From an uncultured Caryophanales bacterium (GTDB lineage: Bacteria; Bacillota_I; Bacilli_A; RF39; UBA660): DNA of 46,166 nucleotides. The notes below the pieces were generated by a model. The model had not been told where the DNA came from. It searched no databases and saw nothing but the letters and a program-made list of their open reading frames with translations. Location: NCBI GenBank assembly GCA_946623125.1, contig CAMOQR010000008.1, forward strand, positions 1 to 46,166. Direction: 5' to 3'. The position numbers were made by a program, and so were the translations under genes. Of this stretch, positions 1-46,166 are shown one piece after another. How positions within the stretch are numbered: the first letter of the stretch is position 1; every line of letters starts with the position of its first letter.

Positions 1-1
1 A

Positions 2-691
2 GGTACAATAGTATCTTCAGGAGATGGTTCAATTAACAATCCATATATTATTTCAAAAAAATATAGTGTTAATATAGAAGTTAAAGATGAAACAAAAAAT
101 TTTAATATTGAAATTAATGACATGAATCAAGTAGAATATAAAGAAGAAGTTAATTTTAAAGTAACACCTCTTAAAGGATATAAAGTAAAAGGTATAAGAA
201 TTGTTGATATTGATGGTAATGAAATAGAATATAATACCACAGATAATAAGAATTATTCATTTACGATGCCAGCAAGTGATGTCACAATAATACCTAGTTA
301 TGAAAGAGTATCAAATATGGTTACCGTAGAAGATAATAAAAATACAAAAGAATTTATAATTGAAGTAAATAATTCCAGAGCAGTAGTGTATGAGGATATA
401 GTTAAATTTACTATTACACCAGAATATGGATATGAAGTAGATGCAATTGAAATAAAAGATTCTTTGGGGAATTTAATTAGTTATAAAAAAACAAATAAAG
501 ATAATGAATATTCCTTTATTATGCCAGATACAGACGTTACGATTACACCAAGTTACCGTGAAATAACAGAGATAACAAATCCAAAAACATCCAGTAGAAT
601 TGTGTTGGTAGTGATATTATCAATAATGAGTGCAAGTATATTAACTTTTATGATAGAAACATTTAAAATGACAATAAAAAATAACAATTAA
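2..691 (+). CDS. C-terminal part of a wall-anchored surface protein with two InlB-like repeats (5' end outside window)
   Basis: The reading frame is open from base 2, so the gene starts upstream of the window and the ATG at 122 is internal. Two consecutive repeats of about 70 residues are visible, each with a (F)xVTPxxGYxV core and ending in F(T/I)MPxxDVTIxPSY. This resembles the divergent InlB B-repeat family. The tail reads TNPKTS, then a hydrophobic segment and a short basic end, which looks like an NPxT-type (class B sortase) sorting signal. The first visible residues, SSGDGSINNPY, match SSGDGTKDNPY in the surface gene at 10046-13285, so the two are paralogues. Ligand unknown. It converges on the next gene and shares a bidirectional terminator with it. 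Confidence 0.75.
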   Translation, partial: GTIVSSGDGSINNPYIISKKYSVNIEVKDETKNFNIEINDMNQVEYKEEVNFKVTPLKGYKVKGIRIVDIDGNEIEYNTTDNKNYSFTMPASDVTIIPSYERVSNMVTVEDNKNTKEFIIEVNNSRAVVYEDIVKFTITPEYGYEVDAIEIKDSLGNLISYKKTNKDNEYSFIMPDTDVTITPSYREITEITNPKTSSRIVLVVILSIMSASILTFMIETFKMTIKNNN

Positions 692-713
692 CAATTAATT
701 GTTATTTTTTTTT
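680..713. terminator. Bidirectional intrinsic terminator
   Basis: A perfect 12-bp stem (AATAACAATTAA / TTAATTGTTATT) with loop CAA is followed by a T-run. It lies between two convergent genes and overlaps the end of both. Confidence 0.85.
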
Positions 714-1520
714 CTGAAACTTTTTTAAAAAAGGGATTTTAGAAAGAAAAGAATGATCTTCTTCCTGTATAGTTAAAGAGGGATTTATCTGATAATCAAT
801 AATAAAGTATTTGAAATCATCTGATAAATGACCAGTATAGAATATATCTAATTCATCTAATTCATCTATTGTAGGATGAAGCATCTGATAGATGAAAGAA
901 ATACCATCGATAATAAAATCTTGATTCGGTACAAAATCAGAAGAAAGCCTTTCCCCATCTTTACGAGATAATAATAACTGATTAGAACCAAAACTTGTAT
1001 TTAAGATATAAAGAGAATCTTCATCATACCCATAAGATATATTATCACAATCAGGAATTAATGGTAATGAAATAGATGTATTCCCATATCTAGATTGTAA
1101 AAGATAGTGAAGAGCCATACCTTGGTAATAAACCTGACGATATTTTTGAAAGCAAAAAGGATTCTTTATCTTTTCATCATCACTCATATGATCATATATT
1201 TCTTTTAAAAGCTCTACTTCTTGATTAATATCATCCATTCGGTGAATGATATCAACATCATTCATTTTCTCATATTCACGATAATCAATAATCCAATCCA
1301 AAGATTGAAAAAAAGAAACAGCCTTAGGATCATCAAATCCTATAAATTGATATTTATTGTTATCATTTTCTAAAAACATGTCAATATAGTCATACATTTT
1401 TTTCGAATCTTTTTCCATTACAGACTTTGGAATATCAATCCCACAAGTAAGAAGCATCATAAGATCAATTAACTGAACATATACTTTTTCAACACCATGT
1501 TCCATATTAAATAATTTCAT
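702..1520 (-). CDS. Hypothetical cytosolic protein, 272 aa
   Basis: No family recognised. The protein is acidic, has no signal peptide or membrane segment, and ends in a basic tail (LKKFQKKK). The frame is open to an ATG at 1547. The better start is the ATG at 1520 (MKLFNMEHG), because AAGGGGA lies 7 nt upstream of it and the 1547 start has no ribosome-binding site. A TGATATAAT box on the minus strand lies about 30 nt upstream. It is transcribed alone, convergent with the surface-protein gene on its left and divergent from the LysM cluster on its right. Confidence 0.7.
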   Translation of the reverse strand: MKLFNMEHGVEKVYVQLIDLMMLLTCGIDIPKSVMEKDSKKMYDYIDMFLENDNNKYQFIGFDDPKAVSFFQSLDWIIDYREYEKMNDVDIIHRMDDINQEVELLKEIYDHMSDDEKIKNPFCFQKYRQVYYQGMALHYLLQSRYGNTSISLPLIPDCDNISYGYDEDSLYILNTSFGSNQLLLSRKDGERLSSDFVPNQDFIIDGISFIYQMLHPTIDELDELDIFYTGHLSDDFKYFIIDYQINPSLTIQEEDHSFLSKIPFLKKFQKKK

Positions 1521-1547
1521 AAAAAAATCCCCTTTAAGTAGTTCCAT

Positions 1548-1556
1548 ATTATATCA
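1548..1556 (-). promoter_or_regulatory. Extended -10 promoter (TGATATAAT)
   Basis: The minus strand reads TGATATAAT about 28 nt upstream of the 1520 start codon. No convincing -35 box is seen, which is usual for extended -10 promoters. Confidence 0.6.
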
Positions 1557-1587
1557 AAAAAATATAAAAAAGTAAATATGAAGAAAG

Positions 1588-1593
1588 TATAAT
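1588..1593 (+). promoter_or_regulatory. -10 box for the LysM cluster
   Basis: TATAAT, preceded by AG rather than TG, lies 50 nt upstream of the LysM gene start. A good ribosome-binding site (AGAGGTG) precedes the ATG at 1643. Confidence 0.45.
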
Positions 1594-1642
1594 CAAAATA
1601 CATAACAAGAAAAGAAACGCATAGAATATAAAGAGGTGAAAT

Positions 1643-2488
1643 ATGAACCAAACTTATACAGTAAAACGAGGAGATACTTTATATGGAATCAGTAATCAAT
1701 TTGGAGTATCTGTAACAGAACTTGCTGAATTAAATGGAATAAAAGGAAGTTATCTAAAAATAGGGGAAGTTTTACAAATACCATCTAAAACAGGAACAAA
1801 TCCAAATAATCTATTTATGTACACCGTACAAAAAGGAGATACCTTATATGGAATAGCAAGAAAATACAATACAACAGTAAATGCAATACAAAATCTAAAT
1901 TATTTAAAAAATACTACCCTTCAAGTAGGGCAAACTATTAGAATACCAGAAATGTATACCCCAGAAGATGAGATGATACCTCCTAATTATAAAAACTATA
2001 TTGTAAAGAAAAATGACACTTTATACTCTATTGCCAAACAATTTGGGGTGGATGTTTCAACATTAATAAAAGATAATGGACTAACTACCAATGAATTATC
2101 CATTGGACAAGTAATACGAGTTCGTAGCCCTGAAGAAGAGGCAATAGAAGAATGCATTGGACCAGATTATAATCCAAAAGTAAATATTAACCCAACTATT
2201 ACCTATATTGTTAAAAAAGGAGACAGTCTCTATAGTATTGCAAAAAAATATAATACAAGTACAGATAACATAAAAAATATTAATAATTTAAAAAACAATA
2301 ATTTATCGATTGGTCAAGAATTAAAAATACCAAGTACCTCTCAAATAAATAATAAAACATATACAGTTCAAAAAGGAGATAGTCTCTATAGTATTGCAAA
2401 AAAATTTAATACAACTGCAGAAGATATTAAGAAAAAAAATAATTTAAATTCAAATTTGATAAGTATCAATCAAATATTATTAATATAA
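1643..2488 (+). CDS. Protein of five LysM peptidoglycan-binding domains
   Basis: The 281-residue protein is almost entirely LysM domains, at about residues 4-47, 59-102, 118-161, 187-230 and 239-281. Each opens with Y(T/I)V(K/Q)(K/R)(G/N)D(T/S)LY(G/S)I and closes with (L/I)xxIxQ/GxxxxxI. LysM binds N-acetylglucosamine-containing glycans. No signal peptide or catalytic domain is present. Soluble LysM proteins without signal peptides are often spore coat or cortex proteins made in the mother cell, so a spore-envelope role is plausible, but that is inference. The next gene starts 9 nt later, and the cluster continues into a SpoIID-like protein, which supports a peptidoglycan role. Confidence 0.88.
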   Translation: MNQTYTVKRGDTLYGISNQFGVSVTELAELNGIKGSYLKIGEVLQIPSKTGTNPNNLFMYTVQKGDTLYGIARKYNTTVNAIQNLNYLKNTTLQVGQTIRIPEMYTPEDEMIPPNYKNYIVKKNDTLYSIAKQFGVDVSTLIKDNGLTTNELSIGQVIRVRSPEEEAIEECIGPDYNPKVNINPTITYIVKKGDSLYSIAKKYNTSTDNIKNINNLKNNNLSIGQELKIPSTSQINNKTYTVQKGDSLYSIAKKFNTTAEDIKKKNNLNSNLISINQILLI

Positions 2489-2497
2489 GGAGAATAT

Positions 2498-2911
2498 ATG
2501 AATAATGTCTATTTTAATGACCCAATTTTTATGAAAAGTACATCTTATGAAGAATTTATGAAAAAAAATCCAAGTATAGGATATTTAAATGTAAGAGCAT
2601 ATGCTGCAAATGCTGCTATTCCAATTAGTGGTTTATCAGTTGTTATTAGTAAAACGATAAACAATACAAAAATTATTTTCTTTGAAGGAGCAACAGACTC
2701 TTCAGGTGTAATCAATCAAATAGCATTACCAACACCAATTATTTCTGATAATGATCAAGAAGTACCACCATCAGAAGATTATCAATTACAAGCAACATAT
2801 GAAAATCAAAATACAATATTTCAAATCAAAATGTATTCCAATATTCAATCAAATCAAAATATTAATATTGTACCAGAATTAAGATCGGATGGTAGTTACT
2901 ATGTCCGTTAG
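2498..2911 (+). CDS. Small beta-sandwich-like protein between LysM and SpoIID-like genes, 137 aa
   Basis: A 137-residue protein without signal peptide or membrane segment. The middle part (ISGLSVVISK ... GATDSSGVINQIALPTP) has the pattern of a carboxypeptidase-regulatory-like or prealbumin-like beta-sandwich: alternating beta-strands with a DSSGxI turn. Exact family not recognised. A ribosome-binding site (AAGGAG) lies 6 nt before the ATG. Its 3' end overlaps the start of the next gene, so the two are probably translationally coupled. The position suggests it works with the LysM and peptidoglycan-binding neighbours. Confidence 0.65.
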   Translation: MNNVYFNDPIFMKSTSYEEFMKKNPSIGYLNVRAYAANAAIPISGLSVVISKTINNTKIIFFEGATDSSGVINQIALPTPIISDNDQEVPPSEDYQLQATYENQNTIFQIKMYSNIQSNQNINIVPELRSDGSYYVR

Positions 2912-4247
2912 ATATCCAGTAGTACCAATGAACATAACAGTACATTTAGGTCCACCTGATGCCGCATCCAGAAATATTACTGTTCCATTTACCGATTATA
3001 TTGCAAATGTAGCATCGAGTGAACTATATCCATCTTGGCCTAATAACGCATTAATTGCTAATATTTATTGTATTATATCGTTTGCCATGAATCGTATTTA
3101 TAATGAATGGTACCGTTCAAAAGGATATAATTTTGACATAACATCATCTCCACAATATGACCAAACATATACAGAAAACAGATCAACTTATGAGAATATC
3201 AATCGAATCGTACAAGAAATATTTGATAATTACGTCGTAAAAGGAAATCAAGTACAACCATATTTTACAAGATATTGTGATGGAAAAAAAACAACTTGTG
3301 ATGGACTATCTCAATGGGGAAGTGTATCTCTATCAAACCAAGGAAAAACACCCCTTCAGATATTAAAATATTATTATGGGGAAGATATCTCAATTAAATA
3401 TGATGCCCCAGTTGGAAATATGGTAGAAGGATTTCCTGGAGATAATATTGGAATTGGATATGCAGGAAACCCTGTCTTATTAATCCAAAGAGATTTAAAA
3501 AGAATTAGAGCAAACTATCCAGCAATACCAGATATCACCACAACTCTAGGAATCTATGATCAAGAAACAGAACAAGCTGTCAGAAAATTTCAAGAAATCT
3601 TTAATCTCCCTGTAACTGGTATCGTTGATAAAGGAACTTGGTATAAAATAAAATATATTTATACAAGTGTAAAAAAACTATCAGACTTATATTCAGAAGG
3701 AATATCAGAAAGTGATGTAACATTTTTATATGCCGATGAATTAAAATATGGAGATACAGGAATTGAAGTAGAATACATCCATTATTTTCTTGATGCCTTA
3801 GCATTCCTAGATCCAGATATACCAAGACTACCCACGAATTCAATCTATACAAATAATACCGTCACAATGGTAAAAGCCTTTCAAGAAAAATATAAATTAC
3901 CAGTAACTGGAGTATTTCATTATACAGATTGGACCATATTAAAAAATGCCTATCGAAACATCTTAGAAAATTTCTCCTCTGAAGAAAATACCTATATTGA
4001 TGAATTATATCCAGACTACTTTTTATCAAGAGGAATGCAAGGAAAAGATATTAAAAGATTTCAAAAGTTCTTATTAAAAATATGTCAATATGATAAATCT
4101 ATACCAGGAGTAAGAGTAAATGGAATCTTTGATGATTTAACAGAAAAATCGGTTTTAAAACTTCAAGAAGATTATGGCTTTGACATGAATGGAGTAGTGG
4201 GACCATTACTATGGCGTAAAGTAGTAGAATTATCCAAACGAAAATAA
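2901..4247 (+). CDS. SpoIID-like domain plus three peptidoglycan-binding domains
   Basis: The N-terminal half has the SpoIID/LytB signature: ASSELYPSW followed by a helix, and later CDGLSQWGSVSLSNQG with ILKYYYGED. After about residue 190 come three peptidoglycan-binding type 1 units, the first with the core AVRKFQEIFNLPVTGIVD and the second with AFQEKYKLPVTGV. SpoIID is a lytic transglycosylase acting with SpoIIP in engulfment. This protein has no N-terminal membrane anchor, so it is not SpoIID itself. I place the start at the ATG at 2901 rather than 2889 because the family starts close to RYPVVP; both starts overlap the previous gene. The cluster probably acts on cortex or cell-wall peptidoglycan. 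Confidence 0.75.
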   Translation: MSVRYPVVPMNITVHLGPPDAASRNITVPFTDYIANVASSELYPSWPNNALIANIYCIISFAMNRIYNEWYRSKGYNFDITSSPQYDQTYTENRSTYENINRIVQEIFDNYVVKGNQVQPYFTRYCDGKKTTCDGLSQWGSVSLSNQGKTPLQILKYYYGEDISIKYDAPVGNMVEGFPGDNIGIGYAGNPVLLIQRDLKRIRANYPAIPDITTTLGIYDQETEQAVRKFQEIFNLPVTGIVDKGTWYKIKYIYTSVKKLSDLYSEGISESDVTFLYADELKYGDTGIEVEYIHYFLDALAFLDPDIPRLPTNSIYTNNTVTMVKAFQEKYKLPVTGVFHYTDWTILKNAYRNILENFSSEENTYIDELYPDYFLSRGMQGKDIKRFQKFLLKICQYDKSIPGVRVNGIFDDLTEKSVLKLQEDYGFDMNGVVGPLLWRKVVELSKRK

Positions 4248-4254
4248 AAAAATA

Positions 4255-4263
4255 TGATATAAT
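4255..4263 (+). promoter_or_regulatory. Extended -10 promoter (TGATATAAT)
   Basis: TGATATAAT lies 22 nt upstream of the start codon at 4286 and just after the stop of the SpoIID-like gene. The ribosome-binding site AGGTAGGG lies in between. Confidence 0.6.
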
Positions 4264-4285
4264 CAAAAAAAGGTAGGGTAATTCT

Positions 4286-5092
4286 ATGAATCAAAGAATC
4301 TTATTTTTAATCTATAAAGATGAAATTAAATTTACACAAAATCCTAATATAGATCATAAAGAATGGTTCCATGCAATAGGGGGAACAGATGAAGAATATG
4401 AAAACTTAATTAGAGGATTTATCATAGACGATAAAATGATTTTTGTAAAAAAAGATTTAGGATATGATAGTGAAGTAATATCAGTAGCACAAAGATGTGC
4501 TCCACTAATAAAAAAACAATTAAATAAACCATATTTAAAAGTATGTTGTGGAATTCAAAGAGGAATGAATGGTTCATCTTGGGAACCTATTATGGTATTA
4601 AAAGAAGAATCTGTAACGGAAGAACAAAAAGAACTATTACAAAGAGTAGACCATGGAAGTTCTAATACAAGTGGCACAATCATTGATTTTAAAAATAATT
4701 ATGAAGATCCTAAATTTATAAAATATGCAGAAAAATTTACATTAATATTATTAATCATAACAATAATAGTAAAAGTAATATTAATAGGAAATAAAACCAT
4801 TTTAATGAGTAGTCGCTGGAATAGCCTATTAGTATATGCTCAAATTATTTTTTTGATATTAACACTAATAGGATATAATCGTAAGATGAAAAATACAAAA
4901 TACTTTGGAATAGCAGCATGTATAGCCTTATTTTTTATGTTTGACTTACCTGATATCATAATAGGAATTATTAATTTATTTTTTACAGTCGATCAAACAT
5001 ATATTATAGATTTTTTAGACTTCTGCCATAGAATAAAGGAAAAAATTAAAACGAAAACAGAACACACAAAAAAAAATAACAAAAAAATGTAA
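4286..5092 (+). CDS. Membrane protein of unknown function, 268 aa
   Basis: Residues 1 to about 150 form a soluble domain that I do not recognise. It contains WFHAIGG and CCGIQRGMNGSSWEP. Residues 150-245 hold three or four hydrophobic segments, and the tail is very basic (KEKIKTKTEHTKKNNKKM). It is probably a membrane protein with the N-terminal domain in the cytoplasm. It has its own promoter and a terminator immediately after its stop codon, so it is likely monocistronic. No function can be assigned from sequence or neighbours. Confidence 0.7.
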   Translation: MNQRILFLIYKDEIKFTQNPNIDHKEWFHAIGGTDEEYENLIRGFIIDDKMIFVKKDLGYDSEVISVAQRCAPLIKKQLNKPYLKVCCGIQRGMNGSSWEPIMVLKEESVTEEQKELLQRVDHGSSNTSGTIIDFKNNYEDPKFIKYAEKFTLILLIITIIVKVILIGNKTILMSSRWNSLLVYAQIIFLILTLIGYNRKMKNTKYFGIAACIALFFMFDLPDIIIGIINLFFTVDQTYIIDFLDFCHRIKEKIKTKTEHTKKNNKKM

Positions 5093-5116
5093 AGGAGATA
5101 GAAATATCTCTTTTTT
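5091..5116 (+). terminator. Intrinsic terminator
   Basis: GAGATA / TATCTC stem with a GAAA loop, extended by A-T pairs and followed by a T-run, directly after the stop codon at 5092. Confidence 0.7.
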
Positions 5117-5129
5117 AATGGAAAAAGAA

Positions 5130-5138
5130 TGATATAAT
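5130..5138 (+). promoter_or_regulatory. Extended -10 promoter (TGATATAAT) for the P-type ATPase
   Basis: TGATATAAT lies between the upstream terminator and the ATPase gene, giving a leader of roughly 55-60 nt. Confidence 0.6.
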
Positions 5139-5201
5139 AATTAAAGAGTAGGAAAGTGTCCAATAATATAGAAAGATGATACTTAGAAGAGGGTGTTGAA
5201 A

Positions 5202-7838
5202 ATGAAAGGAAAAAACTACTATGCAATGACATCGGAAGAAATATTACAAAAATTTCAAACTAGTAGAGAAGGATTAACATCAAAAGAAGCAAATAAAAGA
5301 ATAAATAAATACGGAAAAAATGAACTTCCACGTAAAAAACCAGATAGCATATTAAAAATATTTTTTAATGAGATAAAAGACCCAATCGTTTTATTATTAA
5401 TTGTTGCGATTATTGCATCATTAATGGTAGGAGAGGTAATTGATGCTATTGCAATACTTATAATTATAACAGTAGATTTAGTAATAGGTACTGTACAAGA
5501 GAAGAAAGCAAATAATACGGCAGAAGCATTATCTAATTTGGTAAAAGAAAAAGTAAAAGTCCAAAGAGATGGATATGAACAGTTAGTAGAATCAACAGAA
5601 CTTGTACCAGGAGATATTGTGTATTTAGAATCTGGAGATAAAATTGCAGCAGATTTAAGAGTTTTAGAATCTCATAACTTTACAGTAGATGAATCAATTT
5701 TAACCGGAGAAAGTGTTGCTGTAGAAAAACACCATAATACAATTAAAAAAGCAAAAATTCCAATTACATCCCAAACAAACATATTATTTGGTGGAACATC
5801 CGTTGCAACAGGACGAGCAATAGCAGTGGTATTAAAGACAGGATTAGAAACAGAAATTGGACAAATTGCAAATACAATTAATAATACAAAAGAAGAAAAA
5901 TCTCCACTAACCATCCGTGTAGAACGTTTTTCAAAAGAAATATCAATACTAATTGCAATAGTATCAGTCTTTATTGCTTTAGTATTATGGACAAAAGATA
6001 TCCCCCTACAAGAAATTATATTGTCTGTAATCGCATTAGGAGTATCAGCAATGCCTGAAGGATTACCCCTTGCACTAACAATGGCCTTAACTATTGCATC
6101 CAATAAAATGGCAAAACATAAAGTAGTTGCCAAAAAACTATATTCTGTAGAGTCTCTTGGAAGTTGTACGGTAATTGCCAGTGATAAAACAGGAACATTA
6201 ACAGTAAACGAACAAACAGCAAAGAAAATATTATTACCGAATAATCAAGAATATTTAATAACAGGTACAGGATATAATAAAGAAGGAACCGTAAATGGAG
6301 AAAAATTGTCTTATGCAAAGGAAATAGCCTTACTGGGAACAATCAATAATGAAGCAAAATTTAATAAAGATGAAAAAATAGGAGACTCTATAGATATTGC
6401 ATTCTTAATATTAGGACAAAAAATGAATGTTAAAACAAATAATATTGAAATAATAGATACGATTCCCTATGAATCAGCAAATAAATATTCTGCTGTGTTT
6501 TACAAAAAAGATGGAGAAACTTATTGTACTGTAAAAGGTTCCCTAGAAAAAGTAATGTCTTATTGTAACAAGATAAATTTCTTAAAAGAATTTAATACCA
6601 AAAAAATAGAAGAACAAAACGAACAACTTGCTCAAGAGGGGTATCGTGTAATTACACTTGCTAATGGTAAAGTACCAGAAAAAAAACATTATTCAGAAAG
6701 CGATATAAAAGATTTAACTTTTATTGGAATGGTAGGATTTATTGATCCAATTAGAAAAGAAGTAATTGGTGCAATAGATAAATGTAGAACAGCAGGAATT
6801 AAAGTTTTAATGATTACAGGAGATCACCCTCTAACAGCCTATAAGATTGCACAAGATTTAAAATTAACAAATAATTTTGACGATGTAACAAACGGAGAAG
6901 AAGTACAAGAGTACATGGAAAAAGGAAAATCTAAGTTTGATGAATTTGTAAAAAGAAAAAAGATTTTCACAAGAGTTACCCCTATGCAAAAATTAAGAAT
7001 TGTAGAATCCTTAAAAAGACAAGGAGAATTTGTTGCCGTAACAGGAGATGGAGTAAATGATGCTCCTGCACTTAGATCAGCAAATATTGGAATTGCTATG
7101 GGAAGTGGAACAGATATTGCAAGAGAAACTGCAAAAATGATTGTTATGGATGATAACTTTACATCTATTGTAAATGGAGTATTAGAAGGAAGAGTAGCAT
7201 ATTCAAACATTAGAAAAATTACCTATTTCTTAGTATCTTGTGGTCTAGCAGAAGTATTATTCTATGTATTATCAGTTGGACTTGATCTACCAATGCCACT
7301 ACTTGCAATTCAATTATTATGGTTAAATGTAGTAACAGATGGAATTCAAGACTTTGCATTATCATTTGAAAAAGCCGAAAGAGACATTATGAAAGAACCA
7401 CCAAGAGATCCAAAAGAGAGTCTATTCGATAAAGAATTGTATTCAGAAATACTAGTATCAGGAACAACAATTGGACTCATTGTATTTGGACTTTGGTACT
7501 ATTTAATAAAAATAGCAGGAATGGATGCTTTCCATGCAAGAGGATACGTAGTAGCACTAATGATTATTATTCAAAATATTCATGCATTTAATTGTAGAAG
7601 TGAAAAGAAAAGTTCCTTTAGTGTTTCCATTAAAAGCAATTATGTGTTCTTATACGGAGTAATTGGTTCCGTAATTTTAGGACTTGCAGTAATGGAAATA
7701 GAAATACTATCATTATTTTTAAAAACACATTCTATACCAAAAATGCACTTACTTTATTTAATCATATTAGGAAGTATAATATTTATAGTAATGGAATGCT
7801 ATAAAAAAATTAGATATCAAAGAAAAACAGTAAGATGA
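5202..7838 (+). CDS. Cation-transporting P-type ATPase, Ca2+ type (P2A)
   Basis: An 878-residue P-type ATPase, probably exporting Ca2+ at the cell membrane. In order: N-terminal cation-ATPase domain, transmembrane helices 1-2, actuator loop with TGES at about residue 168, the PEGLP ion-site motif at about 285, phosphorylation motif DKTGTLT at about 328, TGDGVNDAP at about 614, and a C-terminal helix bundle. PEGLP together with this length fits the SERCA/LMCA1 class, not Cu or K pumps. The substrate is inferred from the class. The start is set at the ATG at 5202, with AGAAGAGGG 8 nt upstream; the GTG at 5193 lies inside that site. A promoter for the following transketolase overlaps its stop codon. 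Confidence 0.93.
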   Translation: MKGKNYYAMTSEEILQKFQTSREGLTSKEANKRINKYGKNELPRKKPDSILKIFFNEIKDPIVLLLIVAIIASLMVGEVIDAIAILIIITVDLVIGTVQEKKANNTAEALSNLVKEKVKVQRDGYEQLVESTELVPGDIVYLESGDKIAADLRVLESHNFTVDESILTGESVAVEKHHNTIKKAKIPITSQTNILFGGTSVATGRAIAVVLKTGLETEIGQIANTINNTKEEKSPLTIRVERFSKEISILIAIVSVFIALVLWTKDIPLQEIILSVIALGVSAMPEGLPLALTMALTIASNKMAKHKVVAKKLYSVESLGSCTVIASDKTGTLTVNEQTAKKILLPNNQEYLITGTGYNKEGTVNGEKLSYAKEIALLGTINNEAKFNKDEKIGDSIDIAFLILGQKMNVKTNNIEIIDTIPYESANKYSAVFYKKDGETYCTVKGSLEKVMSYCNKINFLKEFNTKKIEEQNEQLAQEGYRVITLANGKVPEKKHYSESDIKDLTFIGMVGFIDPIRKEVIGAIDKCRTAGIKVLMITGDHPLTAYKIAQDLKLTNNFDDVTNGEEVQEYMEKGKSKFDEFVKRKKIFTRVTPMQKLRIVESLKRQGEFVAVTGDGVNDAPALRSANIGIAMGSGTDIARETAKMIVMDDNFTSIVNGVLEGRVAYSNIRKITYFLVSCGLAEVLFYVLSVGLDLPMPLLAIQLLWLNVVTDGIQDFALSFEKAERDIMKEPPRDPKESLFDKELYSEILVSGTTIGLIVFGLWYYLIKIAGMDAFHARGYVVALMIIIQNIHAFNCRSEKKSSFSVSIKSNYVFLYGVIGSVILGLAVMEIEILSLFLKTHSIPKMHLLYLIILGSIIFIVMECYKKIRYQRKTVR

Positions 7839-7844
7839 TATAAT
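7836..7844 (+). promoter_or_regulatory. Extended -10 promoter overlapping a stop codon
   Basis: TGATATAAT begins at the TGA stop codon of the ATPase gene and lies 25 nt upstream of the transketolase start. Confidence 0.55.
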
Positions 7845-7869
7845 ATATCAACAGATGGAGGAAATGATT

Positions 7870-9846
7870 ATGTTAAATCAAATAACCGACATAAAAGAAA
7901 TTGATCAACAAAAAATAATTGATCAAATTAGAAGTTTAGGAATTGATATGATACATGAGGCAAATAGTGGGCATCCTGGAATCGTTTTAGGAGCAGCACC
8001 AATATTATATGCACTTTATGCTCATCACTTAAATTTTGATCCAGAAAATCCGGAGTATTTCAATAGAGATCGATTTGTCATGTCTGCAGGACATGGATCT
8101 GCCTTATTATACGCAACACTTTACATGGCAGGATTTCCAATAACAATAGAAGATTTGAAAGCATTCCGACAACTTGATTCAAAAACACCAGGACATCCAG
8201 AATACGGAGTAACTCCTGGAGTAGATTGTACAACTGGTCCTTTAGGACAAGGCTTTGCAACAGCAGTTGGAATGGCTATTGCAGAAGCATATCAAAGAGA
8301 AAAATATAAAGTAATTAATCATTATACTTATGTTTTATGTGGAGATGGAGATTTAATGGAAGGAATTTCCTATGAAGCAGCATCCCTTGCAGGAAAACTT
8401 AATTTAAATCGATTAATTGTATTATATGATTCAAATAGTGTATGCCTAGATGGTCCAACAAAACAAACATTTACAGAAAATGTTGGGTATCGCTTTATAT
8501 CTCAAGGATGGAATGTAATATCCGTAGAAGATGGAAATTCTTATGAATTAATATCAAAAGCCATTACAGAAGCAAAAGCCATAGAAGATAAACCAACATT
8601 AATAGAAATAAAAACAACAATCGGGAAATACTCAAAATTAGAAGGTACAAATAAAGTTCATGGTACTCCACTTGCAGAAGATGATATTTCAGCAATGAAA
8701 GAAAAAATGAACATAAGAGATATTCCATTTCAAGTATCTCAAAATATAAAAGATGAACTTCAATTCATTATAAAACAAAGATGTAATAACTTAAATCAAA
8801 AATTTATGGATCAATTGGCTAAGATACCTGCAACAGATAAAGAAGAAATTGATTATCTAATGAGTTCTGATAAAGCAATTGATTTTAAGAATTATATATA
8901 TGACACTCCTGAAGATAATATGGAGTCGCCTAGAGACACATCAAAAAAAGTATTAAATGCTGTTGTTGCAAATAATCCATTTATGATAGGAGGAGCAGCA
9001 GACACTTTCGGCCCAAATAAAACCTATATAGAAGGTGCTGGAGATTTTTCAAAAGAAAATCGCTTAGGAAAAAATATTTTCTATGGAGTAAGAGAACATG
9101 CAATGGGTGCCATAACAAATGGCTTAAGTTTATTAGGATTTAGACCATATTGTTCAACATTCCTATCATTCAGTGATTATTTAAAACCATCCCTTAGATT
9201 AGCAGCCATGATGAATTTACCAAATATATATATTTTCACTCATGACTCTATCAGTGTAGGAGAAGATGGACCAACTCATCAACCAGTAGAACAATTATTA
9301 ACTCTACGTAGTATTCCGAATTTAGATGTATTCCGTCCAGCAGATGCAAATGAAGTAATAGGCTCTTACAAAGCCATATTTTCAAAAAATACTTCTCCAT
9401 CAGCCATCAACTTATCAAGAAATAAATGTCCAATTCTAGATTGTACAAAAGCAAGTGAAGTGGAAAAGGGAGGATATATTGTATTAGATACAATGTCAAA
9501 ACCAGATGGTATCATATTAACAAGTGGAGAAGAATTGCATCAAGTATTAGAAGCCGCTAAAAGTCTAAAAGAAAAAGGAATCAATATTAGAGTAGTATCT
9601 ATGCCAAATATTGGAAGATTCCTACAACAAAGCGAAGAATATATTGAAAATATTTTATTAGTAGGAATTAGAAAAATAGCAGTTGAAGCATCATCATCTC
9701 TATCATGGAATCCATTAATATTTAATAAAAAATATATTATTTCATTAGATGAATTTGGAACAAGTGGTAAATACAAAGATGTCTATCAAAAATATGGATT
9801 TGACGCAAAAAGTCTAGAATTAAAAATAGAAGAATTATTAAAATAG
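7870..9846 (+). CDS. tkt: Transketolase
   Basis: Transfers two-carbon units between sugar phosphates in the non-oxidative pentose phosphate pathway and needs thiamine diphosphate. The 658-residue protein has the full three-domain layout: SGHPG near the N-terminus, the cofactor motif beginning GDGDLMEG at about residue 158, the pyrimidine domain with GVREHAMG, HDSISVGEDGPTHQP and FRPADANE, and a C-terminal domain. The start is the ATG at 7870, because GGAGGA lies 7 nt upstream; ATGs at 7855 and 7864 lie before or against that site. In Bacillus subtilis tkt is followed by sirA and yneF. Here the same order holds, interrupted by the surface-protein gene at 10046. Confidence 0.95.
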   Translation: MLNQITDIKEIDQQKIIDQIRSLGIDMIHEANSGHPGIVLGAAPILYALYAHHLNFDPENPEYFNRDRFVMSAGHGSALLYATLYMAGFPITIEDLKAFRQLDSKTPGHPEYGVTPGVDCTTGPLGQGFATAVGMAIAEAYQREKYKVINHYTYVLCGDGDLMEGISYEAASLAGKLNLNRLIVLYDSNSVCLDGPTKQTFTENVGYRFISQGWNVISVEDGNSYELISKAITEAKAIEDKPTLIEIKTTIGKYSKLEGTNKVHGTPLAEDDISAMKEKMNIRDIPFQVSQNIKDELQFIIKQRCNNLNQKFMDQLAKIPATDKEEIDYLMSSDKAIDFKNYIYDTPEDNMESPRDTSKKVLNAVVANNPFMIGGAADTFGPNKTYIEGAGDFSKENRLGKNIFYGVREHAMGAITNGLSLLGFRPYCSTFLSFSDYLKPSLRLAAMMNLPNIYIFTHDSISVGEDGPTHQPVEQLLTLRSIPNLDVFRPADANEVIGSYKAIFSKNTSPSAINLSRNKCPILDCTKASEVEKGGYIVLDTMSKPDGIILTSGEELHQVLEAAKSLKEKGINIRVVSMPNIGRFLQQSEEYIENILLVGIRKIAVEASSSLSWNPLIFNKKYIISLDEFGTSGKYKDVYQKYGFDAKSLELKIEELLK

Positions 9847-9876
9847 AATCATTATATGTATAATGATTCTTTTTTA
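9845..9876 (+). terminator. Intrinsic terminator of tkt
   Basis: AGAATCATTA / TAATGATTCT stem with a short loop and a T-run, starting within the tkt stop codon. Confidence 0.85.
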
Positions 9877-9909
9877 TAGGAAAAGATAGGAATAAAGAAA
9901 TGGATATGC

Positions 9910-9915
9910 TATAAT
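9910..9915 (+). promoter_or_regulatory. -10 box upstream of the fused surface-protein gene
   Basis: TATAAT preceded by GC. The leader to the start at 10046 would be about 125 nt, much longer than for most genes here. No clear RNA structure is recognised in the leader. Confidence 0.45.
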
Positions 9916-10045
9916 AAAATAATACAAGGATATATTACAAAAGATTTAATGACGAATATAAAAACAGTAACTCCATCATTGTTTTTACTAGGAATACTAT
10001 ATAGTTGGAATTTTTATAATAAAAAAACAAGAAAGGCCAATGGAT

Positions 10046-13000
10046 ATGAAAAGATATATTATTATATTTATATTATTAATTTGTCCATTTGTTGTAAATG
10101 CAAAAAGTATGACAGCAGTAGAATACATAGAGAGTATTGCAAGTAATAATAATGCAGATAAAACAAGTATTGAAGAAATAGGTAATACGGGACTTGCATA
10201 TGATGGAACAGTAGACAATAATTTAAGATATATTGGATTAAATCCGAAGAATTATGTAGATGTGGGAGATAGATATAAGACGGATATTTATAAAGGAATC
10301 CAAAGTGGAGATATGTATAGATTCTATTCTTCATATGAGGATTGTATATCTAGTCAATTTTATGGTGATGGTGAGGCATATAAAAATACTGGATGTGAAA
10401 AAGTGCATTCTAAAGGAGATATTATTTATTGGAGAATAATAGGAGTAATGAATAATATTAATTCTAATAATATAAAAGAGTCAAAAATTAAGCTTATAAG
10501 AGATGAAGGCATTGGATTATATTTTTTAGATTCAACCCCACATAATATTAATGATGGAGAAGGCATAAGTGAATGGAGTCAATCTGATTTAAATAAATTA
10601 TTAAATGAAGGCTATGATAAGAATCAAGAAGAATTTTATTATGATCATAATAATAATGATTTGCATGAATCAAAAATAGTTAATAATAGTCTTTATTGGA
10701 ATAGTCAAGATGGTATGTGTATAGAGCCTAATTATAATTGGTATATAAATACTTGTGATTTTACGGGTATAGGGCTAACTGATAGCACTAAGAAATTTAT
10801 AGATAGTGTTGTTTGGGACACCGGAACATATAATGAAAATGATTATTATAGTCTTACTAGCAAACCCATTGATTTTTATGGATGGGAAAGAACTGGAACG
10901 AGAAATAAATATAAAAAACAAGATTATGCTAATGATGAAGTTGATAGAACCGCTTATTGGACTGGAAAAATAGGATTAATGTATTTAAGTGATTTAGGTT
11001 TTTCAACAAGTGGAGATTCTATTGTTAGTAGGAGAGAATGTTTAAACAAAAACATGTTATATGATAATACAATGATAACATTGAATAATAGTTGGTTTAA
11101 AAGTCATGAATGTTACAATAACACTTGGTTAGCAACAGACGCATATCAAGAATCAACTTTTAATTTTGATGACCAGTATGGTATATCATCTGGTTTTGTA
11201 TATAGAAATGGAGATGGATATACTTTTACTACATGGTTGGCAAATGGTGGAAATATTCATCCAGTATTTTATTTAAAAAATAATACAATTATATCATCAG
11301 GTGATGGTACAAAAGATAATCCATATAAACTACTATTAGAAGAGAATAATTCAACTAAAGTAACTTTATCAACAACAAGAAAATTAACAGAAATATATCA
11401 AGATATTGATGTATCAAGTATTACTTGGAATATAGAAGACGAATCCATTCTAAAAATAGAAAATAATACTATTATTCCTATAAAAGTAGGTGTAACTGAA
11501 ATAACAGGAGAATTAGATGGAGTAAAATACAAGTTAACAGTTGAAATAACAAAAGATTTACTTACAAATCCAAAAACTTCACCACCAATATTCGTAATAA
11601 TAGGAATCATATTTGTATTTGGACTATTTATAATAAAATACAAGAAAGAAAAAAAGTATAGAAAAAAAATATTTGTGATAGTAATATGCTACCTTTTTCC
11701 ATTCTTTGTAAGCGCTAAAAGTATGACAGCAGTTGAATATATAGAGAGTATTGCAAGTAATAATAATGCAGATAAAACAAGTATTGAAGAAATTGGTAAT
11801 ACGGGACTTGCATATGATGGAACAGTAGATAATAATTTAAGATATATTGGATTAAATCCTAATAATTATGTGGATATAGGAGATAGGTATCAGAAAGATA
11901 TCTATATTGCAAAATATTATTGGACAAAAAATAACAATTCATTGTATCATTTTGATTATTATAATAGTATGGAAGAATGTGAAAACGCAAACCGCTATCA
12001 GGAACCAAACTATCATAAAGAATGCTCTTTATTTCATAATAAAGGAGACATCATATATTGGCGTATTTTAGGAGTATTTAATAATATAGAAATAGAAAAT
12101 AAAACGAAAGAAAAAAGAATTAAAATAGTTCGAGAAGAATCTCTCGGAAGATACAACTGGGATTACTCTTATACAGATGTTAATGATGGCAACGGAGTGA
12201 ATGAATGGTCTCAAGCAGACTTAATGAAGTTAATGAATCCAAGTTATGACGAAAATGAAGACTACTTCGATATATACGAAAATGATATAAAAATAGGAAC
12301 TGAAAAAATAAAAATTAATAATAGTTTATACTATAATAGTCAACAAGGAAAATGTGCGGTTCACGGAGAATATGAAAATTGTAATTTTACAGGTTATGGA
12401 TTATCTAATAGAGCAAAAGTGTTTGTAGATAAAGTTTATTGGAATACAGGAGTAAGAGATATCACTGAAAGTTCTTATTGCGAAACTGCAAATGCTTTAG
12501 AAAGATATAACGATGAGCACAAAAATGAAAAACGTCTCTTTACAAATAATTCTTCAGGGAATCCATATCAATTTAATGATGGAGTAGAGAGAAACACAAA
12601 ATGGTTTGGTTTACTTGGATTAGTACATTATAGTGATGTAATATATGCATCTAATGGTAATAGTACTTACAACAGAGAAGAATGCCTAAATAATCATGAT
12701 GACTTTTGCACATATAATGACAACTATGAAAACATATGCGCCAAAAATAACTATTTAATTTCAAGTGATGCAACATTGACAATGGATGCAGATGACTATT
12801 GGGGACCAGATTCAATAATTGCATATAATGATTTTAATTCTTATGAGCAATCTATTTATTGGGAGGAAAATTCTTATCCAGTATTTCATATCAAAGCCAA
12901 TACAATAATATCATCAGGTGATGGTACAAAAGATAATCCATATAAACTACTATTAGAAGAGAATAATTCAACTAAAGTAACTTTATCAACAACAAGAAAA

Positions 13001-13285
13001 TTAACAGAAATATATCAAGATATTGATGTATCAAGTATTACTTGGAATATAGAAGACGAATCCATTCTAAAAATAGAAAATAATACTATTATTCCTATAA
13101 AAGTAGGTGTAACTGAAATAACAGGAGAATTAGATGGAGTAAAATACAAGTTAACAGTTGAAATAACAAAAGATTTACTTACAAATCCAAAAACAAAAAA
13201 TCAATTTATGATTATATTTATCATTATAATAATATCTTCTATTTACATGAGTTACATTTTATATCATAAAAAGAAACAAAAATAG
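10046..13285 (+). CDS. Giant surface protein: in-frame fusion of two tandem paralogues, each with a sorting signal
   Basis: The frame encodes 1,079 residues made of two homologous units. Unit 1 runs from a signal peptide (MKRYIIIFILLICPFVVNA) through KSMTAVEYIES, a large unrecognised domain rich in Tyr, Asn and Cys, an SSGDGTKDNPYKL motif and a Big_2-like Ig domain, to TNPKT, a hydrophobic segment and a basic tail. Unit 2 follows without a stop: a second signal-peptide-like segment (IFVIVICYLFPFFVSA), then the same order, ending TNPKTK, hydrophobic segment, KKKQK. A sorting signal and an export signal therefore lie in the middle of one frame. The fusion probably arose by loss of an intervening stop and spacer. 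The start at 10046 has GAAAGG 9 nt upstream. The function is probably cell-surface binding; the ligand is unknown. Confidence 0.8.
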   Translation: MKRYIIIFILLICPFVVNAKSMTAVEYIESIASNNNADKTSIEEIGNTGLAYDGTVDNNLRYIGLNPKNYVDVGDRYKTDIYKGIQSGDMYRFYSSYEDCISSQFYGDGEAYKNTGCEKVHSKGDIIYWRIIGVMNNINSNNIKESKIKLIRDEGIGLYFLDSTPHNINDGEGISEWSQSDLNKLLNEGYDKNQEEFYYDHNNNDLHESKIVNNSLYWNSQDGMCIEPNYNWYINTCDFTGIGLTDSTKKFIDSVVWDTGTYNENDYYSLTSKPIDFYGWERTGTRNKYKKQDYANDEVDRTAYWTGKIGLMYLSDLGFSTSGDSIVSRRECLNKNMLYDNTMITLNNSWFKSHECYNNTWLATDAYQESTFNFDDQYGISSGFVYRNGDGYTFTTWLANGGNIHPVFYLKNNTIISSGDGTKDNPYKLLLEENNSTKVTLSTTRKLTEIYQDIDVSSITWNIEDESILKIENNTIIPIKVGVTEITGELDGVKYKLTVEITKDLLTNPKTSPPIFVIIGIIFVFGLFIIKYKKEKKYRKKIFVIVICYLFPFFVSAKSMTAVEYIESIASNNNADKTSIEEIGNTGLAYDGTVDNNLRYIGLNPNNYVDIGDRYQKDIYIAKYYWTKNNNSLYHFDYYNSMEECENANRYQEPNYHKECSLFHNKGDIIYWRILGVFNNIEIENKTKEKRIKIVREESLGRYNWDYSYTDVNDGNGVNEWSQADLMKLMNPSYDENEDYFDIYENDIKIGTEKIKINNSLYYNSQQGKCAVHGEYENCNFTGYGLSNRAKVFVDKVYWNTGVRDITESSYCETANALERYNDEHKNEKRLFTNNSSGNPYQFNDGVERNTKWFGLLGLVHYSDVIYASNGNSTYNREECLNNHDDFCTYNDNYENICAKNNYLISSDATLTMDADDYWGPDSIIAYNDFNSYEQSIYWEENSYPVFHIKANTIISSGDGTKDNPYKLLLEENNSTKVTLSTTRKLTEIYQDIDVSSITWNIEDESILKIENNTIIPIKVGVTEITGELDGVKYKLTVEITKDLLTNPKTKNQFMIIFIIIIISSIYMSYILYHKKKQK
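11291..11577 (+). repeat. 287-bp direct repeat, copy 1
   Basis: By eye identical to 12908-13194. It encodes the SSGDGTKDNPYKL motif, the Big_2-like domain and the start of the NPKT sorting signal of unit 1. Confidence 0.9.
12908..13194 (+). repeat. 287-bp direct repeat, copy 2
   Basis: By eye identical to 11291-11577, while the preceding central domains of the two units have diverged strongly. This points to recent duplication or gene conversion of the C-terminal module. Confidence 0.9.
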
Positions 13286-13320
13286 ACCCTTTCATTTGAT
13301 ATCTTATATATGGTGATCAA

Positions 13321-13749
13321 ATGAAAGTATATTATATATTTAAAATAAAAAAAGAATTTGTAAATTTATATGAAGATACACCTAGTGTATTATATAGTAT
13401 CTTAAAAACAATCTATTATTTAGATAAAGATTCAGTAGAATATGGATATAATTTATTTAATCAATTAATCCAAACAATAGACAAAATATCTTTAGATAGA
13501 GATATATTTATTAAAATGCATCAAGATTTTCCATATAGTAAAAAAGATGATATTCATATTATAAATAATTTATATAAAGATGAAGTAAGTAGATTAAGAA
13601 TTAATAATTTTTATATGAAATTAGAACTTGAACAAAACACATCAAGTTTTTATGAATATTTAAATAAAAAAGAACAAAATCTATTTGCCTGTAATTTTAA
13701 AATGACAGATTTCTTCTTTTTAAAAGATTACATCAAGAATAAAACTTGA
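13321..13749 (+). CDS. sirA: SirA-like sporulation inhibitor of replication
   Basis: SirA of Bacillus subtilis (formerly YneE) binds DnaA domain I during sporulation and blocks new rounds of replication. This 142-residue protein has a similar length and a similar start (MKVYYIFKIKKEFVNLYEDTP, compared with the YYTYLIKEEFANHYFG type of the family). It lies directly upstream of yneF and downstream of tkt, as in B. subtilis, with only the surface gene intervening. The similarity is weak, so the call rests largely on gene order. GGTGATC precedes the ATG. No signal peptide or membrane segment. Confidence 0.6.
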   Translation: MKVYYIFKIKKEFVNLYEDTPSVLYSILKTIYYLDKDSVEYGYNLFNQLIQTIDKISLDRDIFIKMHQDFPYSKKDDIHIINNLYKDEVSRLRINNFYMKLELEQNTSSFYEYLNKKEQNLFACNFKMTDFFFLKDYIKNKT

Positions 13750-13794
13750 TTAAAAACTTATTTTTTTGTAAAATAATCTTAAGGAGATGAAGTT

Positions 13795-14004
13795 ATGTTA
13801 CATGATATATTAATATTAGTAGTTGGATTACTACTAGGAATTGTAATCGGTTTTTTTGTATCAAGATATGTTATGAAAAAATATCTAAAGAAAAACCCAC
13901 CTATAAATGAAGATATGATTAAAGCATTAATGATGCAGATGGGTAGAAAACCAAATCAGAAACAAATTAATCAAATGATGAAAGCAATGGAAAAGTATCA
14001 ATAA
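13795..14004 (+). CDS. yneF: YneF family (UPF0154) small membrane protein
   Basis: A 69-residue protein with one N-terminal transmembrane helix ([19 protein letters not shown]) and the family signature [11 protein letters not shown] ... [20 protein letters not shown]. The family is conserved in Bacilli and its function is unknown. AAGGAGATG is a strong ribosome-binding site. It follows the SirA-like gene, as in B. subtilis. Its stop codon lies in the loop of its terminator hairpin. Confidence 0.88.
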
Positions 14005-14015
14005 GATACTTTTTT
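13991..14015 (+). terminator. Intrinsic terminator of yneF
   Basis: AAAAGTATC / GATACTTTT stem with loop AATAA, followed by T's. The stop codon TAA is inside the loop. Confidence 0.8.
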
Positions 14016-14036
14016 GTTGTAAAATGATATATATTA

Positions 14037-14045
14037 TGATATAAT
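14037..14045 (+). promoter_or_regulatory. Extended -10 promoter (TGATATAAT)
   Basis: TGATATAAT 23 nt upstream of the gene at 14069, directly after the yneF terminator. Confidence 0.6.
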
Positions 14046-14068
14046 AAAGCCAATTTTAGGGGGATATT

Positions 14069-15154
14069 ATGACAAGAATAGAATATATAAATAATTTAAG
14101 AAATTATTGTCAAAATAATAATATAACAATTTATGAGTATTATCAGAAATTAGCATTTATGTTAAGAGCAGGAAGAATTTATTCAAGAACAGAATGGGAA
14201 AGAGAAAATCCATTCTTAACAAAAGAAGATATTGAGAAATTAATTCATAATAATGATAGAAGAATGCCTCAGTATTTTGCATCAGTAATGACAAAAGTAA
14301 TTGAATTAAATGAAGAGAAGATGAAAAAAAATTCACTAATTGTACCAGATAATAAATCAACTTCATTAACAACAATTCCTAAGAAAACTACACATATGGT
14401 ACCACAAGATAAAAAGAAAATATCAAAAGAAGATATTAGAGATGTAATTATAGAAAAACATAAGAATTTATCTAAGAAAGATATTAAAGATGTTATAGAA
14501 AAAGAATTAGAAAATAAAAAGAACTTATCAAAATCTGAAATTAAAAATATTATTTCACAAGAATTCGATAATAAAAAGAAATCATTTTCAATTCCTAGTC
14601 TAAAGGTAACAATTACATCTATTGGAGAAAAAATATCTGAATTATTAAATGGATTTGCTGTTATAAAAGAAGAAAAAACATCTAAAAAGAATTTATATTT
14701 CCATGATGGAAAAACTGGAAATTTAAAAGGAAGAAAAGTATTTGATTCTAATAAATTACATGCTGATACAGGTTACTATGTTAACTTTGATGAGTATATG
14801 GATAAATTATTAGTAAAACTTGCTGAAAAATATCCATCTGCTAATAGAATAGGATTTGTAAATGAGAAAGGCACAGAAGAATCATTCCAACAAATGGCAG
14901 AAGAAGTATTTTATAAATTAAGAGCAGCAGGATCCATTCGTTTTGGAAATGAATTTGAACATGCATCTATTCATTCTTATCAAGATGTATTAAATATGAA
15001 TATAAAAGATTCTGCATTGTACGCAGGAGAAAAACTTAGAACAGGAATCTATGTCAGAAGAGATATTTTACAAGCAGAACTAAAAAAATATCAAATAAAA
15101 GTAAGTGAAAAAAGAAAAGAAGAAGAAAATAAAAGTTATGTGAAAACAAAATAG
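14069..15154 (+). CDS. Hypothetical protein with three short helical repeats, 361 aa
   Basis: No known family recognised. Residues 1-95 form a helical domain. Residues 117-171 carry three tandem units of 17-19 residues: ISKEDIRDVI, LSKKDIKDVI and LSKSEIKNII, each followed by a charged spacer. They look like short helical hairpins resembling SAP-type or Rho-N-type nucleic-acid-binding motifs; that likeness is weak. The C-terminal domain (about 200-345) is unrecognised. No signal peptide or membrane segment. AGGGGGA precedes the start codon. It has its own promoter and terminator, so it is a single-gene unit. Confidence 0.65.
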   Translation: MTRIEYINNLRNYCQNNNITIYEYYQKLAFMLRAGRIYSRTEWERENPFLTKEDIEKLIHNNDRRMPQYFASVMTKVIELNEEKMKKNSLIVPDNKSTSLTTIPKKTTHMVPQDKKKISKEDIRDVIIEKHKNLSKKDIKDVIEKELENKKNLSKSEIKNIISQEFDNKKKSFSIPSLKVTITSIGEKISELLNGFAVIKEEKTSKKNLYFHDGKTGNLKGRKVFDSNKLHADTGYYVNFDEYMDKLLVKLAEKYPSANRIGFVNEKGTEESFQQMAEEVFYKLRAAGSIRFGNEFEHASIHSYQDVLNMNIKDSALYAGEKLRTGIYVRRDILQAELKKYQIKVSEKRKEEENKSYVKTK

Positions 15155-15176
15155 GATGATTCTCATCCTATTTCTT
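15150..15176 (+). terminator. Intrinsic terminator
   Basis: AATAGGATGA / TCATCCTATT stem with a 3-nt loop, followed by a T-rich stretch. Confidence 0.85.
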
Positions 15177-15180
15177 ATTA

Positions 15181-15189
15181 TGTTATAAT
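15181..15189 (+). promoter_or_regulatory. -10 promoter of uvrC (TGTTATAAT)
   Basis: TGTTATAAT lies directly behind the preceding terminator and 15 nt upstream of the uvrC start. If used, the leader would be very short. Confidence 0.5.
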
Positions 15190-15204
15190 AAAGAAGGTGA
15201 TTCT

Positions 15205-16965
15205 ATGAAAAACTTTAAAGAAAAACTATCTCTTGTTCCAACAAAACCAGGAAGTTATCAAATGAAAAATAAAGATGGTGTAATCATCTATGTTGGAAAA
15301 GCAAAGAATCTGCAAAGAAGACTTAGAAGTTATTTTACCAGAACCGTTACAGGAAAAACAAAAATGTTAGTTGAAGACATTGATGATTTTGACTATATTG
15401 TAACATCAAGTGAATTAGAAAGCCTTATTTTAGAAATAACATTAATAAAAAAATATGATCCAAAATATAACATCTTATTACGAGATGATAAATCTTATCC
15501 TTATATTGAATTAACAAATGATAAATATCCAACTCTAAAAATCGTTAGAAATGTACATAGAAAAAAGAATAAAAATCATTTATATGGTCCATATCCGAAC
15601 GTACAAGCAGCAAGAAAAACAGTAAATATGATTAATCGTATTTATCCTCTTAGAAAATGTGAAAAATTAAAGAAAGAATTATGCCTTTATTACCATATAA
15701 AAGAATGTTTAGGATATTGCTGTAAAGAAATACCAAAAGAGACTATAGAAGAAATGAAACATGAAATTATTTCCTTTTTAAAAGGAGATAGTGAAAGTAT
15801 TGAAAAGAAATTACAAGAAGAAATGCAAAAAGCAAGTGATAATCTAAACTTTGAAAAAGCGATGGAACTAAAGAGTATGTTAGAAGACATTGAAACAACA
15901 CTTAAGAAACAAAAGATTGATTTAAATAAAAATTATAATTTTGATTTAGTAAATTATTACTATGAAAATAACTACTTAGGAATTGAAATCTTCTTTATAA
16001 GACAAGGACTATTATTTGGAAGACATAATGAGATATTATCTTCTTTTGGAGATATTTCAGAAGAAATTATGGAGTATTTAATTAAGTTTTATGATAAGGG
16101 AGTTCTTCCTAATGAATTATTGATTCCAGAAGAATTAGATGACGAATTATTAAAAGAATATTTTCAAATAAAAGTTACAAAGCCACAAAAAGGAAAATTA
16201 AAAAATTTAATGGATCTTGCTAAAGAAAATGCAAAAGAGCAAATGGATTTAGAAAAAGAAACATTAAAACGAGATGATGAAGAAAGAACCAAAGCCTTAG
16301 AAGAGTTAAAACACCTACTTGGATTAGAAGAATTACATAGAATGGAGTCATTTGATAACTCTCATTTATTTGGAACATTCTACGTAGGAGGAATGGTTGT
16401 ATTTGATGACTTTTTACCAAATAAAGATCTATACCGAAAATATAAAATATCAAGTGAAGTAAAAGATGATTTAGGAGCCATGAGAGAAGTATTATATAGA
16501 AGATACTTTAAAGTAATTATGAATGAATCCTATAAACCTGATTTAATTGTAATGGATGGTGGAGAGTTACAAGTAAATGTTGCCAAAGAAATATTAACCT
16601 CTCTAAACTTACAAATACCAATTATTGGATTAGTAAAAGATGATAAGCATAGAACAAGTTATATTATAAATGAAAAATTAGAAAAATTAGAAGTTGAAAA
16701 AGATTCAAAATTATTCTTATTTTTAACAAGAATACAAGAGGAAGTACATAGATATGCCATAACATATCATAGAAATATTAAGGCAAAAGGAGCATTATCA
16801 AGTGTACTTGACATGGTACCAGGAATTGGAGAAGTACGTAAAAAAGATTTATTAAGACACTATGGATCTTTAAAGAAAATGAAAGAATCCTCAAAAGAAG
16901 AATTAGCAACAATTGTTGGAAAAGAAGTAGCCGAAAATCTTTTTGCATATTTAAAAGAAATATAG
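15205..16965 (+). CDS. uvrC: Excinuclease ABC subunit C
   Basis: UvrC makes both incisions in nucleotide excision repair together with UvrA and UvrB. The 586-residue protein has the standard order: GIY-YIG nuclease (PGSYQMKNKDGVIIYVGKAKN, about residues 12-32), a Cys-containing segment, the UVR domain for UvrB binding (NFEKAMELKSMLEDI, about 212-226), the RNase H-like 5' nuclease (SFDNSHLFGTFYVGGMVVF and LIVMDGGELQ), and a C-terminal helix-hairpin-helix (VPGIGEVRKKDLLRHYGSLKKM). The length is normal. AAGAAGGTG precedes the start codon. Confidence 0.96.
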   Translation: MKNFKEKLSLVPTKPGSYQMKNKDGVIIYVGKAKNLQRRLRSYFTRTVTGKTKMLVEDIDDFDYIVTSSELESLILEITLIKKYDPKYNILLRDDKSYPYIELTNDKYPTLKIVRNVHRKKNKNHLYGPYPNVQAARKTVNMINRIYPLRKCEKLKKELCLYYHIKECLGYCCKEIPKETIEEMKHEIISFLKGDSESIEKKLQEEMQKASDNLNFEKAMELKSMLEDIETTLKKQKIDLNKNYNFDLVNYYYENNYLGIEIFFIRQGLLFGRHNEILSSFGDISEEIMEYLIKFYDKGVLPNELLIPEELDDELLKEYFQIKVTKPQKGKLKNLMDLAKENAKEQMDLEKETLKRDDEERTKALEELKHLLGLEELHRMESFDNSHLFGTFYVGGMVVFDDFLPNKDLYRKYKISSEVKDDLGAMREVLYRRYFKVIMNESYKPDLIVMDGGELQVNVAKEILTSLNLQIPIIGLVKDDKHRTSYIINEKLEKLEVEKDSKLFLFLTRIQEEVHRYAITYHRNIKAKGALSSVLDMVPGIGEVRKKDLLRHYGSLKKMKESSKEELATIVGKEVAENLFAYLKEI

Positions 16966-17002
16966 TACAATATTATTAGATGATAATAATAAAGGTGATT
17001 GT

Positions 17003-17668
17003 ATGAAAAAAACAAATAAAAAAGGGTTTACATTAATTGAAATGTTAGGCGCTGTAACAATTCTTGCCATCTTAACTGTATTAGTCTTAAGAGCATATTT
17101 AGCATATCTTGATTGGTCAAGAAAAAAATCATTTGATACCATGGGTAAATCTGCCTCAACTGCAGCAGAACAGTATATTATGAGTTATCCAACTGCTTCT
17201 GTATCAGAATGTTATATTGAGTGTACAGAGGCATGTTTCCAAAGAGGAGATATCTGTCAAGGTCAAAAAGATGAAAGCGGAGAATTTATTAGGGATGTAA
17301 ATGGTAAAATAAAAGAAATACCTGAATCCAAAACAGCAAGAATTAGAACCGCCTATGATAGTGGCATTTCATTTGAAGAACTAGTCACAACTGGATACTT
17401 AAATGGAATTCAAGATCCTGCAGGGGGAAAAGCAAATTGCTCTGGAAAAGTTGTAATTGGATATGTAGAATCAGATAGCAATAACAAAAGAGCACTAGAT
17501 AAATATATCTTTACCGTTCACGAATGCTGCTCAAACTATAAAGCAAGATATACATATACGTATGAAAAAAAGAAATATATTGAAAAAAATGAAGCAGGGG
17601 AAAAAGTAGAAATTGAAAGATTACATCCAGTAGATCAAGTAACCAAAAAAGATGTAATATGTGAATAA
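17003..17668 (+). CDS. Prepilin-like protein with type IV N-methylation signal
   Basis: The N-terminus KKGFTLIEMLGAVTILAIL is a classic type IV prepilin / pseudopilin signal (cleavage after the Gly, mature protein starting with Phe, Glu at +5) followed by a hydrophobic helix. The 221-residue protein has a Cys-rich C-terminal domain (about 10 Cys), suggesting disulphides outside the cell. No prepilin peptidase, assembly ATPase or other pilin is adjacent, so it must rely on machinery elsewhere. AAAGGTG precedes the start. It sits alone between uvrC and mutL with its own terminator. Confidence 0.85.
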   Translation: MKKTNKKGFTLIEMLGAVTILAILTVLVLRAYLAYLDWSRKKSFDTMGKSASTAAEQYIMSYPTASVSECYIECTEACFQRGDICQGQKDESGEFIRDVNGKIKEIPESKTARIRTAYDSGISFEELVTTGYLNGIQDPAGGKANCSGKVVIGYVESDSNNKRALDKYIFTVHECCSNYKARYTYTYEKKKYIEKNEAGEKVEIERLHPVDQVTKKDVICE

Positions 17669-17694
17669 CATTGTATCAAATACAATGTTTTTTT
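17667..17694 (+). terminator. Intrinsic terminator of the prepilin gene
   Basis: AACATTGTAT / ATACAATGTT stem with loop CAA, followed by T's. Confidence 0.85.
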
Positions 17695-17707
17695 CTTTAT
17701 CTGAAAA

Positions 17708-17716
17708 TGATATAAT
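17708..17716 (+). promoter_or_regulatory. Extended -10 promoter (TGATATAAT) for mutL-miaA
   Basis: TGATATAAT lies 19 nt upstream of the mutL start codon, directly after the prepilin terminator. Confidence 0.6.
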
Positions 17717-17735
17717 AAAAAAAGAGGTGGTATCT

Positions 17736-19526
17736 ATGAGTAAGATTCAAGTAATGGATGAAGTACTAGCCAACAAGATAGCAGCAGGAGAAGTAGTAGA
17801 AAAATGTATGAACGTTGTAAAAGAGTTAGTAGAAAACTCAATAGATGCGAAAGCAACAGAAATAGAAATATCCTTAATAGAATCAGGTATTAAAGAAATA
17901 GAAGTAAGAGATAATGGAATTGGTATGGATAAAGAAGATGCTGTAATGGCTTTTCAAAGACATGCAACCTCTAAATTAAAAAAATTAGATGACTTATTCT
18001 ATATTGAATCTTTAGGATTTAGAGGAGAGGCTCTTCCATCCATTGCAAGTGTTTCTAATATTAAATTAAAAACTAGTAATGGAGAGATTGGAACACAAGT
18101 TACCATGTCTGGTGGAAAAGACAGTAAAGTAGAAAGATGTGATTTAGAACCTGGAACAACAATTACAGTAAGTAATTTATTTTATAATACTCCAGTAAGA
18201 TTAAAATATTTAAAAAATCCATATGTAGAATTATCTTATATTGTAGAATATATGAATAAAATGGCCTTATCCTATCCAAATATAAAATTTACTTTAAAAA
18301 ATAATGATAAAATTTTACTAAAAACAGATGGAAATGGAGACCAATTAAAAGTAGTTTATGAAATATATGGAGTAGATATTACCAAAAAAATGATTCCAAT
18401 ATCAAATGAGAATGATGATTATTACATTCATGGATTTATTTCCTATCCAGAAGTTACGAAAGGAAATCGAAATTCTATCACAACACTTGTAAATGGAAGA
18501 GTAATTAAAAATAATGAACTAAATAAATGTATTGTGGATTGTTATCACACCTATATTCATAAAGATAGATATCCAGTTATTATTTTAAATATAGATGTTG
18601 ATCCAATTCTAGTAGATATTAATATTCATCCAACTAAGATGGATATTAAGTTTTCTAAAATGGACACCTTAAAAGAATTATTGATTGATACGATAACAGA
18701 AAAACTAGAAGAATTAACCTTAATTCCAGAAGTAAGCGTAAGAGATAGTTATTCCATCAGCGAAGTTCATAGACAAATCACAACAAAAGAAACATCAGAT
18801 GAAAAGCAACCGGAACAAGAAAAATATGAAGAAATAAAACTCGATTTTGAAGTACAAGAAGAAAAGAAAAGAGAAGAGCAAGCAGAAAAAGAACAATTAA
18901 AAGAAGTATTACCATTTGAAATAGAAGAAGAACAAAAAGAAGCAAGAATCAAAAAAATGAATCCAATTGGAGTGGTTGCCTTAACCTATATTGTTGCGGA
19001 AAATGAAGACGGAATGTTTTTAATTGATCAACATGCTGCAGCAGAAAGAATTAATTATGAAAAAGTATTAAAAGAAATGAAAGAGAATCATCCTAAAGTA
19101 GATTTATTAATACCTATCAAAATAGAATTAAGAAAAGATGAATATATTCTTGCCAAAGAAAGATTAACACTACTTGAAAAATATGGATTTGAAATAGAAG
19201 AATTTGGATTTAACACCATATTAATAAGGTCTCACCCTAGTTGGATACCAGAAGAGAGAGCAGAAGACATTATTAGAAAATTAGTGGATTTAATCATTGA
19301 AAAAAATGAATTTGATTTTGATCAGTTTATATGGCGTATGGCCGCAACAACAGCATGTCGTATGTCTGTTATGGCAGGAGACTACATTTCAAGGGAAGAT
19401 CAAGAATGGATTCTAGAAAATATAAGATATTGTGATAATCCATTTACTTGCCCTCACGGAAGACCAACCATTATTACTTATACAAAATATGAACTGGAAA
19501 AATTATTTAAAAGACAATTAGATTAG
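17736..19526 (+). CDS. mutL: DNA mismatch repair protein MutL
   Basis: MutL couples MutS mismatch recognition to strand removal. The N-terminal GHKL ATPase motifs are present (VVKELVENSIDA; VRDNGIGM; HATSKL; GFRGEALPSIASVS). The C-terminal domain carries the endonuclease-type motifs DQHAAAERI, TTACRMSVMAGD and CPHGRPT. A Lys/Glu-rich linker of about 60 residues joins the two. I start at the ATG at 17736 (MSKIQVMDEV, 596 aa), which has AGAGGTGG upstream; the frame extends to 17661, but that would pass through the terminator and promoter. mutS is not in the window. miaA follows 14 nt later, as in many Bacillota. Confidence 0.95.
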   Translation: MSKIQVMDEVLANKIAAGEVVEKCMNVVKELVENSIDAKATEIEISLIESGIKEIEVRDNGIGMDKEDAVMAFQRHATSKLKKLDDLFYIESLGFRGEALPSIASVSNIKLKTSNGEIGTQVTMSGGKDSKVERCDLEPGTTITVSNLFYNTPVRLKYLKNPYVELSYIVEYMNKMALSYPNIKFTLKNNDKILLKTDGNGDQLKVVYEIYGVDITKKMIPISNENDDYYIHGFISYPEVTKGNRNSITTLVNGRVIKNNELNKCIVDCYHTYIHKDRYPVIILNIDVDPILVDINIHPTKMDIKFSKMDTLKELLIDTITEKLEELTLIPEVSVRDSYSISEVHRQITTKETSDEKQPEQEKYEEIKLDFEVQEEKKREEQAEKEQLKEVLPFEIEEEQKEARIKKMNPIGVVALTYIVAENEDGMFLIDQHAAAERINYEKVLKEMKENHPKVDLLIPIKIELRKDEYILAKERLTLLEKYGFEIEEFGFNTILIRSHPSWIPEERAEDIIRKLVDLIIEKNEFDFDQFIWRMAATTACRMSVMAGDYISREDQEWILENIRYCDNPFTCPHGRPTIITYTKYELEKLFKRQLD

Positions 19527-19540
19527 AAAAAGAGGAAGAT

Positions 19541-20413
19541 ATGGAAGAAATCATTGTAATAGTTGGACCAACAGGTGTTGGAAAAACAAAACTTAGTATT
19601 GAACTGGCTAAAAGACTAGACGCAGAAATCATAAATGGAGATAGTGTTGCAATCTATAAACATCTAAATATTGGTAGTGCTAAACCTACTAAAGAAGAAC
19701 AAGAAGGAATTCCTCATCATCTGTTAGACATGAAAGAACCGAATGAAGAATATTCCGTATTTGATTATCAAAAAGATGCCAGAAAAAAAATAGAAGAAAT
19801 TAGTAAAAGAGGAAAAAGAATCATTATAGTCGGAGGAACTGGTTTATATATAAAGGCTGCTTTATATAATTATCAATTTATGGAAGGAAAAAATAATAAT
19901 ACCTATGATGAGCTAAAAAATGATGAATTAATAGAAAAAATAAAATCATATAATCTAGAACAACCTATAGATACGAATAATCGTAGAAGATTAGTAAGAT
20001 TATTAAATAAATTAGAAAACAAAGAACCAATTACAAATAAAAAAGATGAATTATTATATCCAATTAAAGTAATTGGTCTAACTTGTGATAGAAAAGAATT
20101 ATATGAAAGAATAAATAAAAGAGTAGATCAAATGATACAAAATGGTCTATTAGATGAAATTGATTCTTTAAAAGAGCAATATAAAACATCAAGAGTACTA
20201 AATAGTGGAATTGGTTATAAAGAGTTCTATGATTATTTATATAATAAGAAACCATTAGAAGAGGTAATAGAAGAAATAAAACAAGACTCTAGACGATTTG
20301 CGAAAAGACAATATACATTTTTTAATCATCAATTTGAAACAATCTGGTTTGAAACTAATTTTATGAATTTTGATGAGACCATTGAAAAGGTATATCAAGA
20401 AATAAAAAAATAA
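19541..20413 (+). CDS. miaA: tRNA dimethylallyltransferase
   Basis: MiaA adds the isopentenyl group to A37 of tRNAs reading UNN codons. The 290-residue protein starts with the P-loop GPTGVGKTKLSIELAKRL, then INGDSVAIYKHLNIGSAKPT with the catalytic region, GGTGLYIKA, and the C-terminal zinc-finger-free end with RRFAKRQYTFF. AGAGGAAG precedes the ATG. It follows mutL in the same operon and is closed by a strong terminator. Confidence 0.95.
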   Translation: MEEIIVIVGPTGVGKTKLSIELAKRLDAEIINGDSVAIYKHLNIGSAKPTKEEQEGIPHHLLDMKEPNEEYSVFDYQKDARKKIEEISKRGKRIIIVGGTGLYIKAALYNYQFMEGKNNNTYDELKNDELIEKIKSYNLEQPIDTNNRRRLVRLLNKLENKEPITNKKDELLYPIKVIGLTCDRKELYERINKRVDQMIQNGLLDEIDSLKEQYKTSRVLNSGIGYKEFYDYLYNKKPLEEVIEEIKQDSRRFAKRQYTFFNHQFETIWFETNFMNFDETIEKVYQEIKK

Positions 20414-20439
20414 AACGTTATCCACGTTTTATTTTTTTT
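20409..20439. terminator. Bidirectional intrinsic terminator
   Basis: AATAAAACGT / ACGTTTTATT stem with loop TATCC and a T-run on the plus strand. A-rich flanks let it serve the convergent minus-strand gene as well. Confidence 0.85.
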
Positions 20440-21355
20440 ATACTAATTCCATATAATGCTCTTGTTTAAAATAATGTTCTGTAGTTTCTAATTCTAATAA
20501 GCGATTGGTATCGATTAAAAAATAACTATCTTCTAAATAATCGTTTCCATCACTTGCAACAGGATCATCCCAAGTTAAATCAAGATTTAACCAGTGATAA
20601 TTATAATAAACTGCATTCCATACATGCTTTTCACTAGATACTTTAAAACTTTTGATATTCATTCTTTCTAAAAATAATTCCATTAAATCAGTATATCCAC
20701 CACATATAGCATATCCTTCAAATAAAGGACCATATGCTGTATCAGAGTGATATTGACTCTCTCCAGTCTCACTTCTTACCGAATCATAACGAGTATTATT
20801 AATAATATAATCATGAATATTACGAATATTCGTATAAATAGAATTTTCTTCTTTCACTAATTGTGAATAAAGTTCATCTACTTTTTGATTAATTAATTCA
20901 ATCTCTTCTAAACTATAACTACGAACAACCGTAATAGTAACTCTTCCTAGACTATCATATTCTGTTTCAATATGAGAAAATCCATTATAAGGATGAACAT
21001 AATTATTAATATCGGATAAAGTATCTTGATCATTCGCAAGATTTTGTACATCTTGAATGCAAGCCTCATATTCATCAGGACAATAAAAAGTAAACGTACT
21101 TTTTCCAGCATTAAGAACAGTATAATAGATATTTAAAATATCTTGATAACTTTCAGGAGAAAAACTATTCGTATTTTGAACAAAATCAAAATCATAATTA
21201 CGATAATAGTCATTGACATCACCTAAAGTTACTTCTCGAAAAGGTGCAAAATAACGATCTGCAAACTCAATGACAACATCCCGGTAATAATAGGCTATAC
21301 AACCAAAACCACAAAATATTCCAAATAAAATAAATAAACGAAAAATCTTTTTCAT
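20438..21355 (-). CDS. Membrane-anchored transglutaminase-like protein
   Basis: A 305-residue protein with an N-terminal membrane anchor or signal (FRLFILFGIFCGFGCIAYYY). The C-terminal half has the transglutaminase-like (cysteine protease fold) triad: Cys in YAICGGYTD, His in KHVWNAVYY, and Asp in LDLTWDDP. This type acts outside the membrane, probably on proteins or the cell wall; the substrate is unknown. An inverted repeat just upstream (21364-21403) covers the likely -10 region, with a ribosome-binding site AGGTG before the ATG. Confidence 0.82.
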   Translation of the reverse strand: MKKIFRLFILFGIFCGFGCIAYYYRDVVIEFADRYFAPFREVTLGDVNDYYRNYDFDFVQNTNSFSPESYQDILNIYYTVLNAGKSTFTFYCPDEYEACIQDVQNLANDQDTLSDINNYVHPYNGFSHIETEYDSLGRVTITVVRSYSLEEIELINQKVDELYSQLVKEENSIYTNIRNIHDYIINNTRYDSVRSETGESQYHSDTAYGPLFEGYAICGGYTDLMELFLERMNIKSFKVSSEKHVWNAVYYNYHWLNLDLTWDDPVASDGNDYLEDSYFLIDTNRLLELETTEHYFKQEHYMELV

Positions 21356-21363
21356 GGAAACAC

Positions 21364-21403
21364 CTAATTTCTATTTCTATTTTATAAGAAAGATAGAAAT
21401 TAG
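21364..21403 (-). promoter_or_regulatory. Inverted repeat, candidate operator or leader hairpin
   Basis: CTAATTTCTAT at 21364-21374 is exactly inverted as ATAGAAATTAG at 21393-21403. The 18-nt interval contains a minus-strand TATAAA that could be the -10 box of the transglutaminase-like gene. It could be a repressor site or an mRNA hairpin. Confidence 0.4.
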
Positions 21404-21432
21404 TAAATAAAAATCATCCGACAAAGTGTAAA

Positions 21433-21466
21433 GAACCAAAAGAAAAACCAATTATGATAATTGGTT
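21433..21466 (-). terminator. Intrinsic terminator of rpsT
   Basis: AACCAATTAT / ATAATTGGTT palindrome at 21446-21466. On the minus strand it is followed by TTTTTCTTTT. Confidence 0.8.
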
Positions 21467-21729
21467 TATTCCATTGTATTCATCATCTTAATTAATCTTG
21501 ATTTTAAACGAGCAGCCTTATTTTTATGTACTAAACCACTACCCATAGCCTTATCAATTCTTTGAAAAGCAATATTTAAATAATTGCTAGCATCTTCTTT
21601 ATTACCAGCCTTTACTTCTTTTTCAAACTTCTTAATAGCAGTTTTCATACTAGAATTAACGATTGTATTAACCTCTGCTTTCTTAGCGTTAGAACGCATA
21701 CGTTTTTTTGCACTTTTAATATTTGGCAT
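21466..21729 (-). CDS. rpsT: 30S ribosomal protein S20
   Basis: An 87-residue basic protein with the S20 signature MPNIKSAKKRMRSNAKK and a C-terminal KNKAARLKSRL. It binds 16S rRNA in the small subunit. GAGGTGAG precedes the ATG. It is divergent from gpr, as in B. subtilis. Confidence 0.96.
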   Translation of the reverse strand: MPNIKSAKKRMRSNAKKAEVNTIVNSSMKTAIKKFEKEVKAGNKEDASNYLNIAFQRIDKAMGSGLVHKNKAARLKSRLIKMMNTME

Positions 21730-21828
21730 AATCTCACCTCACTTTTGTAAACAAGTTAATTCTACCAAAAAAAAAGAAAAAAAGCAAATAAAAATGCAAT
21801 ATTTACAAATAATAATATCGGTGATAGT

Positions 21829-22611
21829 ATGCATAAAATAAAGTTAGAAAATAAAAATCTTAGAACAGACCTAATAACAGATCAAATAAATGATGATATT
21901 AAGACAACTAAAAAAGAAGAAAAGAATGGAATTATAATATTAAACAGTGAAAGTAAAACAAATAAATATACAACTATTTTTTTTAAGGATATAACAGATA
22001 AAGATGCTTTCATGAAATTACAAAAAGTACTAGAAAATGAATTAAAAAAATATATTAAACCTAATAAACAAGATAAAATATTAGTAATTGGATTAGGAAA
22101 TGAAAAATCAACTCCAGATTCTTTAGGACCAGAGACACTAAATCATATATTAGTCACAAGATATTTATTTCTTCTAGGAGATGTATCGGAAAAAGTATCA
22201 AATGTTTCTATATTGAAACCGGATGTGATAGGTAATACAGGGATTGAATCAATTGATATGATTAAGTGTATGATTGATCAAACAAAACCTACAATTGTAA
22301 TTGCGATTGATTCTTTAAAAGCCAATAAAATGGAAAGATTAGTTAAAACAGTTCAAATTACGGATAGTGGAATTCATCCTGGTAGTGGGATTTATAATAA
22401 TAGAGGAGAACTTAGTAAAAACACAATGAACTGTGATGTAATTGCAATAGGAGTACCTACCGTAGTAGATATTGATACAATCAAAAATAAAAATACAGAA
22501 GAAAATTTTATCGTGACACCAACAAATATTGATTTCTTAATTGAGAAATTATCCTATCTATTAGGAAATAGTCTAAATCATATATTTCATAAAACCTTCT
22601 TCGACAAATAA
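21829..22611 (+). CDS. gpr: Germination protease (spore endopeptidase GPR)
   Basis: GPR degrades the small acid-soluble spore proteins on germination and is made as a self-cleaving precursor in the forespore. The 260-residue protein shows the N-terminal RTDL, the acidic-protease motifs GLGNEKSTPDSLGPE and AIDSLKAN that carry the two catalytic Asp residues of the family, and GSGIYNNRGELSKNTMNCDVIAIGVPTVVD. It is about 100 residues shorter than the Bacillus enzymes, mostly at the C-terminus. GGTGATAG precedes the ATG. No convincing sigma-G promoter was seen. spoIIP follows, as in B. subtilis. Confidence 0.93.
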   Translation: MHKIKLENKNLRTDLITDQINDDIKTTKKEEKNGIIILNSESKTNKYTTIFFKDITDKDAFMKLQKVLENELKKYIKPNKQDKILVIGLGNEKSTPDSLGPETLNHILVTRYLFLLGDVSEKVSNVSILKPDVIGNTGIESIDMIKCMIDQTKPTIVIAIDSLKANKMERLVKTVQITDSGIHPGSGIYNNRGELSKNTMNCDVIAIGVPTVVDIDTIKNKNTEENFIVTPTNIDFLIEKLSYLLGNSLNHIFHKTFFDK

Positions 22612-22625
22612 AATAGAACAGAAAA

Positions 22626-22633
22626 GATATAAT
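22626..22633 (+). promoter_or_regulatory. -10 box (GATATAAT) between gpr and spoIIP
   Basis: GATATAAT preceded by AA lies 18 nt upstream of the spoIIP start, so spoIIP may have its own promoter in addition to read-through from gpr. Confidence 0.35.
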
Positions 22634-22650
22634 GTCATTAAGGTGATGAT

Positions 22651-23529
22651 ATGAAGAAAAAGAAAAAAAGAAAAATGATTCTATATGCATTTCTTCTAAT
22701 ATTGGGTATTTATACTGGATATAAAAACATAGAAAAGAAAAAAGTTATGATTGAAAATAAAGAGATCATTCAGTTTATATTAAATCATAGTTTTGAAAAT
22801 CATAATATTATCAAGCAAATACAAAATACAAAAATTCAACAAGATGATGTCATAAAACTACTTCATAAAGATTATGAAGAAGCAATATCAATACCAAAAG
22901 AAGAAAAGAAAAATCCCATTGTCTATTTATATAATTCTCATCCAACCGAAGAATATGCCATAACAACAATAGGGGAATACTCCTTAAATCCAACAGTTAT
23001 CATTAATAATTACATTATAGAAGATATCCTAAATAAAAATGGGTATCAGACCATTACGGAAGAAAAATCAGTAAAAGATATATTGGATACTAATAATTGG
23101 AATTATGCATCCAGTTATCGAGCAAGTAGAATACTAATAGAAGATGCAGCAACAAAGAACCCTTCTTTAAAATACTTTATTGACATTCATAGAGATAGTG
23201 TAGGAAAAGATAAAACATCGATTCGAATAGAAGACAGAGATTATGCTAAAGTATTATTTATTGTAGGATTAGAAAATGAAAATTATCAAGAAAATCTTAC
23301 CTTTACAGAAAAGATTAATCTAAAACTAGAAGAGTATTATCCAGGAATCAGTAAAGGAATATACAAAAAAGAAGGACCTGGAGTAAACGGGATATATAAT
23401 CAGGATTTCTCACCTAAAGTAATATTAATTGAAATAGGAGGCTATGAGAATACAACAACAGAAGTCCTAAATACATCCATTGCTATATCAAAATGCTTAT
23501 TAGAGGTGTTTCATGAAGAGAATAATTAA
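22651..23529 (+). CDS. spoIIP: Stage II sporulation protein P
   Basis: SpoIIP is an amidase and endopeptidase that cuts septal peptidoglycan with SpoIID and SpoIIM during engulfment. The 292-residue protein has an N-terminal membrane anchor (ILYAFLLILGIYTGY) and the family motifs VYLYNSHPTEEY (metal-binding His, Glu), YFIDIHRDSV, and ILIEIGGYENT. It overlaps the next small gene by 17 bp. The gpr-spoIIP order is the same as in Bacillus. Confidence 0.93.
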   Translation: MKKKKKRKMILYAFLLILGIYTGYKNIEKKKVMIENKEIIQFILNHSFENHNIIKQIQNTKIQQDDVIKLLHKDYEEAISIPKEEKKNPIVYLYNSHPTEEYAITTIGEYSLNPTVIINNYIIEDILNKNGYQTITEEKSVKDILDTNNWNYASSYRASRILIEDAATKNPSLKYFIDIHRDSVGKDKTSIRIEDRDYAKVLFIVGLENENYQENLTFTEKINLKLEEYYPGISKGIYKKEGPGVNGIYNQDFSPKVILIEIGGYENTTTEVLNTSIAISKCLLEVFHEENN

Positions 23530-23803
23530 GGTTTTGTTTTTAGGAATGATTATATTATTTTTAATTGTCTTCATCAATCGAAATAATAATTATTATGAAA
23601 ATACGAATATTATTAAAGAAGAAGCCATTAAACAATTTGAAAAAGATTTAAGAGAGGGGAAAGAAATCATACCATCTCACTATATAACCCCAAAAAAAGA
23701 TTATAATAATAAAGCAGCCTTAATTGGATTAAAAACATCTAAGATTATTGAAAAAATCGTTAAAAAAACTCTAAATAAAATGATTCGTTATATCTCTACG
23801 TAA
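23513..23803 (+). CDS. Small membrane protein after spoIIP (positional counterpart of YqxA)
   Basis: A 96-residue protein with one N-terminal membrane helix (VLFLGMIILFLIVFI) and a charged tail. It overlaps spoIIP by 17 bp, with a ribosome-binding site (AGAGGTG) inside spoIIP, so the two are translationally coupled. In B. subtilis the gene after spoIIP is yqxA, also a small one-helix membrane protein; sequence similarity is not evident to me, so the relation is positional only. Confidence 0.6.
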   Translation: MKRIIKVLFLGMIILFLIVFINRNNNYYENTNIIKEEAIKQFEKDLREGKEIIPSHYITPKKDYNNKAALIGLKTSKIIEKIVKKTLNKMIRYIST

Positions 23804-23863
23804 AGTATAAAAAACACATTCAAAAAATGCATAAAAAACTTTATAAACAATAGTTAAGTGTTG

Positions 23864-23869
23864 TATAAT
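23864..23869 (+). promoter_or_regulatory. -10 box (TTGTATAAT) for the 23.9-27.6 kb operon
   Basis: TATAAT preceded by TTG, 38 nt upstream of the first gene. AAAGGTGG follows as a ribosome-binding site. Confidence 0.5.
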
Positions 23870-23906
23870 AAAATATGAAAATAGGGTAAAAGGTGGTTAT
23901 ATAACG

Positions 23907-25715
23907 ATGCAAAATAATATACTGATACAAAACTTTTTAGAAAAACTAGAATTGATAGGTATTGCATCCGATGCCAAAATAGAAGAGATGGAAACATTAG
24001 AAAAAAAGATTACTTATATAGAAATCTTTTATAAAGAAATGCAATTATCAAGAAAAGAATATGCTAAAAAGTTTTATGAAACATCAGATGAAGCAAAAGA
24101 AGAATGGAAAGATATTTTAGAATTATTCTTAAAAAAAGAAGAAATAACTAATATAGAAAAAGCATTGCTACGCCTAAATGAAATAGTAGAAAATAATAGT
24201 CTAGATAATAATTCTGAATTAGAAGAGATAGATCATATACTAGACTTTTTTGTCATGAGAATGAAAACATATTTAGATAACACTGACAAAAATCAAATAA
24301 AAAAAGAATTAGAACAAAGAAAAAACAGATTTGACCGCCTATTATCATTAGGAGATATCCTAGAAGATGATACGGAAACAAGAGATATTGAAGATATTGA
24401 TTTTTTAGAAGAAGTTATTTCTTTTATCAACATTTCTGAAAATGAAAAAATTGATATATTAAGATATCTAATAGAAAAAAATAGAAGAATCTATGAGAAA
24501 AAGATAGAAAATCCTCCTGAAGAAATAGAAGAATTAGAGACACTTGAAGAACCAATAGAAGAAGTTATTACCAATTTATTACGAAAAAAAGAAAATATAG
24601 AAAAAATTCAAAATAAGATTCAAAATGATTATCAAATTGAAATAAATATTGATAATCCAACACGAGAAGAAAATGAATTTTTAGAAGAGTCTCTTAATCA
24701 TATAAAAGAATACCTAATAGAAAATCATGAGAATAATAATAAGAATCTTGATGAACAATTAGATGATTATTTTCAAGAAAATGAATTAACAAATCATAAT
24801 AAATTAAGAATACTAAATAACATTTTAAAAGATTCCGAATTAAGTGATTTAACACAGGAAGAGCAAATAAGACTTCTAGCAAAAGGAATGGATTTTTACA
24901 ATAAAAACCAAAAATATATTATTAAATTAAGTGAAAAACAAAAATCAGAAATTAATAAATATGTTGTATCTTTATACAATGATATTGAAAATAGAGAACT
25001 GATTTATAGTAATAAATCTAAAAATCAAAATCATGAAATAGAAACAGAAGCAGCCTATGAATTAGAAATTATTTTGAATCTTATCTCTTATATGGATCCA
25101 TATGATGAGAATAATAAAGAAATCTTATCAAAAGTTAGTAAGAGAATAGAAGATATATTAAGATGTGTAGATTTATGCATTAGAGAAGAGGGAATAGAAA
25201 TGAAAAACAATCAAGAAATAGGAAGATTATTCTTTATAAAAGATGGAAAAGCCACCGTAATAGAAAAACAAATTAAATCCGCAACAAAAAATAATAAGAG
25301 AAAGAATAATATATTAAAAGATGTTAAATATCAATTAACCATAATTAAAAATAGAATAAATAAAGAATTAATATCTGCAAGAATCATGGACGAAGAAGAG
25401 TTAGAGATTAGATTCATTGCAAGTGTATTTTCAAAAGTATTCTATATTCCAATAGGAGAAAAAGACGCAATTATTATCGGAACAAGTGTACAAAAAACAA
25501 AAGATGAAGCATGGCAAGAACAAAAAAATATCATACAAAGCAAGAAAGAAGAAATTCGTAATATGATAAATTCTTTAGAAAATCCTATAGAATATGAAAG
25601 CGAAAGTAAAAAATCAGAAATTATAACAAATAGAATTATGAAACAATTAGAAGAATATCAAAATGATAGAATGGAGATAAGATTAAGGGAAGAATTGAAG
25701 AAAGGAGAATTGTAA
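23907..25715 (+). CDS. Large charged helical protein of unknown function, 602 aa
   Basis: No family recognised. The protein is rich in Glu, Lys, Asn and Ile, with long predicted helices and coiled-coil-like stretches. No signal peptide or membrane segment. A short segment near residue 445 (RLFFIKDGKATVIEKQIKSA) and another near 500 (IRFIASVFSKVFYIPIGEKDAIIIGTS) look like beta-strands, so there is a folded domain in the C-terminal third. The stop overlaps the start of the next gene by one base (TAATG), a strong sign of coupling. The function may be linked to its downstream partners; nothing specific can be said. Confidence 0.6.
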   Translation: MQNNILIQNFLEKLELIGIASDAKIEEMETLEKKITYIEIFYKEMQLSRKEYAKKFYETSDEAKEEWKDILELFLKKEEITNIEKALLRLNEIVENNSLDNNSELEEIDHILDFFVMRMKTYLDNTDKNQIKKELEQRKNRFDRLLSLGDILEDDTETRDIEDIDFLEEVISFINISENEKIDILRYLIEKNRRIYEKKIENPPEEIEELETLEEPIEEVITNLLRKKENIEKIQNKIQNDYQIEINIDNPTREENEFLEESLNHIKEYLIENHENNNKNLDEQLDDYFQENELTNHNKLRILNNILKDSELSDLTQEEQIRLLAKGMDFYNKNQKYIIKLSEKQKSEINKYVVSLYNDIENRELIYSNKSKNQNHEIETEAAYELEIILNLISYMDPYDENNKEILSKVSKRIEDILRCVDLCIREEGIEMKNNQEIGRLFFIKDGKATVIEKQIKSATKNNKRKNNILKDVKYQLTIIKNRINKELISARIMDEEELEIRFIASVFSKVFYIPIGEKDAIIIGTSVQKTKDEAWQEQKNIIQSKKEEIRNMINSLENPIEYESESKKSEIITNRIMKQLEEYQNDRMEIRLREELKKGEL

Positions 25716-27349
25716 TGATAGATCAAAGCTTTTTGATAAATCTACTAAAAAAAGAAATACATTCTCAAAAAAATACGATATCTCCCTTATTTGAAAAAGA
25801 AATATTAAAATTAGAACAGGATAAAACAACTATATCAGAAATGGATGAAAATACAATAAATGATTTGATAAAAGATTTACCAATATCAACAAAAGAAAAA
25901 GAAGAAAAAAAGATATTTCTTTTTTCTATGAAAAGACTAGTTAATTTGACAAAACATAAAAAAGCATACTTTCAAATGACAAATCATCAAATAAAACAAA
26001 TTGAGGAAATAATAAATCTTTGGAAAAAAGAAAACAACAATCAAAAACAATATCAATTATTATTATCAAAAATAGAAAATCCAAGTAATTATGAATATAT
26101 AGATAATATTGATATTATAATTGATTTATTTCATAAATATGAATTAGAAGATTATGAAAAAAGATTAATTCTAACAAGAATTATGAAATATAACAAAGAA
26201 ATATATGAATCAAAAAAAGAAGTAAAAGAAAATAATGCTTCAAATAATAGAGAAGATGTTGAATATATTTTAAATACCTATGGTTATTATTTTGATAATT
26301 TGAGAAAACCAGAACAACAAGAATTACTAGAAAAAGGGAATTTAAAAAGAATAGAAGAAGTATTAAAAGAATTAAAAAAATACAATTATCCTAGATTTAT
26401 TCTTCCACAAGAAAGTATGAAAATGAAAACGATATTAATCAACAGTAACAAAGAAACAATTCAAAAAATAACCGAATTTGGTAAAGAAAAAAATATCTTT
26501 CCTCAAGATTTATATAGAATGACTCCTGCATTAATATCAAATACAAGTAATATAGATAGTATAGCAAGAGCAGATGATTTTAAGAAGAACGTTGAATTTT
26601 TAGAAAATCTAGGATATAAAATTTCTTATATCTTAAAAAAATGTAAAGAACTCTTATTATTAAATAATAATAAGTTAGTAAGTAATTATCAAAAATATAT
26701 TTCTTATGGATTAATTGTTCAAACAAATAAAACAGGTTCTTTAACCAATCCATCTCTAACTTGTCTTTTATCGAATCATTTTGCAGAAATAATTGACCAA
26801 TTTATAGAAACAAATCCAAAAGGATATCGTTATGTAAAAGAGAATATGGACTGGATGTCTAATATAAAAGACTCATCAGATATATTATTCTATAATATAT
26901 ACCAAGCAAGTAAAACAACAAATCCGTACGAAAAAAAGAATAATAAAATACAATTAATAGAGGAAATAACACAAAAAAATATTTCCTATCAGGGAATAAC
27001 AGAAGAAAACAAATATAAGATTACAAATACAATCATAATAGAATATCCTCATAAACAATCATTTGAAGAAGCAATCAATAAATCAAAAGAAGAAGATTTA
27101 TATGATTTAACAATAGAAGATAATAGAATAGAAAAATTAAATCGATATATTGATCCAATGAATCCACTTCAATATGATTTTAAAGGAATCATAATTTCAA
27201 GATTAAAAGTAAAAAGAATTTTTAATATTCTAAAAAATTATGATTTAGATGATTATGAAGATAGTATGTTGTATGCAATAACCTATCATAGTATTATGAC
27301 AAAAGAAGATTTAGATAAAATAAAAAGATTACTAAAAGAAGGTGATTAG
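25715..27349 (+). CDS. Helical-repeat protein of unknown function, 544 aa
   Basis: No family recognised with confidence. The segment around residues 225-330 (FILPQESMKMKTILI; NIFPQDLYRMTPALI; YKISYILKKCKELLL) has the spacing of mTERF-like helical repeats, where each unit has a helix, a Pro or short turn and a Leu-rich helix. mTERF-type repeats bind nucleic acids, but the likeness is by eye only. GGAGAAT lies upstream of its start, which overlaps the previous stop. The next gene starts directly after its stop and may encode one more unit of the same type. Confidence 0.6.
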   Translation: MIDQSFLINLLKKEIHSQKNTISPLFEKEILKLEQDKTTISEMDENTINDLIKDLPISTKEKEEKKIFLFSMKRLVNLTKHKKAYFQMTNHQIKQIEEIINLWKKENNNQKQYQLLLSKIENPSNYEYIDNIDIIIDLFHKYELEDYEKRLILTRIMKYNKEIYESKKEVKENNASNNREDVEYILNTYGYYFDNLRKPEQQELLEKGNLKRIEEVLKELKKYNYPRFILPQESMKMKTILINSNKETIQKITEFGKEKNIFPQDLYRMTPALISNTSNIDSIARADDFKKNVEFLENLGYKISYILKKCKELLLLNNNKLVSNYQKYISYGLIVQTNKTGSLTNPSLTCLLSNHFAEIIDQFIETNPKGYRYVKENMDWMSNIKDSSDILFYNIYQASKTTNPYEKKNNKIQLIEEITQKNISYQGITEENKYKITNTIIIEYPHKQSFEEAINKSKEEDLYDLTIEDNRIEKLNRYIDPMNPLQYDFKGIIISRLKVKRIFNILKNYDLDDYEDSMLYAITYHSIMTKEDLDKIKRLLKEGD

Positions 27350-27637
27350 ATGGAATATTTAGAAAAATATGGAATTCCCAATAACATAATAGAAGAAATA
27401 AGAATGAAATATGATGAAATCGTAATAGAAAATATGAGAATAGAACAATGGAATGTAGAAAAAGTAATACAATATTTCCAAGAAATAGGAATTATTCCTA
27501 TCAATGAAATAATACTAAATCATCCCAATATTTTTCTAAAAGATATTAATCAAGTCATGAAAGCCTTTAAAAAATATAAAATAAAAGAAATAGTAGATAA
27601 AATTAATATAGATAGTAATACCATAATAAAAGTATAA
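27350..27637 (+). CDS. Small helical protein, 95 aa, possibly a detached repeat of its neighbour
   Basis: A 95-residue protein starting on the base after the previous stop, with GGTGATTAG upstream. The segment IIPINEIILNHPNIFLKDINQVMKAF resembles the repeat pattern of the 544-aa protein. It could be an independent partner or a C-terminal domain split off by a stop codon. A terminator follows immediately. Confidence 0.55.
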   Translation: MEYLEKYGIPNNIIEEIRMKYDEIVIENMRIEQWNVEKVIQYFQEIGIIPINEIILNHPNIFLKDINQVMKAFKKYKIKEIVDKINIDSNTIIKV

Positions 27638-27663
27638 AGAAGAGAAATCTTCTTTATTTTTTT
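27635..27663 (+). terminator. Intrinsic terminator of the helical-protein operon
   Basis: TAAAGAAGA / TCTTCTTTA stem with a GAAA tetraloop and a T-run. Confidence 0.85.
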
Positions 27664-27672
27664 GACAAAATA

Positions 27673-27681
27673 TGATATAAT
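27673..27681 (+). promoter_or_regulatory. Extended -10 promoter (TGATATAAT)
   Basis: TGATATAAT lies 29 nt upstream of the gene at 27711. A TTGACA at 27662-27667 is only 8 bp away and so cannot be its -35 box. Confidence 0.6.
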
Positions 27682-27710
27682 ACAAGGCAATTAAAAAGAG
27701 GGGGATAACG

Positions 27711-29033
27711 ATGGAAGAAAAAGCAGTAGATTTATCACTAGAAACTTTAATTCGAGAATGTAGTCTAAATCCTGTTTTAGGAAGAGAACATTTCTATTAT
27801 TTTTCACTAAGAAATAGAGAAAACATTCATGAAATCTTCAAATATAAAAAATTTAATGATGATTTTACAGATAAACTATCGGTATATAGAAGAGATGATT
27901 ATATCATAGGAATGATTCGACCAAGTTATGAAGAGTTCTTAAAAAAAATAATCACACTTTTAAATGCTAAAGTACAACCTAGACAAAAAGATGATGAAAA
28001 ACTAACAGAAATATTATTAAAAAGAGTACAAGTATTATCAGAAATTAAATCGGAACAAGAATTAAAAGAAGAATTCCCATATTTATATAGGGACTTACAA
28101 GATGGAAGAGCCTATTACAATAACCTACAAAAAATAAGAGGCCAAGAAGGTTACACAGAAGAACAATATGCATCAGGAGAACATTATTATTATAGTTGTG
28201 CATTAAAAAAATCATTACAAAACTTTATAAAAAGTCAAACAGAATTATATAAAAGATTCACAATAAATAGACATTCATTAAAAGAATTACAAGAGAAAAA
28301 AACTTATAATTCCTATATTCAAAAAAACTTTAATATGGATAAATTATATATGTATGTAATTCATGAATATTTAAATAAATGTGAAAAAACTAATAATAGA
28401 GAAGAAATTAAAAAATATATTACAATCATTGAAAAATATTTAAATTCAGAAAGAGATAAAACAATTCATATTATTACAGATGAAGGAATTAAAGTAGATT
28501 TAGATAATATTAATAAAAGATTATATAATTTAAAAAGACGAATTAGTGATAATAGTAGCGTAGTAGATTGGGTTTTAATTCCAGAAGGAAAAGAATATCA
28601 TAAAGTAACAAAAGAAGGAGAAGCAAAAAGGCTTGTTTTAACAAAAGAAGAAATAGAGCATCTTAAAGCCAAAGGAGAAAGAAAAAGAATATTTTATGAA
28701 TCATCTCCTTACATAGCCAAAGCAATAGGATTAAGAAAATATCGTGGTTATATTGCATATATTTATGAAAATGGAAATGTAATATTAGATCGTGAATACA
28801 ATGAAGATACACCAAAATCTGCAAGTGGAGATGCTATATATGTTCTAAAAGCAGAAGATTTTGAAGTTTTATCGAAGCAAGAAAAACCAACTCTTAGAAA
28901 ACATCCAAAAGTAGAGCATATGAATCATACAAAAACATGGGAAAAAAGAGTATTAGAAAAAATAGAAGAAGATGCAACTAGAGAACAAACAGAGCAAGCA
29001 CATCAACTAGTTAAAAGATTAAAAGAAAAATAG
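27711..29033 (+). CDS. Hypothetical protein with C-terminal basic domain, 440 aa
   Basis: No family recognised. Residues 1-270 look helical. Residues 280-410 appear more compact and beta-rich (DWVLIPEGKEYHKVTKEG; GLRKYRGYIAYIYENGNVILDREY; SASGDAIYVLKAEDFEVLSKQEK), and the tail is basic and helical. No signal peptide or membrane helix. Strong ribosome-binding site AGAGGGGGA. It is a single-gene unit with its own promoter and a bidirectional terminator. Confidence 0.65.
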   Translation: MEEKAVDLSLETLIRECSLNPVLGREHFYYFSLRNRENIHEIFKYKKFNDDFTDKLSVYRRDDYIIGMIRPSYEEFLKKIITLLNAKVQPRQKDDEKLTEILLKRVQVLSEIKSEQELKEEFPYLYRDLQDGRAYYNNLQKIRGQEGYTEEQYASGEHYYYSCALKKSLQNFIKSQTELYKRFTINRHSLKELQEKKTYNSYIQKNFNMDKLYMYVIHEYLNKCEKTNNREEIKKYITIIEKYLNSERDKTIHIITDEGIKVDLDNINKRLYNLKRRISDNSSVVDWVLIPEGKEYHKVTKEGEAKRLVLTKEEIEHLKAKGERKRIFYESSPYIAKAIGLRKYRGYIAYIYENGNVILDREYNEDTPKSASGDAIYVLKAEDFEVLSKQEKPTLRKHPKVEHMNHTKTWEKRVLEKIEEDATREQTEQAHQLVKRLKEK

Positions 29034-29060
29034 AGATTAAATTATAATCTCTATTTTTAT
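29031..29060. terminator. Bidirectional intrinsic terminator
   Basis: TAGAGATTA / TAATCTCTA stem with loop AATTA, lying between two convergent genes, with T's on the plus strand. Confidence 0.8.
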
Positions 29061-29929
29061 TGATATAATTCTTTTTTAATTAACTCTAAATTATTTCTCA
29101 TAATAGAATCATATGTTGCTCCATTGGTTCTTTCCTCATCTGTTAAATTATCTAATTTATGAAGTTCAAGTTTTTGAATACTAGAATAATTTTCAAGGAT
29201 ATTCTTAACATTATCATTATCTTCTAAATTTGTAAAAGAAAAGATAAAACTAACACTACCATCTTCAATTAAATTTTCAGCATCAGCCAAAGTCTTTTGA
29301 GAAGCATCTGTATCAATACAAATAACATTAAGACCAAATTTTTCAAGATATTTCAAAGCCGTATCAGCAACAATTATTGTTTTATTATCAGTACTTTCAA
29401 CCGCAAGTCTATATTCTGCATCAAGTTCGGATAATTCAATCTTAAGTTTGTTGTAAGCCTCATCCACCTCTTTCTTTAAATAAGTATTTGTAATATATTC
29501 ATTCATTGCTAAACGAACATTCTGACTCATCATCAATAAAGAAGAAGGATTTAACCATAACTCTTCAGGAGAATAATCAGTCTCCAATACATATGCAGTA
29601 TCAATAATCTTTAAATTTGGATTTAATGCTAACAAATCAACTGCAAGATTTCTTTCCTTTTCTAATAACCCATTATAAACAAACAAATCAGTTTTAGAAT
29701 AATCTTTTTTCTTTTTCTCACCAATTTTATAAGAATTAATATCAACTCCATCTGGATAAATAGAAGTAATAGTCGCATGATCAGAATAAATCTTTTTTAA
29801 GATATACTCATTTGGATAATTGGTAACAATAACCTCAATATTATCCATAGAATCATTAGAACATCCACTAGTAAATAATAATATAGAAAAAACCAATAAT
29901 AAATAAACAATCCCTTTTTTTAACTTCAT
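29057..29929 (-). CDS. Lipoprotein of the ZnuA-like (metal ABC transporter substrate-binding) fold, metal ligands missing
   Basis: An extracellular lipoprotein: signal KKGIVYLLLVFSILLFTSGC with the lipobox Cys. The fold pattern of the ZnuA/TroA family is visible (IVTNYP ... DLFVYNG ... LWLNPSSLLMMSQNVRLAMNEY ... FGLNVICIDTD). The His residues that normally hold Zn2+ or Mn2+ appear replaced: GVDINSY where GVDxHxY is usual, ELWLNP for HxWLDP, and ADTALKYLEKFGL for HDAFGY-type. No permease or ATPase gene is adjacent. The start at 29929 has AGGAG upstream; the frame extends to 29971 inside yidD but lacks a site there. Role unknown; it may bind something else. Confidence 0.7.
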   Translation of the reverse strand: MKLKKGIVYLLLVFSILLFTSGCSNDSMDNIEVIVTNYPNEYILKKIYSDHATITSIYPDGVDINSYKIGEKKKKDYSKTDLFVYNGLLEKERNLAVDLLALNPNLKIIDTAYVLETDYSPEELWLNPSSLLMMSQNVRLAMNEYITNTYLKKEVDEAYNKLKIELSELDAEYRLAVESTDNKTIIVADTALKYLEKFGLNVICIDTDASQKTLADAENLIEDGSVSFIFSFTNLEDNDNVKNILENYSSIQKLELHKLDNLTDEERTNGATYDSIMRNNLELIKKELYQ

Positions 29930-29930
29930 A

Positions 29931-30152
29931 TCATTTCTCCTTCTTAGAAACAGGATCAAATCCATACTCATGAGACCATGGATTACACCTTAAAATTCTT
30001 TTAATTGATAAAAACAAACCATAAATCACCCCGTAGGTATCAATACATTCAATTGCATACTCAGAACAAGTAGGTTGAAATCGACAAAGCCCATGAGTTG
30101 AAATAGGTAATTTTTGATAGAGACGAATCACCCAAATTAAAATTATTTTCAT
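29931..30152 (-). CDS. yidD: Membrane protein insertion efficiency factor YidD
   Basis: A 73-residue protein with the full family signature: [23 protein letters not shown] and [19 protein letters not shown]. YidD sits at the inner face of the membrane and aids YidC-dependent insertion. Only one base separates its stop from the next start (29929), so the ZnuA-like gene is in the same unit. Confidence 0.94.
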
Positions 30153-30285
30153 CCTATCACCAAATTCATTTTACTATTTTTTACCAAAATATACAAGTCA
30201 TGAATCAAGTATTTTAAAAGAAAGAATTGAATTCAAAACAAGAGTGTGTTAAAATAAAATAAGATAAATAGGGAGGCTAGAGAAT

Positions 30286-32475
30286 ATGGGGTTATTTGAT
30301 AAATTCTTCAAAAGCAAAGAGAAAAAAACAATAGATTACATGCCAGGTGAAGGTAGAACAGAAAATGTTAAAGCACCAGTTAGTGTAAAAAGAGAAATTG
30401 ATACTATTTTAAAAATTCTTGAAAATCTTGGTATATTAGAGGAAGATCAAATTGAAAAAGCACTTGATAAAGAAGAGAACCTTGATAAAACAATTCTTTC
30501 AAAAATGGACCTTAAAGCCTCTGAAGATAATGTAGATTATTTAAAAAAATATATTGAATTTAAACAAATCGGATACGGAAGAGAAACAATAAACCTATAT
30601 CGTCGAAGATTAGAAGAAATATCAAAAGAGGAAATAGCAAAAGGAAAAGAAAAAGAAGAAATTATTGAAAAATTAATTTCTAATACAAAAGTAGAAATTG
30701 ATAACTATGAAAGAATTCTAAAATCTATCAATAAAGAAATTAAAGAAATAGAAGAAGATAGTAAAAATGAAAATGAAATCCTACAAAGAGTAGGAATTCT
30801 TGCAGAACAATATAAAGAAGAAGCCTTAGGGTATCCTATAAACTTAGAAAATCAAGTAAAAAAAATGGCAAATGAACTTGCTCAATTGCCATATGGGGGA
30901 TACGGAGAAGAAGAGGTAGAACGTTTCCTAACAGCAGCAGGAAAGATGATAGAAGAAGGAAAAATGAATCAAGAAGAAACAAATCATACCTATTCTCGTA
31001 TCAAAGTAGAATTATATGACCCAAAGAAAAAAAGATACTTATCAGACTTAGAAACTCTAAACAAAAAAATCCAAATGATTTCAGAATCTCCTTATATTTC
31101 AGAATTTGAAAAAGAACAAAATAAATTAAAAATAATAACAGAATTTAATCAAATGAACGGACATAAAATGGGTATAAATGATACCATAAAAAATATGATT
31201 AAAAATCTATCAAATCTAGAAAATGGTGGATTTGGTCAAATAGAATTAAATAAGTTTGAAACAAAAGTAAAAGAAATCAAAAAGAATGGAGAAGAGGCCA
31301 ATCTAAAAAGAGACGACATTTTAAATCAAATTTATGAAGAATATAATAAATTATTAAGAGAATATGAATTAGAACTTATGAGATTTAAAGAAGAAATGGA
31401 GTCTATAAAAGATCTAGAAGAAGAAGAAAAAGAAGAAAAACAAAAAGATTATTTAGAATATTTTAAAGATAAAATGGGACATCCAATTGACTATCAAACA
31501 AGAATTCTTGATATGAAACAAAGCCTTGAAACCTTAGAAGAAGGTGGTTATTCTTCTACTGTAACAGATGACTTTAAAATGGAGTCAATGACAAGAGCAG
31601 AAAATGCTAAAACACCAGAAGAACTTACAGAATGTATGAAAGAAATTAGAAACAAATATAGGGAAATGATTTCTCAATACAAGGAAAAGAAAAAAGAATA
31701 TCAAGAGGAAAAACAAAAAATAGAAAACAGTAAAAATGTTTCTAAAGAAGAAATAGAAATTCAATTAGAATCCTTAAAAAATAAGTTCTTATCTAATTTT
31801 GGACATACTACAAACTATGAAGAGATTATTCAACAGAATAAAAACAAATTATCATCATTAGAAAAAGGCGGATATGGAAAAACAGTACTAGATAAATATG
31901 AAAATGATTGTAAAAGAATAATAACAGAAGAAAAAGACAAGGATTCCATCTATCATGAAATTCAAAAAAAATATTTAGAATTAAAAAAACAATATGAGAA
32001 GAATTTAGAAATCTTTACAGAATGGAAAAAATTACAATTAAATAACAAAAAGAAAGAAGAAGTAGAAGAACAAGAAAAAGAACTTGATGAAAAAATATCT
32101 CATATGCTATCACTATCAAAAGAAGAATTATATGATTATTATATTGAAGATGATAGAAAGAAAAAGGCTCAAGCATATAGACACAATTATATGGCAGCCT
32201 ATCGTTATCTTGCCAGAGAAGAGGCTAATAAAAAACAAAATGAAGATCTATATAGAAGACGATTAGAGGAATTACAAGAAGATAAACAACCATATACAAA
32301 TGAAGAAATAGAAGAAGCAACAAAGAAAATAGAAATTATGGAGTTGAATAATAGTAAGTTAACTGAGGAAGATAGAATCATAAGTTTAATGGAATATATT
32401 GATAGTACACTATTTAGACAAATGATTTATGTAGAAGCAATGCTTGCTAATAAAAGAGATCAAACAAAAATATAA
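30286..32475 (+). CDS. Coiled-coil protein with five repeats of about 108 residues, 729 aa
   Basis: No known family recognised. A GYG-type motif recurs with an even period: IGYG at residue 95, GGYG at 204, GGFG at 314, GGYS at 420 and GGYG at 528. The last four are preceded by G(H/Y)xxxx(Y/N)xxxIxxxxxxLxxLxxG, so each unit has two helices, a Gly turn and a long charged helix. The N-terminus MGLFDKFFKSKEKK could be an amphipathic membrane-contact helix. No signal peptide. AGGGAGG precedes the ATG. The protein resembles a scaffold or rod by its repeats; function unknown. rnc follows behind a terminator. Confidence 0.7.
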   Translation: MGLFDKFFKSKEKKTIDYMPGEGRTENVKAPVSVKREIDTILKILENLGILEEDQIEKALDKEENLDKTILSKMDLKASEDNVDYLKKYIEFKQIGYGRETINLYRRRLEEISKEEIAKGKEKEEIIEKLISNTKVEIDNYERILKSINKEIKEIEEDSKNENEILQRVGILAEQYKEEALGYPINLENQVKKMANELAQLPYGGYGEEEVERFLTAAGKMIEEGKMNQEETNHTYSRIKVELYDPKKKRYLSDLETLNKKIQMISESPYISEFEKEQNKLKIITEFNQMNGHKMGINDTIKNMIKNLSNLENGGFGQIELNKFETKVKEIKKNGEEANLKRDDILNQIYEEYNKLLREYELELMRFKEEMESIKDLEEEEKEEKQKDYLEYFKDKMGHPIDYQTRILDMKQSLETLEEGGYSSTVTDDFKMESMTRAENAKTPEELTECMKEIRNKYREMISQYKEKKKEYQEEKQKIENSKNVSKEEIEIQLESLKNKFLSNFGHTTNYEEIIQQNKNKLSSLEKGGYGKTVLDKYENDCKRIITEEKDKDSIYHEIQKKYLELKKQYEKNLEIFTEWKKLQLNNKKKEEVEEQEKELDEKISHMLSLSKEELYDYYIEDDRKKKAQAYRHNYMAAYRYLAREEANKKQNEDLYRRRLEELQEDKQPYTNEEIEEATKKIEIMELNNSKLTEEDRIISLMEYIDSTLFRQMIYVEAMLANKRDQTKI

Positions 32476-32498
32476 CTTTTCGAGTTATATTTTTTTTG
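32470..32498 (+). terminator. Intrinsic terminator
   Basis: ATATAACT / AGTTATAT stem with loop TTTCG and a T-run that runs directly into the next promoter box. Confidence 0.85.
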
Positions 32499-32505
32499 AT
32501 ATAAT
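32497..32505 (+). promoter_or_regulatory. Extended -10 promoter (TGATATAAT) of rnc
   Basis: TGATATAAT begins at the last T of the preceding terminator and lies 16 nt upstream of the rnc start. The mRNA leader would be very short. Confidence 0.55.
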
Positions 32506-32521
32506 GATACTGGTGATGAAA

Positions 32522-33193
32522 ATGGAAGAACTATTTGAAAGATTACATATTAAACCAAAAGATCAAGAATTATATAAAACAGCCTTTTCTCATAGCTCAT
32601 ACGTAAATGAACATAAAGTAAAAAATGATTATGAAAGATTAGAATTTTTAGGAGATGCTGTTCTAGATTTAGTAATGGCAGATTATTTATATACCCATCA
32701 TAAAGAAAGTGAAGGGGAAATGACAAAAGTAAGAGCAACCTATGTATGTGAAAATGCTAATTATACATATGCAACAGATTTAGGATTAACAAAATATATA
32801 TTGGTAGGACATGGGGAATCAAAAGAAGGAGAACCTCTAAAAAAAGCCATCGTTGCTGATATATTTGAAGCATTAATGGGAGCAATCTATATGGACTTAG
32901 GATATGCAACAGTACGAAATGTTATTCTAAAAATTATTGTTCCCTATATGAATAATCCAGAAATTAAATTCTTTAGTGATTACAAAAGTAGCCTACAAGA
33001 ATTTGTCCAAACCGAACAAAAATCACTAGAATATAAAATTGTAAAAGAAGAAGGCCCTGCCCATAAAAAAACATTTACAATGGATGTAATAATAGATGGT
33101 ATTGTATATGGAACAGGAATTGGATCATCCAAAAAAGAGGCTGAACAAGAAGCAGCAAAATATGCATTAGAAAAATTGGCTATAAAAAAATAG
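32522..33193 (+). CDS. rnc: Ribonuclease III
   Basis: RNase III cuts double-stranded RNA in rRNA maturation and mRNA decay. The 223-residue protein has the RNase III domain with the signature ERLEFLGDAVLDLV (catalytic Glu and Asp), the second acidic cluster in ADIFEALMGAIYMD, and a C-terminal double-stranded RNA-binding domain (SSLQEFVQTEQ ... GSSKKEAEQEAAKYALEKL). The start is the ATG at 32522, with GGTGA 5 nt upstream; the frame is open to 32444, but that overlaps the preceding gene and terminator. Confidence 0.95.
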   Translation: MEELFERLHIKPKDQELYKTAFSHSSYVNEHKVKNDYERLEFLGDAVLDLVMADYLYTHHKESEGEMTKVRATYVCENANYTYATDLGLTKYILVGHGESKEGEPLKKAIVADIFEALMGAIYMDLGYATVRNVILKIIVPYMNNPEIKFFSDYKSSLQEFVQTEQKSLEYKIVKEEGPAHKKTFTMDVIIDGIVYGTGIGSSKKEAEQEAAKYALEKLAIKK

Positions 33194-33236
33194 TCTTTTT
33201 TAATGAGGAAGAAAACTTTTCTTTTTAAAAAGATAA

Positions 33237-33245
33237 TGATATAAT
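33237..33245 (+). promoter_or_regulatory. Extended -10 promoter (TGATATAAT) of the RNase J-like gene
   Basis: TGATATAAT lies 68 nt upstream of the start at 33314. Before the start there is a strong site, AAAGGAG. Confidence 0.6.
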
Positions 33246-33313
33246 AAAGATGCTATTCATGCGTTTATATATTATTAAACTCATATAAAAGAAAAAACAG
33301 AAAGGAGATATTT

Positions 33314-34966
33314 ATGAGTAAAATTAAAATATTTGCATTAGGTGGATTAAACGAAAATGGAAAAAACATGTATGTGGTAAATGTAGATGAAGAAATATTT
33401 GTATTTGATGCCGGTTTAAAATATGATAATGACATTAATTTAGGAATAGATTATATCATTCCAAATTTTGATTATTTAATAAAAAATAGAAAGAAAATCA
33501 AAGGAATCTTTTTAACACATGGTCATGATGGAAATATGGGAGCAATTGCTGATGTTTTAGAAAAACTCCCAGAAATACCAGTATATGGAACAAAGTTAAC
33601 CCTTGAAATAGCAAAAAATGATTTCACAAAAGAATTATTAGAAAAAACAAAATTAATAGAAATAAAGCCACATAATAAAATAGATTTTGGAAAGAATTCT
33701 ATTTTTCCAATAAGTGTTACTCATTCCATTCCAGACTCTGTATGTTATGTATTATATACACCAGATGGAGCCATTGTATATACAGGAGACTTTGTATTTG
33801 ATTCAACTATGATGGAATCATACAAAACAGATATTGGAAAACTAGCATATGTTGGAAAGCAAGGAGTTTTATGTTTATTATGTGAATCATTCTATGCTGA
33901 TAGACTTGGACATACATCCCCACATAACCGTGTAAGAGGCTTTATGAGAGATGTATTAAGGAAAACAGAAAATCGTATTATTGCAACTGTTTTTCCAGCA
34001 CATTACTATCGAATTCAAGAACTTTTTGATGAAATATCAAAAACCCATAGAAAGATAGCAATTATGGGAAAAAAATTACAAGAAATGATTAATAAGGCAA
34101 TAGAGGAAGGATATCTAAAAATAGATAAAACCAAAATTGGAACACTAGCAGATTTAGAAAGTAAAAATGTTGTAGTATTAATATCAGATGAAAAAGAAAA
34201 ACCATTTGCTAATCTAGAAAGAATTATTAAAGGATTTGATAAATACATTCAAATAAAAGATACAGACACGATATTTATCACAGAACCAAGTTATCCTGGA
34301 ATTGAAAAAAGATTAGCAACTATTATGGATGAGATTGCTATGCTTGGTGCAGATGCAATTAGTCTATCAAGTAAAAAGCATCTACAACATCATGCATCAC
34401 AAGAAGATTTAATGTTAATGATAAACTTAATGAATCCAAAGTATTTCTTTCCAGTAAAAGGAGAATATAGAAATTTATATACAAACGGTGAAATAGCAGA
34501 AGAATTAGGAGTACCAAAAGAAAACATTATCTTAAAACTAAATGGAGATGTTTTTGAAATGGTAGATGGAAAGAATACGAATTCATTAGAACATATCGAT
34601 GTTGATGAAATTTTAATTGATGGAAACAATAGTGGGGATATTGGAAACCTAGTCTTAAAAGATCGAGAAATGCTAGGGGAAAATGGAATTGTAATTATTA
34701 GTTGTACTCTAGATAAAGAAAGCAAAGAAATCATTGGAGGACCAGAGATTCTAACAAGAGGATTTGTTTATGTCAAAGAAAGTCAAGAATTAATGGAAGC
34801 AACAAAGAAATTATCACATGAAGTAATAGAAAAGAATATTGAGAAAAATGCTAAAAGAGTTGATTACTCAAAAATAAAAAATGATGTAAGGGAAGTCTTG
34901 GGTAAATATTTCTATCAAGAAACAGAATCAAAACCAATGATTATAACAGTGGTTCAAGAAGTATAA
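33314..34966 (+). CDS. rnjB: Ribonuclease J2-like protein (degenerate metal site)
   Basis: A 550-residue metallo-beta-lactamase / beta-CASP protein of the RNase J family, with the family's C-terminal domain. RNase J1/J2 complexes degrade and process mRNA from the 5' end. The catalytic motif, usually HxHxDH, reads HGHDGN here. The later HxSGH region reads HLQHHASQEDL, and the usual PVHGEYR reads PVKGEYR. The metal site therefore looks incomplete, as in B. subtilis RNase J2, the weakly active partner of J1. The call as J2 rests on these losses. An active J1 is expected elsewhere. Confidence 0.8.
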   Translation: MSKIKIFALGGLNENGKNMYVVNVDEEIFVFDAGLKYDNDINLGIDYIIPNFDYLIKNRKKIKGIFLTHGHDGNMGAIADVLEKLPEIPVYGTKLTLEIAKNDFTKELLEKTKLIEIKPHNKIDFGKNSIFPISVTHSIPDSVCYVLYTPDGAIVYTGDFVFDSTMMESYKTDIGKLAYVGKQGVLCLLCESFYADRLGHTSPHNRVRGFMRDVLRKTENRIIATVFPAHYYRIQELFDEISKTHRKIAIMGKKLQEMINKAIEEGYLKIDKTKIGTLADLESKNVVVLISDEKEKPFANLERIIKGFDKYIQIKDTDTIFITEPSYPGIEKRLATIMDEIAMLGADAISLSSKKHLQHHASQEDLMLMINLMNPKYFFPVKGEYRNLYTNGEIAEELGVPKENIILKLNGDVFEMVDGKNTNSLEHIDVDEILIDGNNSGDIGNLVLKDREMLGENGIVIISCTLDKESKEIIGGPEILTRGFVYVKESQELMEATKKLSHEVIEKNIEKNAKRVDYSKIKNDVREVLGKYFYQETESKPMIITVVQEV

Positions 34967-34981
34967 AAGGAGGTGTCAAGT

Positions 34982-35452
34982 ATGACGACAAAGGATTTAA
35001 TAAAAAAATATATACCGGTTGGAGTATTAGGAGTAATGACAATTATTATTGTATTATGTACTTATTTTCCTCCTTTTGGGACAATGATTTGTGAAATGAA
35101 AAGTGCACCAGGGGATATAGATGCGCAATCAACCTATACAGCAAATTTTTCTCTATGGCATGTAGATACCCTAAAGATTACAGAAATTATTTCATCAAAA
35201 GATAAAGAAAAATTAGAAGAATATAAAAAATCCTTAGAAGAAGATAACAATAAGTTTAAAAAGTTAAATCACTTCACAAATACGATAAGTATAGAAGATG
35301 AAACAATTACAAATACCACAACAATTGATTATGATAAGATTGATAAAAAAGAATTGAAGAAAATTGAAAAAAATTTTTCTAATCGAATGATTCGAATAGG
35401 AGTACTAAAAAAAATATATACAAAGAATGGAGCAACATGCAAATACGCATAA
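34982..35452 (+). CDS. Small membrane-anchored protein, 156 aa
   Basis: One N-terminal membrane helix (PVGVLGVMTIIIVLCTYF), then an extracellular domain of about 110 residues. The pattern YTANFSLWHVDTLKITEIISS ... TTTIDYDKIDKKELKKIEKN is somewhat like the DUF1307/YehR lipoprotein family, but there is no lipobox, so I do not assign it. AAGGAGGTG lies 6 nt before the ATG at 34982; an in-frame GTG at 34973 is inside that site. It follows the RNase J-like gene by 15 nt and is probably cotranscribed with it. It is the last host gene before the island. Confidence 0.6.
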   Translation: MTTKDLIKKYIPVGVLGVMTIIIVLCTYFPPFGTMICEMKSAPGDIDAQSTYTANFSLWHVDTLKITEIISSKDKEKLEEYKKSLEEDNNKFKKLNHFTNTISIEDETITNTTTIDYDKIDKKELKKIEKNFSNRMIRIGVLKKIYTKNGATCKYA

Positions 35453-35470
35453 CTCCATTTCTTTCTAAAA

Positions 35471-35492
35471 ATTTCCCTTATTTAAGGGAAAT
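35471..35492. repeat. Inverted repeat at the host side of the island
   Basis: ATTTCCCTTA / TAAGGGAAAT, 10-bp arms around TT. No T-run follows on the plus strand, but one does on the minus strand. It may end transcription of the preceding gene weakly, or lie in the leader of the broken tRNA gene, which starts 4 nt later. Confidence 0.5.
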
Positions 35493-35496
35493 AAAT

Positions 35497-35534
35497 GTCT
35501 GGGTAGTTAAATGGATATAACAAGTCTCTCCTAA
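35497..35534 (+). pseudogene. 5' half of host tRNA-Arg(CCU), cut in the anticodon loop
   Basis: Acceptor strand GTCTGGG, D arm GTTA-AATGGATA-TAAC, anticodon 5' stem AGTCT and loop CTCCTAA are all present. After the loop the sequence changes to island DNA and no T arm follows. Joined to 45053-45089 the parts make a complete tRNA-Arg with anticodon CCT: AGTCT pairs with AGACT, and GTCTGGG pairs with CCTGGAC with two wobbles. Confidence 0.88.
35527..35534 (+). repeat. Left attachment core (TCTCCTAA)
   Basis: The 8 bp shared with 45045-45052; it covers the anticodon loop of tRNA-Arg(CCU). Confidence 0.75.
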
Positions 35535-35590
35535 GACTTCCTAAAAAGTTGAAAAATAGGTAAAAAATAGTCTTTAGAGCATTGATATAT

Positions 35591-35640
35591 CTAATGGATA
35601 GAAATTTAAAGAAAAATTAGTGTCGCAGAAATGTCGCGAA
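35591..35640 (+). repeat. Left arm-type integrase-binding repeats
   Basis: CTAATGGATAGAAA at 35591, then two TGTCGC units (TGTCGCAGAAA and TGTCGCGAA) at 35621 and 35632. The same elements recur in the same orientation at 44872-44909. The spacing of tandem short direct repeats inside both ends is what Tn916-like integrases bind with their N-terminal domain. No coding region covers it. Confidence 0.7.
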
Positions 35641-35705
35641 TAATTTTTTAAAAATCAAAAAATTTAAGCATTTATTTTAACAAAAAAGTTAGAATAAATG
35701 TATAT

Positions 35706-35782
35706 GTTCTCGTAGCGTAAGTGGATAACGCAACTGCCTCCTAAGCAGTAGATTACCAGTTCAAGTCTGGTCGGGAACACCA
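35706..35782 (+). tRNA. tRNA-Arg(CCU), complete, carried by the island
   Basis: A full 77-nt cloverleaf with encoded CCA: acceptor GTTCTCG / CGGGAAC, D arm GCGT / ACGC, anticodon arm ACTGC-CTCCTAA-GCAGT with anticodon CCT, 5-nt variable loop, T arm ACCAG-TTCAAGT-CTGGT, discriminator A. All stems pair. It differs in most stem bases from the split host tRNA-Arg(CCU), so it is not a simple duplicate. It reads AGG codons and probably replaces the gene broken by the insertion. A terminator follows. Confidence 0.95.
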
Positions 35783-35790
35783 TAGAAATT

Positions 35791-35821
35791 AACTATGTGT
35801 TATATAGCACATAGTTTTTTT
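35791..35821 (+). terminator. Terminator of the island tRNA
   Basis: AACTATGTG / CACATAGTT stem with an 8-nt loop and T-run. The stem arms are identical to those of the terminator behind the host tRNA 3' half at 45099-45130; only the loop differs. Confidence 0.88.
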
Positions 35822-35884
35822 GTGGTGAAATGGAGGTGGTCGATTATATTAAATAAATAAAAAATAAAGATAAGGAGGAAAAGA

Positions 35885-36711
35885 ATGAAAAATTGTGAAG
35901 TAATTGCAATTGCAAATCAGAAGGGTGGAGTCGGTAAAACAACTACTACATTTAGTTTAGGAGTTGCTCTGGCTAATATGGGTAAGAAGGTATTATTAGT
36001 TGATGCAGATCCTCAAGGTGATTTAACTACTTATGCAGGGTGGCACAATACTGATGATATTCCAGTAACTCTAGCAACACTAATGGAACGTTCTATTAGA
36101 GATAGAGATATTAATCCTAGAGAAGCTATTTTAAAGCAACATGAAGGTGTGGATGTACTTCCATCTAATCTAGAATTATCTAGTACGGAAGTTGAATTAG
36201 TTAATGCAATGAGTAGAGAATATACAATTAAGAATTCTCTTGAAGCATTAAAAAAGATTATGACTATATCATAATCGATTGTATGCCATCGCTTGGAATG
36301 ATTACTATAAATGCTTTGGGTGCATCAGATAAAGTAATTATTCCAGTTGAGTCTCAATTCCTTGCAACTAAAGGAATGAAACAGTTAATAAATACAGTTC
36401 TTAAAGTTAGAAAGAACATTAATCCAAATCTTCAAATTGGAGGAATGTTACTTACTCTTGTAGAACAAAGAACAAATCTATCTAGACAAATAAGACAAGA
36501 ATTACAAGAGTCTTATGGAACTATATTTAAATTATGTGATACTCAAATTCCACGAGCAATCAAAGTTGCAGAGTCAACAAGTTTTGGAAAATCAATATTT
36601 TCTTATGATAAGAATTCTAAAGTAGCTAGTGCTTATCAAGAATTTGCTAAGGAGGTAGTTAAGGATGGAGAAAAAGAGCATTCTAGATCCAATGCCTTTT
36701 ACAGTAGATAG
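35885..36711 (+). pseudogene. parA: ParA/Soj-type partition ATPase, interrupted by a -1 frameshift
   Basis: The N-terminal part has the deviant Walker A motif [14 protein letters not shown] and DADPQGDLT. The frame then ends at a TAA at 36272-36274. In the -1 frame the sequence continues without loss through [21 protein letters not shown] (Walker B region) to the end at 36711. Joined, the protein would be full length, about 274 residues. The shift falls exactly on A AAA AAG at 36250-36256. Either a single A was lost (decay or sequencing error) or the ribosome slips there. AAGGAGGA precedes the start. Followed by a parB start with a 47-bp overlap. Confidence 0.85.
36250..36276 (+). promoter_or_regulatory. 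Slippery heptamer A AAA AAG followed by a hairpin in parA
   Basis: The heptamer is in the correct phase for -1 slippage (frame TTA AAA AAG). It runs directly into GATTATGA-CTATA-TCATAATC, a perfect 8-bp hairpin at 36256-36276. The stem starts at the last base of the heptamer, closer than in known stimulatory hairpins, so its role is uncertain. Confidence 0.35.
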
Positions 36712-37280
36712 TTTCTTTACTACTCAAGAACAAAGAGATGAAGAAAAGAAAGAAAAAGTAGAAGAAATTAGTATTGATTTATTAGATGAATTTCCTAATC
36801 ATCCTTTTAAAGTATTGAAGAATGAAGAAAAAAACATAAAGAATGAAATCAAAAGATATCAAAGAATGATTACTGATGAAAATGAAAAGCAGGAACGATT
36901 ATTAGATATGTATCTAGATGGGATTGTCGATTTACCTACTTTTGAAGAATTTCATAAAAAATATAGATCTAAAATAGAAACATATAAAGTAGAAATTGAT
37001 GAATTAGAGAAAAGTTTAAAACGTCTAGAACCAATACAAGTAAAAAAAAGAAAAAGCAATGGAATCAGTGAAGAAGATATTAGATATCGGATACAATGGA
37101 ATAGATGAGCGATTAATAGAAGAAGTTGTAGAGAAAATAATAGTTCATGAAAATTATTTTGAATGGAAATTAAATTTTTATGATGAATTAAAATCATATT
37201 GTCCTATGACTTATAATTATTATTCTAATATAATGCAAGAATACATAGAAAGATATAACACTACAAACTTAATAAGATAA
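36665..37280 (+). pseudogene. parB 5' end joined to a serine-recombinase 3' end, frameshifted
   Basis: Residues 1 to about 52 (MEKKSILDPMPF ... ISIDLLDEFPNHPFKVLKNEE) match the start of ParB-type partition proteins. From about 36821 the frame changes to the C-terminal coiled-coil of a large serine recombinase (LLDMYLDGIVDLPTFEEFHKKYRSKI). The frame breaks in an A-rich stretch near 37045; the recombinase sequence continues in another frame from about 37050 (ILDIGYNGIDERLIEEVVEKIIVHE) to 37280. Neither the ParB DNA-binding domain nor the recombinase catalytic domain is present. This is debris of at least two genes. Confidence 0.8.
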
Positions 37281-37359
37281 AAAAATACTGGTTATTCCAT
37301 TTTTTTGTGTTTTTAAACTAATATATGATATATTTAATATAGATAATAGAGAGGTATAT

Positions 37360-38022
37360 ATGAAAAGAAAAGTAGTAAAAATTATACTAGTATTATTAAT
37401 GATTATTTCACTAATTAATATATTTATATGGTTTTATGAAAATAATAAAACAAAAGAAATAGTTACTAAAGCAAAAAAATATATAAATATAGAAAATAAT
37501 ACTATTAGTCCAAAAATAAAAAATATAAATGAAGATATAATTGGATGGTTAATAGTAGATAATACAAATATTAACTATCCTGTAGTACAAGGAAAAAATA
37601 ATGAGTTCTACCTAAATCATGATTTAGATAAAGAATATAATAGTGCAGGATGGATTTTTATGGATAGTAATAATAATCTAGATGATCAAAATATAATCAT
37701 ATATGGTCATCATAGAAGAGATGGGAGTATGTTTGGGTCAATTGATAATCTTCTAAATAAAAATAAAGGAGGAAAAATCAATTTAATAATAAAAAACAAA
37801 AAAAATATATATAATATTTTTTCTATATATAAAACTGAAAAAAATTATAATTATCGTGAAAAAAATTATAGTGATTTATATAAAAAGACAGCAGAATTTA
37901 AAAAACGTAGCATAATAAATTATAATATCGACATTACAAGTAAAAATCAAATAATAACACTATCTACATGCGATAATGACAATAAAAATAGAATAGTAAT
38001 ACATGGGATAAAAATTGAATAA
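37360..38022 (+). CDS. Class B sortase
   Basis: A 220-residue membrane-anchored transpeptidase. N-terminal anchor KIILVLLMIISLINIFIWFY. The sortase fold has IIGWLIVDNTNINYPVVQG, the catalytic His in IIYGHHRRDGSMF, the catalytic Cys in TLSTCDN, and the Arg in NRIVIHG, all in class B style. Class B sortases join NPxTx-type signals to peptidoglycan cross-bridges. The next gene encodes a protein with a C-terminal NPETW signal, a likely substrate. GAGAGG precedes the start. First gene of the island surface cassette. Confidence 0.93.
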   Translation: MKRKVVKIILVLLMIISLINIFIWFYENNKTKEIVTKAKKYINIENNTISPKIKNINEDIIGWLIVDNTNINYPVVQGKNNEFYLNHDLDKEYNSAGWIFMDSNNNLDDQNIIIYGHHRRDGSMFGSIDNLLNKNKGGKINLIIKNKKNIYNIFSIYKTEKNYNYREKNYSDLYKKTAEFKKRSIINYNIDITSKNQIITLSTCDNDNKNRIVIHGIKIE

Positions 38023-38080
38023 AATACTTTGTTTTTTATTTAAAATATTATATAATTAAATAAGGTAGGAGGTGGATTAA

Positions 38081-39202
38081 ATTTGTGCTAGTAAAAAAAG
38101 ATTATTTTTACTTGGAATAATATTTTTTATAATGTTTAGCATCTCAGGCATATATGCTTTAACTAATGATGTAATAAATAACACGGAAAGTACCATTTCA
38201 ACCTCTTACGTTGATATTAAATTAGAACAATATCAAAATGGTGAACCATATACAAAAGAAAATGAAGTAGTTATGCCAGGAGAATTTATTCCATTAAATA
38301 CTAAAATAAATAATCTTGGAATAGATTGTTATGTAAGAGCTAAAATTACATATACATTAAATAATACAGAATGTATTGAATCAAACTATATTAATGGAGA
38401 TTACAAGAATTGGACCAAAAAAGATGATTATTACTATTATGATTCTGTATTAAATCAAAGTGAAGTAATAGACTTATTTGATACAATCCAAATACCTAAT
38501 GAAATAATTAATGAATCATCAGGTGATAAACTAATTGTTCATATATTAGTTGAAGCTGTACAAGCTAAGAACTTTGATGGTAATTGGAACGAGGTAGATA
38601 TTAAAGAAGCTGTAGATAGATCTTATTCTATGGATTCTGATGGTAAATCAGAAATAATCTATGAAAATAATGCAGATAAGTATATTGATATAGGAGATGG
38701 CTTTTTTAATAACTTAGGTGGTTTATTACCAGGAGATAATATAGAGGACCAAATTAAAATTAATAATAACAGTTCTAATAAGATTAAATACTTTTTATCA
38801 ATTGATACAAAGAATTTAACAGATGAAGAAATAGAATTACTAGAAAATGTTAATATAACAATAAAAAATAGTAAGGGTGAAGAGTTATACAAAGGAAAAT
38901 TAACAGAAGTAAGTAATCTGCTCTTAGGTATATATAATAGTGGTTCTAATGGTATAATTTCTTTTACTATTTCAATACCAAGTAATCTTAATAATGAGTA
39001 TAGTAAGATTGTTACAAAAATAATATGGGTGTTTTCAGTTGAAGAAGAAAAAAGTGGCATTAACCCAGAAACATGGGATTTGCGATTTGATTGGTCTATG
39101 ACACTTTTCATTTTTTCAGCATTAGGACTATTAGTAGTCATGATACTAGAAAAAAAAGAAAAGGATAATATAGAAAATAATAATAAGGAAAGAAGGAATT
39201 AA
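38081..39202 (+). CDS. TasA/camelysin-like surface protein with NPET sorting signal; probable ATT start
   Basis: An in-frame ATG at 38132 would cut into a hydrophobic export segment. Reading upstream gives CASKKRLFLLGIIFFIMFSISGIYAL, a proper basic-plus-hydrophobic signal, but the only start codon with a good ribosome-binding site (AGGAGG, 8 nt away) is ATT at 38081. The export segment, then TNDVINNTEST and YVDIKLEQYQ, resembles SipW-dependent TasA/camelysin proteins. VVMPGEFIPLNTKINNLG parallels MMPGESVTKDPTINNLS in the next gene. The C-terminus is INPETW, then TLFIFSALGLLVVMIL and EKKEKD: a class B sortase sorting signal. I infer it is the wall-anchored base of a fibre. Confidence 0.8.
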   Translation: MCASKKRLFLLGIIFFIMFSISGIYALTNDVINNTESTISTSYVDIKLEQYQNGEPYTKENEVVMPGEFIPLNTKINNLGIDCYVRAKITYTLNNTECIESNYINGDYKNWTKKDDYYYYDSVLNQSEVIDLFDTIQIPNEIINESSGDKLIVHILVEAVQAKNFDGNWNEVDIKEAVDRSYSMDSDGKSEIIYENNADKYIDIGDGFFNNLGGLLPGDNIEDQIKINNNSSNKIKYFLSIDTKNLTDEEIELLENVNITIKNSKGEELYKGKLTEVSNLLLGIYNSGSNGIISFTISIPSNLNNEYSKIVTKIIWVFSVEEEKSGINPETWDLRFDWSMTLFIFSALGLLVVMILEKKEKDNIENNNKERRN

Positions 39203-39205
39203 ATT

Positions 39206-39856
39206 ATGAAGAAAAAGAAAACAATTTTAGCAGCACTTGTACTTCTACTAGTAGTTGCAGTAGGAGGAGCAATTGCATATTTCACAGACACTGATACTAA
39301 AACAAACACATTTACAATTGGTAATGTAGATATCAGTTTAACAGAGGATGGTTGGGATGCTTTAGCAGATGCTAATGATAATGACATTCCTGATGTAGCA
39401 GAAGATATGATGCCAGGAGAATCAGTTACAAAAGATCCAACAATTAATAACCTATCTACTAAGAATCCAGCTTATGTATTTGCAAAAGTAGAAGTACCAT
39501 GTACAACAATAGTTGCACCAGCAACAACATCAGAAGAATTATTTACATATACAACAAATGCAGGATGGACTGAATTATCTTCAGCAGCAGTAGCTTGTAC
39601 TAGTGGTGGAACAGCAACTCATGTTTATTACTATGGAACAGGAGGAACTTTAACTGCTTTAGCAAAAGCAGCAAATGCATCAACTCCAACACCAACTTCA
39701 AACCCAGTATTTAGTAGTGTAACATTACGTAGTACATTAAAAGGAAATGAAGGATTAACTGGAAATAAAAATATTGTTGTAACTGGTTATGGAATTCAAA
39801 CTGAAGGTTTAACAAGTACTGCACCAGCAGATGTTTGGGGAAACTTCTCTAACTAA
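39206..39856 (+). CDS. TasA/camelysin-like fibre protein with SipW-type signal
   Basis: A 216-residue exported protein with the SipW-dependent signal: MKKKKTILAALVLLLVVAVGG followed by AIAYFTDTDTKTNTFTIGNVDISL, the hallmark of TasA, CalY and related proteins. MMPGESVTKDPTINN is the conserved turn of the family. No sorting signal at the C-terminus. Proteins of this type polymerise into matrix fibres in Bacillus. Two Cys residues (EVPC, VACTS) could form a disulphide. It starts 3 nt after the previous stop and precedes sipW, as expected for its peptidase. Confidence 0.88.
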   Translation: MKKKKTILAALVLLLVVAVGGAIAYFTDTDTKTNTFTIGNVDISLTEDGWDALADANDNDIPDVAEDMMPGESVTKDPTINNLSTKNPAYVFAKVEVPCTTIVAPATTSEELFTYTTNAGWTELSSAAVACTSGGTATHVYYYGTGGTLTALAKAANASTPTPTSNPVFSSVTLRSTLKGNEGLTGNKNIVVTGYGIQTEGLTSTAPADVWGNFSN

Positions 39857-39861
39857 TTAAT

Positions 39862-40350
39862 ATGAAAATAATAAAAGGAATAATTAACGTCATAACGACG
39901 TTAATTATTATCATTGGAGGAATATTTTTAATACTTTATGTATGTGGAATTGTCCCATATGTAGTATTATCTGGTTCTATGGAACCAACTATAGAAACTG
40001 GAAGTTTATGTTTTATAAATAAACATACAAATTATAATAAAATACAAGAAAAAGATATTATCGCTTTTAAACATAAAGATGGAACTTTAGTTACTCATAG
40101 AGCAGTTAAAGTAACTAAATCTGGAATAAAAACAAAAGGTGATAATAATAAAGATATAGATGGTAATATTGTAAAAAAGGAAAACTTTGTAGGCAAGAAT
40201 ATATTATGGATACCAAAAGTAGGATATATAGTAAAAAAATTTCAAACTACTAAAGGAGTAATAATATTAATTACTTGTGTAGTATTACTATTAGTATCAG
40301 GTCTTCTATTTGGAGAAGATGATAAAAAACCAAAAGAAAAAAATAATTAA
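39862..40350 (+). CDS. sipW: SipW-type signal peptidase I
   Basis: An ER/archaeal-type signal peptidase of 162 residues. N-terminal helix, catalytic Ser in SGSMEPTIETGSL, and catalytic His in LVTHRAVK (His instead of Lys, which distinguishes SipW from SipS-type enzymes). A second helix lies at the C-terminus (ILITCVVLLLVSGLLFG). SipW cleaves TasA-type signals. It starts 5 nt after the TasA-like stop with no clear ribosome-binding site, so translation is probably coupled. Confidence 0.93.
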   Translation: MKIIKGIINVITTLIIIIGGIFLILYVCGIVPYVVLSGSMEPTIETGSLCFINKHTNYNKIQEKDIIAFKHKDGTLVTHRAVKVTKSGIKTKGDNNKDIDGNIVKKENFVGKNILWIPKVGYIVKKFQTTKGVIILITCVVLLLVSGLLFGEDDKKPKEKNN

Positions 40351-40372
40351 ATATAAAGGAAGGTGATGAAAT

Positions 40373-42733
40373 ATGAAGAAAATAAATCCAACTAGTATTT
40401 TATTAGTTGTTGCTATTTCATCACTTTTAGTTATACAAGGAATATATGGTTATATTACTAAAGAAACAGAATCTCTTGAAAATACTTTAACAGTTACTCA
40501 AGAAGCTACTTGTACTGTTATTCATGAATTTATGGATTTAAATGGTACAACTTATTCTGAACATAGTAGAAATAATATAACTGATTTACAAATTGGTGAT
40601 ATAATTCAACCACCAGTTTTGGATGTAGAAGGATTTGAAGCACCACAAGTACAATCAGTTACAATAGATAAATTTTCTAATACAGTTACATATAGATATA
40701 TAAGAAAAAAATATACTTTAACAATTAATAATAGTACTTATGTAACAACAACTACACCTAGTGGAATATATTATTATGGTCAAACAATTCATTTAGTTGC
40801 AGATGCAACTGATGGAAATGGTAATCCTTTTGTTAAATGGAGTAATAATGAAACTAATCCAGATTATACATTCCAGTTAACAAAAAATACTACTATTAAA
40901 CCATTATATGATGAAACATATATAATTACATATGTTCCAAATAATGGAAGTAGTTCATTTACAGAAGAAGTTATTCAAACTGAACCAATTAATACATTCC
41001 CAGATGTAGAATATAATGATTGTAGTGGTGGAACAGGTACTTACGAGCAACAAGGATGTACATATGTATATAAACTACTAGGATGGTATAAAGATTCTAA
41101 CTTTACAAATAAAGTAGATGAATCTTTTGTTCCAACTGAAGATACAACATTATATGCAAAATGGAATAAAGTTTATTTTAGAAATGACGGTCCAGTAGTT
41201 TTTGATGGTGATGATATAATTTATACTGATGTATTTCTATATAATGCAGAGAATGCAAATAAGGACTTTATAGCTACATTTACAGTTGATGATTATACGG
41301 GATATAATCCAACTAATAATAAAGATAAAAGAGCAACTATATTCCAAGATATGAATGAACAAAATCCATATCTAGGAATTCAATTTTTCCATGATGATAA
41401 TAGTTATTACTTAAATGTTAACTCATCTGCTAATAATGCAGATAGAGTTAAAGATCCAAATACAGGATATACAACTGGACAAAAAGTAATATTAAAAAGA
41501 GAAAATGGAATAGTATCATATAGTTATAATGATGGATTAACATTTACTCCTACTGTTAACTTTAGTAATTTTACAGCATATTTTGATTATCCAGCAACCT
41601 TCGGAGCTGGACTAGATGCAAATAAAAATCCATGGAGATATTTGATTGGTACATTATCAGATATGAGTGTAGAGATAATAGAACCTCCAACTTATACAAT
41701 TCACTATGATGCAAATGGTGGAACTGGACAAATGGATGATCAAATTATAGAATTAGGAACATCTACTTCATTAACAACAAATGCATTTACAAAAACAGAT
41801 GCAACATTTGGTGGATGGAATACCGCACAAGATGGTTCAGGTACTAGTTATCCAGATAATTATTCAATTACAAGTGATCTAGGAAATGCAGATGATGTAA
41901 TAACATTGTATGCTCAGTGGATAGAACCAGTACACTACTATGTACATTTTGATCCAAATGGTGGAACAGGTTCAATGAATAATCAAGAGTTTACTTATAA
42001 TGATCCAGCTGAACCATTAACTGCAAATACATTTACAAGAACAAATTATGTATTTAAAGGATGGAATACTGCAGCAGACGGATCTGGAACACATTATGAT
42101 AATGAAGAAGAAGTTAGAAATTTAAGTAATATAGATGATGATGTTGTAACACTATATGCAGAGTGGTGGAAGATAGAATTTATTCGTACTGGTGATGTAG
42201 TATTTGATGGTACAGCTAATACATTCATTGATACAGGATTAAATATATTTAGTTCAACAAATATTGATAAAGATTTTGAAATTAGATTTACATTTAAATC
42301 TGTTGATAGTGATCAAATGCAATATGTAACTGGAAATCAAAAACAACCAACTATATTTAATGCAAAAGATGAATCAAACAGTACTTATCCAGGAATGAAT
42401 GTTCGTTTCAGTGGAAATATTACAACAATTACTCCAACATATAGATGGGGTGGTTCTACAACTAATGTAGGAAATATAGCAGTATCAAATAAACCAATTG
42501 AATTCATCTATAGAAGAAAATCAAACAATAATAATGAAAAAATTATTACAATAGAATATAAATATAATAATTATGATAGCGGAGAAAGAACTACAATTAA
42601 TCAAAGTAGTTGGCCTCTAAATCAACCATTCGCAACTAATGTGGCATTTGGTGGATACTTCGATGGAAGTAATCAACCAGGAAGATTCTTCAAAGGAACG
42701 CTTGCAGATATCTCAATAATAATGGAAGAATAA
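40373..42733 (+). CDS. Large secreted protein with InlB-type repeats and lectin-like domains
   Basis: A 786-residue exported protein. The N-terminus (ILLVVAISSLLVIQGIYGYITKETESLENTLTV) has the SipW-type pattern seen in the TasA-like proteins. InlB B-repeats (Listeria-Bacteroides type): about residues 186-264 (ITYVPNNG ... LYAKW), 442-516 (IHYDANGGTGQMDD ... LYAQW) and 523-598 (VHFDPNGGTGSMNN ... LYAEW). Two homologous beta-sandwich, LamG/lectin-like domains at about 266-438 and 600-786, both with VVFDG near the start and (I/F)(G/K)GTL(S/A)D(M/I)S near the end. No anchor or sorting signal, so it probably associates with the TasA-like fibre. An adhesin or matrix protein is likely. AAGGAAGGTGATG precedes the start. 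Confidence 0.85.
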   Translation: MKKINPTSILLVVAISSLLVIQGIYGYITKETESLENTLTVTQEATCTVIHEFMDLNGTTYSEHSRNNITDLQIGDIIQPPVLDVEGFEAPQVQSVTIDKFSNTVTYRYIRKKYTLTINNSTYVTTTTPSGIYYYGQTIHLVADATDGNGNPFVKWSNNETNPDYTFQLTKNTTIKPLYDETYIITYVPNNGSSSFTEEVIQTEPINTFPDVEYNDCSGGTGTYEQQGCTYVYKLLGWYKDSNFTNKVDESFVPTEDTTLYAKWNKVYFRNDGPVVFDGDDIIYTDVFLYNAENANKDFIATFTVDDYTGYNPTNNKDKRATIFQDMNEQNPYLGIQFFHDDNSYYLNVNSSANNADRVKDPNTGYTTGQKVILKRENGIVSYSYNDGLTFTPTVNFSNFTAYFDYPATFGAGLDANKNPWRYLIGTLSDMSVEIIEPPTYTIHYDANGGTGQMDDQIIELGTSTSLTTNAFTKTDATFGGWNTAQDGSGTSYPDNYSITSDLGNADDVITLYAQWIEPVHYYVHFDPNGGTGSMNNQEFTYNDPAEPLTANTFTRTNYVFKGWNTAADGSGTHYDNEEEVRNLSNIDDDVVTLYAEWWKIEFIRTGDVVFDGTANTFIDTGLNIFSSTNIDKDFEIRFTFKSVDSDQMQYVTGNQKQPTIFNAKDESNSTYPGMNVRFSGNITTITPTYRWGGSTTNVGNIAVSNKPIEFIYRRKSNNNNEKIITIEYKYNNYDSGERTTINQSSWPLNQPFATNVAFGGYFDGSNQPGRFFKGTLADISIIMEE

Positions 42734-42745
42734 TAATTAATTATT

Positions 42746-42772
42746 AAAAGACTATTTATATAGTCTTTTTTT
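42746..42772 (+). terminator. Terminator of the surface cassette
   Basis: AAAAGACTA / TAGTCTTTT stem with a 6-nt loop and T-run, 13 nt after the stop codon. Confidence 0.85.
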
Positions 42773-42801
42773 ATGTTATACTGATTGTAGTGTGGTAAGG
42801 T

Positions 42802-43950
42802 ATGAAAGAGTTTACTTCTAGTGACACTAAAAAAATAAAAGGAATCGCAATTATATTAATGCTTATTCATCATTTATGGACTTTCCCAGAAAGACTAGTA
42901 GGTGGAGAATTAAATCATTTATTTAATATTTTCGGTGACAGTTCAATATTTATTATAGGTAGTTTTGGACAAATATGTGTTTCAATATTCTTTTTCTTAG
43001 GAGGATATGGAATATATATGCAATCTAAAAAAAGAAATTTTAATATTTTAAATAATTTAAAAAAATTATATATTGCATATTGGAAAGTATTTATAATCTT
43101 TATACCTATAACACCATTATTTTTTATAATAGAAGCATTAAAAGATAAATTTGTATTAATACTATTTTTACTTGCCGCAATAGATTTTATTACTGATGAT
43201 AAAATAGGAGCATTTATAATACTTGGTATTACACTAATAAGTGTAATTATTAGATTTAGTCAGGATTATTCAACATATAAGTTTAATGAAAAATTAAAAG
43301 AACAAATAAGAATATTTACTGATGTAATAAGAGAAGGTAAACAAAAAGAAATTAGACAAGAAAAAGTAATATATGGAGATATTATTACATTAAGTGCTGG
43401 AAGTGTTATACCAGCAGACTTTTATTTATTTGAAAGTAAAGACTTATTTATTAATCAATCAGCTTTTACTGGTGAAAGTGCCGCAGTAGAAAAGAATATT
43501 AATATGGAAAGTGAATCTACATCTATGAATGTTAAACTTGGCTACAAAGCAAAGATGAAAAGAGGAGAGCCATGTGGAACAATAAGTTGCTATGGTTATA
43601 TATGGGATAAGAAAGAAAAAGAATTAAGTCCAACAACTGTTTCTACTGGAAAACAAGAATTAAGAAATTATGTTTTTCCAGAGATAGCATATATGTCTTT
43701 AAAAAAAATTGATGCATTAGTTATACAAAAAATAATAAATAAACTAAGAGATAGATATAAAGAAAGAAAAAATGATAAGGGTGAGCAAGTAAAATTATCA
43801 ATGTCTACTGTTAATAACGTTTATAGATTACTTAGAAAAATACTTAATAAAGCTGTAGCGTGGGGATTTATTGATTCCAACCCAGTTTTAAAAGTAAAAG
43901 CACCTGGAAACTCTAAAGTAGAAAAAAATCTTTTAATAGAGAAGAATTAA
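42802..43950 (+). pseudogene. In-frame chimera of four unrelated gene fragments
   Basis: One open frame of 382 codons joins pieces of four families. Residues 1-108 are the N-terminus of an acyltransferase-3 membrane protein (KIKGIAIILMLIHHLWTFPE; FFLGGYGIYM). Residues 109-232 are a P-type ATPase fragment of the MgtA type, with the actuator motif FTGES but no phosphorylation domain. Residues 237-276 are the linker of a large serine recombinase (NVKLGYKAKMKRGEPCGT). Residues 285-369 are the core-binding domain of a tyrosine integrase (SMSTVNNVYRLLRKILNKAVAWGFIDSNPV). None of the parts is complete. Successive deletions, or an assembly error, explain it better than a functional protein. Confidence 0.85.
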
Positions 43951-44840
43951 TTGAAGTTTTAGAATTATTAAAAAAAGAGGATATTGTAACTGAATGTTTA
44001 TTTACTATAGCTATTTGTAGTGGTTTAAGAAGGGGAGAGTTAGTTGGCTTACATTTAAATGATATTAACTTTGTAAGTAATACAATATCAGTTAATAGAA
44101 CTGTAATATGGGATGAGAGAATTTCAGCATCAATAGAAAAGGAAACTAAAACAAAGGGTAGTGTTAGAGTTGTGCCTGTACCTCTATTTTGTATGGAAGT
44201 TATAAAAGAATATTTGAAATTAAGGGAAAGGATGGTTATAAGATTTAAGAAAACATTTAAAAACTATAAGGAAATAAATAATTTGTTTTTAAATAAATAC
44301 GGTAAGATCATGGGTTCAGATACTGCTTCTGGGAAATGGGGCGATTTTAGAAGGAGATATCCTAATCTAAAAAAAGTATCATTACATGGATTAAGACTTA
44401 GTTATTGTTCTATGCAAATGAATGAAAATTCTAGCCTTTCACCTGCAGATGTACAAAAATTAATGGGACATTCTCAATTATCAACTACCTATATATATAC
44501 ACATTCAAATGAAGATAAGAATGATGCTGCTATTTCTGTTTTTGATAAATACTATAATAGCAACCACGAAAAGAACATTAATTTTAATGAAATGTTATCA
44601 TTATATACAAATCATTTATTTGTTCCGAAGAGTAAATATATGGAATTAATAAACTTTTGTATTCCAGAAGATATTTCTATTATTGAAAAATTAAAAAGGA
44701 TACATGAATATATCAATAATAAATATGATTTCTTTAGTAAAATAAATATTGATATAGTTAATGTTTCAAATATATTTGATTGGCTAGAAGAACAAAAGAA
44801 TATATATGAAAATGAATTTATAATAACTAATTTATCTTAA
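43654..44840 (+). pseudogene. Tyrosine integrase, N-terminus lost and frameshifted
   Basis: The core-binding domain lies in the frame of the preceding chimera up to about 43925. The catalytic domain continues in the -1 frame from about 43929, open to 44840: SFNREELIEVLELL, CSGLRRGELVGLHLNDI (Arg), ETKTKGSVRVVPVP (Lys), LHGLRLSYCS (His, Arg), LMGHSQLSTTYIYTH (His, Tyr nucleophile). All catalytic residues are present. The arm-binding N-terminal domain is missing. About 95 extra residues follow the usual C-terminus. The shift lies on A AAA AAT at 43923-43929. The integrase next to the right attachment site is the probable agent of integration in the tRNA gene. Confidence 0.85.
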
Positions 44841-44844
44841 AATA

Positions 44845-44853
44845 TGATATAAT
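44845..44853 (+). promoter_or_regulatory. Outward TGATATAAT box at the right end of the island
   Basis: TGATATAAT directly after the integrase stop, pointing out of the island. In an excised circle it would read across the joined attachment site towards the island tRNA and parA. The remaining stretch 44841-45044 has no gene; it holds this box, the right arm repeats and AT-rich DNA. Confidence 0.4.
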
Positions 44854-44871
44854 ATTTATAGTTATATAACA

Positions 44872-44909
44872 CTAATGGATAGAAAAAAGTGTCGCGAAAA
44901 TGTCGCGAA
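44872..44909 (+). repeat. Right arm-type integrase-binding repeats
   Basis: CTAATGGATAGAAA at 44872, then TGTCGCGAAAA and TGTCGCGAA at 44890 and 44901. The same orientation and near-identical units as at 35591-35640. Confidence 0.7.
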
Positions 44910-45044
44910 AATTTAAAAAAATGATATAAATATTTTAAAAAATTAATGATTTTTTAAAAATACACTTTAAAAAAATGTTCATATAACGTTGATTTTATAA
45001 TGGATTTAAAATTTTCTGATTAATTTTGAACTATTGGCAAAGAT

Positions 45045-45052
45045 TCTCCTAA
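45045..45052 (+). repeat. Right attachment core (TCTCCTAA)
   Basis: The 8 bp shared with 35527-35534, next to the 3' half of the tRNA. The sequence on its left is island DNA and does not form a tRNA 5' half. Confidence 0.75.
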
Positions 45053-45089
45053 AGACTAATTACGGGTTCGATTCCCGTCCTGGACACCA
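45046..45089 (+). pseudogene. 3' half of host tRNA-Arg(CCU)
   Basis: Anticodon loop CTCCTAA, 3' stem AGACT, variable loop AATT, T arm ACGGG-TTCGATT-CCCGT, acceptor CCTGGAC, then ACCA. The upstream half is 9.5 kb away at 35497. Followed by the host tRNA terminator. Confidence 0.88.
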
Positions 45090-45098
45090 GATAAAAAT

Positions 45099-45130
45099 AA
45101 CTATGTGTATTATTGCACATAGTTTTTTTT
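45099..45130. terminator. Host tRNA terminator, shared with the convergent glycosyltransferase
   Basis: AACTATGTG / CACATAGTT stem with an 8-nt loop and a T-run. The stop codon of the minus-strand glycosyltransferase lies in the loop. Stem arms identical to 35791-35816. Confidence 0.85.
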
Positions 45131-46105
45131 ATAATTCTTAATATGAAAAAAATCTATAGTTTTAAGATACAATATATAAAGATTTTTAGATAGTTTAAAT
45201 AATAATATATATTCTAGTAATAAATCTATTCTTACTTTACATATTTTTAAATTGTTGTATATATCATTAAAAGTATTATTATTCTTTAAATCATTATTTT
45301 CTTTAATAAATAAATCTTTATTATAATAATACAATTTTCCAAAGTAAGGAATAATCATTTTAAAACATAAATTATTAATATCATATTTTTTAAATGAACT
45401 ATGTTTTAATTCATTATATAAATCTATGATATTATAAATATTTCTATAATAATATATAGAAGATTTGGATGAATTATGAGAGTAATTATAATGATAAATA
45501 ATAGTACTACTGAAATAAATATTATTAATACTATTTAATAATTCTAAGTAAAAATATAAATCTTGATGAATAAATAATTTTTTATGGAATGTAATATTAT
45601 TGAGTAATTCTTTTTTTATAATTAATAACCAAATATAGGAACTGATTTTTTGTTCAATAATAGAAGGAATTAAATAATTATTTATATCATCTTTATTATA
45701 TAAATAATCTTGTTTATATTTAGAAATAGAATCATATGTTTTAATACTTGAATGATAAAATGCTCTTATTACATCACACTTCTTATCTTTTACTAAAGAA
45801 ACCATTACTTCAACAGCATTTAATTCAAGATAGTCATCACTATCAACAAACATGACATATTCACCAGTACTATTTTTAATTCCTAAATTACGAGCGTAAG
45901 AAACACCTTGCCTTTTTTCTTTTAAAAGAATGATTCTATTGTCATTATCTTTATATTTTTTAATAATATTCCAAGAATTATCTTTAGAATTATTATCTAT
46001 TATTAAAATTTCAATGTTATGATATGTCTGATTAATTATAGAATTTAAACATTGTTCAATACTACTTTCTGAATTAAATATAGGAATTATAATAGATACT
46101 TTCAT
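45110..46105 (-). CDS. Family 2 glycosyltransferase
   Basis: A 331-residue GT-A fold enzyme that transfers sugars from nucleotide-sugar donors, probably to surface polysaccharide, teichoic acid or glycoprotein. Family motifs: MKVSIIIPIFNSESSIEQCL, IEILIIDNNSKDNSW, GVSYARNLGI, and the metal-binding FVDSDDYLE. The C-terminal part has no clear membrane helix. GGAGGG precedes the ATG. This gene is outside the island, on the opposite strand, and converges on the tRNA. Confidence 0.92.
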   Translation of the reverse strand: MKVSIIIPIFNSESSIEQCLNSIINQTYHNIEILIIDNNSKDNSWNIIKKYKDNDNRIILLKEKRQGVSYARNLGIKNSTGEYVMFVDSDDYLELNAVEVMVSLVKDKKCDVIRAFYHSSIKTYDSISKYKQDYLYNKDDINNYLIPSIIEQKISSYIWLLIIKKELLNNITFHKKLFIHQDLYFYLELLNSINNIYFSSTIIYHYNYSHNSSKSSIYYYRNIYNIIDLYNELKHSSFKKYDINNLCFKMIIPYFGKLYYYNKDLFIKENNDLKNNNTFNDIYNNLKICKVRIDLLLEYILLFKLSKNLYILYLKTIDFFHIKNYKKNYVQ

Positions 46106-46122
46106 AGAATCCCTCCATATTT

Positions 46123-46128
46123 ATTATA
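46123..46128 (-). promoter_or_regulatory. -10 box of the glycosyltransferase gene
   Basis: The minus strand reads TATAAT 18 nt upstream of the start codon, followed by the ribosome-binding site. No clear -35 box before the window end. Confidence 0.45.
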
Positions 46129-46166
46129 ATATAGATTTGACTATTTATTAATGTTATATAATAATT

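Follow-up and report, generated by a model that had tools for sequence, protein, structure and literature searches.

The 46,166-nt stretch analyzed here, hereafter the window, is the entire contig C8 of a metagenome-assembled genome (MAG; 1.14 Mb, 71% complete, 26.5% G+C) from an uncultured Caryophanales bacterium whose named relatives are gut or rumen MAGs. Near the RNase J gene, the window contains an island of ~9.5 kb (35535–45052) lying inside a tRNA-Arg(CCU) gene (Table 1). The two breakpoints have exactly 8 bp in common, TCTCCTAA. When the host halves (35497–35534 and 45053–45089) were joined at this core, ARAGORN recognized a tRNA-Arg(cct) of 75 nt whose stems are all paired, and the rejoined gene is 85–89% identical to the intact tRNA-Arg(CCU) that follows RNase J in three relatives (G005, G030 and G035). 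Excision, if precise, would regenerate the host tRNA gene. At the left and right junctions themselves, ARAGORN found no tRNA; the target is regenerated at neither attL nor attR, and attL of this island has no 3′-half copy of the target, in contrast to the related elements in G023 and G014.

Table 1. Features of the island and its flanks in the window
Feature	Position	Strand	Remark
RNase J gene, host anchor	33314..34966	+	tRNA-Arg(CCU) just 3′ of it across the whole genus
DUF1307-like host gene	34973..35452	+	Between RNase J and the tRNA; present in G023 too
Host tRNA-Arg(CCU), dead 5′ half	35497..35534	+	Core included
attL core TCTCCTAA	35527..35534	+	In the anticodon loop
Left arm motif TGTCGC-N5-TGTCGC	35621..35637	+	Same at the left end of G027 and L089
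Leader inverted repeat CATTTATTTTAAC-6-GTTAGAATAAATG	35669..35700	+	Directly 5′ of the substitute tRNA
Substitute tRNA-Arg(CCU), complete	35706..35782	+	ARAGORN; CCA encoded
Intrinsic terminator of the substitute tRNA	35791..35821	+	9-bp arms common with the host terminator
parA, frameshifted	35885..36711	+	Intact in G002 contig C203
ParB N terminus fused to serine-recombinase-C-terminus-like fragment	36665..37108	+	Deletion scar; serine-recombinase part by inspection only
Class B sortase	37360..38022	+	
Surface/secreted protein, no family assigned	38132..39202	+	
SipW-dependent (camelysin/TasA-type) matrix protein	39206..39856	+	
Signal peptidase (S26, SipW-like)	39862..40350	+	
Large surface protein with Listeria-Bacteroides repeats	40373..42733	+	
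Chimeric ORF	42802..43950	+	Acyltransferase-3 fragment, Mg P-type ATPase fragment and tyrosine integrase N-terminal part
Tyrosine integrase C-terminal catalytic part	44172..44840	+	Out of frame with the N-terminal part
Right arm motif TGTCGC-N5-TGTCGC	44890..44906	+	Common to most related right ends
attR core TCTCCTAA	45045..45052	+	
Host tRNA-Arg(CCU), dead 3′ half	45053..45089	+	After the core
Host tRNA terminator	45094..45129	+	

Close to its right end, the island encodes Phage_integrase and SAM-like domains of a tyrosine-family integrase, the gene for which is broken. The 46-kb window has only four TGTCGC hexamers, all in the motif pairs at the two ends, and these pairs are probable arm-type integrase sites. 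Because the integrases are broken in the window and truncated or frameshifted in G027, integration activity was deduced from the element ends, and we infer that insertion was carried out by the element's own, former integrase. With the integrase broken, the island has probably lost the ability to leave, and any dependency of the host on it would be fixed. The cargo is of a surface/biofilm kind (sortase, SipW-dependent matrix protein, signal peptidase and repeat protein). Neither phage structural or lysis genes nor relaxase or conjugation (T4SS) genes were detected among the island proteins scanned, the mobility-related remainder being parA/parB remnants and the broken integrase; the island may be descended from a larger element. 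The ParB/serine-recombinase-like fusion is common to the window and G002 (L159, 900–1406), with the window copy lacking a further ParB piece, and the chimeric ORF carries three fragments in one frame, that is, several deletion scars joined.

The sole tRNA reported by ARAGORN in the window is the island's own tRNA-Arg(cct), which starts ~170 bp inside the left core. The initial annotation had described the island as carrying a complete tRNA-Arg(CCU) that differs from the broken host gene in nearly every stem and ends in a terminator matching the host one 9.3 kb away, and each of these points held. Host and island tRNAs are identical at 53 of 78 aligned positions (about one-third differ), with most stem positions differing. 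Their terminators lie 9308 nt apart, are 89% alike over 36 nt and have identical arms (AACTATGTG/CACATAGTT). The same terminator also occurs 3′ of the resident tRNA-Arg(CCU) in G033, G001 and G008 and of the host 3′ half in G027; the idea that the shared terminator is something special to the island was dropped, as it follows tRNA-Arg(CCU) in several species.

The leader of the substitute is nearly identical to those 5′ of the resident tRNA in G031 and G032. By inspection of the RNase J loci (L055–L088), a short inverted repeat commonly stands immediately 5′ of the resident tRNA-Arg(CCU) genes of the genus, its sequence varying by species; such repeats are a possible RNA-processing signal of the RNase J-tRNA transcript. 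Because resident genes commonly have this upstream repeat and several have the same terminator, the whole tRNA unit looks to have been captured from a tRNA-Arg(CCU) locus within the genus. A promoter of the substitute's own was considered and rejected: the AT-rich block before the tRNA is the inverted repeat. As a search close upstream yielded no sigma-70-like promoter, the substitute is probably transcribed by read-through from upstream. A20, A73 and the CCU loop are the usual arginine-tRNA identity features, and all are present in the substitute, which would be expressed and charged.

The RNase J locus was then compared across the genus (comparison set, 39 species genomes). Among 36 such loci, the tRNA-Arg(CCU) is intact in 33, two (the window and G027) have a dead 5′ half together with a different complete tRNA-Arg(CCU), and one, that of G011, stops at the core. 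A lost resident gene thus came with a substitute in both cases (2/2). The prospect, raised in the initial annotation, that island-free relatives have the island tRNA at the same place was not borne out in general, since they have their own resident tRNA-Arg(CCU) there; the exception is G031, with an island-like tRNA and leader.

The G027 contig, which is the same contig as 'Bacilli bacterium RGIG5711' from sheep duodenum, has at its RNase J locus the dead 5′ half of a type-A tRNA (GTATCCGTAGCTCAGTAGGATAGAGCAATCGCCTCCTAAG) followed by AGTTTCCTAAAAA and the arm motif; next come a leader and then a complete tRNA-Arg(CCU) of yet another sequence. The core in G027 is CTCCTAAG. The host 3′ half is on a separate contig (C31) and, rejoined with the 5′ half, gives a perfect tRNA. 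The substitutes of the window and G027 differ at 22 of 77 positions, but all 21 stem pairs are kept in both, with eight double compensatory changes. Decay would not give such a pattern, which points to selective maintenance of the substitute.

A scan of genome contigs for the left junction matched only the G027 contig and L089, a contig from G002 (the rumen MAG hRUG889). In L089, a window-type right end, TCTCCTAA, a window-type left end and then the start of the substitute tRNA follow one another uninterrupted, with no host DNA. This is the attP predicted from the window, ~97–98% identical over the last ~370 nt, and can be a circle or tandem junction. The presence of attP and the tRNA start on one contig indicates that the tRNA travels as part of the element. 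Past the tRNA terminator, G002 contig C203 continues into the parA side (96% to the window), whereas L089 has different cargo there, so the left-end module with its tRNA is common to elements of different cargo. The substitute is linked to the element's ends in three genomes. An order-wide pattern scan of 385 genomes, a set drawn without G027 and G002, gave the window's own genome as its sole match. The earlier description of the island as substituting rather than restoring its target therefore stands, as substitution recurs independently in G027 and, in joined-end form, in G002/hRUG889.

Restoring elements do use the same site. G023, G014 and the second element of G027 are related, have similar right ends and restore the tRNA by a 3′-half copy, which makes the RNase J-tRNA site a hot spot with both tandem and restoring elements. 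Two stacked conventional islands could therefore be imagined, in which the tRNA was restored by an earlier element, the present layout arose through deletions and the full tRNA is the resident gene; the resident gene of G031, 60 bp after RNase J, is indeed an island-like tRNA with an island-like leader. We consider this very improbable. A restoring element leaves a tRNA with the host 5′ half, yet here both halves differ; L089 links right end, core, left end and tRNA without host DNA; and G027 has the same layout in diverged sequence. Downstream of the second island of G027 (L165, 16158), core and 3′ half are present in one further degenerate copy, CTCCTAAACGATAGGTCACGAGTT, suggesting an older insertion at the same site.

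Several contigs of relatives, L160 (G002 C200), L159 (G002 C203) and L079 (G011 C47), either break off precisely at the core of the tRNA or overlap one another by 55 bases of tRNA and terminator. The assembly graph may have branched at this point, a possible sign that the sample contained tandem elements or more than one integration state. Such branching at the core, together with the MAG origin of the window, is what an assembly artefact (a chimeric contig or strain mixture) would draw on. That the host halves rejoin perfectly at the exact core, that arm motifs stand at both ends and that independent MAGs from other projects have the same architecture make an artefact the least credible of the readings weighed here, with hardly any probability left to it. 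In G011, a displaced tRNA-Arg(CCU) 3′ half lies beside a right end like that of the first element of G027 (L164, C58). It is mismatched with the 5′ half on C47, which fits a dead half undergoing decay, and G011 may hold a further substituting element.

We conclude with high confidence that a decayed tyrosine-recombinase island destroyed the tRNA-Arg(CCU) gene at its anticodon-loop core and that its left-end module supplies what would be a functional replacement. In the proposed mechanism, the integrase most likely recognizes the 8-bp anticodon-loop core, which is nearly invariant among the tRNA-Arg(CCU) genes of the genus. Because attP shares nothing with the target beyond this core, insertion destroys the host tRNA. 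The left-end module consists of the core, the arm sites, the leader hairpin, the complete tRNA-Arg(CCU) and the terminator; its tRNA begins 170 bp in from the junction and is oriented like the host RNase J-tRNA unit. The element would be tolerated because this module supplies a working tRNA. A restoring element would need to match the 3′ half of its target, whereas one with its own complete tRNA would not and could use hosts with differing tRNA stems. The targets found are of different kinds, a type-B host tRNA in the window and a type-A one in G027.

The initial annotation had further proposed that the host would depend on the island to decode AGG if no other copy exists. In the window's own genome (71% complete), pattern searches (TGGATA...YTCCTAAR...TTCRA and TCCTAA...TTCRANNC) found no tRNA-like match but the island tRNA and the dead 3′ half, a DNA search found no second tRNA-Arg(CCU) copy, and an RF00005 search returned only eight tRNAs, which is not a complete tRNA list. 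Nor was a complete CCU tRNA found in G027 besides its substitute. Dependency of the host on the island tRNA is likely, though no more than that in a MAG of this completeness whose tRNA-Arg(UCU) may also read AGG, and it would hold only in the integrated state, which narrows the original proposal.

The tRNA might also be a passenger, mere cargo that serves the element's own codon needs or is a relic of tandem insertion, with AGG read by tRNA-Arg(UCU) or another CCU gene. The MAG is incomplete, a tRNA-Arg(UCU) that may read AGG is present in the genome, and AGG is rare, although used (13 of 10,752 host codons in the window and 5 of 2,098 island codons). We regard a passenger as unlikely, given that the tRNA has the same position within the left end of the element in all three genomes, that its anticodon is that of the very gene destroyed, that compensatory changes maintain it and that every relative with a complete locus has kept a tRNA-Arg(CCU) there.

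Since the substitute keeps the core, it could be attacked in turn. The displaced 3′ halves at attR in G025 (C66) and G031 (C8) are of island type. Resident tRNA-Arg(CCU) genes of type B (D-arm GTTAAATGGATATAAC) occur in G000 (the window's own genome), G023, G030, G035 and G005, scattered on the RNase J tree, and type B as one clade is rejected on this single-gene tree (p-AU 5e-10, four changes), so the tRNA was exchanged while its neighbor gene was not. Within the limits of one gene tree, substituting elements would be a natural explanation of the exchange, with homologous recombination as an alternative source. We propose tentatively, as a reading that could well prove wrong, that non-phage islands of one family spread by disrupting tRNA-Arg(CCU) and putting their own copy in its place, each substitute becoming the next target, and that the resident tRNA has been swapped repeatedly.

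The initial annotation had related the island to tRNA-carrying integrative elements, with substitution in place of restoration. The substitution was upheld, but the strategy is not new: it has been published as tRNA-dependent lysogeny of temperate actinobacteriophages (mBio 2024; PMC10865867), including Fionnbharth (K4), Cluster L, Cain, BrutonGaster and Gaia, which act on tRNA-Lys, tRNA-Ile2 or tRNA-Leu and for which the tRNA requirement was shown by experiment. Like these phages, the window island has a tyrosine integrase, an attB in a host tRNA gene and no tRNA reconstruction at attL or attR; the phage cores are 8–17 bp and the phages encode a tRNA of the cognate isotype, matching the 8 bp and tRNA-Arg(CCU) found here (PMC10865867). 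Reconstructing and replacing modes alternate among close phage relatives; phages of the same integrase family rebuild their tRNA, as do the elements of G023 and G014 and the second element of G027 in this genus (PMC10865867). Unlike the actinobacteriophages, the present element is a small island without detected phage genes in uncultured Bacilli, uses tRNA-Arg(CCU) and is known from sequence alone; its substitute, which contains the core, is placed 170 bp away from the junction and 3′ of the host's own transcription unit. The island is said to work like tRNA-dependent lysogeny and is not filed as a member, since the element is not a temperate phage.

Rhizobium vTRX32-1-like phages likewise combine a short core (12 bp, in tRNA-Leu) with a complete replacement tRNA, but their replacement is without the core motif, an absence proposed to block additional insertions (PMC8631192); the window substitute keeps the core. 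Lj965, a Firmicute prophage of Lactobacillus johnsonii cited in PMC10865867, is said not to rebuild its tRNA and to encode the cognate one, as the window island does, and differs in being a phage. Conventional tRNA-restoring genomic islands (Islander, PMC4383910) share the tyrosine-recombinase insertion in a tRNA gene and the displaced 3′ fragment, and the elements of G023 and G014 and the second element of G027 belong to this kind; the window island supplies the whole gene and has no 3′-half copy at attL. A non-exhaustive search of open-licence papers found no non-phage island with such tRNA replacement. No viral contig had a copy of the left junction, and phage records match the island sequence in the tRNA alone. 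One unannotated phage contig (OR846604.1, Enterococcus phage Efs 1-1-1; L171) encodes a tRNA-Arg(CCU) without CCA.

While the principle was already published for phages, the present case is distinguished by a non-phage island, tRNA-Arg(CCU) as the target and a substitute that keeps the core. The recurrent cases, the joined-end form and the relatives with intact sites extend the 2024 phage strategy to genomic islands in another phylum. They suggest why complete tRNA genes ride on islands and how the tRNA-Arg(CCU) of any host can serve an element as target regardless of its stem sequences. They also suggest how a conserved translation gene may come to depend on mobile DNA or be replaced by it.
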